Source: Pseudomonadota bacterium (GTDB lineage Bacteria > Pseudomonadota > Alphaproteobacteria > Rhizobiales > Hyphomicrobiaceae). From it: DNA of 40,437 nt. Location: NCBI GenBank assembly GCA_018242255.1, contig JAFECH010000363.1:1-40437 (forward strand), read 5' to 3'. Shown piece by piece: positions 1-40,437 of this stretch (position 1 is its first letter; every line of letters starts with the position of its first letter). Under the pieces are notes generated by a model. That model did not search any database. It was not told where the DNA came from and saw nothing but the letters and a program-made list of their open reading frames with translations. The translations under genes and the position numbers were made by a program.

Positions 1-414
1 ATCCTGTTTGTGCTGATGGCTTGGTATCGCTATCTTCCGGATTGGCATGTCGTATTCCTGCCGCTCTTTATCATCTTTGCGATCGCTGCAAGTCTCGGTC
101 CTGCCCTGCTGATTACGGCACTCAACGTCAAATACCGCGATATGCGCTACATCATCCCGTTCGTCATTCAATTCGGGCTGTATGTGTCGCCGGTCGGCTT
201 CTCCAGCGAGGTAGTGCCCGAGAGTATTCGATTTTGGTACAGCCTCAATCCGGTAGTCGGCGTGATTGACGGCTTCCGCTGGTGTCTTCTCGGCGACGCG
301 AGCAGGCTTTATCTCCCGGGCTTGTTTGCAAGCCTCGGCGTCACCGCGCTCATGCTTTGGATCGGCATCAGATACTTCCGCCGCACTGAGCGCTCATTCG
401 CTGACCTCGTCTAA
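1..414 (+). CDS. ABC-2 type polysaccharide export permease, 3' part
   Basis: The reading frame is open from base 1, so the true start lies to the left and only the last 137 codons are present. The product is the C-terminal part of an integral membrane permease of the polysaccharide/polyol-phosphate exporter type (Wzm/TagG-like). It has hydrophobic segments at both ends, the motif ITALNVKYRDMRYIIPF, then YVSPVGFSSEVVPE and SLNPVVGVIDGFRWCLLGD. The NVKYRDMRY loop followed by a SPV/NP region is typical of the family's C-terminal half. The protein would pass O-antigen or another undecaprenyl-linked glycan across the inner membrane. The ATPase gene starts 22 bases downstream on the same strand, so the two form an operon. 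The class is clear; the exported glycan cannot be told from this fragment. Confidence 0.88.
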   Translation: MLFVLMAWYRYLPDWHVVFLPLFIIFAIAASLGPALLITALNVKYRDMRYIIPFVIQFGLYVSPVGFSSEVVPESIRFWYSLNPVVGVIDGFRWCLLGDASRLYLPGLFASLGVTALMLWIGIRYFRRTERSFADLV

Positions 415-436
415 GATCAGAGGAAGAACGCCAGAG

Positions 437-1696
437 ATGAACGATATCGTCATCCGCACCGAAGGCTTGTCCAAAAAATATCTGATCGGCCATCACCGGC
501 AGGAACGCTACACTGCCCTGCGCGATGTCGCCGTCAAGGCGTTGAAGCATTGGGCCCGAACGGGAATAGACGTCGCGCGCGGGCGGCAGCTCATCGCAGG
601 CGATCAAGTCGAAGAATTCTGGGCTCTGAAAGATGTCTCGTTCGAACTAAAGCGCGGCGACGTCGTTGGCATTGTCGGACGCAACGGCGCGGGCAAATCG
701 ACTCTACTGAAGATCTTGTCGCGAATTACAGAGCCGAGTGCGGGAAGAGTTGAGATCAGAGGCCGAGTCGCAAGCCTTCTCGAAGTCGGAACGGGATTTC
801 ATCTTGAGCTGACGGGTCGCGAGAACATCTATCTGAATGGCGCAATCCTCGGCATGAAACATGCCGAAATACGCCGTAAATTCGATGAAATCGTCGCCTT
901 CTCAGAGGTAGAGAAATTTCTCGACACGCCAGTGAAGCGCTACTCCAGCGGCATGTATGTCCGTCTCGCCTTTGCCGTTGCGGCGCACTTGGAGCCGGAG
1001 ATACTGGTGGTCGACGAAGTTCTCGCAGTTGGCGATGCGGAATTTCAACAAAAGTGCCTCGGCAAGATGAAGCACGTGGCGGGACAAGGCCGTACCGTTC
1101 TCTTTGTCAGTCACAATCTCGCCGCCGTCAGGGCGCTGTGCAATCGTGGTCTTTTGCTCGACGGTGGAAAAGTCGCAAGCGACGGGTCCGTGGACGTCGT
1201 CGCTCGGCGCTACATCAACACCAGCAGCTCATCAAACTCAGCGTCTTTTGCCGCGAACGTATCGCGCCCCTCTATCACTTCGATCAACGTGAACCCAGAG
1301 GCACTCGCTAATCGCGAGTTGATCGTCGACATCGGCTTCGTTTCTCCGCGACCCATCTCGACACCGGTCGGCGGAGTCATGCTTCGCGCCGACACGGGCG
1401 AACCGCTGTGGGGCTCCGATAATCGCTTCCACGCGTCAGGCGACATTACAAAGGCAATGACATCGGGAACGCTGCGATGTCATGCGCGTGCCCTCCCGAT
1501 ACGGGCAGGAACGTATCATCTGTCGGCGTCGCTCGCGGATTGGCATGAAGAGCTCGACGTCAAGCAGGACGTTCTGACCATTCAGCTTGGAGACGAGACG
1601 GTCAGTGTTTTGCGCCCATCCGCGTCGGTTGTGGGGCACGTCGAATGGCCCGCAACGTGGCAGTCGTATCCAGTTGAGGGTGCATCAGCGGCTTGA
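437..1696 (+). CDS. Polysaccharide ABC exporter ATPase, Wzt-like
   Basis: A 419-residue ATPase that powers glycan export with the preceding permease. Visible motifs are Walker A GRNGAGKST (residues 81-89), signature YSSGMYVRLAFA (169-180), Walker B EILVVDEVLAVGD (188-200) and the H-loop SH near 225. The YSSGM-type signature and the VLAVGD Walker B extension are usual for Wzt/TagH ATPases. Residues from about 265 form an extra C-terminal beta-rich domain like the carbohydrate-binding Wzt-C domain, which suggests recognition of a modified chain end. An insert between the N-terminal strand and Walker A (about residues 20-60) is also normal for the family. The frame is open further upstream, but ATG 437 gives the conserved MNDIVIRTEGLSKKY start and avoids overlapping the permease. 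Confidence 0.93.
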   Translation: MNDIVIRTEGLSKKYLIGHHRQERYTALRDVAVKALKHWARTGIDVARGRQLIAGDQVEEFWALKDVSFELKRGDVVGIVGRNGAGKSTLLKILSRITEPSAGRVEIRGRVASLLEVGTGFHLELTGRENIYLNGAILGMKHAEIRRKFDEIVAFSEVEKFLDTPVKRYSSGMYVRLAFAVAAHLEPEILVVDEVLAVGDAEFQQKCLGKMKHVAGQGRTVLFVSHNLAAVRALCNRGLLLDGGKVASDGSVDVVARRYINTSSSSNSASFAANVSRPSITSINVNPEALANRELIVDIGFVSPRPISTPVGGVMLRADTGEPLWGSDNRFHASGDITKAMTSGTLRCHARALPIRAGTYHLSASLADWHEELDVKQDVLTIQLGDETVSVLRPSASVVGHVEWPATWQSYPVEGASAA

Positions 1697-1717
1697 TCGG
1701 CTTCTTATACGCGTGTG

Positions 1718-2833
1718 TCACAGAGGCCCGGCCACGTAGAGTGAAACGCGCAGTCCGCCGTGCGATATCGGCCCGATCGGCTTCGAAATTGGCAGGCCCG
1801 CCGCCGCCGCGAGCGCCGCCTCGTTCGTGATGATGCCCACACGCCAGCCGTGAAAGCGCGCCTTCAACGTCTCTCCGAGCGAGCGATACAACGCGTGTAA
1901 CTGCTTTTTATTGCCGATGCGATCGCCGTACGGCGGATTGACGATGACGAGTCCGGGCGGTCCGCTTGGCACCGTGAGATCGCTGATCGCCTGCTGACGA
2001 AATTCTGTAAAATCTGAAACGCCCGCGCGCTCGGCGTTGTCGCGGCTCATGCCGATCGCCCCGGCGTCGCGATCGCTGCCGTAGAATTTCGTAATCGGAA
2101 CTTTCGGCGTCCAGGCATCGCGCAGTTTCTGGCAGGCAGCCGCATCGAAGTTCACCAGTTCCTCGAAGGCAAAATGACGTGAGCGTCCCGGCATCAAGCC
2201 GGCCGCGATTTCCGCCGCTTCAATGACAAACGTGCCTGATCCGCACATCGGATCGACAACGGGTTCTTGCCCATCAAATCCGCAAAGCCGCAAGAACAAT
2301 GCTGCGAGCGTTTCGCGCATTGGGGCCTTGTTGACCGCCTGCTTATGTCCACGCTTGTGCAGAAGATCGCCCGAGGTATCGACGCCGATCGTGCAGAGAT
2401 CGTTTTCGATCCGCGCCCTGACACATACACTGGCCTCAGGATCGAACGGCGCACCGAGTTCTTCTCGAATTGCGCGTTCAATGCGTTGTTCCGCAGCGCC
2501 TGAATGATAGATCTTCGAACACTTACACGAAGCCTCGACACGGAAAGGCCGGTCCCGGCGCAATACGCTGTCCCAGGCTAGCTTGCGCGCGCGCTTATCA
2601 AGCTCGGACAGATGCGACGCTCTGAACGTCGCGATGCGCGCGATAACGCGCGTCGCGCCTCTGAGTTCAAGATTGGCGCGCCAAACATCATGCCAACCAC
2701 CCCGCACGGTAACGCCTCCCGTCGTCATCGTGGCCTTTTTAAAACCGTTCGCCCGCGCTTCGTCGCGAAGTGCTGTCTCAAGCCCAGGGGAAACGACAAG
2801 GAAAATTTCGAAATCGGTGTCAGACGTCGTCAT
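1718..2833 (-). CDS. THUMP-domain class I SAM RNA methyltransferase
   Basis: A 371-residue RNA methyltransferase resembling the N-terminal (RlmL) half of E. coli RlmKL, which makes m2G in 23S rRNA. The N-terminal part (about residues 50-155) fits a THUMP RNA-binding domain. The catalytic half has the SAM-binding motif DPMCGSGT (194-201) and the active-site motif NPPYG (299-303), characteristic of N2-guanine/N6-adenine methyltransferases. The substrate nucleotide is inferred from the family. It converges with the ABC exporter, with 21 bases between stops. The start at 2833 is preceded by a modest AGG ribosome-binding element. The RlmK half is absent, as in most alphaproteobacterial homologues. 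Confidence 0.9.
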   Translation of the reverse strand: MTTSDTDFEIFLVVSPGLETALRDEARANGFKKATMTTGGVTVRGGWHDVWRANLELRGATRVIARIATFRASHLSELDKRARKLAWDSVLRRDRPFRVEASCKCSKIYHSGAAEQRIERAIREELGAPFDPEASVCVRARIENDLCTIGVDTSGDLLHKRGHKQAVNKAPMRETLAALFLRLCGFDGQEPVVDPMCGSGTFVIEAAEIAAGLMPGRSRHFAFEELVNFDAAACQKLRDAWTPKVPITKFYGSDRDAGAIGMSRDNAERAGVSDFTEFRQQAISDLTVPSGPPGLVIVNPPYGDRIGNKKQLHALYRSLGETLKARFHGWRVGIITNEAALAAAAGLPISKPIGPISHGGLRVSLYVAGPL

Positions 2834-3005
2834 GCGGCCTCATTATCTGGAAGCCGAAGGCGTATCGACATATTTTTGCGGACGACGGATAGTTTCAATG
2901 CCGCCATCGAAGGAAACAAAGCGGGGTCGAGGGCTGGCAAAATCGCCGCGGAAGCCATAAATTTAAGGTAGCCGGCGGGCCTATCTCGACAATGAGGCGA
3001 CTGGG

Positions 3006-3458
3006 ATGAGCGACGTTACGAAACAGGTTTGCCATCTCGTCCGCCCCGACGACACCTACGATGGTAAGCAAGGTTTGACCTACTTCTGCGGCATTGCCGC
3101 CGAGACCGTGGGATCGAAGGGCATTTGCATGCACCTGCTGACCATTCCGCCGGGCGGTCGAGCCAAGGCGCATATGCATGCCAATCATGAAACGGCTATC
3201 TACGTTCTGGAGGGTGAAGCCATAGCCCTCTATGGCGACAAGCTTCAGTATCATGAAGTCACGAAAGCCGGCGATCTGTTCTACATTCCTGCGGGCGTTC
3301 CCCATCTGCCGATCAATCTCAGCAACAAGCCCATATCGGCCGTAATCGCTCGGACCGATCCGAACGAGCAGGAAAGCGTCGTGCTTTTGCCGGAGCTTGA
3401 AACGTACGCCGACGAGGCGATCGCTCGCCTCACCGAGACATCGCCAGCGGCCGAATGA
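3006..3458 (+). CDS. Single-domain cupin protein
   Basis: A 150-residue cytoplasmic protein with one complete cupin barrel. Cupin motif 1 is visible as G..AKAHMHANHE (metal ligands His56, His58, Glu62). Motif 2 is GDLFYIPAGVPHLPIN (His100 as fourth ligand). With all four ligands present it should bind a divalent metal. The reaction is unknown, since cupins range from dioxygenases and isomerases to sugar-binding or regulatory proteins. GAGG lies about nine bases before ATG 3006. It is divergent from the RNA methyltransferase and convergent with the small membrane protein that follows, so it appears to be a single-gene unit. Confidence 0.85.
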   Translation: MSDVTKQVCHLVRPDDTYDGKQGLTYFCGIAAETVGSKGICMHLLTIPPGGRAKAHMHANHETAIYVLEGEAIALYGDKLQYHEVTKAGDLFYIPAGVPHLPINLSNKPISAVIARTDPNEQESVVLLPELETYADEAIARLTETSPAAE

Positions 3459-3479
3459 ACCTGCCTCACCACGGGCAAG

Positions 3480-3767
3480 CTATGCTTCGGGCCGCAACGG
3501 CGCCGGAGGGTGGCTCGGTTCTTTGTGAAAGTATTTGAGCGTGACATAGGCGCCGATCCACGAGCCGACGACAGCGAACGCAACATACACCCAATTGTTC
3601 GTGTAGCTAATGACCGCGAACGACGACAGCATATACCAGATGCCGCTCCAGTTGGCCGCGGAAAGCGGGCGATGCGCAACGACGGACGACGTGAACATCA
3701 CGTAGGCGGCGTCTGTTGCGGCTGTCGCAAGCAGCACCCCGGCACCGATCCATAAATCGAAAGTCAT
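3480..3767 (-). CDS. Small multi-pass membrane protein, unknown function
   Basis: A 95-residue hydrophobic protein with about three membrane segments (roughly residues 5-30, 40-57, 60-78) and a Pro-rich charged tail. I do not recognise a named family with certainty; it resembles small conserved hypothetical membrane proteins of Alphaproteobacteria. The frame is open up to 3866, but ATG 3767 is preceded by GGGAG at suitable spacing and starts directly before the first hydrophobic segment, so the short form is chosen. It ends 21 bases from the cupin stop, in convergent orientation. Confidence 0.7.
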   Translation of the reverse strand: MTFDLWIGAGVLLATAATDAAYVMFTSSVVAHRPLSAANWSGIWYMLSSFAVISYTNNWVYVAFAVVGSWIGAYVTLKYFHKEPSHPPAPLRPEA

Positions 3768-3943
3768 CGAAAACTCCCATGCTAGCGAAAGAGGGAGTCG
3801 CTTATATACCCATTCTGGGCAGCGCTTTTGATCGGAAGCGGCAAACAGATTGCAAATCGCACGCAAGGCTTTGCGGTTGAGCTTTATCGATTAGGCGGCG
3901 ACGGCTAATGAAAAATCAGCGATGCCTTTCGATCATCGCATAA

Positions 3944-3979
3944 AAATACCGGCGGAGCGTTTGGCGCCTGCCGGTATTT
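3944..3979 (-). terminator. Rho-independent terminator for the 4019-4150 gene
   Basis: Ten-base perfect stem AAATACCGGC (3944-3953) with GCCGGTATTT (3970-3979). Read on the minus strand, the hairpin runs straight into a T-rich stretch. It lies 39 bases beyond the stop of the small secreted protein gene, so it most likely ends that transcript. Confidence 0.7.
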
Positions 3980-4018
3980 GACTTAGCAAAGCTATGGGCA
4001 ATGAGAAAGCGGACGGCG

Positions 4019-4150
4019 TTAGTTGCCACCATACGTGTTGCCGCCGAAAACACCGTGGACGGAGAGAGAGGTGTTGTCGACGGGAGAAGCTACAGCGGCG
4101 GTGCTGATTGCCGAAACTGCAACGACAATTGCGAGTGCGATGGTCTTCAT
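4019..4150 (-). CDS. Small secreted peptide precursor, 43 aa
   Basis: A 43-residue product with a clear Sec signal peptide (MKTIALAIVV..., cleavage likely after AVA, about residue 22) and a short mature part ending GVFGGNTYGGN. The mature peptide is about 20 residues, polar and rich in Gly/Asn. I know no function. Such tiny exported Gly-rich peptides are common in Hyphomicrobiales. ATG 4150 is preceded by GGAG and begins a standard signal peptide; the upstream in-frame extension is not signal-like. A good terminator follows at 3944-3979, which supports a real transcription unit. Confidence 0.6.
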   Translation of the reverse strand: MKTIALAIVVAVSAISTAAVASPVDNTSLSVHGVFGGNTYGGN

Positions 4151-4697
4151 GATGATTGTCTCCGGTGGGGTTGCTAAGAAGATTTTAGGATCGTGAGAGC
4201 AGCGCTCTCGCTGTTTCCGAAATTCAATTCGCAACGACGCTGCGAAACGTTACCCGCGACAAACCGACGGCATCCGCGCCGACCGGCGCCCACGGCAAGG
4301 CCGGCATTCGAATGCGCGCCGTTGCCGGATGCGGGACTGTGCTGTCGGCATCGGCATACCCGTTTGGCGCGTGCCCCTGCGCGGCTCAGAAACGTTGCAG
4401 TCGCGATTCGCCAGCGCGGAGGGGGGGGGCATCACCGATGGCACGGGACAGCGGATGGGGAAGTTACGTCTGATCAGCCGAGGAGAAATATCTCGCCACA
4501 TACAACTTATGGGCGAATATTTGCAGCTACTATTGGGGAAAGCCGGCGCGTTTTCGGGGTAGGTGATGCACAGAAATTACGGTGCATAATTGCTGTTGCG
4601 CTGAAGCCCCGGCAACTTTCAACATGGCGCGACAACGTGATAAAGTCACTTTATAAGGGCTCACCCAAAGTTGGCAAAAAGAGGATGACCGAGCGAA
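4151..4697. other. Intergenic region with no convincing gene
   Basis: This 547-base stretch lies between the divergent small secreted peptide gene and the cytochrome c gene. Open frames exist on both strands (for example 4193-4732), but their translations are Arg/Pro-rich and look like chance products. It holds a run of nine G (4421-4429) and a perfect 15-base palindrome at 4640-4654 close to the cytochrome start. Promoters for both flanking genes should lie here. Confidence 0.6.
4640..4654. promoter_or_regulatory. Perfect palindrome before cytochrome c gene
   Basis: ATAAAGT-C-ACTTTAT is a perfect 7+1+7 dyad centred 51 bases before ATG 4698. Its position and symmetry fit an operator for a dimeric regulator of the cytochrome gene. 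I cannot assign the regulator: the arms do not match FNR or NsrR consensus sites. Confidence 0.35.
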
Positions 4698-5396
4698 ATG
4701 AGCGGTCACACAAGAGATATGAACCCATCTAACCGTGGTCAGGAAACACCCGAAGTGCTTGCTACATATCGCAATCGTTCAACACGCTCACGTCTGTTTA
4801 AATTTGCCCTGGTGTCGTCGATGTTGGCGCTCCCATTCGTCTGGGGACCGCGCGCGGCCTTGGCTGATTCGCTAGAGGATACCGCCGCGGTCTGTTCGGG
4901 CTGCCACGGCGAAGCCGGCGTTCCGATGGATAAGACGATCCCGAACATCTGGGGCCAGCGCCGCGAATACATCTTGAAGCAGCTTTCGGACTTCAAGGAC
5001 GGCCACCGCAAGAACGACACGATGGCGGCAATCGTTGAATCGCTGACCAAGTCCGACATGGAAGCTCTCGCCACGTATTTCTCGGAAAAGAAATGGCCGA
5101 ACCTCGGTCAGCCTGCCGCTTCCGGTACCGTCAAAGATCAGGCGATTGATACAATCGTCCAGTTGAACTGCAAGGGTTGCCACCAGGAGCACTTCCAGGG
5201 CGACTATGTCAGGCCGCGGCTTGCCGGCCAGCAGGACGAGTACCTGCTGAAGACGATGACGGACTTCCATACCGGTGACCGCGCGAATTTCGCGCCGATG
5301 GAAGCGTTGATGAAATCGCTGAGCGAAGATCAGTTGAAGCCCATCGCGGCCTACCTCGCTGGCTATACCGAACCGGCAACAGTCGGACAGAAATAG
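4698..5396 (+). CDS. Diheme cytochrome c, c4-like
   Basis: A 232-residue periplasmic electron carrier with two class I cytochrome c domains. Haem sites are CSGCH (residues 66-70) and CKGCH (158-162); candidate Met axial ligands are Met109 (NDTMAAIVESL) and Met200 (FAPMEALMKSL). The tandem layout and these contexts match cytochrome c4, which passes electrons to terminal oxidases or other periplasmic acceptors. A hydrophobic export segment at about 37-56 ends at ALA, giving a mature protein of about 176 residues. The N-terminal region before it is unusually long; ATG 4719 (residue 8) is an alternative start. A terminator follows at 5447. A palindrome at 4640-4654 may control it. Confidence 0.9.
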   Translation: MSGHTRDMNPSNRGQETPEVLATYRNRSTRSRLFKFALVSSMLALPFVWGPRAALADSLEDTAAVCSGCHGEAGVPMDKTIPNIWGQRREYILKQLSDFKDGHRKNDTMAAIVESLTKSDMEALATYFSEKKWPNLGQPAASGTVKDQAIDTIVQLNCKGCHQEHFQGDYVRPRLAGQQDEYLLKTMTDFHTGDRANFAPMEALMKSLSEDQLKPIAAYLAGYTEPATVGQK

Positions 5397-5446
5397 CTCT
5401 TCGCCGCGACGAGACTACAAGCGTCTCGGCTCTAAAACCGTTTCAC

Positions 5447-5474
5447 ATTGGGCTCGCCATACGGCGGGCCCAAT
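5447..5474 (+). terminator. Terminator after cytochrome c gene
   Basis: ATTGGGCTCGCC (5447-5458) pairs with GGCGGGCCCAAT (5463-5474), with one G-T wobble and a four-base loop. A short T run follows (CGCCTTTTGG). It lies 50 bases beyond the cytochrome stop. Confidence 0.7.
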
Positions 5475-5526
5475 CGCCTTTTGGCGGTACGCTTCTCGCG
5501 GTAACGGGGGCGTGGTCAGCAAAGAA

Positions 5527-5549
5527 AAAGGGCGCCTTGGGCGCCCTTT
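5527..5549 (-). terminator. Terminator for the 5558-5860 gene
   Basis: AAAGGGCGCC (5527-5536) and GGCGCCCTTT (5540-5549) form a perfect ten-base stem with a three-base loop. On the minus strand it is followed by a T-rich run and lies just past the stop of the small secreted protein gene. Confidence 0.8.
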
Positions 5550-5557
5550 CCCTTCTA

Positions 5558-5860
5558 TTATTTACTGTTGTTATTCTCGTTGTTGCTCGGAGTGCGGTCC
5601 GAAGTGCCCTCAGGCGTCTGCGCCCCGCTCGCTCCTGGAGCGCCTGCGGTCGTCGATCCCGGTAGACGATCGGGTGACGCATCTCCGGGGGTACGGTCGG
5701 AGGTCTTGCCTTGCTCACCCGTAGACACACCGCTGGCTGATCCGTTGTTCATTTTCAGGTCCGATTTCATATCGCTCGACGGTTGCTCGGCGAATGCCGG
5801 ACCTGCCAACGCGGTAAACGCAATCGCACCGGCCAAAACTGCTGGAACTCTCAAATTCAT
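5558..5860 (-). CDS. Secreted low-complexity protein, 100 aa
   Basis: A 100-residue protein with a Sec signal peptide (residues 1-24, cleavage after GPAFA) and a mature region almost wholly of Ser, Gly, Pro, Thr, Asn, Asp and Glu. The element TSDRTP occurs twice (near residues 53 and 86) in similar surroundings, suggesting internal duplication. The mature part should be disordered and periplasmic or exported. No function is known to me. ATG 5860 has GAGGAG upstream at about nine bases, and a strong terminator (5527-5549) lies just after the stop, so the gene is well defined. Confidence 0.75.
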   Translation of the reverse strand: MNLRVPAVLAGAIAFTALAGPAFAEQPSSDMKSDLKMNNGSASGVSTGEQGKTSDRTPGDASPDRLPGSTTAGAPGASGAQTPEGTSDRTPSNNENNNSK

Positions 5861-6167
5861 GCTCTTTTCTCCTCGAGGCTATTGTTTTGCTTGGTGGGCT
5901 TACGCCTACTATCGAGGAAGACTCCCGTCGGCCGTATGTTCCCCATACCAGATCAAAGTTTATTGCAGGGGGAATGAACTCGCGCATTTGTGATGATGCA
6001 CCGCGCCGCCAAGCTGAGGGTGCCCAACTGCGCGTGCCCCATGCCGAGAAATCGAAGCATGCGGCAGGTTTTTGCGAGCGCATCATCGGGTGAGGTGAGG
6101 CCGATCCGCCGATCGAGGGTGGTCGCAATTGATTTTGCTGAACGCCTGAGCTTATGTCGGAAATTGC
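5861..6167. other. Intergenic region, nothing recognised
   Basis: About 307 bases between the divergent secreted-protein and thioredoxin-like genes. Short open frames on both strands do not resemble proteins. It presumably holds two divergent promoters, but I see no clear -35/-10 pair, operator or RNA gene. Confidence 0.5.
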
Positions 6168-6806
6168 ATGAAGCGCATCTCAGCTCCCGAGTTTCGGGGC
6201 AAAATTTGTAGGTATCTTGTCTTTCCCTTCTTGAAGACGGGCGCGGGCATTTTGCTGCTGTGCCTTTCTGTCTTTGTCGGGCGCCAAAGTGCCGACCATT
6301 TGCTCGCCGCCGAGGTGCAGCATGGGTTCGTTCACGCGCCCTGGGGGTTCTGTCCGAAGATGTTCACGCTGCCCGCGCTTGGCGGCGGAGAACGTGGCCT
6401 CCCGTTGGATGAGGATCGCCCGGTCGTTATTCACTTCTTTGCGACGTGGTGTGAGCCATGCAAAGCGGAAATCGGAGGGCTTGAAAAATTTTACCGAGCG
6501 CACAAAGGCAAGCTGGAGGTGCTCGCGGTCAGTGTTGGCGAGGTGCGAGCACGAGTTCAAGACTTCTTCAAGCAAACGCCTGCAACCTTTCCGGTGTTGC
6601 TCGATGCCGATCGGGCCGTCACCAAAGCATGGTCAATCGAAACCTTGCCGACCTCAATCTTGCTCGACACGAAACTGAGGCCAGTGCTCGCCGCGACCGG
6701 CGAACTCGACTGGGCCAACGCCGACAATGCAATCGATATCGATAACGCCCTCAAAGCCGACTCTATTTCTAGAAGCGCCGAATGCACAAAGGAGCATCCC
6801 CAATGA
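6168..6806 (+). CDS. TlpA/DsbE-like membrane-anchored thioredoxin
   Basis: A 212-residue periplasmic thiol-disulphide protein. A hydrophobic segment at about residues 24-48 acts as signal or anchor. The thioredoxin fold follows, with FFATWCEPCKAE (redox pair Cys95/Cys98) and a conserved cis-Pro context ETLPTSILLD (Pro161). Two further Cys (Cys14, Cys62) lie outside the active site. Family members reduce periplasmic partners such as apocytochrome c or copper-site proteins. The substrate is not shown here, though cytochrome c and copper genes nearby make either plausible. The stop overlaps the ATG of the next gene by four bases (ATGA at 6803-6806), so the two are translationally coupled. Confidence 0.87.
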   Translation: MKRISAPEFRGKICRYLVFPFLKTGAGILLLCLSVFVGRQSADHLLAAEVQHGFVHAPWGFCPKMFTLPALGGGERGLPLDEDRPVVIHFFATWCEPCKAEIGGLEKFYRAHKGKLEVLAVSVGEVRARVQDFFKQTPATFPVLLDADRAVTKAWSIETLPTSILLDTKLRPVLAATGELDWANADNAIDIDNALKADSISRSAECTKEHPQ

Positions 6807-7903
6807 GTTTGTCACGACGTGACGTCCTGAAAGCTGGTGCGGCAGCTTCTGTGGTTGCGGCAATTCCCATTTTGCCGGTGCGGGCAGAGTTCGCGCCGCA
6901 GGCCGGAAAGTGGCGCAAATTTGAATTATCGACGCGCCTGAATATCGAGAATGCGTCGGGGCTCACGCAGGCATGGATTCCGCTCCCGGCGTTCTCCGAA
7001 CCAACCTGGATCAAACCCGAGGGCAGCAGCTGGCGAACGAATGCCCGAAGCGCCACCATCGTGAAGGATCCGAAATATGGCGCTGAATTTCTGCATGTCG
7101 TGTGGAAGAAAGGTGAAAGTGCGCCCGCAATTGAGTTGATCAGTAAGGTCTCAGCACAGGACCGCGCAGTTGACCTGACGAAGCAGCGCGGCATGCAAAA
7201 GCTCTCGGATTCGGATCATAAGCTCTATCTCGCGCCGACGGACCTCATCCCGACCGATGGGATTGTGAAAGAGACAGCAGATAAAATTACCGTCGGCGCA
7301 ACGAGCGATACGGATAAGGCACGCGCCATTTATGAATGGGTCGTGGAGAACTGCCATCGCGACGCCAAAACACGTGGGTGCGGGATCGGCGATATCGCAA
7401 GCCTTCTCAAATCCGGCAATCTGGGCGGCAAATGCGCCGACATAAACGCATTGTTCGTCGGCCTTGCACGCGCTGCAGGGCTGCCCGCCAGAGATCTCTA
7501 TGGATTGCGCGTTGCGCCGTCCGCCTTCGGCTATAAGAGCCTCGGCGCGAAGAATGAAGTCGTGACGAAGGCCCAGCACTGTCGCGCCGAAGTCTTTCTG
7601 ACTGAGTTCGGTTGGGTGCCGATGGATCCAGCCGACGTACGCAAAGTGATGCTTGAAGAGCCACCGGGCAACCTATCGCTGACGAATGAAAAAGTCGTTG
7701 AAGCGCGTAAGACGTTATTCGGCGCGTGGGAGGGGAATTGGCTCGCCTACAACGCCGCTCATGACGTCGTTCTTCCGGGCGCTATCGGACCGAAAGTTGG
7801 CTTTCTGATGTATCCCCAAGCTGAGGTCGCGGGTGAGCGGATTGATTGCTTGAACGCAGACACGTTCAAGTACGTGATTACTGCGCGCGAACTTGCTGTT
7901 TAA
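6803..7903 (+). CDS. Tat-exported transglutaminase-like protein
   Basis: A 366-residue protein with a twin-arginine signal (SRRDVLKAGAAASVVAA, Arg5-Arg6; cleavage after VRA) and a transglutaminase-like papain-fold domain. The catalytic triad is visible: Cys211 in LGGKCADINALF, His259 in AQHCRAEVFL and Asp275 in PMDPADV. The family includes proteases, cross-linkers and amidases, so the exact reaction is open. Tat export implies that it folds in the cytoplasm. ATG 6803 is chosen because AAGGAG lies ten bases upstream and it begins the Tat motif; an upstream ATG (6782) only adds seven residues. It is coupled to the thioredoxin-like gene, suggesting joint action on a periplasmic protein or control of the catalytic Cys redox state. 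Confidence 0.87.
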   Translation: MSLSRRDVLKAGAAASVVAAIPILPVRAEFAPQAGKWRKFELSTRLNIENASGLTQAWIPLPAFSEPTWIKPEGSSWRTNARSATIVKDPKYGAEFLHVVWKKGESAPAIELISKVSAQDRAVDLTKQRGMQKLSDSDHKLYLAPTDLIPTDGIVKETADKITVGATSDTDKARAIYEWVVENCHRDAKTRGCGIGDIASLLKSGNLGGKCADINALFVGLARAAGLPARDLYGLRVAPSAFGYKSLGAKNEVVTKAQHCRAEVFLTEFGWVPMDPADVRKVMLEEPPGNLSLTNEKVVEARKTLFGAWEGNWLAYNAAHDVVLPGAIGPKVGFLMYPQAEVAGERIDCLNADTFKYVITARELAV

Positions 7904-8367
7904 CGCGCAAAGTCGTTCGAGGACCGAAAGCTAATCCGCTCGATCAACTTGGGCTGAAGCGGATTAGCGCTAACCTTTAGTCAGCCGACTCGGAACGAAA
8001 ATAAAACCGAGGCTTGCACTGAATAAGCAACGTGTCTGACAGGCTCGTGCAAATCCCGATTGAGTTGATGGCTTCGAAAAAGAAATCCCGACCACTTACT
8101 TTCTCGATCGGCATTGGATCGTTGGTTGATATCGAGCGGTCACTCGTACTGGGCGAATGAATTCCTTTTGCGGTCTCACGCGCTTTCCGGAAAATATCAG
8201 CTAACGCAGGCGTTCCATATGCCGTTGATTGCGCTTTTGTGCTCAGTTATCGTGGCGTAGTTGAAGTAGGGAAAAAACGCCGGGACGAGGGGGAACTAAT
8301 ACGAATAGCGAATCGGGCGCATCGTTTCTAAGAAAGCGTCTGATTAAGCTTCTATTAGAATAGCGAA
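7904..8367. other. Intergenic region with one hairpin
   Basis: This 464-base stretch separates the transglutaminase-like gene from the DUF2946 gene. It contains the hairpin at 7930-7968. A short dyad (TTCTATTAGAATAG, 8350-8363) lies just before the DUF2946 start and could be a regulator site. I see no protein-like open frame and no RNA gene. Confidence 0.5.
7930..7968 (+). terminator. Hairpin, probable terminator after 7903
   Basis: GCTAATCCGCT (7930-7940) and AGCGGATTAGC (7958-7968) form a perfect 11-base stem with a 17-base loop, 26 bases after the transglutaminase-like stop. There is no strong T run, so it may be a weak terminator or a 3' stabilising element. Confidence 0.45.
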
Positions 8368-8772
8368 ATGCGTATCTGCAGAAGTCATGATCGAGCATTG
8401 CACTTCCGTCGCCGGCGCTTTGGGCTAGCATCGGCAGCATTTGCGCTGCTGAGCGTCTTCCATTTTTCTGCTCTTCTACCCAATCATCTTGTTTCCGAGC
8501 TCCGGCATTTCCTATTTGTGGCCGATTACGGCAGCTTCGCCGATTTCATTTGCGAGAGCGGAAAAACACGCTCAGAGCAACCCGGCGGAAAGACGTCGAC
8601 CTGCCCATTTTGTAAAGGCCTAGCCGCATTCCAGCTTGCCGTGACGGCCGCTCCGATGATCGTCCGCCCGCCGGCTCAGAAAAGCCAAAGGATTGCCGCG
8701 AGCGAAGACGTTCTGCTTGCGATCGTTTTCCTCATAAACGCCCGCAGCCGAGGCCCTCCGTCGTTCGTCTGA
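8368..8772 (+). CDS. DUF2946-like copper-associated protein
   Basis: A 134-residue protein with an Arg-rich N-terminus, a hydrophobic segment (about 18-40) and a CPFCKG motif (Cys79, Cys82) preceded by Cys62. It ends in a short RGPP element. This layout matches DUF2946, a poorly known family often encoded next to TonB-dependent copper receptors, as here (120 bases upstream of the receptor). A role in copper handling at the inner membrane is inferred from that association; the CxxC could bind copper. The start lacks a strong ribosome-binding site. A stem-loop at 8781-8805 follows the stop. Confidence 0.75.
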   Translation: MRICRSHDRALHFRRRRFGLASAAFALLSVFHFSALLPNHLVSELRHFLFVADYGSFADFICESGKTRSEQPGGKTSTCPFCKGLAAFQLAVTAAPMIVRPPAQKSQRIAASEDVLLAIVFLINARSRGPPSFV

Positions 8773-8780
8773 TAGCGACA

Positions 8781-8805
8781 GGATCGCTTATTTAAGCAGC
8801 GATCC
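8781..8805 (+). promoter_or_regulatory. Stem-loop between DUF2946 and receptor genes
   Basis: GGATCGCT (8781-8788) and AGCGATCC (8798-8805) form a perfect eight-base stem, nine bases after the DUF2946 stop and 88 bases before the receptor start. There is no T run, so processing or partial termination to set the expression ratio is more likely than full termination. Confidence 0.4.
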
Positions 8806-8892
8806 GAAACCACCCATTCATACCAGTTACAGGGTTGACCCGCATCTGCGCAGTCTTCGCGCGACGATCCGTGGTCGACGGGGAGAGCCTTT

Positions 8893-11217
8893 ATGTTCCG
8901 TATTCAGCGAATGCAGCTGCTCGGCGCAGCTGCAACGACCGTCCTTTTGTTGGGATCGCAGACTGATGAGAGCCTCGCGCAGGAAGCTCCAAGGGAAGAA
9001 AAATCGATGCCGCCTGTCGTGGTGCAGCAGAAAAACTTTGAGAAGAAGCGCGCATCGGCGAAAGCGCAGGCGGCTATGGAACGGAGTAGTGAAAGCAACA
9101 AGGGACAATCGTCGCCTCAGCAATCGGTTCCGGTCGCTATGCCGATCGACATGGCAAGCGATGTGAACAACACGAAAAGTCTGGCCGAACCCCTTAACGC
9201 CGCACGTCTTTCACGTAAGCAGATTCAGTCGCAGCTTCCGAGCACGAGCGATACGGCTCAGCTTTTGACGAAGGTCCCCGGCGTCAGCGTCTACACGTCC
9301 GGCGGCATTTCAAGCCTGCCCGTGATCAACGGTCTCAACGGTGACCGGGTGAAGGTGTTGGTCAACGGCATGGTGATTTCACCAGCGTGCACCAATCAGA
9401 TGAACCCGCCGCTTTCTTATATAGATCCCTCGCAAGTTGCGTCGGCGGAGGTACTCGCAGGCGTGACGCCAGTCAGCAAGGGCGGTGACAGCCTTGGCGG
9501 AACTGTGATCGTCGAATCCCGCCCGCCCGAATTTGCAGAGGCGGATCAGGGTGTGCGCACGTCGGGAAGTATTTCCGGGTTCTACCGCAGCAACGGCGAC
9601 GGTGTTTCGACCGCAGTTCACGCTGAAGCAGCAACGCAAAACGTCAACCTCGGTTACTCCGGCACCTGGACGAAAGCCGATGATTACGCTCGCGGCGACG
9701 ATGGGCCCATCGTCCGCTCGACGCTGTATCAAGCTTACAATCATGCTCTAACACTCGGCATAAGGAACGGTGCCGACCTGTTCACATTCCAGGGGATCTA
9801 CGCCTCGGTACCTTACCAAGGCTTCGTGAACCAGCGTATGGACATGGTCGACAACGACGCTTGGCTCTTCAACCTGCGCTCTCTCACGCACCATGATTGG
9901 GGCACGCTGGATTTTCGCGCCTACTACCACCAGACCCAGCATCGGATGGATATGTTGGCGGACAAGTCTGGTGTCATGCCGATGAACGTCGATGGCGCTG
10001 ATGCCGGCTACTCGGTCAAAGCTGAAATCCCGCTGACAACCGTCGACATCCTGCGGGTTGGCAACGAGTTTCACCGCCAAACGCTGAATGACTGGTGGCC
10101 TGCCGTTGCCGGCATGGCGCCGATGATGGGACCGAATAACTTCATCGACATCAATCACGGAACACGTCAGCGGCTCGGTACATTCGCCGAATGGGAGCAT
10201 CGTTGGGATGGCGCATGGAGCTCTTTGATTGGGCTTCGCAACGATATGGTCTGGATGAATACCGGCGATGTTCACGGCTACAGCGGCATGTATGCCGCCG
10301 ACGCAGCGTCCTTCAACGCGCAAGATCATGCTCGCACTGACGCCAACTTTGACGTAACGGTGCTGACTCGCTATGAACCAACTGCGAATGAAACCTACGA
10401 AATAGGCTATGCCCGCAAGACACGCTCACCAAATCTCTATGAGCGCTACGCTTGGAGCACAGGCAACATGGCCGCCGATATGATCGGCTGGTATGGCGAC
10501 GCAAACGGCTATGTTGGCAATCTCGACCTGAAGCCCGAGACCGGAAACACCGTCAGCTTCACGGCAGGATGGCACGATCGCACGCGAAGTGCCTGGGACA
10601 TCAAAGTTACGCCTTACTACACCTACGTTCAGGACTACATCGACGCCAATTTTCTAAAATCGCAAAGCGGTATGGGAGGAATGAGCATGGGCGGCATGGG
10701 GATGTCGTCCAGCGAGTTCGTGACATTGCAGTTCGCCAACCACGCCGCACAACTCTATGGTGTCAACGTATCTGGCAGCCTCGATTTGGGGAATAGCCCG
10801 GTCTACGGCCAATTCGGACTTTCCGGCATCATTGGCTACGTTAATGGCGAGAACCTCGACACCGGTGACACGCTTTATCATATGATGCCACTCAATGCTC
10901 AGTTGACGTTGAGCCATCGACTTGGCAACTGGTCGAACGCCGTACTGCTGACGATGGTCAACGCGAAGGATGACGTTAACGAGCTTCGACACGAGCCAAC
11001 TACGCCGGGCTACGCACTTGTCGATTTGCGTTCCAGTTATCAGTGGGAAAACGTCCGCTTTGATTTCGGGATCTCAAATCTCTTCGACAAGCTCTATTAC
11101 CCTCCGCTGGGTGGCGTTGATTGGGCCGATTATGCTGCAGAGGGAGAGACTGGCCTAATATCGCCTGTACCCGGACAAGGGCGATCGTTCGACGCAGGCG
11201 TCACCGTCACCTTTTAG
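8893..11217 (+). CDS. TonB-dependent copper receptor, OprC-like
   Basis: A 774-residue outer-membrane receptor. A signal peptide (about residues 1-30, ending SLAQ) is followed by a charged coiled stretch (30-75). The plug domain follows (TAQLLTKVPGVSVYTSGG...GLNGDRVKVLVNGM...SLGGTVIVESR), then a 22-strand-type barrel ending in VTF with terminal Phe. It resembles the TonB-copper receptor family (OprC/NosA). A Met-rich extracellular stretch lies at 594-604, with five Met in 11 residues; other Met clusters are HRMDMLADKSGVMPM and GMAPMMGPNN. These suit Cu(I) binding. The DUF2946 partner precedes it and a strong terminator follows. Copper need is plausible for cytochrome oxidase or denitrification enzymes. 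Confidence 0.92.
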   Translation: MFRIQRMQLLGAAATTVLLLGSQTDESLAQEAPREEKSMPPVVVQQKNFEKKRASAKAQAAMERSSESNKGQSSPQQSVPVAMPIDMASDVNNTKSLAEPLNAARLSRKQIQSQLPSTSDTAQLLTKVPGVSVYTSGGISSLPVINGLNGDRVKVLVNGMVISPACTNQMNPPLSYIDPSQVASAEVLAGVTPVSKGGDSLGGTVIVESRPPEFAEADQGVRTSGSISGFYRSNGDGVSTAVHAEAATQNVNLGYSGTWTKADDYARGDDGPIVRSTLYQAYNHALTLGIRNGADLFTFQGIYASVPYQGFVNQRMDMVDNDAWLFNLRSLTHHDWGTLDFRAYYHQTQHRMDMLADKSGVMPMNVDGADAGYSVKAEIPLTTVDILRVGNEFHRQTLNDWWPAVAGMAPMMGPNNFIDINHGTRQRLGTFAEWEHRWDGAWSSLIGLRNDMVWMNTGDVHGYSGMYAADAASFNAQDHARTDANFDVTVLTRYEPTANETYEIGYARKTRSPNLYERYAWSTGNMAADMIGWYGDANGYVGNLDLKPETGNTVSFTAGWHDRTRSAWDIKVTPYYTYVQDYIDANFLKSQSGMGGMSMGGMGMSSSEFVTLQFANHAAQLYGVNVSGSLDLGNSPVYGQFGLSGIIGYVNGENLDTGDTLYHMMPLNAQLTLSHRLGNWSNAVLLTMVNAKDDVNELRHEPTTPGYALVDLRSSYQWENVRFDFGISNLFDKLYYPPLGGVDWADYAAEGETGLISPVPGQGRSFDAGVTVTF

Positions 11218-11252
11218 GAAGTTTGGTTGTTCAGTTATCCGTCGCATATAAG

Positions 11253-11279
11253 AAGGCGGCACCGTTTGAGTGCCGCCTT
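11253..11279 (+). terminator. Rho-independent terminator after copper receptor
   Basis: AAGGCGGCAC (11253-11262) pairs perfectly with GTGCCGCCTT (11270-11279), with a seven-base loop followed by TTT-rich sequence. It is 35 bases past the receptor stop, in the gap before the convergent radical SAM gene. Confidence 0.8.
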
Positions 11280-11315
11280 TGAGATTTCGGTTTGGCGAGT
11301 GCCACTGCGACTGGA

Positions 11316-12953
11316 TCAGCTTGTTGCGGCCTTATTGCCGAGGCTCATGGCGGCGTTACTCTTGGTGCGAGAGAATGAACGAACCGCCGCGGGCAACGGG
11401 CCATCTCCCGTCGAAACGAGCGCGTCGGTAATGGAAGTGTAGTGATAATGCATCGCGGTTTTGACCGCATAGGTGAAGAGAAGTTGCGGTTCCCAGGGTC
11501 GAGCACGAAACGCGGCCGACAACTGCGAACGATATTTCGCACGCAATTGCGGAGATTTCACATTGCGGATCAACCGGCCCGCAAGAACAGCGAACATAAT
11601 GTAGTTCTCAATGCAGCTCAGGGCCCATGCCCCTCGATGCTGTCGCCAATAGGGAAGGCGATGAACTGCGAACTGGAACCCGCTTTGTAGAAACAGCGCG
11701 TCCAGTCTCCGAAAATAAGCGTCCGGCGCGTAGGCTTCGCGCGTGACGTCAACAAGGCCCGCGCGTAACTCGTTCCGCGACATGCCGAGAGGAACCACGT
11801 TCGTCCCGTAGCGTGCGCTGTCCGCGGCATCGTTCAAGCGTTGCTCTTTCTTGAGACGGTCATAAAGCGGCGTCGTCGGAATCGCGTGCAACAGACCGAT
11901 GAGTGCATTGGCGATACGGGCGCTATCGAGGAAAGGCGGCAAAACACGGAAAGCGTCCGGGGTGTCGTTGTCGAAGCCGACGATCATCCCGCACCAGACA
12001 TCCAACCCGCGATCTTGGATACGCTTTATGCGGTCGAGCAGAGAGCCCGCTCGTTCCCGCACATTCTGAAGTTTCTTCGTTTCTTTGAGCGACTCTTCAT
12101 TGGGGCTTTCAATGCCGATAAACACGCTTTGAAATCCGGCTCGACCGAGCAGCTCCATCAGCTCATCGTCTTCAGCGAGATCGAGCGAGGCCTCGGTGAA
12201 CAGCGTGAGGGCGTAGGCGTGGGCCTTCTGCCACTTTTCAATTTCGAGGAGGATCGGCTTGATCGCCTTCTTATTGCCGATGAGATTATCGTCAACAACG
12301 AATACGATCCTAACTCCGGCTTGATGGTAGGCATCAAGTTCTCCGAGAACTTGATCGACCGACTTCAGGCGCGGCTTTCGCCCGAAGGTAACGATGATGT
12401 CGCAAAACTCGCAAGTGAATGGGCAACCGCGCGAGATCTGCATGCTCCCGAACATGTAGCGATCTGACTTCAGAAGGTCGAGACGGGGAAGCGGCAGAGA
12501 CGCCATATTGGTTTTGTCGGCCTGCACGTAACGGGCGCTGTGACAACCACGTTCCCAGTCATCGATAAATTGAGGAAACGTAACATCCGCTTCGCCGATG
12601 AAAATAACATCGGCAAGTCCCTCAAGCTCCTCTGGTTCCACAGTCGCCATCGCACCGCCCACGACGGCAAGGACGCCACGGTCGCGTATCTCGCGAAGAA
12701 TTTCGCACAATCGATCGCCTTGCACGCTCATCCCGGTGACGCAGACCATGTCCGCTCGACCGAGCCGATCAAAATCGATGTCCTCGACGTTCTCGTCGAC
12801 GATAGTGACTTGATGGTGTTTCGGAACCAACGCCGCCAGCAGCGGCAAGCAGGCGACTGGAAGATTGGCGCGCTTGCCAAGCATGTCCATGCATCCCTCC
12901 ATGCCCCAGAATGACGTGTTGAAACGTGGATTGACGATGACGATGTCGGCCAT
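11316..12953 (-). CDS. B12-binding radical SAM protein (DUF4070-like)
   Basis: A 545-residue enzyme with an N-terminal cobalamin-binding Rossmann region (about 1-140, including VCVTGMSVQGDRLCEI and VVGGAMATVEPEEL). The radical SAM core has the cluster motif C177-PFT-C181-EF-C184, and a C-terminal DUF4070-like region (YDRLKKEQRL onward) follows. Such proteins use 5'-deoxyadenosyl radical chemistry with cobalamin, often to methylate unactivated carbons. Hopanoid C-2 methylase (HpnP) of Alphaproteobacteria has this architecture and is a candidate role, but I cannot separate it from other class B members, so no symbol is given. GAGGAG precedes ATG 12953. No hopanoid genes lie in the window, so context does not help. 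Confidence 0.88.
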   Translation of the reverse strand: MADIVIVNPRFNTSFWGMEGCMDMLGKRANLPVACLPLLAALVPKHHQVTIVDENVEDIDFDRLGRADMVCVTGMSVQGDRLCEILREIRDRGVLAVVGGAMATVEPEELEGLADVIFIGEADVTFPQFIDDWERGCHSARYVQADKTNMASLPLPRLDLLKSDRYMFGSMQISRGCPFTCEFCDIIVTFGRKPRLKSVDQVLGELDAYHQAGVRIVFVVDDNLIGNKKAIKPILLEIEKWQKAHAYALTLFTEASLDLAEDDELMELLGRAGFQSVFIGIESPNEESLKETKKLQNVRERAGSLLDRIKRIQDRGLDVWCGMIVGFDNDTPDAFRVLPPFLDSARIANALIGLLHAIPTTPLYDRLKKEQRLNDAADSARYGTNVVPLGMSRNELRAGLVDVTREAYAPDAYFRRLDALFLQSGFQFAVHRLPYWRQHRGAWALSCIENYIMFAVLAGRLIRNVKSPQLRAKYRSQLSAAFRARPWEPQLLFTYAVKTAMHYHYTSITDALVSTGDGPLPAAVRSFSRTKSNAAMSLGNKAATS

Positions 12954-13077
12954 GCAGCAGCTCTCCTCTGGAGTTCGGCGCGCGTGGGTAGTTTATAGTC
13001 GGAATTGGGTTCAGATCAGGACGTTGCTTCGACGTCGCCTATCCTGGCAGCTTCGAGTGGCGGGGCGAACGCATGCC

Positions 13078-13161
13078 TCACCACCAGCGACCTCTGCCAT
13101 AAAAGCCTCCACCCAAGAGTAACACCAGAATAACGATTATAAGTAGAGTGTTGATATCCAT
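13078..13161 (-). CDS. 27-residue single-span membrane peptide
   Basis: A very short but convincing gene: ATG at 13161, GAAGGAC ribosome-binding site ten bases upstream, stop TGA at 13078-13080. The product starts MDINTLLIIVILVLLLGGG and ends in FYGRGRWW. It is thus one hydrophobic helix of about 16 residues followed by a Gly hinge and a basic, aromatic tail. Very similar tiny peptides (hydrophobic helix, GGG, FYGRGRW-type tail) occur widely in Alphaproteobacteria as unannotated or hypothetical proteins, from general knowledge. No function is established. It stands alone between the radical SAM gene and a small soluble-protein gene. Confidence 0.7.
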   Translation of the reverse strand: MDINTLLIIVILVLLLGGGFYGRGRWW

Positions 13162-13261
13162 GATGGGTCCTTCGGCTTGCATATTTAGTTCAAGCCTCGA
13201 CGGAACTCTTATGTTCCCCAGAAAGACCGGGTCCGTATCAGTATTTTTGCGCGATCAGCCC

Positions 13262-13318
13262 GACGTCGACGTCAATAAGCACCTGCGCAGGTGTGCCGTT
13301 CTGCTCTGCAGGCTGCAG
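13262..13318. repeat. Cluster of three short palindromes
   Basis: Within 57 bases lie GACGTCGACGTC (13262-13273), CACCTGCGCAGGTG (13280-13293) and CTGCA-GGC-TGCAG (13306-13318), each a perfect dyad. They sit about 100 bases upstream of the 27-residue peptide gene (minus strand). They may be regulator sites, or chance in GC-rich DNA. Confidence 0.35.
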
Positions 13319-13438
13319 TTGATTGTCACACGTAATTCACATAGAAGACGCAGCTACAAATTCGCTCTCGCCGACGATCGATTAGTATGCAGCCTCGACG
13401 TGTGATACTAGTGGCGGCATTGAGCCGTCGCTCTGCGC

Positions 13439-13684
13439 CTAGGCTTCCGGACGATGCTCATCCAGGCTTATTACGTTATCGCCCGGTGTATTGACCGTCG
13501 AAAAATCCGACACCTTGTTTGAGTCACAGACATAGAGCCACTTCGCGTCAAAGAGTTCCCCGTCGCGAATATATCCAAGCGTGGCTCCATGCTTGGGCCG
13601 CCAGAACAGTGTGGGCGGCAATTCCGTCCCCAGCTTCAACCAGTTGGGCTCGACATATTCTTCGATCGGTTTCCAGTGAATCAT
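13439..13684 (-). CDS. Small soluble protein, unknown function
   Basis: An 81-residue soluble protein with no signal peptide or membrane segment. It is rich in aromatic residues (MIHWKPIEEYVEPNWLKLG, LFWRPKHGATLGYI, AKWLYVCDSN) and contains a single Cys. The pattern of a W.P..EY start, a GY/GE-type strand and a D.KWLY strand suggests a compact beta fold resembling small DUF551-like or phage-associated proteins, but I do not assign a family. ATG 13684 is preceded by GGAGGGG at about eight bases, clearly better than the 15-residue upstream extension. It is a single-gene unit. Confidence 0.65.
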   Translation of the reverse strand: MIHWKPIEEYVEPNWLKLGTELPPTLFWRPKHGATLGYIRDGELFDAKWLYVCDSNKVSDFSTVNTPGDNVISLDEHRPEA

Positions 13685-13922
13685 GTTTGGTCCCCTCCGA
13701 GAGTTGCGCGAGATATTTCGAGCAAGCAAATAGTCGACCGTGACGCTACCTTATCTTCCGCCTTAGGCTCCAATAACAAGTGGCATATTGTCAGCAAGGT
13801 TCCGGGGTGCGTCTGCCGAGAAGTTTCAAGACTTTCATCGAGTCTGTTGCTTGATCGTAATTACGAACACGTAGCGTCCTTGCCCCGTCGTCAAGCGGCC
13901 GTCTAAGGGTTCAAAGCACGTT

Positions 13923-15218
13923 TCAGCTTTGAGCAGCGCCGTCAAGAACGCCTTGAAACAAGCTGTAGCGCTCGTGAAACCGATCGAGGTCTGAGGGATT
14001 TGCAATTGTCCGATCGGCGTCGAGCAGGATGAGCTTCCCATATCTTTTGAGGGCCGCTTTGCGCGCAGGATGCGCCTCGCAATCCGCGATTTTCGTCAAC
14101 ACGTCGATCAGATGCATAAAGATGGCTGGCTGGCCGCCTGCATTCTGGCGGATCATGTCAAACGATGCGGCCACAAGTCCCTCATAATCGACTGCAGGGA
14201 TAACAAGCACAACGCGGCCTTCGCGACAAAATACATTCGTAGGTAAGTGACGCCCTGCAATCTCGCAAAGCCCAGATCCCAATCGGTCAATGGCCGCGAT
14301 CGCGGTGTAGGGATCGTTTATTCCGGGTGAGAGCGCTCTTACGGCGACTTCGACAAGCTGTCGGATGGAAAATTCCAGCTCACTATCGCTGAGTTGCGTA
14401 GTGCCGAGAGCCGTGGCGTTCTTTATCGCTTCGTCAATCCCGTCAACGCAACGCGTCGATACCGCCAGAGGCGCGCCGGGAAAAACGTAATGGCCCGGTC
14501 TGACAAGTAGACGTATGCAGATATTCTCCTCATGGGCGTAGTCGGCAAGGCCAACGTCGTCGACATGCTGCAGGTAGCCGTAGCGGCGATCTCTTATTTC
14601 GTGGGCGTTTCGCCAAAGCTCATTCGGAGGAGGTTCGATCGGCTCGTCCCTATCTGCGAACCGTCCGATTGCCGCTCTGACGTCCTCACTGACTAGGTCG
14701 ATAACAGTAGAAACGTTGATCCGGCCGGACATATGGTGAATGAAGTAGACGAGTGTTCCGACACACACCAGCGCCAAGCCAATTGCGACGGTGAGAGAAA
14801 GATGAGGGACGAACTCGCCCTCGCCGGTTGTCCGGACCGTTCTCAGTACAATCAGCGCATAGGCGAACGTGCCGAGGAAAATACCAAGAGCAATTTGATT
14901 GCCTCGGTCACGGGTAAAATTTCGTAGCAGTCGTGGCCCCATCTGCCCCGCAGCGAGTGACAATGCGGCGACCATGATGGAGAACACGGTGCCCGCGACG
15001 CCTATTGTTGAGGATGCGATTGCACCGAGAAGCGTTCTCGCTCCAGTCCCGCCGCCATTGTAGAGCCAAGCCTCAAGCAGCCATTTCGGCAAGATACCGC
15101 TGCGATCGATGGCAACGGCTGCGACAGCGAAGATTATGCCCGCCAGCACCAAAGCAGCCGGAAGTAGCCAGAACATATCAGAAAGATCGCTGATTATTTT
15201 CCAGATGCGTGCGCGCAA
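13923..15218 (-). CDS. DUF2254 membrane protein
   Basis: A 431-residue predicted inner-membrane protein of the DUF2254 family. Four hydrophobic segments lie in the first about 165 residues (FWLLPAALVLAGIIFAVAAV; ASSTIGVAGTVFSIMVAALSL; QIALGIFLGTFAYALIVL; LTVAIGLALVCVGTLVYFIH). A large soluble C-terminal domain follows, with the conserved SPGINDPYTAIAAIDRLG block. Function is unknown; a channel or stress-linked role is sometimes suggested. The start is TTG at 15218, supported by GGAGGAAGAG directly upstream. It heads a run of membrane protein genes, but the 165-base gap to the next gene and separate starts argue against a single tight operon. Confidence 0.88.
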   Translation of the reverse strand: MRARIWKIISDLSDMFWLLPAALVLAGIIFAVAAVAIDRSGILPKWLLEAWLYNGGGTGARTLLGAIASSTIGVAGTVFSIMVAALSLAAGQMGPRLLRNFTRDRGNQIALGIFLGTFAYALIVLRTVRTTGEGEFVPHLSLTVAIGLALVCVGTLVYFIHHMSGRINVSTVIDLVSEDVRAAIGRFADRDEPIEPPPNELWRNAHEIRDRRYGYLQHVDDVGLADYAHEENICIRLLVRPGHYVFPGAPLAVSTRCVDGIDEAIKNATALGTTQLSDSELEFSIRQLVEVAVRALSPGINDPYTAIAAIDRLGSGLCEIAGRHLPTNVFCREGRVVLVIPAVDYEGLVAASFDMIRQNAGGQPAIFMHLIDVLTKIADCEAHPARKAALKRYGKLILLDADRTIANPSDLDRFHERYSLFQGVLDGAAQS

Positions 15219-15383
15219 CTCTTCCTCCAGATGTGTTTGGCGCGAATGCGGACAAAGCTACTAGCCGCGATTGGGCATAGGTGAGAACTGTAAACTCACA
15301 AATGTGCGGCCCAACGCCAGTATTCGAAAGGATAAACCGCAAACGTTCAGGAATCGGCCGACCTCACCTCACGCGCAGAAAAC

Positions 15384-16400
15384 TTAATCGGTCGCATCTT
15401 CGTAAAATTCCTTCAAAAAAACGAAGCCGGACGCCGCCAGAGGTATAGCGAAGGCGACGCCGATGATTCCGAAGAGCGCCCCCATGATAAGCTGCAACGC
15501 GATCGCAAGGCCGGGCGGGATCGCCATGGCTTCTTGTTGCACCATAGGGGTAATAAAATTCGATTCCAGAAACTGGATAGCGACGTAGACAAGCAGGCCA
15601 TAAGCAGCCATTTGCAAACTTGCTGACAGTCCTGTCAGCACAATGACGACTCCCGCGATAAACGGCCCAGCAGTGGGGATAAACGTTAGAAGTCCTGCCA
15701 GGAAGGCGAGAGCGAAGCCATACGGCATTCCGATCACCATCAACGCTGCGAGCGTAAAGACGAAGATGACGACCATGCTGACGGCTTGCGCGAGAAGCCA
15801 GTGGCGAAGAGCACGCGCAGACTTTTCCAACGCGCGATGGGCGCACTTTCTGTGTTCATCAGGTACGAGCGATATGAATAACCTGGTGTATGAGCCAGGG
15901 TCCCACGCGAAGAAGCCGCCGAGAAATAAAATAGCCACGGCACTGACCGAAATGCCGAAGCTGGTGGTCACCACGTCCGCCGCGCCACCCAACAGTGTCG
16001 GAAGGTTTTTGGTGAACTCTGCGGCCGTGCCATCGGGTAGAATATTACCTACTGATTGCGCAAAGTATTTGTCGATCGTCGTAACCGGCCCGGAAATGGC
16101 GGTTGAAAGGCCCTTGAGCTGTTCAATGAGGCTACTTCCGCTCCACCAGAACGCCGATACCAAGCATGTTGCCGTGAAGAGCAGCACGAGCGTGATGGCG
16201 GTTGAGCGATTGACGGGCAGGACATGTTTGACGCCGCGTGCGCCACCATCGAAAACAACGCCAGCAATAACGCCGACAAGAACGATCAGAACAGCCTGCG
16301 CTGCTTTCCAAACTAGAAATATCGCGCAAGCCATTCCCAACGTGACACCCGCCACGACAAATGTCTTGTGCGCGAGTTTGCGCGTTTCAGTTGCTATCAA
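15384..16400 (-). CDS. AI-2E/PerM family transporter
   Basis: A 338-residue membrane protein of the AI-2 exporter-like (UPF0118/PerM) family. It has an N-terminal pair of helices (about 15-50), a helix near 65-85, a soluble middle region (90-160), and a C-terminal helical set. That set includes the family block FIPTAGPFIAGVVIVLTGL and QFLESNFITPMVQQEAMAIPPGLAI. Members export varied substrates, and some act as Na+/H+ antiporters; the substrate here is unknown. The start at 16400 is TTG with no strong ribosome-binding site, so an internal start is possible. It is followed at 54 bases upstream by the small membrane protein gene on the same strand. Confidence 0.88.
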   Translation of the reverse strand: MIATETRKLAHKTFVVAGVTLGMACAIFLVWKAAQAVLIVLVGVIAGVVFDGGARGVKHVLPVNRSTAITLVLLFTATCLVSAFWWSGSSLIEQLKGLSTAISGPVTTIDKYFAQSVGNILPDGTAAEFTKNLPTLLGGAADVVTTSFGISVSAVAILFLGGFFAWDPGSYTRLFISLVPDEHRKCAHRALEKSARALRHWLLAQAVSMVVIFVFTLAALMVIGMPYGFALAFLAGLLTFIPTAGPFIAGVVIVLTGLSASLQMAAYGLLVYVAIQFLESNFITPMVQQEAMAIPPGLAIALQLIMGALFGIIGVAFAIPLAASGFVFLKEFYEDATD

Positions 16401-16454
16401 TTTGCAGGCCTCTAACGACGTGATTTGCGATTATGAGAAGAGAACGAGCCCACC

Positions 16455-16865
16455 TTATTCAATTGTTCGATCTCTCATGAAATATGCGACGCACATCATC
16501 GAGGCGAACAGCACGATCGACAGCACCGGGCTAACGTCCCCGGATGCAACCTTGTCTGCGATTTTGAGCGGTTGCGTAATAGCAGAAACGTCGTCGACGG
16601 CTTCGTTTTTAGCCGATTTCAACTTGTCTTGAGCCTCGCGGCCCTTCGCATCAATAACGAACTTTGAGATGCCGCTGGCCAAGAGAAAAAGTCCGGAAAA
16701 TGCAAAGCATGCTGGCGCAGCACCAATATAATCGGCTAGCCAGATCACCATCCCAACGAGCGCGCAGATGCCAGCAATCGCCAGGCAGACACCGAATACA
16801 GCAAAAGCTTCAGAGAATTGCTTGGTCGCGTCGAACGACGCGTTCAATTTTGCGATAATTCCCAC
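16455..16865 (-). CDS. Small membrane protein, unknown function
   Basis: A 136-residue protein with hydrophobic segments at about residues 20-45, 50-70 and 110-130, and a charged linker (VIDAKGREAQDKLKSAKNEAVDD). I do not recognise the family. The N-terminal NASFDATKQFSEAFAVFGVCLAIAG and central ADYIGAAPACFAFSGLFLLASGISK show good membrane composition. The start is GTG at 16865 with no clear ribosome-binding site. It lies 54 bases upstream of the AI-2E family gene on the same strand, so the two are probably co-transcribed, perhaps acting in membrane homeostasis. Confidence 0.65.
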   Translation of the reverse strand: MGIIAKLNASFDATKQFSEAFAVFGVCLAIAGICALVGMVIWLADYIGAAPACFAFSGLFLLASGISKFVIDAKGREAQDKLKSAKNEAVDDVSAITQPLKIADKVASGDVSPVLSIVLFASMMCVAYFMRDRTIE

Positions 16866-17066
16866 GGCTCAACTTGGCGTCCTCGTTTTAGTGTTATTCG
16901 CGCAACGGTACGGCGGCTGATAAGTTCCACCGCTGCGAGGTGGTTCTCGTGGCAGCCAGGCTGCAAAAGAGCACCAACGCAACTCGTCAGGGTTCATTTT
17001 CGTTGTGCAATGTAATGCGCAAATTCAGCGACGCGGATTAGTGCGTGCCGCAACAACTTTTATTGA

Positions 17067-18119
17067 TTGAATACAGTGCAACGCGGAAACACACGCGATA
17101 AACATTCGCTGTTGGCGCTCCTGCCTTGGTTAGCTGGAGCAGCGCTGATTGCTTCGCTAATCGACGTTAGGCACGCCTTTAAATCGACGCCGAAGTCCGC
17201 AAAATCGGAATGTCCAGATACATCGAAGCAGCGCATCGTGCCGGCATCCTCTCGTCCAGGCAAAGAGCGCAATCCATGGCAACTTCTGATCGACCGGTGG
17301 CGAGATGTTTGCCCCGCGGTTTATCGGGAATTCAACGATGACCGGTTGATGTCCGTGGCCGGCGGCGTTGTCTTCTACGGGATTTTGTCCCTATTCCCTG
17401 CGATTTCGGCGTTCGTCGCTCTCTACGGGCTCTTCACCGATCCTCGCATCGTGAATGAGCACCTGTCGCTGTTGCAGCCGCTCGTGCCTGCAAGCGGTTA
17501 TGAGGTTATCCAGAGTCAGGTTGAACGCATCATAGAGGGGAGCCGCACGCAGCTTGGCGTGACCTCCCTCTTTTCGTTGGCGGTGACTTTGTGGAGTGCG
17601 AACGCAGGAACGAAAGCGGCAATGGATGCCTTGAATGTCGTCTATGATCGGCACGAGACGCGAAGCTTTCTGCGCCTCAACGCGCTTTCCCTCGCGCTGA
17701 CACTTGGGGCAATGTCGATCCTAATGATTGCCGTTGGCATCGTGGTCGTATTGCCCATTCTGTTCGCGTTCAGCGACCTCGGTCGGTACTCGGAGACGTT
17801 CGCCGCTCTGTTGCGATGGCCCATGCTGATCCTACTCGCAATATCCGGCTTGCTTGCCTTCTACAGATTTGGTGTCGATCGTTCGTTCTCGGGCTGGCAA
17901 TGGCTGAGCATTGGCGCGATCTTCGCACTCGTCGGATGGATGGCCGCTTCGTTTATGCTGTCTTGGTATCTCGCGAATTTTGCAAATTATAACGCGATAT
18001 ATGGCTCGCTCGGCGCAGTCATGGGCTTGATGGTGTGGATGTGGCTTTCAACAGTGACTGTGCTAGCCGGCGCGGAATTGAATGCTGTGCTCGAACGAGC
18101 GGCCGCCGAAACCACGTAA
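17067..18119 (+). CDS. YihY/BrkB-family inner membrane protein
   Basis: A 350-residue protein with one N-terminal hydrophobic stretch (about 14-30) and a charged linker. The YihY/BrkB domain follows (about 70-345): DDRLMSVAGGVVFYGILSLFPAISAFVALYGLF, then six helices and the diagnostic C-terminal YNAIYGSLGAVMGLMVWMWLS. The family was once called ribonuclease BN; that is now rejected, and the role is uncertain (a transporter is suspected). The start used is TTG 17067; an internal start near residue 70 would give the core domain alone. The linker is unusual, so the N-terminal about 65 residues may be a true extension or an over-call. The antiporter gene follows in the same direction. Confidence 0.85.
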   Translation: MNTVQRGNTRDKHSLLALLPWLAGAALIASLIDVRHAFKSTPKSAKSECPDTSKQRIVPASSRPGKERNPWQLLIDRWRDVCPAVYREFNDDRLMSVAGGVVFYGILSLFPAISAFVALYGLFTDPRIVNEHLSLLQPLVPASGYEVIQSQVERIIEGSRTQLGVTSLFSLAVTLWSANAGTKAAMDALNVVYDRHETRSFLRLNALSLALTLGAMSILMIAVGIVVVLPILFAFSDLGRYSETFAALLRWPMLILLAISGLLAFYRFGVDRSFSGWQWLSIGAIFALVGWMAASFMLSWYLANFANYNAIYGSLGAVMGLMVWMWLSTVTVLAGAELNAVLERAAAETT

Positions 18120-18203
18120 CGGCCCGACACCGGCGAATGCCGCAAACCGTTCGATCAAATGCCTTGGCGAAAGGTCAACCGCTTACATGTTATTGCGCGA
18201 GCC

Positions 18204-19493
18204 ATGACGATATTTGATGTTCTGGCAATGCTGCTGTTCTTTTGCGCATTGTTCGGATTTCTTAACGAAGTCTTCCTGAAGCTGCCTCAGGCGATCGGCC
18301 TCGTTTTGATCGCGCTTGTGGCTTCGCTGTCGATCATCACTATTCAATTGGTGTTTCCGGCCTTCGACGTTGCCAATCAAGCCAAAAGTGCTCTGAGAGC
18401 ACTGCCTTTCAAAGAGTTTCTTCTCGACGGCATTCTCTCCGCTTTGCTTTTCGCCGGAGCCCTCCAGGTCAACTTGAGCCAAGCTGCGCAAAAGCGTTAC
18501 GTCATTATCACTATGGCGACGCTCGGCACGCTGACATCGGCGCTCTTCATAGCTCTGACGATATGGATGCTTGCCCCTTACCTTGGCGTCCAGCTGCCGT
18601 TCCTTTGGGCTGCGTTGTTTGGTGCGATCATTTCACCGACAGATCCAATCGCCGTCATTGCGATTATCAACTCATCGAATGTGCCCGAAGTCCTGCGAGT
18701 GGAAATGACGGGCGAAAGCTTATTGAACGATGGCGTCGGGGTCGTGCTGTTCACGTTGCTACTCGGTCTTGTTGCAAGCGGCGCGGAGCCGCAGACCATA
18801 TCTCATATGTTCGTCCAGGCCGGCGCCCTGTTCTTACGCGAGGCGGTCGGCGGCGCGTTGCTCGGTCTGACTACCGGAGCAATTGCGTTCTGGATGTTGA
18901 AAAAGCTCGACGCGTACGTCATCGAAGCCATCGTCACTTTGTCACTCGTAACCGGAACCTATTCGATCGCGCATCATCTTGGCGTGTCCGGACCGATCGC
19001 TGTGGTCATCGCCGGGCTCCTCATCGGCAATCAAGGCGCGACGTTGGCAATGAGCGACCGCACTCGCGAAAGGCTCTTTCCGTTCTGGGAGTTGGTCGAC
19101 GAGATCCTGAATTCAGTCCTTTTTCTACTCATTGGACTCGAAATTCTGGTTATTAATGATTTCCTGGCGCATGCGTGGTTCGCGATCGCGGCAATTCCAA
19201 TTGCCCTGCTTGCCCGCCTGATCAGCGTGAGTTTGCCGATTGCATTGTTCAGCCGCTTCGGACGCGCGAGCCTGAAGGCCATTCCCATTCTGACATGGGG
19301 TGGTTTACGCGGCGGGATATCCGTCGCCTTAGCTCTGTCGTTACCTGACTCGCAAGAGAAGGCGACGTTGGTTACAGCGACATACGCCGTCGTAGTGTTC
19401 TCGATCTTGGTGCAGGGTCTTTCAGTGGAAAGGCTGGTGAACAGGATCGTGGCTGCAGAAGAAATGAACCGCAACCGAAGTGGTCCCGGCTAG
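18204..19493 (+). CDS. CPA1-family Na+/H+ antiporter
   Basis: A 429-residue antiporter exchanging cytoplasmic Na+ for H+ (NhaP/CPA1 type). About 12 hydrophobic helices are visible. The ion-binding region carries FGAIISPTDPIAVIAI and the CPA1 motif GESLLNDGVGVVLF (Asn-Asp pair), then SGPIAVVIAGLLIGN, and near the end TWGGLRGGISVALALSLP. ATG 18204 begins MTIFDVLAMLLFFCALFGFLN, the usual CPA1 start; an upstream ATG at 18159 would add 15 non-hydrophobic residues, so the later start is preferred, though neither has a strong ribosome-binding site. It follows the YihY-like gene by 84 bases on the same strand; a shared role in salt or pH stress is inferred. Confidence 0.92.
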   Translation: MTIFDVLAMLLFFCALFGFLNEVFLKLPQAIGLVLIALVASLSIITIQLVFPAFDVANQAKSALRALPFKEFLLDGILSALLFAGALQVNLSQAAQKRYVIITMATLGTLTSALFIALTIWMLAPYLGVQLPFLWAALFGAIISPTDPIAVIAIINSSNVPEVLRVEMTGESLLNDGVGVVLFTLLLGLVASGAEPQTISHMFVQAGALFLREAVGGALLGLTTGAIAFWMLKKLDAYVIEAIVTLSLVTGTYSIAHHLGVSGPIAVVIAGLLIGNQGATLAMSDRTRERLFPFWELVDEILNSVLFLLIGLEILVINDFLAHAWFAIAAIPIALLARLISVSLPIALFSRFGRASLKAIPILTWGGLRGGISVALALSLPDSQEKATLVTATYAVVVFSILVQGLSVERLVNRIVAAEEMNRNRSGPG

Positions 19494-19592
19494 CAAGCTC
19501 TTGGCTGCCCATCTCACTTCAGAAACGGACGAACTTGGCCATGGCGGCATTTCTTCAGTGATCGGTCAGAACGCGGGTAGAGACGAACGCGA

Positions 19593-19973
19593 TCAGTGAC
19601 CGCCGATTTCCAGCAGATGTGGAATGGCCGAACCTTCTGGGCCAATTTCCGAGACAGCCGATTGGCAACTTAACTGGATCATGATCCGGCATGGATTGGG
19701 ATCCAAGGGCCGTGAACAATTTTTGACTTTTTGCCAAGACGCGTAAACGTCCGCAGCTTGCGCGTTAAACGCCTTCAGGTCATTGCCGCTAAACTCGTTT
19801 TTCAGGGCCTCGGCCATCTTACCGACGCGCAGGCCGTCGCAGGTTTCCGCTGCGCCCAGGGCCTGAGCGTAGCGCGCTCCGGCTTCTTTCGCGCTTTTAG
19901 GGAGCGGCTCAGCGAATGCGAACGGAGAATACAAAACAAAAGCGATAAACGACAGTCGTATCGGCTTCGACAT
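19593..19973 (-). CDS. Small periplasmic protein, unknown function
   Basis: A 126-residue protein with a Sec signal peptide (MSKPIRLSFIAFVLYSPFAFA, cleavage before EPLP) and a helical mature domain of about 105 residues. It contains four Cys (in AETCDGLR, VKNCSRP, NPCRIM, LSCQSA), which could form two disulphides. I do not recognise the family; it resembles small alphaproteobacterial periplasmic proteins with conserved Cys. ATG 19973 begins the signal peptide, whereas the longer form from 20000 adds nine residues without helping. It converges with the antiporter gene. Confidence 0.65.
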   Translation of the reverse strand: MSKPIRLSFIAFVLYSPFAFAEPLPKSAKEAGARYAQALGAAETCDGLRVGKMAEALKNEFSGNDLKAFNAQAADVYASWQKVKNCSRPLDPNPCRIMIQLSCQSAVSEIGPEGSAIPHLLEIGGH

Positions 19974-20052
19974 GGCAACCCCATCTGAGGCGACGTCCAT
20001 TCTCTACGACAGTCAAACCGACTTGGTTCACGATGGAGATTGAAAAAATTGA

Positions 20053-20343
20053 ATGAGAATTCCTGATATTTTCCGGAGAGAATTTCAATCGGCCAAGCTG
20101 GGATGGGCCTCCGCCAGCTCGAAAGTCCAGGTTTTGCGCCGCGCCCGATCGTCGTCGATGAGAACTAATGCGCCTCCGGCATCCGTTGGAAGCAAAACAA
20201 GGCATCAAGTTACTGAAAAATATCAAGATTACTTTCTGGATGTGCTGGCAGTCGACGGCGAACTGGCGAAGCAACTCGGTATCGCCAAGCGCAAGGCATA
20301 TTATTACGTCGAGATCGATCGGGCCTTCAGAGCTCAAGGTTGA
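20053..20343 (+). CDS. Possible small protein, unknown function
   Basis: An open frame of 96 codons that is weakly supported. The first half is Arg/Ser-rich and unconvincing, but the C-terminal 45 residues look protein-like and amphipathic (EKYQDYFLDVLAVDGELAKQ, then LGIAKRKAYYYVEIDRAFRAQ). ATG 20158 would give a 61-residue form containing that part. No strong ribosome-binding site is seen at either start. In its favour, a good plus-strand terminator lies at 20433-20470, so something is transcribed in this direction. It may instead be a relic or part of an RNA leader. Confidence 0.3.
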   Translation: MRIPDIFRREFQSAKLGWASASSKVQVLRRARSSSMRTNAPPASVGSKTRHQVTEKYQDYFLDVLAVDGELAKQLGIAKRKAYYYVEIDRAFRAQG

Positions 20344-20357
20344 TAACCGTCGCTTGA

Positions 20358-20470
20358 ACCGGATCGGCTGGACCGGTAGGCGGCAGGCCCAACCTTCCGT
20401 GACTTGAAGGTTGAGACTGCCCCCACACTCCGACCGAAGCCTTACTTTCAATGGCTTCGGTTTTTCTTTG
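20358..20470 (+). ncRNA. Candidate structured RNA ending in terminator
   Basis: Three consecutive perfect stems: ACCGG/CCGGT (20358-20377), AACCTTC/GAAGGTT (20391-20412) and ACCGAAGCC/GGCTTCGGT (20433-20461). The last is followed by a run of T. This resembles a small RNA or a structured 3' region of the 20053-20343 frame. No known RNA family is recognised. Confidence 0.3.
20433..20470 (+). terminator. Rho-independent terminator, plus strand
   Basis: ACCGAAGCC (20433-20441) pairs with GGCTTCGGT (20453-20461) around an 11-base loop, followed by TTTTTCTTT. The T tract lies on the plus-strand side, so it serves plus-strand transcripts and not the RND pump genes on the minus strand. Confidence 0.75.
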
Positions 20471-20644
20471 TAGCCATGCCTTTCGCCCTTCGCGCATACC
20501 GTGCTCCTCGGCTCCGCGTGCCCGGATCTGCTTTGGATGTTTGCGAATTGGCTTTACTTCTGAGGCCAATCACAGCGCGCGCAGAGAGAAGCATAGCGCC
20601 TACCGGCGAGTGTTCATCGCCACGGCGTGCTATGATGTATTTTG

Positions 20645-23600
20645 TTAAGCCTCGTAGGCGCTTTCTGCCGATTTGTCAGCGGGCGTCTTCAGGACGCCGA
20701 GAGTGAATACGAACAATGAAGGCATGAAGATAATCCCGAGTATTGTGGCCGATAACATGCCTCCCAGTACGCCCGTTCCGATAGCGTTCTGACTCGCGGA
20801 GCTCGGACCCGTGGCGACGGCAAGAGGTGCGACGCCAAGAGTAAAGGCCAAGGACGTCATGATGATCGGACGCAGCCGGACGCGCGCAGCCTCGACAGCA
20901 GCGTCGAGTAGCGAGTTTCCCGCGGTATAGTGGTCTTTCGCAAAGGCTACGATCAGAATGGCATTCTTCGCCGATAGTCCGATGATCGCGATGAGGCCCA
21001 CCTTGAAATAGAGGTCATTGGGCATTCCCCTCAACATGACAGCCGTGACGGAGCCAATGACACCGAGCGGAACGACGAGGATCACCGCCAGGGGGATGGA
21101 CCAGCTCTCATATAGGCCAGCGAGCAACAGGAAAACGAACAGGATGCTCAACGCCAGGAGGATTGGCGCCTGTGCTCCGGACTGGATTTCCTCGATCGAC
21201 TGCCCGGTCCACTCAAAGCCGAGTCCTTTTGGTAGCTCGGAAGCTGCTAGCTGCTCCATTTCAGCGATGGCCGCGCCGGAGGAAAATCCTGGCGCAGGGA
21301 CGCCGGAGATCCGCACCGAAGGATAGCCGTTGTATCCAACGATCTGCGCAGGGCCCTTCTGCCATTCCACAGTGGCGAATGAGGATAGCGGAACCATTGC
21401 GCCTGCGGAATTTCGCACGTTGAGTTTCAGGAGATCCTCAGCCTGAAGGCGGCTTCGGTCCTGCGCCTGCACCACAACGCGCTGCATGCGGCCGGCGCTC
21501 GGGTAATCGTTGACGTAAGAAGAACCGAGGTTGGCGCTGATAGTATTGTTGATGTCCGCAAAATTGACGCCGAACGTATTCGCCTTCTTACGATCGATGA
21601 CCAACGATATCTGAGCGGCATCGGGCATGCCATCCAACCTCACGTCGGTGAGGAGGCTGCTTTTGGACGCCTTGCCGATTAGTTCAGTGGCAGCGTCATT
21701 GAGCGCCGCCTGTCCGAGCCCGGCGCGGTCTTGCAAACGAAGAGCAAAACCGCTTGTCGTGCCGAAGCCTTCGATGGGAGGCGGCGAGAGCGCAAAGCTT
21801 GTTGCGTCCTTCAGCTTTGAAAGTTGCGCATTGAGACGATCCGCCACCTCTTGCGCGGAATTGCCATCACCGCGTGATGCCCAGTCCTTCAAAGTCGGAA
21901 ACAGCATGGCGGCGTTTGATCCGTTGCCGGAGAAGCTGTACCCCTGAACTGCAAAAACATTATCGACCGCGGGCTCCGCCTTTAAGATCGCCTCGATTTT
22001 ACCAAGTGAAGCGATCGTTCGATTGGTGCTTGCTTCAGGCGGTCCCTGAACATCGACCATAAGATATCCCTGATCCTCATCCGGCACGAAGGAACTTGGC
22101 AGTTTAAGGAATATGTATCCAAGGCCACCAACGAGCGCGGCGTAGATGAGCATCATCCGTCCGGCTCTTCTGGTGAAGCTTGAGACTCGACGCACGTAGC
22201 CGAGCGTCATCCACTCAAAGGCGCGGTTGAACCAGCCGCCGAGCCCCTTCTTTTCATGATGTCCTTCCGGTATCGGCTTCAGGATGGTCGCGCAGAGCGC
22301 GGGCGTTAGTGACAGCGCCAGGAAGGCAGAGAGGATGATGGAGACCACCATGGTCACGCTGAATTGACGGTAGATTATCCCCGTCGAGCCAGGAAAAAAC
22401 GCCATCGGGACGAAGACGGAAGCTAGTACGAGGGTAATCCCGACGACGGCGCCCGTGATCTGGCTCATCGCCTTCCGAGTGGCCTCTAGAGGCGCCAGCC
22501 GATCCTCGACCATGATCCGCTCTACGCTTTCAACGACGACGATCGCGTCGTCGACAAGAATGCCGATGGCGAGAACCATCGCGAACATTGTCAGGACGTT
22601 GATGGAGAATCCAGCGACGTTCATAACCGCGAGAGTGCCGAGTAGAGCCACCGGCACTACGAGCGTAGGAATGAGAGTGTAGCGGAAGCTCTGCAAAAAT
22701 ATGAACATAACTATGAAAACGAGAACCACCGCTTCGATGAGCGTGTGCAGGACCTTTTCGATCGATGCCGAGACGAAGGGACTCGTGTCATAGGGGATCG
22801 AATACTGAACGCCCGGGGGAAAAAAGCGGGACAATTCATCCATCTTTTCTCTTACGGCCCGCGCCGTAGCGACGGCGTTGCCCGTCGTTGAAAGCTGTAT
22901 GCCGACAGCCGCGCTCGGCTGGCCGTCTTGGCGGCTCGAGAAGCTATATGTCTCCGCACCAAGTTCGATACGCGCTACGTCGCGCAGACGGACTGACGAT
23001 CCATCCGGATTGGCGCGTAAAACGATTTCGCCGAATTCCTTGGAATTCGTCAGTTGCCCCTTGACGAGAACCGTTGCGGTCAGATCCTGGGTCGCGGGGT
23101 TTGGAGCGGCGCCAATTTGCCCAGCTGCAACCTGCGCGTTTTGCGCCAAGATGGCGTCATTCACGTCCGACGTTGAGATGTTGTACCCCATCATCTTGTT
23201 CGGATCGAGCCAGACGCGCATGGCCCGCTGCGCCGAAAAGAGCTCAGCCCGCCCGACGCCTTCGACGCGGCGAAGCTCGCCGAGAACGTTACGGCTTAGA
23301 TAATCTCCAAGCGCGATCTCATCCGTCTTGCCATCCGTCGATGTGAGAGAAATAAAAAGCAAAAAGCCGGTACTGGCTTCTGTTACGGTCAGACCCTGAG
23401 TTGTTACCACCCGGGGAAGGCGCGGCTCTACGCGCCGAATCGCATTTTGAACGTCGACGGATGCCTGATCGATATCGGTGCCAGCTTTGAAGGTGGCTGT
23501 GATGCTGATCGCGCCGGAGGTATCCGATGTCGATTCAAAGTAGACTAGCCTATCGACACCATTGAGTTCCTCCTCGATGAGGCGGGTGACGCTCTGGTAC

Positions 23601-23770
23601 GTCTCGAGTGGAGACGCACCGGGGAACATGGTGGAGATCGTGACCTGTGGAGGTGCGACCTTTGGATATTGCGAGATCGGTAGGAACGGCAGGGAGATCA
23701 AGCCCGCGATCGAGATGAAAGCGGCGAACACCCACGCCAGCACGGGCCGTGCGATGAAGAACTGAGCCAT
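20645..23770 (-). CDS. RND multidrug efflux pump, HAE-1 (AcrB/MexB-like)
   Basis: A 1041-residue inner-membrane proton/drug antiporter, full length for the family. It opens MAQFFIARPVLAWVFAAFISIAGLI, a typical HAE-1 N-terminus. The TM4 proton relay pair is present in GILVDDAIVVVESVERIM, and the TM10 Lys in LIAIIGLSAKNAILIVAFAKD. Two periplasmic porter halves and 12 helices can be traced. It would expel drugs, dyes or solvents with the adaptor encoded eight bases upstream and an outer-membrane channel encoded elsewhere. Substrate range cannot be read from sequence. The pair is likely controlled by the divergent two-component genes at 25649-27420. Confidence 0.96.
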   Translation of the reverse strand: MAQFFIARPVLAWVFAAFISIAGLISLPFLPISQYPKVAPPQVTISTMFPGASPLETYQSVTRLIEEELNGVDRLVYFESTSDTSGAISITATFKAGTDIDQASVDVQNAIRRVEPRLPRVVTTQGLTVTEASTGFLLFISLTSTDGKTDEIALGDYLSRNVLGELRRVEGVGRAELFSAQRAMRVWLDPNKMMGYNISTSDVNDAILAQNAQVAAGQIGAAPNPATQDLTATVLVKGQLTNSKEFGEIVLRANPDGSSVRLRDVARIELGAETYSFSSRQDGQPSAAVGIQLSTTGNAVATARAVREKMDELSRFFPPGVQYSIPYDTSPFVSASIEKVLHTLIEAVVLVFIVMFIFLQSFRYTLIPTLVVPVALLGTLAVMNVAGFSINVLTMFAMVLAIGILVDDAIVVVESVERIMVEDRLAPLEATRKAMSQITGAVVGITLVLASVFVPMAFFPGSTGIIYRQFSVTMVVSIILSAFLALSLTPALCATILKPIPEGHHEKKGLGGWFNRAFEWMTLGYVRRVSSFTRRAGRMMLIYAALVGGLGYIFLKLPSSFVPDEDQGYLMVDVQGPPEASTNRTIASLGKIEAILKAEPAVDNVFAVQGYSFSGNGSNAAMLFPTLKDWASRGDGNSAQEVADRLNAQLSKLKDATSFALSPPPIEGFGTTSGFALRLQDRAGLGQAALNDAATELIGKASKSSLLTDVRLDGMPDAAQISLVIDRKKANTFGVNFADINNTISANLGSSYVNDYPSAGRMQRVVVQAQDRSRLQAEDLLKLNVRNSAGAMVPLSSFATVEWQKGPAQIVGYNGYPSVRISGVPAPGFSSGAAIAEMEQLAASELPKGLGFEWTGQSIEEIQSGAQAPILLALSILFVFLLLAGLYESWSIPLAVILVVPLGVIGSVTAVMLRGMPNDLYFKVGLIAIIGLSAKNAILIVAFAKDHYTAGNSLLDAAVEAARVRLRPIIMTSLAFTLGVAPLAVATGPSSASQNAIGTGVLGGMLSATILGIIFMPSLFVFTLGVLKTPADKSAESAYEA

Positions 23771-23778
23771 AACGCCAT

Positions 23779-24978
23779 CTATTGCACGAACTGCGCCGCG
23801 GCTTTGTCGCCAAGCGCGAGCGACGCATTATCAGGAGGGATCCAGGGTTCGACCAAAACCTTTTGGCCAGCATGCGCCTTCTGGACACCCTCAACGATGA
23901 CTTGCTCGCCATCCTTCAGTCCAGCATCGACCACCCAATTGGAACCCAAGGATGGGCCGAGCAGGACGTCGCGAGTTTCGACGACACCAGCAGCTGTCAC
24001 AACGTAGACCTGGGGCTGCCCATCCTGAGTGCGAAGAACCGCGCGTTGTGGCACGGTAATTCCTTTATCCCGAACCGCCTGTTCGATGCGTACTCGCACG
24101 TAAAGCCCAGGCAAGAGGTCGCCTTTGGGATTGGAGAATTCGGCCCGAAGCGTAACCTGCCCCGTCGTCGAATCGACATTGGCGCTGGAGAAGAGCAACT
24201 TTCCGGTGTGCGGATATACACTTCCATCATCGAAGACGAGTTCCACACGAGCTTGTCCTGCTGCCAGACTTCCGAGCCGGCCCTCTTCAACGGCATGTCT
24301 GAGCGCGCGGAGTTCGGCGGAGGATTGCGTGAAGTCCGCGTAAACCGGATCAATTTGCTCTATGCGCGCCAAATTCTGATTGGCTTCGGTCGCCGACACC
24401 AGTGCGCCCTCTGTTACAAGCGCGCCGCCGATAATTCCGTCGATCGGAGCCCGCACCTCGGTGTAACCAAGGTTGATCTTGGCTTCGTCGAGAGCCGCCT
24501 TGGCAAGGGCAACTTCGGCTTCCGATTGGGCAAGCGTCGCCGCGGCGGCATCGAAGCTGGCGCCGCTCGCGACATCTCGAGCGCGCAATTCCTTTTGACG
24601 CGCATAGTGCTGCTGCGCATTGGCCTGTACCGCTTCCGCCTTCTGAAGCATAGCCGCAGCGCTTGCGACGCGCGCCTGAAACAAGCTTGGATCGATACGG
24701 TAGAGGAGATCACCTGCCTTGACGCGGGTGCCCTGTTTGAACACGCGTTCCTTCAGGATTCCCGTGACCTGTGCGCGAACTTCGGCAACACGGGTCGCAG
24801 CGATGCGCCCAGGCAGTTCGTTGACGACGGCGATGGAACGCGCCGCGAGCTTCAGCACTGAGACTGCGGGCGGCGCCATTTTGGCTTCGCTTGCGCAAAT
24901 AGATCCCGATAGTCCAGCAAGGAGCAGGACTGCACCAAGCGTCGGTGCCAACTTCGGAGAGTACGGCAGAACTGCCAT
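23779..24978 (-). CDS. RND periplasmic adaptor (membrane fusion protein)
   Basis: A 399-residue adaptor linking the RND pump to an outer-membrane channel. It has a signal peptide (about 1-30, ending CAS/EA), then the lipoyl half-motif PGRIAATRVAEVRAQVTGILKERVFKQGTRVKAGDLLYRIDP. An alpha-hairpin follows (about 105-165, LQKAEAVQANAQQHYARQKEL... and AEVALAKAALDEAKINL), then GYTEVRAPIDGIIGG, the beta-barrel and the membrane-proximal domain. A Cys lies near the signal end, but the preceding residues are not a good lipobox, so lipid anchoring is doubtful. Only eight bases separate its stop from the pump start, a tight operon. Confidence 0.95.
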   Translation of the reverse strand: MAVLPYSPKLAPTLGAVLLLAGLSGSICASEAKMAPPAVSVLKLAARSIAVVNELPGRIAATRVAEVRAQVTGILKERVFKQGTRVKAGDLLYRIDPSLFQARVASAAAMLQKAEAVQANAQQHYARQKELRARDVASGASFDAAAATLAQSEAEVALAKAALDEAKINLGYTEVRAPIDGIIGGALVTEGALVSATEANQNLARIEQIDPVYADFTQSSAELRALRHAVEEGRLGSLAAGQARVELVFDDGSVYPHTGKLLFSSANVDSTTGQVTLRAEFSNPKGDLLPGLYVRVRIEQAVRDKGITVPQRAVLRTQDGQPQVYVVTAAGVVETRDVLLGPSLGSNWVVDAGLKDGEQVIVEGVQKAHAGQKVLVEPWIPPDNASLALGDKAAAQFVQ

Positions 24979-25001
24979 CCGGATTGTTCCTCGGAATGGC
25001 G

Positions 25002-25343
25002 CTAAGCCAGTGGTTTGAATTTGCGATTGAAGATATCATCCTGCATCACGAATACCGTCCCGCTTGCATCCTGAACGACCCAATCGCCGATCATCGCGAC
25101 ATGTTCTCCATCGGGCGTGGCAACAACAATGCGCAAGCCGTCAGGCCGTGAAATCAGGTCTCCGAAATTTTCATGGAGTTGCTCGAAAATATTGGATTCT
25201 CCATTCCATCGCTCGGCGGCGACGCAGGGATTCCTCACGATGAAATTCCTCACTTGAGATTTCCCCGCGATTGTTTTTTGCGTCCTTGCGCGTAGCGCAA
25301 TTGTCCGACGCAAGTCTGGCCTACGAGGGATGATCACATTCAT
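25002..25343 (-). CDS. Small protein before efflux operon, unknown
   Basis: A 113-residue soluble protein. The C-terminal part (SNIFEQLHENFGDLI... GEHVAMIGDWVVQDASGTVF..., DIFNRKFKPL) resembles a short domain seen in phage-related and hypothetical proteins with the pattern GDW(I/V)(V/I)...G......D.F...(F/Y)(E/K)P. The first about 45 residues are basic and less convincing, so the true start may be internal. It ends 23 bases before the adaptor start on the same strand and could be the first gene of the efflux operon. Its role there is unknown, and co-transcription may be incidental. Confidence 0.6.
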   Translation of the reverse strand: MNVIIPRRPDLRRTIALRARTQKTIAGKSQVRNFIVRNPCVAAERWNGESNIFEQLHENFGDLISRPDGLRIVVATPDGEHVAMIGDWVVQDASGTVFVMQDDIFNRKFKPLA

Positions 25344-25648
25344 TTATCCAGGTTCTGTCGACGAACCATGGATGTATTGGTGATCCGGTTATCCGGCGCT
25401 GTCGGTGCGCGGGAATGGGCGGCGTCTATGCGCCTCCTCGACCGAATCTCGACAATATCTCGACAAAATGCAATCAAGGATTGAGGCCCCCTGCGCTGGA
25501 GCCGTCGTCTTTGGGCAAAGTCCGTTCAGCCACCAGTAGCTCCGGCTGCTGCAAGTCGGCGGAGCAACTTCGATCAGAGAAATGCACCACGACCCGGGCT
25601 CATTTTCTGCATACTCGGCAACAAGATCATTCCCGGACATTACAACCA
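25344..25648. other. Divergent promoter region, efflux and regulator
   Basis: A 305-base gap between the minus-strand efflux unit and the plus-strand response regulator. It must hold both promoters. The frame of the response regulator stays open back to 25415, but that extension is Ser/Pro-rich and lacks receiver-domain character. I see no clear direct repeats that would mark a BaeR-type box. Confidence 0.45.
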
Positions 25649-26341
25649 ATGAATGCACTTATTCTAATTGTTGAAGATGAGGCCGAGATCGCCGCCATCC
25701 TCGAAGCCTATTTCGCGCGCGAGGGCTTTCGGACCGTCCAGGCGCAAAATGGTCAGGTAGCCCTCGATCTACACCTGCAATTGAAGCCAGACCTCGTCGT
25801 TCTGGACGTGAAGCTGCCGAAGCTTAACGGCTACGAAGTGCTGGCCGCAATTCGCCGGCGAGACGATACTCCAGTCCTGATGGCCACGGCGCTGACTGAC
25901 GATCTCGATAAACTCCAGGCGCTGCGAATTGGGGCTGACGATTACGTTGTGAAGCCGTTTAATCCACTCGAGGTGGTGGCTCGCGCACGCGCAATTCTTC
26001 GGCGCAGCAAGTCGCAATCCGAAGCAACGATCATTCGCGTCGGCAAGATAGAGATCGATTTGACGTCTCATGCTGCGATCGTGATATCCGATGACGGACG
26101 GCGACAGAAATTAGATCTCACTCTTACCGAATTTCGCCTCCTCGCGCACATGGCTCGCGCATCCAATCGCGCGTTTACGCGTTCTGAACTCCTTGACGCG
26201 TGTCTTCCCGAAGGAGAAGCGATGGAACGCACCGTGGATAGCCACATCAGCAATGTCCGGCGCAAGCTCGAGTCTGCGGCAGCCAAGGGGTATCTCGAAG
26301 GCGTTCGCGGCATCGGCTATCGCTTGGTCCCCGTTACATGA
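25649..26341 (+). CDS. OmpR-family response regulator, BaeR-like
   Basis: A 230-residue DNA-binding response regulator. The receiver has the acidic pocket Glu9-Asp10, phospho-acceptor Asp53 (VVLDVKLPKLNGYE), Thr80 and Lys102 (DDYVVKPFNPLEV), all intact. The C-terminal winged helix shows LTLTEFRLLAHMARASNRAFTRSELLDACLP, ...MERTVDSHISNVRRKLE and GVRGIGYRL. It resembles BaeR/RstA-type regulators of envelope stress and efflux. ATG 25649 starts the canonical LILIVEDE strand. It overlaps the sensor kinase by four bases and is divergent from the RND operon, so control of that pump is a reasonable inference. Confidence 0.93.
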   Translation: MNALILIVEDEAEIAAILEAYFAREGFRTVQAQNGQVALDLHLQLKPDLVVLDVKLPKLNGYEVLAAIRRRDDTPVLMATALTDDLDKLQALRIGADDYVVKPFNPLEVVARARAILRRSKSQSEATIIRVGKIEIDLTSHAAIVISDDGRRQKLDLTLTEFRLLAHMARASNRAFTRSELLDACLPEGEAMERTVDSHISNVRRKLESAAAKGYLEGVRGIGYRLVPVT

Positions 26342-27420
26342 GACAGCCAAGGGGACTGAGCGCCCAGATTACAACCTGGATGATCGCCGTCTCCGCGCTC
26401 ACTTTGGTCATCCTTGTTCTCGGCTGGGCCGCCGCCTATTCGATTATGTCTCGGGTCGCACCGGAATTTATTCAGTTCGATCCCAACGAATCCTGGTGGC
26501 ATTTAGGTTTAACCGATTGGCTTGGAATTGTCGGCTCCGGTGCCCTTGGCTTCCTAGTCGCGACATTCGCGAGCGTCTTCTTAGCGCGCCGAATTGTGCT
26601 TCCCGTGAGTGCAGTCGCGAACGCCGCCCGCGAAGTCGCCCAGGGCAATCTCGCGGCCCGCGCGAGGTGCTCCGCCCCTGGTTTCGGCGAGACAGCGCAG
26701 CTGATCAGCGACTTTAATCAAATGGCGGCTCAACTCGCCACGTATGAATCAGAAATGAAGACTTGGAACTCGGCTATTGCTCACGAGCTTCGGACGCCAC
26801 TCACAATTCTCCGTGGACGTCTCCAAGGCGTGCATGACGGCGTATTCGATCTCGACAAGGCGATGATTTGTAACCTCATTCAACAGGTGGATGGTCTAAC
26901 TCGCATCGTTGAGGATCTTCGTACCGTCAGCTTGGCGGCAGCAGGCCGCCTCGATCTTTTGCTGGGCACGGTCGACTTGGCGAGCGAAGCGCAAGCGGTA
27001 CTCGCTATGGTTGCGCCCGATCTCGCGGCCGCGGGCTTCACGGTCGAAACCGACTTGCGTTCCGCGACGACCCGTGCCGATAGCGCAAGAGTTCGACAGG
27101 CGCTGCTCGCTCTCATCAGCAACGCGGTACGATACGCATCGGAGGGGCGCTGGATTCGCGTCGAGACCGAGATGAATGCGGCCGATGTCGTTATGCGCGT
27201 GGTCGACCTTGGGCCGGGCTTGCCGCCTGCTTTCGTCCCGAGAGCATTCGATGCCTTCTCCCGCGCGGAAGAATCCCGCTCTCGTGCTCATGGCGGGACC
27301 GGACTCGGATTACCCGTCGTCCAAGCGATTGCGCAGGCTCACGGCGGAGCGGCCAGATGTATGCCCGGCATTGAAAAGGGCACCATTTTCGAAATCTCAA
27401 TTCCGCGCCAGCCTCGATAG
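26338..27420 (+). CDS. Sensor histidine kinase, BaeS-like
   Basis: A 360-residue membrane sensor kinase partnered with the preceding regulator (ATGA overlap at 26338-26341). There are two membrane helices (about 12-36 and 62-83) with a very short periplasmic loop of about 25 residues. A HAMP domain follows (RRIVLPVSAVANAAREVAQGNL), then the H-box AIAHELRTPLTIL with His149, the N-box ALISNAVRYA, and the G-boxes VVDLGPGLPP and GGTGLGLPVVQAIAQ. All catalytic elements are present. The tiny loop suggests sensing within or near the membrane, as for envelope stress or membrane-active compounds, and not binding of a large ligand. Confidence 0.94.
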   Translation: MRQPRGLSAQITTWMIAVSALTLVILVLGWAAAYSIMSRVAPEFIQFDPNESWWHLGLTDWLGIVGSGALGFLVATFASVFLARRIVLPVSAVANAAREVAQGNLAARARCSAPGFGETAQLISDFNQMAAQLATYESEMKTWNSAIAHELRTPLTILRGRLQGVHDGVFDLDKAMICNLIQQVDGLTRIVEDLRTVSLAAAGRLDLLLGTVDLASEAQAVLAMVAPDLAAAGFTVETDLRSATTRADSARVRQALLALISNAVRYASEGRWIRVETEMNAADVVMRVVDLGPGLPPAFVPRAFDAFSRAEESRSRAHGGTGLGLPVVQAIAQAHGGAARCMPGIEKGTIFEISIPRQPR

Positions 27421-27573
27421 AAGTGCTCGCCACCGATGGGATCGGGGTCAGCTCATTTAGATAGTCCGACATTCCGATGTTTATCGAGGCTCGGCCCGCA
27501 GCGTGAGGCGGCAGCGTAACTTCGCCCGCTCCATGAACTCTCGACACAACCTCGATTAGCTATTGCCGGTCCG

Positions 27574-28764
27574 ATGCGAAAACGCACGCACTGGCTCTCG
27601 GACTTTTGGTCCCGCCCGGCGGCGGATTCTTACATCTCGAGGGCAGTTCTTAGATATGCCGCTCGATCCAAGCAGCGATACGGCCGGATTGAGACGTTTA
27701 AGGAGTTTCGGCCCTTGCGAGAGCCTGCCCGCAATCATGAGCACTTCACGCCGCCGAGATCGTCGACCTTGAACGTAGCAAGGGCGGTCTATGCGGCTAC
27801 TACCGACCGTGTACGGACTAAAGGAATTCGACGAAGCCTGCGGTCATCGGCCAAATTGCTCTTCAATCTGAAATCGCTGTGGGAGTTGGTCGGGATCCTG
27901 CATGAGCCGAATAGCATTGCACTAGCCAGACGTCACCCGGGCCTAATCTACAAATATCAGAGTCATTATCTAGCGAGGAGTTTCAGCAGAAGCCAGCGAA
28001 AGGCGATTCTGAAATTCCACTATGAATTTATGGGGAAGGCCGTTAACGCGCGATTCTATACGCGGCTCATGGCGGGAAACATCGAATTATGGCGAAGCGC
28101 CGAAGACCAGGAACTCGTCACGATTTCACTGCGCGTTCCAGAATTCGGGCGCGAGGGTGATCTCTCGCTCATTCTAGAGATCGACGGTAAGCAGATTTAC
28201 GAACTTTCATTCACGATCATACCCGGGTCGGTCGTTGGAATTCCTGCGTCAAGCGCGATGTTCATTGCGCGCGTTCAGGGTCGAAAGGGTCGATTCGACG
28301 AGATCAAGCGGGCAATCAAAATATGCCGTGATGTTTCGCCGCCGTACCTTCTCATGGCCGCGGCGGAAGGCATAGCGAATGACCTGCGCATCGGCTTTGC
28401 GGTCGGCGTGGGGAATGGCGACCAAGTGAGCAGGCATAAAACCTTCGATTACACTTCATTCTGGGGAACACTGTTGTGCCGAAAGGCGGGAGGTCGCTTC
28501 TATATACTTCCACTTCCCATGTCTGGCGCGCCTCTCGAACAATGCAATCCCAGTCATCGTCGCCGGACCCGATTGAAGCGAGAGTTCAAAGTTGGGCTCT
28601 CGCAGGTTGTGGAAAAGGCGTTCCTACGCGAACTAAAAAATCCATCACTCAGCTCCGGCATCATCGAAGATGGCGAGGGCGTCAAGGGTTCAGCCGTCCC
28701 GTGCCTTCGCGAAGTATGGACACAGCCTTCATCCGGCCTTGTCAAAAGACTGCGACTACGTTGA
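27574..28764 (+). CDS. VirK/YbjX (DUF535) family protein
   Basis: A 396-residue cytoplasmic protein of the VirK/YbjX family. The core (about 90-350) shows LARRHPGLIYKYQSHYLARSF, LSLILEIDGKQIYELSFTI, ARVQGRKGRFDEIKRAIK, LLMAAAEGIANDL and FDYTSFWGTLLCRKAGGRFYILPLPM. These are typical family blocks. The family is tied to envelope or virulence traits and peptide resistance in enterics, with no known reaction. The protein is longer than usual, with an Arg-rich N-terminal extension of about 80 residues and a C-terminal tail of about 50. ATG 27574 lacks a good ribosome-binding site, so the extension may be partly a start over-call. Confidence 0.82.
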   Translation: MRKRTHWLSDFWSRPAADSYISRAVLRYAARSKQRYGRIETFKEFRPLREPARNHEHFTPPRSSTLNVARAVYAATTDRVRTKGIRRSLRSSAKLLFNLKSLWELVGILHEPNSIALARRHPGLIYKYQSHYLARSFSRSQRKAILKFHYEFMGKAVNARFYTRLMAGNIELWRSAEDQELVTISLRVPEFGREGDLSLILEIDGKQIYELSFTIIPGSVVGIPASSAMFIARVQGRKGRFDEIKRAIKICRDVSPPYLLMAAAEGIANDLRIGFAVGVGNGDQVSRHKTFDYTSFWGTLLCRKAGGRFYILPLPMSGAPLEQCNPSHRRRTRLKREFKVGLSQVVEKAFLRELKNPSLSSGIIEDGEGVKGSAVPCLREVWTQPSSGLVKRLRLR

Positions 28765-28924
28765 CTGACAACATGCAGGACCTTCTGCTCGGGACAGACC
28801 TTGGGATTACGCGACGCGACAACAGCATAACCGAACCGGGTAACGCTATGCATCTTCTAACGAGCGGTCGCCCGACCACGAACTGAATTCTTCAAAACCA
28901 CCAACGCTCTTCGGGGGAAGGGAC

Positions 28925-29722
28925 ATGCGTTGCACTCGTCCTATCGTTTCTGCAGAAACGCGAATCGACCTTACCCGGCGGGACAGTCGAAGCGTCTCGA
29001 CGCCGCCGTGCAGGCAATCTTCAATGGATGAGGAATCGCTTCAAGATCGAAGCTCATGTATTCTCGTTCTTACGAATGATCCTGTTGCCGCGGATCAAAT
29101 CAGAAGCGCCTTCGAAACCAAGAACATTTCGTTTGAGATTACAACCGTCGCTTCGCACGGGCTCAAACTTGCAGCCGCCGGATACTTCGATGCCGTTATC
29201 GTCGATACCGGATTTACGATCGATGGCGAGAGTTGGGTTTCCACGCTGCGGAACCTGGAATCGACGATGCCATGCCTGCTGTTGTTGAATCGCGCGGATG
29301 TCGACAATGATTTGGACGCCGTCACGAGGGACGCGGATGATTTTCTGGTGAAGCCGTTCCTGGTTTCTGAGCTTTATGCGCGCCTTCTCATGCTCGCGCG
29401 GCGTCCACGGAGGCAATCACAGCCAACCGTCCTGAAGTTCGGCGACCTGGAGATGAACCTAATTTCCCATGAGGTTATCCGCGGGCGGCGCCGGATACAT
29501 CTCCCGCCGCGGCAATTTCAGCTGCTTGAGCTTCTCATGAAAGGCGAAGGACGCGTTGTGTCTCAACGCGTAATCTTGGAACGTTTTTCGGATGCGACAT
29601 TCGAAATGGGGATGAGTGTGGTCCAAGCCAACATTTCCCGGTTGCGTGCTCAGATTGATCGCGTTCAGGAGGCGTCGCTCATCCGCACCGTCAGGGGGAT
29701 CGGTTACAGCCTGCAGGTGTGA
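28925..29722 (+). CDS. Response regulator with atypical receiver
   Basis: A 265-residue OmpR-type regulator. The winged helix is intact (LPPRQFQLLELLMKGEGRVVSQRVILERFSD, then VVQANISRLRAQIDRV and TVRGIGYSLQV). The receiver keeps phospho-acceptor Asp94 (DAVIVDTGF) and Lys143 (DDFLVKPF). The first strand, however, reads ILVLTND, so the usual acidic pair is reduced to Asp52, and the Thr/Ser switch site is Asn122 (LLLLNRAD). Phosphorylation may be weak or absent. There is no kinase gene next to it, so it is an orphan. GGGGGAAGGG lies just before ATG 28925, which favours this start although it adds about 43 residues before the receiver; ATG 29024 is the alternative. Confidence 0.85.
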   Translation: MRCTRPIVSAETRIDLTRRDSRSVSTPPCRQSSMDEESLQDRSSCILVLTNDPVAADQIRSAFETKNISFEITTVASHGLKLAAAGYFDAVIVDTGFTIDGESWVSTLRNLESTMPCLLLLNRADVDNDLDAVTRDADDFLVKPFLVSELYARLLMLARRPRRQSQPTVLKFGDLEMNLISHEVIRGRRRIHLPPRQFQLLELLMKGEGRVVSQRVILERFSDATFEMGMSVVQANISRLRAQIDRVQEASLIRTVRGIGYSLQV

Positions 29723-30479
29723 GGCGAATTACAGCGGCCGCTAAAACAGAAATGTTATGATCAGCGAACCACTTTTTCCCAATGGGTTATAGACTTGGTT
29801 TGCGAAAGTAGGATCTTTACATCCGGCCTATGCTTAGGCATCGAGGCCGATCACTCGATCGCGATTTGCCGTAGTCGGTGTCCACCTATTACTCGCCGAC
29901 TAAGTCACCTTCCGGAGAAGGTTCGTGTGTCGGATGGATCACCTCCGGATCGGGTGGATCAGTGAGGAAAACCCGGTCCGCGTAGGTCCGCACACGCTGT
30001 TATGGTCGTCAGCGCCGTGTCTTCGCATTCTGAAAAACGCCGTCCGTGGTCCTTCATTAAATCGGCCAGCCTGGACGCCGATGATGTCCTTCCAGAAAAG
30101 TCAAGAGGAGCGCTACGTTGAGCTGTCTCAGCGTCGCTCTATAATTTGCTCTTGATCAGAAAACGGTGCTCGTCAGGAACGCGCCGGAATTTTCATACTC
30201 TGCATATGCAGTGCATTCTCCCAGAGCGGCGAAGCCTTCGCGCAGCCCTTCGTCGCTTCTTCTAAATGGCAGATAGTAGGCAGGAACAAATGCACCAGCG
30301 GGCGCCGCACGGTTGTTACGTCGGTAGCCTTTGCCCTAAATTCGGAACGCTGTTTTAGCGACGCGATCGGTAATTTTATCGTTCCTAATCCCTTTGTGAT
30401 CGAAGATTAGAAACGACATACGCGTTGAGACTCTTCCGCGTTAGCGCCTTAGCAAACGGCAGACACACTTGCGCTCTCT
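29723..30479. other. Long intergenic region, possible gene relic
   Basis: A 757-base gap. A 76-codon plus-strand frame (29925-30155) follows a ribosome-binding-like GGAGAAGG but has no protein-like features. That sequence is partly buried in a hairpin, ACCTTC-CGGA-GAAGGT. A minus-strand stop-free segment at 30156-30335 looks more coding-like and is listed separately. No RNA gene or mobile element is recognised. Confidence 0.4.
30156..30335 (-). pseudogene. Possible coding relic without a start
   Basis: A minus-strand stretch of 59 codons between TAG (30336-30338) and TGA (30156-30158) has no ATG, GTG or TTG near its beginning. Its translation has natural protein composition, including GAFVPAYYLPFRRSDEGLRE and FAALGECTAYAEYENSGAFL. 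I recognise no family. It could be the degraded 3' end of a lost gene or chance. Confidence 0.2.
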
Positions 30480-31466
30480 CTATGTGGTACGGATGCCATC
30501 GAGATGCTGGCTGGCGCAATCAATTATGCGGGCTGCGTCGCCGACCATTCGATCGACGATTTTTCCGACGGGTTCGATTTGATCGATCAAACCCACAACT
30601 TCTCCAACAAACGTGTTGCTCTCGTCTGGGTCACCCTCTGTCCAAGCTCGTTGATATTTGGGCGCCACCTCGTCGGCAGCGGCCCTCAGTTCCTCCTCGC
30701 GGCCCTGCCAGCGCTCGATGAATCGGTTTTTGAGTACTCGCGCGGTATAACGCGACGGCCAGTCAAGCTTGCGCGCCAGATCCATAACCTGGGATCGAAC
30801 AGTATCGTCTCCAGTCGCCCCAACCGCCACTGCATGCATGCGTGCGCTTACGTTTGCTTCCTGGGACGCCCAAAATCGCGATCCCATGACAACACCGTCG
30901 GCGCCCAACATAAGAGCAGCCGCAATACCCCGGCCATCGGCCACCCCTCCCGCCGCACATAGAAGCACGTCCGGAGAGTGGTTAGCGATGACGTCGGCGA
31001 CTTCTGGAATGAGGGCGAACGTGCCGCGCATTTCTCCGTGCCCCCCTGCTTCGGAGCCCTGTGCCACGATAATGTCCGCGCCACAATTGAGCGCGCGGAG
31101 TGCATCTTTTCGTGTCTGAATTTGGCATATAAGCAGAACCCCGCGACTTTTGATGCGCGCGGCAAAGGGTGCGGGATCGTCGAACGATAAGAATATCGCT
31201 TTGGGGTTACGGGCCAGAGCGACGTCTAGAATTGCCGGCTGTCTGCGCAAGGACCACGTTATGAAGCCGCAGCCAACCGGCCGATTTCCTGCGACATCGA
31301 ATTCGCGCGTGAGCCAGTCGGCGTCGCCATACCCGCCACCAATCAGTCCAAGTGCACCTGCGTCAGATATCGCTGCCGCAAGCCGCCCTCCAGCGGCGAA
31401 CGCCATCGGTGCTCCAATGATCGGATGACGCAACCCGAGCCGCTCCGTCAATCGCGTTCTCAGCAT
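30480..31466 (-). CDS. Nitronate monooxygenase family FMN enzyme
   Basis: A 328-residue TIM-barrel flavoprotein of the 2-nitropropane dioxygenase/nitronate monooxygenase family. It has the FMN-binding start LRHPIIGAPMAFAAGGRLAA, a glycine-rich GALGLIGGGYG, the catalytic-type His143 in GSEAGGHGEMRG, and the phosphate-binding strand CAAGGVADGRGIAAALMLGADGVVMGSRF. Such enzymes oxidise alkyl nitronates (for example propionate-3-nitronate) to carbonyls and nitrite; some family members differ in substrate. ATG 31466 has GGAG six bases upstream and is preferred over ATG 31478. It lies 21 bases downstream of the NsrR-like gene, so both are probably transcribed from the NsrR-site promoter, which would link it to nitrosative stress. 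Confidence 0.88.
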   Translation of the reverse strand: MLRTRLTERLGLRHPIIGAPMAFAAGGRLAAAISDAGALGLIGGGYGDADWLTREFDVAGNRPVGCGFITWSLRRQPAILDVALARNPKAIFLSFDDPAPFAARIKSRGVLLICQIQTRKDALRALNCGADIIVAQGSEAGGHGEMRGTFALIPEVADVIANHSPDVLLCAAGGVADGRGIAAALMLGADGVVMGSRFWASQEANVSARMHAVAVGATGDDTVRSQVMDLARKLDWPSRYTARVLKNRFIERWQGREEELRAAADEVAPKYQRAWTEGDPDESNTFVGEVVGLIDQIEPVGKIVDRMVGDAARIIDCASQHLDGIRTT

Positions 31467-31487
31467 GTCCAGCTCCATTTCGTGAGC

Positions 31488-31925
31488 TCAATTCGGCGCG
31501 CCATCAAAAATCGCTCGCAAGGCCTTACGGTTGCTCACGAGGTCCGCCAGCGTCCACGAATCCAGCTCGGCGAAATAGGCTGTCAAAGCGCGGCGCAGAA
31601 CGTGTTTCAAACGACAGGCGCCGGTGATGCGACAGGCTTTTTCGGAACCAAAGCATTCGACGATGTCGAAGTCCTCTTCGGTTAGGCGTAGCACTTCGCC
31701 TAATCCTATTTCGGCGGGTGGTTTTCCGAGGCGAAGACCTCCGCCACGACCGCGAATGGCTTCTACAAACCCCAACTGGCTAAGCCGATTCACTACTTTC
31801 ATCAGATGATTTTCGGAAATGCCGTAAGACTGAGAGATTTCAGCAATTGTAGACAAGCGATCGGTCTGCGAACCCAAATACATAAGCACTCGGAGCGCAT
31901 AGTCCGACATTAGAGTCAATCGCAT
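31488..31925 (-). CDS. nsrR: Rrf2-family NO-responsive regulator, NsrR-like
   Basis: A 145-residue repressor with an N-terminal winged helix (MRLTLMSDYALRVLMYLG, STIAEISQSYGISENHLMKVVNRL, FVEAIRGRGGGLRL). Three Cys in the NsrR/IscR cluster arrangement follow: Cys91, Cys98 and Cys104 (ECFGSEKACRITGACRLK). The ending, TAYFAELDSWTLADLV, is typical of NsrR. NsrR binds an Fe-S cluster and releases DNA when NO reacts with it. ATG 31925 is preceded by GGAGG at six bases, far better than the upstream ATG at 31976, which lies inside the operator. The palindrome at 31968-31990, 42 bases upstream, matches the known NsrR target and implies autoregulation. Confidence 0.88.
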   Translation of the reverse strand: MRLTLMSDYALRVLMYLGSQTDRLSTIAEISQSYGISENHLMKVVNRLSQLGFVEAIRGRGGGLRLGKPPAEIGLGEVLRLTEEDFDIVECFGSEKACRITGACRLKHVLRRALTAYFAELDSWTLADLVSNRKALRAIFDGAPN

Positions 31926-31967
31926 GGGAGCCTCCAAGATTGAAGCTTTAGCTTGTGTAATTGCCAT

Positions 31968-31990
31968 AAGATGCATATTGTATGCATCTT
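31968..31990. promoter_or_regulatory. NsrR-type operator palindrome
   Basis: AAGATGCATA (31968-31977), TTG spacer and TATGCATCTT (31981-31990) form a perfect 10+3+10 dyad. The arms AAGATGCAT/ATGCATCTT match the established NsrR consensus. It lies between the NsrR-like and truncated haemoglobin genes and abuts the TATAAT at 31990-31995, so binding would block that promoter. Confidence 0.85.
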
Positions 31991-31995
31991 ATAAT
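31990..31995 (+). promoter_or_regulatory. Consensus -10 box for haemoglobin gene
   Basis: TATAAT is a perfect -10 hexamer whose first base overlaps the NsrR palindrome. A start of transcription near 32002 would rule out the upstream ATGs at 31982 and 31994 and favour translation from 32009 or 32021. A good -35 at 17-base spacing is not seen. Confidence 0.6.
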
Positions 31996-32020
31996 GGCAA
32001 CCAGAGAGATGGTGTGTTGC

Positions 32021-32458
32021 ATGCTAAGCGAGGAAGAGAACGCAGCGTCCGAGGCACAACGAGCGGCGAAGAGCAAGAGGCTCGCTTATGAGCTCGTTGG
32101 CGGAGAAGACGGGATTCGCCGGCTCGTAGAAGAATTCTACGATATTGTGGAAAAAGAGCCGGCAGGACGCGTACTGCACATCCTACATTTGCGTGGTCAC
32201 GGTATTCCGCATGCGCGCATTGAGCAATTTCATTTCCTTTCAGGATTCCTCGGCGGCCCACGGCTTTACGTCGAAAGGTACGGTCACTCGGACGTGCGTC
32301 AAATGCATGAGCACGTTGAAATTGATTCCGAAGCGCGAGACGCATGGCTCAAATGTATGTCGATGGCGATTGATCGGACCGGAATTGATGCCGATGTTAA
32401 GCAGCAGCTAATGACGAATTTCACGCGCGTTGCGATGATGTTGAGGAATAGGGACTGA
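32021..32458 (+). CDS. Group II truncated haemoglobin
   Basis: A 145-residue small globin. The fold is recognisable from GGEDGIRRLVEEFYDIVEKEP (helix B with Tyr40 at B10), FHFLSGFLGGPRLYVERYGH (helix E to F), proximal His96 in VRQMHEHVEID, and Trp109 (G8) in RDAWLKCMSMAID. These are group II (TrHbO-type) features. Such globins bind O2 and NO and often take part in NO or peroxide detoxification. The NsrR operator directly upstream strongly supports an NO role. ATG 32021 is preferred because the likely transcript starts near 32002; ATG 32009 is possible. The N-terminal about 20 residues are charged and outside the fold. Confidence 0.87.
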   Translation: MLSEEENAASEAQRAAKSKRLAYELVGGEDGIRRLVEEFYDIVEKEPAGRVLHILHLRGHGIPHARIEQFHFLSGFLGGPRLYVERYGHSDVRQMHEHVEIDSEARDAWLKCMSMAIDRTGIDADVKQQLMTNFTRVAMMLRNRD

Positions 32459-32582
32459 AGTCGGCGCAATTCGCTAGCTGCGGCTGTGAGGGGTACTGCT
32501 GTGCCAAACACCTCGCTTGGGGCCGGAAATCGCGACGCTCGCAACGGCCGCCATTTAATGTGCTTCTAACAGTCATCGAACC

Positions 32583-32930
32583 TTGCCGAAAAGCTTGCTC
32601 GCAAAGTGGAAACTGGGGCCGAACTTCATTGACAAAGATGCGCTCCAAGCAAGCAGGGGCAAAGAGCGGAGCCTGATCACTGGTATCGAAGTCGCATCGG
32701 CTGTTGCAGTCGAACCGGGAGCGCGCGTGCGTGTTAACGGCAAGGACGTGGGCGTCGCAGCTAGTTCAACCTACAGCCGGCAGCTGATGAAATCTTTAGC
32801 TATGGCACAAAACCCGACGGAGCAAACAGATGTCGGGACGCAGGTAGAGATTATCGACGGAAAGACCTATCGTGGAACCGTCGTATCGATGCCATTTTAC
32901 GATCCCATGCGTATTCGAACATATTGTTAA
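32583..32930 (+). pseudogene. Orphan C-terminal GcvT-fold fragment
   Basis: The frame encodes about 115 residues matching only the last part of a folate-binding GcvT/aminomethyltransferase-type protein. KWKLGPNFIDKDALQASRGK corresponds to the usual VKLDKPDFIGKEAL block, ARVRVNGKDVGVAASSTYSR to the DGKEVGxVTSGxYSP block, and GTVVSMPFYDPMRIRT to the VVxMPFYDP end. Full-length proteins have about 250-270 further residues upstream that are missing, with a stop codon (32556-32558) in frame just before. Either a deletion left this 3' piece or it is expressed as a lone domain. The only start is a poor TTG. GcvT-like domains occur in sarcosine and N-methylglutamate dehydrogenase subunits, which is suggestive given the methylamine genes nearby. 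Confidence 0.65.
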
Positions 32931-33637
32931 ACTGAGGATTCCTCCTTTCTGAATGGTGACATGGGTACTAGCTTGTCGCCATATCCCAAAGGTGTTGATG
33001 TGAGCTGATTACAGATTTCTTGGCACGCGTGCGGCCTGCGAACTATGTTGACGATGACATTTGCAGTCGAGCGAATGCCGAAAGGGAAACTTGCGCTCCA
33101 GGAGCGGATTAACAGCACGAAGACGACAACGGCTACGCACTAGAGATGCCCCTCGACTAATAGCCCATTGAATGCGGTTGCCTCGGGCTTTTTAAACCCC
33201 GCACGGCCCTTGGTTGTCAGGCGATGCAATTGCCCATATTTCGCCTCGATCCTTTCTCTTGTCGAAGATGCGGTGCAATTGAAATGGGAAATTCTTATTT
33301 CGATAGTTTTTCGCATTTTAGGAAACGTCAGAGTGTTATTCGAATTCCCGGATGGGAATTAATGCCACAAATTATTTAAGTCGAAATCGCCGCGCGCTTG
33401 TCCAGCACGACTGGTCACTTCCGAGCGTTTTCCGTAGCTATCCCGATGCAGTCGCTTCGCGGTAGCGGCTGGCTTGATTGTGCACCGCAGCTACGAATTT
33501 ATGTTTCGTGCAGCGAATAAAAGTTGACTACTAGATGCTGGCCGGTTTTGTTGTCGCACCCTTGAAGCGGGGACGAGGCGGCGCGCGCGTGCATAACGCC
33601 GCAGCGGAAAAATATAGAAAAATCATAGGGAACGCCA
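32931..33637. other. Long intergenic region before permease operon
   Basis: A 707-base stretch between the GcvT fragment and the small membrane protein operon. Open frames here (for example 33168-33362) lack protein character. It is more AT-rich in the middle than the flanking genes. It should contain the operon promoter; a TTGACT at 33521-33526 is a possible -35, but no convincing -10 or sigma-54 site is seen. No RNA gene is recognised. Confidence 0.5.
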
Positions 33638-33922
33638 ATGCAAAAGCGCGTCGAAGATCCGCGTATCCGAAAAATGTTCCACGGCGACAGAAACTGGGCC
33701 TTTGTCGCCGTGGCCGTCCTTTGGACGCTCTACGGCTTCGTGTTCTACGAAGTGAAAGATCTCACCGGCTCTCAGGCTGCGACAGTTGTTCTAGGCGTTT
33801 TTGGCGCGCTGGTTCTGCTGTTCAACAGCGCGTCTATTCTGGCGATGATCTACCACCTCAATGAGGAGCGAGAAGAGATATATGGCCTCGATATTCACTA
33901 TCTCGACGCTCGAAAACAGTGA
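33638..33922 (+). CDS. Small two-helix membrane protein of permease operon
   Basis: A 94-residue protein with two hydrophobic helices (about 20-38 FVAVAVLWTLYGFVFYEV and 47-70 VVLGVFGALVLLFNSASILAMIYH). Both ends are charged, with an N-terminal KRVEDPRIRKMFHGDRNWA and a C-terminal EEREEIYGLDIHYLDARKQ. I know no named family. AGGGAA lies seven bases before ATG 33638. It is the first of four closely packed genes ending in an APC permease and lies upstream of mgsABC-gmaS. An accessory role in the transporter is inferred from this packing, as for small subunits that partner some sodium-solute symporters. Confidence 0.75.
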   Translation: MQKRVEDPRIRKMFHGDRNWAFVAVAVLWTLYGFVFYEVKDLTGSQAATVVLGVFGALVLLFNSASILAMIYHLNEEREEIYGLDIHYLDARKQ

Positions 33923-33933
33923 GGCAGAGCACA

Positions 33934-34329
33934 ATGGCAAAAGAAATTTATGTGCCGCCGAAGCAGTCCGCATTCGGTCAATTATTTGACAGCCTATTTT
34001 TGCTGGGGCTTGTTCTTGTCGCACTGTTCGCACCGCTTTTCCTCAAGCTCGCCGGCGGTGGAAAGATCGATATCCCTGTACAAGACAAGTCGACATGGGA
34101 GGGTTTGGGTCAAACCGCTCAACAGGCCGCTCAATGGGTGAAGCTTGGCTTTACGCCGGAAAGCGCCAGCTCAATCATTACGTCGCGCTTCGATTACTCC
34201 TTCAACCCCGTCGAACTTGCTGTCACGATTCTCGTCATAGTTGGCTATTTTGCGCTGCTTTTCGCTTTTTCGCGAAGTGAGTACCGCGAAGTGATCGACG
34301 AGCGCTTTGGCAGGAGGTCGGAGCAATGA
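33934..34329 (+). CDS. Membrane protein of permease operon, unknown
   Basis: A 131-residue protein with two hydrophobic helices (about 17-37 LFLLGLVLVALFAPLFLKLA and 94-113 AVTILVIVGYFALLFAFSR). They flank a soluble loop of about 55 residues (IDIPVQDKSTWEGLGQTAQQ, then AAQWVKLGFTPES). No family is recognised. ATG 33934 follows GAGGCAGAG and starts 11 bases after the previous stop; its own stop overlaps the next start (ATGA). The loop between helices could face the periplasm and help substrate capture, which is speculation. Confidence 0.73.
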   Translation: MAKEIYVPPKQSAFGQLFDSLFLLGLVLVALFAPLFLKLAGGGKIDIPVQDKSTWEGLGQTAQQAAQWVKLGFTPESASSIITSRFDYSFNPVELAVTILVIVGYFALLFAFSRSEYREVIDERFGRRSEQ

Positions 34330-34511
34330 ACCAATTTCAGATGCTGGAATATGCAGCTTGGGCGCTCTCGGCCGTTCTTGGCTTGTGGATGCTGTTGGAC
34401 ATGATCAAGACAAACAGAACCTACGACGAAGACCTTCTAACGTCGTCGAAGGAAGGTCAAATCGACGACGCGCTAGTCATCGATCCGCCGCACCAGGGGG
34501 GACACAAATGA
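34326..34511 (+). CDS. 61-residue single-span protein of permease operon
   Basis: A 61-residue product with one hydrophobic helix (about residues 8-27, EYAAWALSAVLGLWMLLDMI) and an acidic, soluble C-terminal half (TYDEDLLTSSKEGQIDDALV). It overlaps the preceding gene by ATGA and the permease by ATGA, so three genes are translationally coupled. The architecture is that of a small regulatory or stabilising subunit. No family is recognised. Confidence 0.75.
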   Translation: MNQFQMLEYAAWALSAVLGLWMLLDMIKTNRTYDEDLLTSSKEGQIDDALVIDPPHQGGHK

Positions 34512-35893
34512 CCCAGACGACAGCAATTCATGGAGAGAAGATCTCACTGCTGCGCGTTCTCGGGCCGGCCCATGTGTGGGCGCTCGGCGTCGGCATCGTG
34601 CTCGTTGGTGAATTCATGGGATGGAATTTCGCCGTAGGAAAAGGCGGTGCCGTTGCCGCGCTCATCGCGTGCTGGGTGGCGGGATTGCTCTATACTTGCG
34701 TCGCGATGATTGACTCCGAAGTCACTTCCACGGTCGCGGCAGCAGGTGGACAATACGCGCAGGCAAAACATATCGTCGGCCCGCTCATGGCGTTCAACGT
34801 CGGGCTTTATCTCGTTTTCGCGTACACCATGCTCGAAGCGGCGAATGCCATAACGCTCGGCTATCTCGTGCAAACGGTCGGTACAATGGCGGGCTTTGCC
34901 GACGTGCACGATAAGCCTTTCATAGTGCTGACGATCATGTTTCTCGCTTGGTTGAACTACCGTGGTGTCTATGCGACGCTGACGCTCAACCTTGTGCTTA
35001 CCGCAATCGCATTCAGTGCAGTGGTGATTCTTTTCGCGGCCACCAAGCCCTGGACGCACGACATGCTCAACCATCAAGCCTTCCTCAATGGCCTGCCTTA
35101 CGGTTGGGTTGGCGTGATTGCGTCACTACATTTCGGGCTTTGGTACTACCTCGGCATCGAAGGCACATGTCAGGCGGCAGAGGAGGTTCGATCTCCAGCG
35201 CGATCGTTGCCGCTCGGAACGATGACTGGAATGATCACTCTGCTGATCGCAGCGACTATGACGTGGTATGTGTGCTCGGGGCTGATGCCTTGGGAATATC
35301 TCGGGCAGGCCACAACCCCGCTCTTTGATGCTGCGCGCTTGACAGGATCCGCGCCGTTGATGGTTCTTCTGTTCGTAGGAACCGTCTTCTCCACTCTTGC
35401 TTCGGCGAACGGCTGCATCAACGATGCATCGCGCGCCTGGTTCTCGATGGGACGAGACAGATATCTGCCCACTTGGTTTGGAGCAGTTCATCCGAAGAAC
35501 CGTACGCCTTATCGTTCCATCGTGTTCTTGGTTCCGGTCGCCGTTATTTTTGCTTACTTCGCGCCGTTGGACCAGGTCATCACTTTCTCAATTCTGTCGG
35601 GGCTATTGGGATACACGTACATGTCCCTCAATGTCATGATATTTCGGAGAAAGTGGCCGCTAAATACCATTCGGCGTGGATATATCCATCCCTTCCATCC
35701 ATTGCCCGCTTTGGTATTGCTCTTCCTTTGTTCCGTGACTTATTTTGCGGTCTTTCTGGGATATGGAACCCAATTAATAGCTATGATGATCTTCTTTGCG
35801 GTTGCATCTTTGTGGTTTCATTTTCATCGCTACAAATACGTTCGGCGCGGCGATCAATTCACAATGCAATGGCCGAGGCCGGCTGGGTATTGA
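34508..35893 (+). CDS. APC-family permease, ethanolamine-permease-like
   Basis: A 461-residue transporter with about 12 hydrophobic helices. The N-terminal GVGIVLVGEFMGWNFAVGKGG resembles the substrate-binding helix 1 break of amino acid/polyamine/organocation carriers, especially ethanolamine permeases. Other family-like parts are FGLWYYLGIEGTCQAAEEVRSPARSLPLG and NGCINDASRAWFSMGRDRYLP. It probably imports a cationic amine or amino acid by ion-coupled transport. Its place just before mgsABC-gmaS suggests methylamine or a related amine, which is inference. ATG 34508 overlaps the stop of the 61-residue gene. A strong hairpin follows its stop. Confidence 0.9.
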   Translation: MTQTTAIHGEKISLLRVLGPAHVWALGVGIVLVGEFMGWNFAVGKGGAVAALIACWVAGLLYTCVAMIDSEVTSTVAAAGGQYAQAKHIVGPLMAFNVGLYLVFAYTMLEAANAITLGYLVQTVGTMAGFADVHDKPFIVLTIMFLAWLNYRGVYATLTLNLVLTAIAFSAVVILFAATKPWTHDMLNHQAFLNGLPYGWVGVIASLHFGLWYYLGIEGTCQAAEEVRSPARSLPLGTMTGMITLLIAATMTWYVCSGLMPWEYLGQATTPLFDAARLTGSAPLMVLLFVGTVFSTLASANGCINDASRAWFSMGRDRYLPTWFGAVHPKNRTPYRSIVFLVPVAVIFAYFAPLDQVITFSILSGLLGYTYMSLNVMIFRRKWPLNTIRRGYIHPFHPLPALVLLFLCSVTYFAVFLGYGTQLIAMMIFFAVASLWFHFHRYKYVRRGDQFTMQWPRPAGY

Positions 35894-35914
35894 CCTAGAA
35901 TGATTTAGTGTTGG

Positions 35915-35939
35915 AGGCGGGGGATCGCTTCCCCCGCCT
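35915..35939 (+). terminator. Strong hairpin after permease gene
   Basis: AGGCGGGGGA (35915-35924) pairs perfectly with TCCCCCGCCT (35930-35939) around a five-base loop, 21 bases after the permease stop. There is no T run, so it may be a partial terminator or an RNA processing/stability element between the permease and mgs genes. Confidence 0.55.
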
Positions 35940-36173
35940 GTACCTAATGGCACGCCGCATTCGTGGCTGCGACGCAATATCGATGAAAACATAATAAGAC
36001 GCGGCGTTAGCGACAGAAAATGCCGCTGAGTCAATTCCGGCATGCTCGCTGTCATTGCATTGCGAGATAAGTGATCATTCCTTTAAAGAATAAAATGTTC
36101 TTAGCGGTTGACGAACTCAAGGCGTTGCAATACGTCAAATAGGGAATTCCAATTTCAAAAAAGGTTTCTGCAG

Positions 36174-37070
36174 ATGTGCGGAATTGTCGGACTGTTTCTC
36201 AAGAATAATACGCTGGAGCCGAAGCTTGGGGAAATGCTCAGCGTTATGCTCGGTACTATGTGTGATCGTGGTCCCGACTCAGCAGGATTCGCGGTTTATG
36301 GAACTCCTGAAAAAGGGAGAACAAAAATAACGCTGCAATCCGGAGATCCTGAAAAGGATTTTGCCGGTCTCAAACAGGCGGTCGACAAGGAAATCGGAAT
36401 TAAAGCCGAATTGAAGGAAAAGTCGACGCACGCGGTTCTCACGGTTTCTTCTGACAAGGTCGATGCCGTCCGGACATGGCTCAATGAGCATCGGCCTTCA
36501 CTTCGTGTGATGGGTGTCGGCGACTCAATTGAGATCTACAAAGAAGTCGGTTATCCGACGGAAGTTGCAAAGCGTTTCGATCTCAAATCAATGAAGGGTT
36601 CGCACGCGATCGGACATACGCGTATGGCCACCGAGTCAGCGGTGACGACGTTGGGCGCCCATCCATTCTCCACTGGATCGGATCAGTGCCTTGTTCATAA
36701 CGGCTCGTTGTCGAACCACAATGGCATCCGTCGGCAGCTCATCAAGGATGGGATGCGCTTCGAAACGGAAAACGACACCGAAGTAGCTGCCGCTTATCTG
36801 ACCTGGCGAATGAAGCAGGGTCTCAACCTCGGCGAGGCGCTTAACAGCACAATCGATGATCTCGACGGCTTCTTCAACTTCGTCGTGGGCACTAAGGACG
36901 GCTTCGGGGTCGTGCGCGACCCGATCGCGTGCAAGCCAGCGGTGATGGCCGAAACGGATGACTATGTCGCTTTCGGCTCGGAATATCGTGCGCTCGTCAA
37001 TCTGCCCGACATCAACAAGGCGCGCGTATGGGAGCCGGAGCCGGCAACAGTCTATTTTTGGGAACGCTGA
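36174..37070 (+). CDS. mgsA: N-methylglutamate synthase subunit A
   Basis: A 298-residue class II glutamine-amidotransferase (Ntn-hydrolase) subunit. After Met removal, Cys2 (MCGIVGLF) is the nucleophile. Other amidotransferase blocks are RGPDSAGFAVYG (32-43), HTRMATESAVTTLGAHPF, VHNGSLSNHNGIRRQL and ENDTEVAAAYL. In N-methylglutamate synthase this subunit is related to the N-terminal domain of glutamate synthase and is thought to handle the gamma-glutamyl amide (gamma-glutamylmethylamide). The open frame extends upstream, but ATG 36174 gives the obligatory MCGI start and has AAGG nine bases before it. mgsB follows 21 bases later. The mgsABC-gmaS order supports the assignment over other amidotransferases. 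Confidence 0.93.
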   Translation: MCGIVGLFLKNNTLEPKLGEMLSVMLGTMCDRGPDSAGFAVYGTPEKGRTKITLQSGDPEKDFAGLKQAVDKEIGIKAELKEKSTHAVLTVSSDKVDAVRTWLNEHRPSLRVMGVGDSIEIYKEVGYPTEVAKRFDLKSMKGSHAIGHTRMATESAVTTLGAHPFSTGSDQCLVHNGSLSNHNGIRRQLIKDGMRFETENDTEVAAAYLTWRMKQGLNLGEALNSTIDDLDGFFNFVVGTKDGFGVVRDPIACKPAVMAETDDYVAFGSEYRALVNLPDINKARVWEPEPATVYFWER

Positions 37071-37091
37071 GAAATATAGAGGTCTCGTTTC

Positions 37092-37778
37092 ATGCGAACA
37101 ATCGATTTAACGAAAAGCAACATTCGGGAACTCAACGAAGAGCTCCATCGACAAGGAGGGGGCGCCAACGAAGATTCTTGGGAGGTACTCAATCCACGCG
37201 GTGCTCACGCCGTCGCGGTTGGCGTCGATGCGCCTATCTCGATCAGCGTGAAGGGAAGCGTCGGTTACTACTGTGGAGGCATGAATAAGCAGGCCCAGGT
37301 TACAGTTCACGGCTCGGCCGGCCCTGGCGTCGCTGAAAACATGATGTCCGGTAAAGTAGTGATCAAAGGCGATGCCAGCCAGTATGCTGGCGCGACCGGC
37401 CGTGGGGGGTTGCTCGTCATCGAGGGCAATGCCTCTTCGCGTTGCGGCATATCGATGAAGGGCATCGATATCGTCGTCAAAGGCAATATCGGACACATGT
37501 CGGCCTTCATGGCACAATCAGGACATCTCGTCGTTTGCGGCGACGCTGGCGACGCGCTTGGTGACTCTCTTTACGAGGCCAAATTGTTCGTGCGCGGAAG
37601 CGTGAAGAGCCTTGGAGCCGATTGCGTAGAAAAGGACATGCGTCCCGAACATCATGCCGCGCTGACCAAACTGCTCAAGGATGCCGGCATCACTGACATC
37701 AAGCCGGACGAGTTCAAGCGCTACGGCTCGGCTCGGAAACTCTACAACTTCAACATCGACAACGCGGATGCCTACTGA
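37092..37778 (+). CDS. mgsB: N-methylglutamate synthase subunit B
   Basis: A 228-residue protein equal to the C-terminal beta-helix (GXGXG) domain of glutamate synthase. Repeated glycine turns are visible: ISVKGSVGYYCGG, VTVHGSAGPGVAENMMSG, VVIKGDASQYAGATGRGG, LVIEGNASSRCG, IVVKGNIGHMSAFMAQSG, LVVCGDAGDALGDSL and LFVRGSVKSLG. The domain is structural, holding the amidotransferase and FMN subunits together. AGAGG lies nine bases before ATG 37092. Its stop overlaps the mgsC start in TGATG, so B and C are translationally coupled. Confidence 0.93.
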   Translation: MRTIDLTKSNIRELNEELHRQGGGANEDSWEVLNPRGAHAVAVGVDAPISISVKGSVGYYCGGMNKQAQVTVHGSAGPGVAENMMSGKVVIKGDASQYAGATGRGGLLVIEGNASSRCGISMKGIDIVVKGNIGHMSAFMAQSGHLVVCGDAGDALGDSLYEAKLFVRGSVKSLGADCVEKDMRPEHHAALTKLLKDAGITDIKPDEFKRYGSARKLYNFNIDNADAY

Positions 37779-39115
37779 TGACTTATCATAATCCCCAGAC
37801 GGTGCCGCGCCAGTCGGCAACATTCGATGATTATGCCCTTTCCGAAATTCGCCGCGCGGCGGCGACGGGCATCTACGATATCCGAGGCGGAGGCTCAAAG
37901 CGGCGTGTGCCGCATTTTGACGATCTTCTCTTCCTGGGTGCGTCCATCTCGCGTTATCCCCTCGAAGGATATCGTGAAAAATGCACGACGAGCGTTACGC
38001 TCGGGACGCGCTTTGCGAAGAAACCGATTGAGCTGAAAATCCCGATTACAATCGCAGGTATGAGCTTTGGCGCTCTTTCGGCAAACGCTAAGGAAGCCCT
38101 GGGTCGAGGCGCTTCAATCGCTGGTACCTCGACGACGACGGGTGACGGCGGAATGACGCCTGAAGAGCGAGGTCAGTCAAAAACGCTGGTGTACCAGTAT
38201 CTGCCGTCGCGCTACGGAATGAACCCTGACGATTTGCGGAAGGCTGATGCAATCGAGGTCGTCGTGGGGCAGGGAGCAAAACCGGGCGGTGGCGGCATGC
38301 TGCTCGGACAGAAAATCTCAGATCGCGTCGCAGAGATGCGCAACCTGCCGAAGGGCATCGACCAGCGCTCCGCCTGTCGACATCCCGACTGGACGGGGCC
38401 AGACGATCTGGAAATCAAGATCCTCGAGCTTCGCGAGATCACAGAATGGGAAAAGCCGATCTATGTAAAGGTCGGCGGCACACGTCCCTATTACGACACG
38501 GCTCTTGCGATCAAAGCGGGTGCCGATGTTGTGGTGCTTGACGGTATGCAGGGTGGCACCGCTGCGACGCAGGAAGTCTTCATCGAAAACGTCGGATTGC
38601 CGACCTTGGCGTGCATACGACCTGCAGTTCAGGCGCTGCAGGATTTGGGCATGCACCGCAAAGTGCAGCTTATCGTTTCGGGCGGGATAAGGACTGGTGC
38701 CGACGCCGCTAAGGCGCTGGCGCTGGGTGCCGACGCCGTTTCGATCGGCATCGCCGCCCTGGCGGCGCTTGGAGATAATGATCCGGCCTTGGACGATGAA
38801 TACCGGAAGCTCGGAACGCGTGCGGGATGCTACGATGATTGGCACGAAGGCCGTGATCCGGCGGGAATTACCACGCAAGATCCCGCTCTATCTCAACGTC
38901 TCGATCCCGTGCGTGCCGGCCGTCGTCTCGCCAATTACCTTAAGGTGATGACGCTCGAAATTCAGACAGTGGCGCGCGCTGCTGGCCATAATCACATTCA
39001 CAATCTTGAACCTGAGGACCTTTGCGCCTTGACGTTGGAAGCGGCCGCCATGGCGCGGGTGCCGCTTGCCGGAACTGACTGGTATCCCGGAAAACCGGGC
39101 GCCTCAGGTTTTTAA
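37778..39115 (+). CDS. mgsC: N-methylglutamate synthase subunit C (FMN domain)
   Basis: A 445-residue FMN-binding barrel related to the synthase domain of GltB. Typical blocks are ITIAGMSFGALSANAKEALGRGA, GDGGMTPEERG, VVGQGAKPGGGGMLLGQKIS, PIYVKVGGTRPYYDTALAIKAGADVVVLDGMQGGTAA and IVSGGIRTGADAAKALALGADAVSIG. It carries out the reductive step giving N-methylglutamate. At the place of the GltB 3Fe-4S ligands the sequence reads RAGCYDDWHEGRDPAGITTQDP, with a single Cys (Cys351), so that cluster is probably absent. The stop/start overlap with mgsB (TGATG) indicates coupled translation. Confidence 0.93.
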   Translation: MTYHNPQTVPRQSATFDDYALSEIRRAAATGIYDIRGGGSKRRVPHFDDLLFLGASISRYPLEGYREKCTTSVTLGTRFAKKPIELKIPITIAGMSFGALSANAKEALGRGASIAGTSTTTGDGGMTPEERGQSKTLVYQYLPSRYGMNPDDLRKADAIEVVVGQGAKPGGGGMLLGQKISDRVAEMRNLPKGIDQRSACRHPDWTGPDDLEIKILELREITEWEKPIYVKVGGTRPYYDTALAIKAGADVVVLDGMQGGTAATQEVFIENVGLPTLACIRPAVQALQDLGMHRKVQLIVSGGIRTGADAAKALALGADAVSIGIAALAALGDNDPALDDEYRKLGTRAGCYDDWHEGRDPAGITTQDPALSQRLDPVRAGRRLANYLKVMTLEIQTVARAAGHNHIHNLEPEDLCALTLEAAAMARVPLAGTDWYPGKPGASGF

Positions 39116-39157
39116 TAGCCAACAACAAAAATAAGGCACGTGAGGAAACACCCAAAA

Positions 39158-40437
39158 TGGCACAAGATATGACTCCGCATGCGCAGATGACGGATTTATC
39201 GGCTCTCGCCAAACAAAACGGCATCCGCTACTTCATGATCTCCTACACCGACCTCTTCGGCTATCAACGGGCAAAGCTCGTTCCCGCGGCGGCGATCGCG
39301 GACATGCAGAAGGACGGTGCAGGTTTCGCCGGCTTCGCGACCTGGTTGGATTTGACGCCGGCCCATCCGGATCTCTTCGCGGTGCCGGATCCAGCGTCCT
39401 TTATTCAATTGCCATGGAATCGCGAGGTTGGCTGGGTTGCCGCCGATCTCGTTATGGATGACAAGCCTGTCGCTCAGGCGCCGCGCGTGGTCCTCAAAAA
39501 CGTCATGAAGCAAGCTGCGGAAAAGGGGCTGTACGTCAAGACCGGCGTTGAGTGTGAGTTCTTCCTGACCAAACCGTGCGGAACCCTGGTTTCGGACGAT
39601 GCGGACCGAGCGACGAAGTCTTGTTACGATCAGCAGGCGCTGATGCGCCGGTACGATGTGATCTCTGAAATCTGCGATCACATGCTGGAACTCGGATGGG
39701 GGCCGTATCAGAACGACCACGAAGACGCGAATGGCCAGTTCGAAATGAACTGGAACTTCGACGACAGCCTAGTCACGGCCGACCGGCACGCCTTCTTTAA
39801 GTTCATGGCGCGCTCGATCGCGGAAAAGCACGGGTACCGCGCAACCTTTATGCCGAAACCGTTCCTCGGACTGACGGGCAACGGATGCCACGCGCACATT
39901 TCGGTGTGGGATCAGACGGGCAAGGTCAACAAGTTCTACAATCCGAACGATGAGATCGGACTGTCGGACGAAGGCTATAACTTCCTCGGTGGCATCATGC
40001 GCCACGCCGAGTCTCTTTCGGCCATCACCAACCCGACCGTAAACTCGTATAAGCGCATTAATGCTCCGCGCACGGTGTCCGGCGCGACGTGGGCTCCTAA
40101 CACCGTGACGTGGACGGGAAATAACCGGACGCATATGGTTCGTGTGCCTGGTAAAGGCCGTTTCGAGCTACGCCTTCCGGACGGTGCGGCAAACCCCTAC
40201 CTGCTGCAGGCTGTGATCATCGCGGCCGGCATCAACGGCATCAACCGCAAGGCGGATCCGGGCAAGCGGCTAGATATCGATATGTATCAGCTCGGTCATA
40301 CGGTCACGGATGCGCCGAAGCTGCCGCTCAATCTTTTAGACGCGCTCAGGAATTTCGACAAAGATACGGAACTCAAGGAAATGCTTGGCAATGAATTCGC
40401 CGATGCTTTCGTGAAGCTTAAGACAAGCGAATGGAAT
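39158..40437 (+). CDS. gmaS: Gamma-glutamylmethylamide synthetase, 3' cut
   Basis: The window ends inside this gene: 426 complete codons are present, lacking perhaps 15-20 of the usual about 440. It joins methylamine and L-glutamate, using ATP, to form gamma-glutamylmethylamide. The glutamine-synthetase fold is shown by GVECEFFLT, NDHEDANGQFEMNWNFDD, MPKPFLGLTGNGCHAHISVWD, NPTVNSYKRINAPRTVSGAT and RFELRLPDGAANPYL. These carry the metal and ATP ligands and the glutamate-binding Arg. ATG 39158 is preceded by GAGGAAA. It lies 42 bases after mgsC on the same strand. Context with mgsABC separates it from ordinary glutamine synthetase or PuuA-type enzymes. Confidence 0.93.

Follow-up and report, generated by a model that had tools for sequence, protein, structure and literature searches.

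Does a permease gene that is packed together with three small membrane-protein genes, upstream of mgsABC-gmaS, encode a multi-subunit importer for the N-methylglutamate pathway? The question is raised by a stretch of 40,437 nucleotides (the window; contig JAFECH010000363.1 of assembly GCA_018242255.1) from a soil bacterium of the Hyphomicrobiaceae, for which a first-pass annotation had suggested such an importer of amines. In soil and sea, methylamine commonly serves as a source of nitrogen and carbon, and the genes for its degradation are well studied. The literature examined, which included papers accessible in part only, does not name an importer dedicated to the N-methylglutamate pathway in these Alphaproteobacteria.

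Organization of the Locus

When the open reading frames were checked, the annotated gene lengths, gap and ATGA overlaps of the four-gene block proved exact to the base (Table 1). From mgsA on, the gene order in the window is that of P. aminophilus pAMI6.

Table 1. Features of the window around the permease gene and the methylamine genes.
Feature	Positions	Strand	Remarks
S1	33638..33922	+	94 aa; 11-base gap before S2
S2	33934..34329	+	131 aa; ATGA overlap with S3
S3	34326..34511	+	61 aa; ATGA overlap with the permease gene
APC-superfamily permease	34508..35893	+	461 aa; assigned with Pfam
Gap where relatives hold H5 and H6	35894..36173	.	Both genes missing in the window
mgsA	36174..37070	+	N-methylglutamate synthase subunit; predicted receiving pathway
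mgsB	37092..37778	+	
mgsC	37778..39115	+	
gmaS	39157..40437	+	Gamma-glutamylmethylamide synthetase; cut by the window end

The Small Genes Are Inherited with the Permease Gene

The best 80 of 377 permease relatives represent 79 distinct loci from other genomes, and in 78 of these the S1-S2-S3 trio precedes the permease gene. At the 79th (L012) the contig begins 24 bp before the permease gene, and the start of the L049 contig truncates S1. With start codons picked by script, all three intervals are shorter than 60 bases in 74 of the 78 loci. Small genes without the permease in most genomes, the case that the annotation had named as speaking against it, were not seen: of 398 genomes drawn evenly from the Pseudomonadota, the S2 profile matches 14, and the permease (E at most 1e-60) matches the identical 14. 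The S1 profile, run on a separate draw of 359 genomes, matches 13, all within those 14; the remaining genome (G369) was perhaps not drawn, and S1 was found there by a scan of the locus. S1, S2 and S3 adjoin the permease gene in all 14 drawn genomes. The unit is present in Alpha- and Betaproteobacteria and is found together in every relative examined whose contig extends far enough. Across the 79 loci and the phylum draw, small membrane genes are adjacent to, and co-inherited with, the carrier gene, and a joint function of S1, S2, S3 and the permease, as predicted from these patterns, is well supported.

Short ORFs are plentiful (a 10-kb span contains 83 of 40 aa or longer), and the small genes might be misread ORFs or coincidental neighbours; conservation at the protein level over 28 rows, agreement of the profiles on which genomes they match, and adjacency in each of these genomes refute chance.

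Two Further Genes Complete the Unit

Neighbour clustering revealed two more genes after the permease gene: H5, whose product of ~225 aa is hydrophobic at the N-terminus and continues into a conserved region that looks soluble, and H6, encoding a hydrophobic protein of ~90 aa. We searched 86 stretches with profiles (the window, a second copy from the same genome, the 79 loci and five plasmid loci) and found H5 after the permease gene in 85 and H6 in 84. The window alone is without H5; H6 is missing there and in L061, where the contig stops before the gene would be reached. Among the 398 drawn genomes, H5 matches the same 14 as S2 and the permease; both H5 and H6 follow the permease gene at the permease loci of 12 of the 13 other drawn genomes, and the locus of the 13th (G194) stops at a contig end. 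The usual unit is therefore six genes, S1-S2-S3-permease-H5-H6. The annotation had counted three dedicated small partners, and these do go with the permease, but the usual number of unnamed partners is five.

Of 22 plasmid records with a match, five were opened (Paracoccus twice, Pseudohalocynthiibacter, Aminobacter, Pararhizobium). In each the six adjacent genes are annotated, with all five partners of the permease called "hypothetical protein". DUF5683 and DUF6677 were considered for H6 and not accepted, the matches being weak (best E 0.00011, 22.7 versus 26.7 bits).

The Unit Follows the N-Methylglutamate Pathway

At a threshold of E at most 1e-100, mgsC was found in 44 of the 398 genomes, including all 14 with the unit (p = 5e-15, hypergeometric; the value is overstated, related genomes not being independent). 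Thus the unit occurs with the mgs/gmaS pathway in 14 of 14 drawn genomes; in 13 of them, unit and mgsC share a contig and are no more than 18 kb apart, and in G194 the contigs differ. The remaining 30 mgsC genomes are without the unit, which indicates that the pathway does not need it.

Of the 79 loci, 35 have mgs genes in the retrieved flanking sequence, which spans up to 10 kb: 32 with a strong mgsC match and three more (L074, L082, L083) with weaker mgsA and mgsB. These counts are from match scores; neighbour clustering overcalled mgs in L041. For the other 44 loci, 43 genomes were searched (that of L067 was left out) and 41 have mgsC elsewhere; in the two others, those of L041 and L049 (the latter a 2.7 Mb MAG), mgsC was not found despite the unit. 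The link to mgs/gmaS drawn by the annotation holds in that the pathway genes are in the same genomes, but adjacency is common rather than obligatory. In the 32 loci with strong mgsC, the gene is upstream of the unit in 13 and downstream in 19, on the same strand in 16 and on the opposite strand in 16. These mixed positions and strands show that the linkage is not one frozen block, and a unit that stands beside the pathway in many arrangements more likely serves it than is a passenger. On the permease tree the mgs label requires 18 changes, against 26.9 in shuffles (L041 was wrongly labelled mgs in this count, and L022 was left out for its split permease ORF). In the assembled sequence of L022, a MAG, an in-frame TAG at 11150-11152 interrupts the permease gene.

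In P. aminophilus the six-gene unit of pAMI6 adjoins mgsABC-gmaS and starts some 640 bases from mgsA on the opposite strand. The accessible part of the P. aminophilus paper gives mgsABC-gmaS as pAMI6p108-105 and does not mention the six-gene unit. In Methyloversatilis universalis FAM5, amino-acid permeases are among the methylamine-responsive genes, their identity not being given in the part of the paper available (PMC5023235).

Family and Pocket of the Permease

The permease is a member of the APC superfamily (Pfam AA_permease, 110.4 versus 24.6 bits; AA_permease_2, 95.6 versus 27 bits) and matches ordinary carriers across nearly its full length. The nearest named NCBIfam model, likewise matched over nearly the full length, is the equivalog TIGR00908 for the ethanolamine permease family (APC superfamily, TC 2.A.3). 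It is the best model in four copies, with scores of 171.2 bits for the window permease, less than half of the curated cut-off of 381.75 bits, and of 174.1, 186.3 and 182.9 bits for three relatives, none of which reaches the cut-off.

By sequence, the closest solved structures are those of GkApcT, a bacterial CAT homologue (PDB 5oqt and 6f34, E about 1e-25). According to the accessible text on GkApcT, the backbone amides of Thr43 and Gly44 in TM1 hold the substrate carboxylate, carbonyls of TM6 mainly hold the substrate amine, Glu115 has a proton-coupling role and Lys191 replaces the second sodium (PMC5803215). In a distant alignment, Thr43-Gly44 of GkApcT corresponds to Val33-Gly34 of the permease and Gly42 is without a counterpart; the Glu35 that follows is invariant in 28 permease sequences. 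In the same alignment Phe231 becomes Trp212, Asp237 becomes Glu218, Glu115 becomes Ala105 and Lys191 becomes Ala168. The TM3 proton-coupling Glu of CAT/SLC7-like carriers is thus absent, Ala105 being invariant in the 28 sequences, a provisional assignment given the distance of the alignment. Such a pocket, its carboxylate site altered and an acid added, would fit a small cation without a carboxylate, and we infer that the substrate is a small amine of this kind. Another APC permease of the window genome (L003) has the TM1 form GVGxVxxGxxxGWN in common with the permease, but carries His in place of the invariant Glu35, and no small partners are present in its fetched flanks.

Which amine is transported is less certain. 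At odds that are clearly lower than those of methylammonium, the substrate may instead be some other compound from this niche, be it dimethylamine, trimethylamine, TMAO, ethanolamine or a pathway-linked amino acid. The nearest named model is indeed an ethanolamine permease, though at 171.2 versus 381.75 bits, the second copy in the window genome is not beside mgs, and mgsC was not found in the genomes of L041 and L049; against these observations stands the near-complete association with mgsC. Four loci (L052, L054, L064, L073) may also point to other substrates. In these a glutamine-synthetase-like ORF (gmaS score 94-100 bits), starting at 7.3-7.5 kb, lies before S1; mgs is not in the locus, and mgsC is elsewhere in the genomes. 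In L092 a glutamine-synthetase-family gene distantly similar to gmaS (9497-10849) lies before the six-gene unit. In the several rhizobia with a gmaS-like gene before the unit, a different amine may be glutamylated. For TMAO there is the precedent of Methylocella silvestris TmoP, which Zhu et al. are said to have described in 2014 as an APC-superfamily TMAO permease. We considered TmoP as the identity of the window permease; a better candidate for TmoP is the 601-aa APC permease of pAMI6, which lies one hypothetical gene from the gene that gene order marks as tmm2 and has no detectable similarity to the window permease.

The Small Proteins: Subunits or Accessory Factors?

Hydropathy predicts two, two and one membrane helices for S1, S2 and S3, respectively. 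Both ends of S1 are predicted from charge counts to be cytoplasmic, and 12 columns are invariant in its 28-row alignment. In S2 the two helices are linked by an acidic loop of ~50 residues that is predicted to be periplasmic, with cytoplasmic tails (charge counts), and 24 columns, including the start Met, are invariant in 28 sequences. S3 has an acidic C-terminal tail, predicted by charge counts to be cytoplasmic, with a conserved L-x-S-S-x-E-G. The annotation could assign the small proteins to no family, and Pfam and NCBIfam name none either (best E 0.08, all under cut-off). The weak matches of S1, S2, S3 and H5 were rejected, as they are under cut-off and differ between relatives, and the single match of the S2 profile to solved structures (E = 1) was taken as chance. 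A literature search, most subscription papers being outside its reach, found no description of S1-S3, H5 or H6 in the text available to it.

Two attempts at structure prediction gave models that were too poor for use. AlphaFold with the permease alone (28 rows) gave pLDDT 49.2 and pTM 0.55. The four genes of L036, chosen as they share one frame, were modelled as one chain (44 partial rows) with pLDDT 51.0 and pTM 0.43, too poor to speak for or against an interface.

It is conceivable, though we think it somewhat unlikely, that the permease transports alone, with the small proteins helping in its insertion, stability or regulation, as MgtS does for MgtA and GkApcT, rather than serving as structural subunits. 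In the published account, as far as accessible, GkApcT stripped of MgtS had similar initial rates and the same melting point, but its total uptake was lower and cholesterol hemisuccinate lost its stabilising effect (PMC5803215). Three other APC permeases of the window genome (L003; L004, with 1.5 kb of upstream flank; L005, with 0.77 kb) lack the trio in their fetched flanks, a point in favour of an accessory role. In L029 and L031 (Hyphomicrobium sulfonivorans S1 and Hyphomicrobium sp. D-2), one trio precedes two tandem permease genes at about 7.1-11.4 kb, which suggests duplication of the permease gene with a shared trio. The ratio is therefore not fixed at the gene level, and one set of small proteins is probably able to serve more than a single copy of the carrier. 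However, dispensable helpers usually vanish in some lineages, whereas only one of the 79 loci, at a contig end, and none of the 14 drawn genomes is without the trio, and S2 keeps its 24 invariant columns.

A Proposed Mechanism of Methylammonium Import

With moderate confidence, we propose from gene content, conservation and pocket that the unit is a dedicated multi-subunit APC-superfamily importer of methylammonium that feeds the N-methylglutamate pathway. Of the importer suggested by the annotation, the association of the small genes with the permease and of the unit with mgs has held, and the number of partners has not, being usually five. The APC-superfamily carrier with its small membrane subunits would import methylammonium, perhaps also other short methylated amines, which GmaS and MgsABC would trap as gamma-glutamylmethylamide and N-methylglutamate. 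Import could be driven by the membrane potential together with trapping by GmaS, a step that uses ATP according to the accessible part of a published study (PMC8292978). The small proteins would bind the permease in the membrane: the single helix of S3 may be packed on the carrier, S2 may cover its outer face through the loop, and S1 would contribute a cytoplasmic tail. The placement of S3 is proposed because the one-helix MgtS packs on TM5 of the APC carrier in the GkApcT-MgtS complex (available text of PMC5803215). In that complex the carrier comes from Geobacillus and MgtS from E. coli, whereas here the genes of three membrane partners stand with the carrier gene.

A bolder version, which we hold to be doubtful, is that the permease represents a new architecture of secondary carrier and works only when assembled with the partners inherited with it, of which there are usually five, including the three small membrane subunits. 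Glu115 and Lys191 of GkApcT align with Ala105 and Ala168, and in a carrier without the proton-coupling Glu and without the lysine that replaces the second sodium, the small subunits might provide the gating or the energy coupling for methylammonium import.

It appears improbable that the unit is instead a sensor or an exporter, for pathway amines or for N-methylglutamate. The conserved soluble-looking region of H5 could signal, and the direction of transport is unreadable from sequence; yet the match of the permease to ordinary carriers spans almost all of its sequence, and beyond the six genes no neighbour cluster exceeds 42 of 85 loci (gmaS), so that no regulator is fixed beside the unit. 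The other large clusters among these 85 loci consist of ORFs that overlie the unit out of frame.

A gene set that follows the N-methylglutamate pathway so closely is a direct candidate for its importer. If the small proteins are true subunits, knowledge of bacterial APC carriers would be extended and up to five unnamed families would gain a function.

Comparison with Known Carriers

Secondary carriers that are encoded with one small membrane partner include MetP-MetS (NSS) and ActP-YjcH (SSS). Each of these has one partner, whereas here three genes of unnamed families precede the carrier gene and two follow it. Small partners of secondary carriers are already known, but we know of no case in which three small membrane genes inherited with the carrier gene stand before it and two more genes follow, and the literature search found no match to this arrangement.

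Pseudomonas sp. C5pp has a gmaS-mgsABC-amt operon with a proposed methylamine carrier, as described in the accessible part of the report (PMC8292978). Both amt and the window unit are linked to the same pathway genes, but the name amt suggests an Amt channel, unlike the APC carrier with small partners found here.

Two Copies of the Unit in the Window Genome

The window copy is the only one among the 86 stretches that is without both H5 and H6. A second, complete unit lies on contig C274 of the same genome and is not beside mgs within the 19 kb read. Its permease is 92% identical to that of the window, and close permeases were found in this genome only on C274 and on C292, the contig of the window. 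H6 and a credible H5 were found in the genome only on C274; two more H5 matches have E of 0.05 and 0.18. In the permease tree, the window copy groups with Hyphomicrobium copies without mgs linkage (8 rows, support 96/94), so that it looks like a C274-type unit that moved beside mgs and lost H5 and H6. The window copy may draw on H5 and H6 of the second copy in trans, or may do without the two.

The two copies differ mainly by silent changes (dN 0.060 and dS 3.3 for the permease, dN 0.105 and dS 1.87 for S3). For S2 and S1, dN is 0.195 and 0.313, respectively, with dS saturated for both, showing that S1 and S2 diverge faster than the permease.

The window genome also holds a second mgsABC-gmaS cluster, on contig C273 (L121), with an mgsC 93% identical to that of the window. 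The ORFs beside this cluster look like sarcosine oxidase by eye and may be mgd. Within the window, a nitronate monooxygenase-like gene and a bacterial globin lie at 30480-32458 together with a 162-aa ORF that has the look of an Rrf2/NsrR-type regulator by eye; this group is a possible nitric-oxide or nitro-compound defence group.
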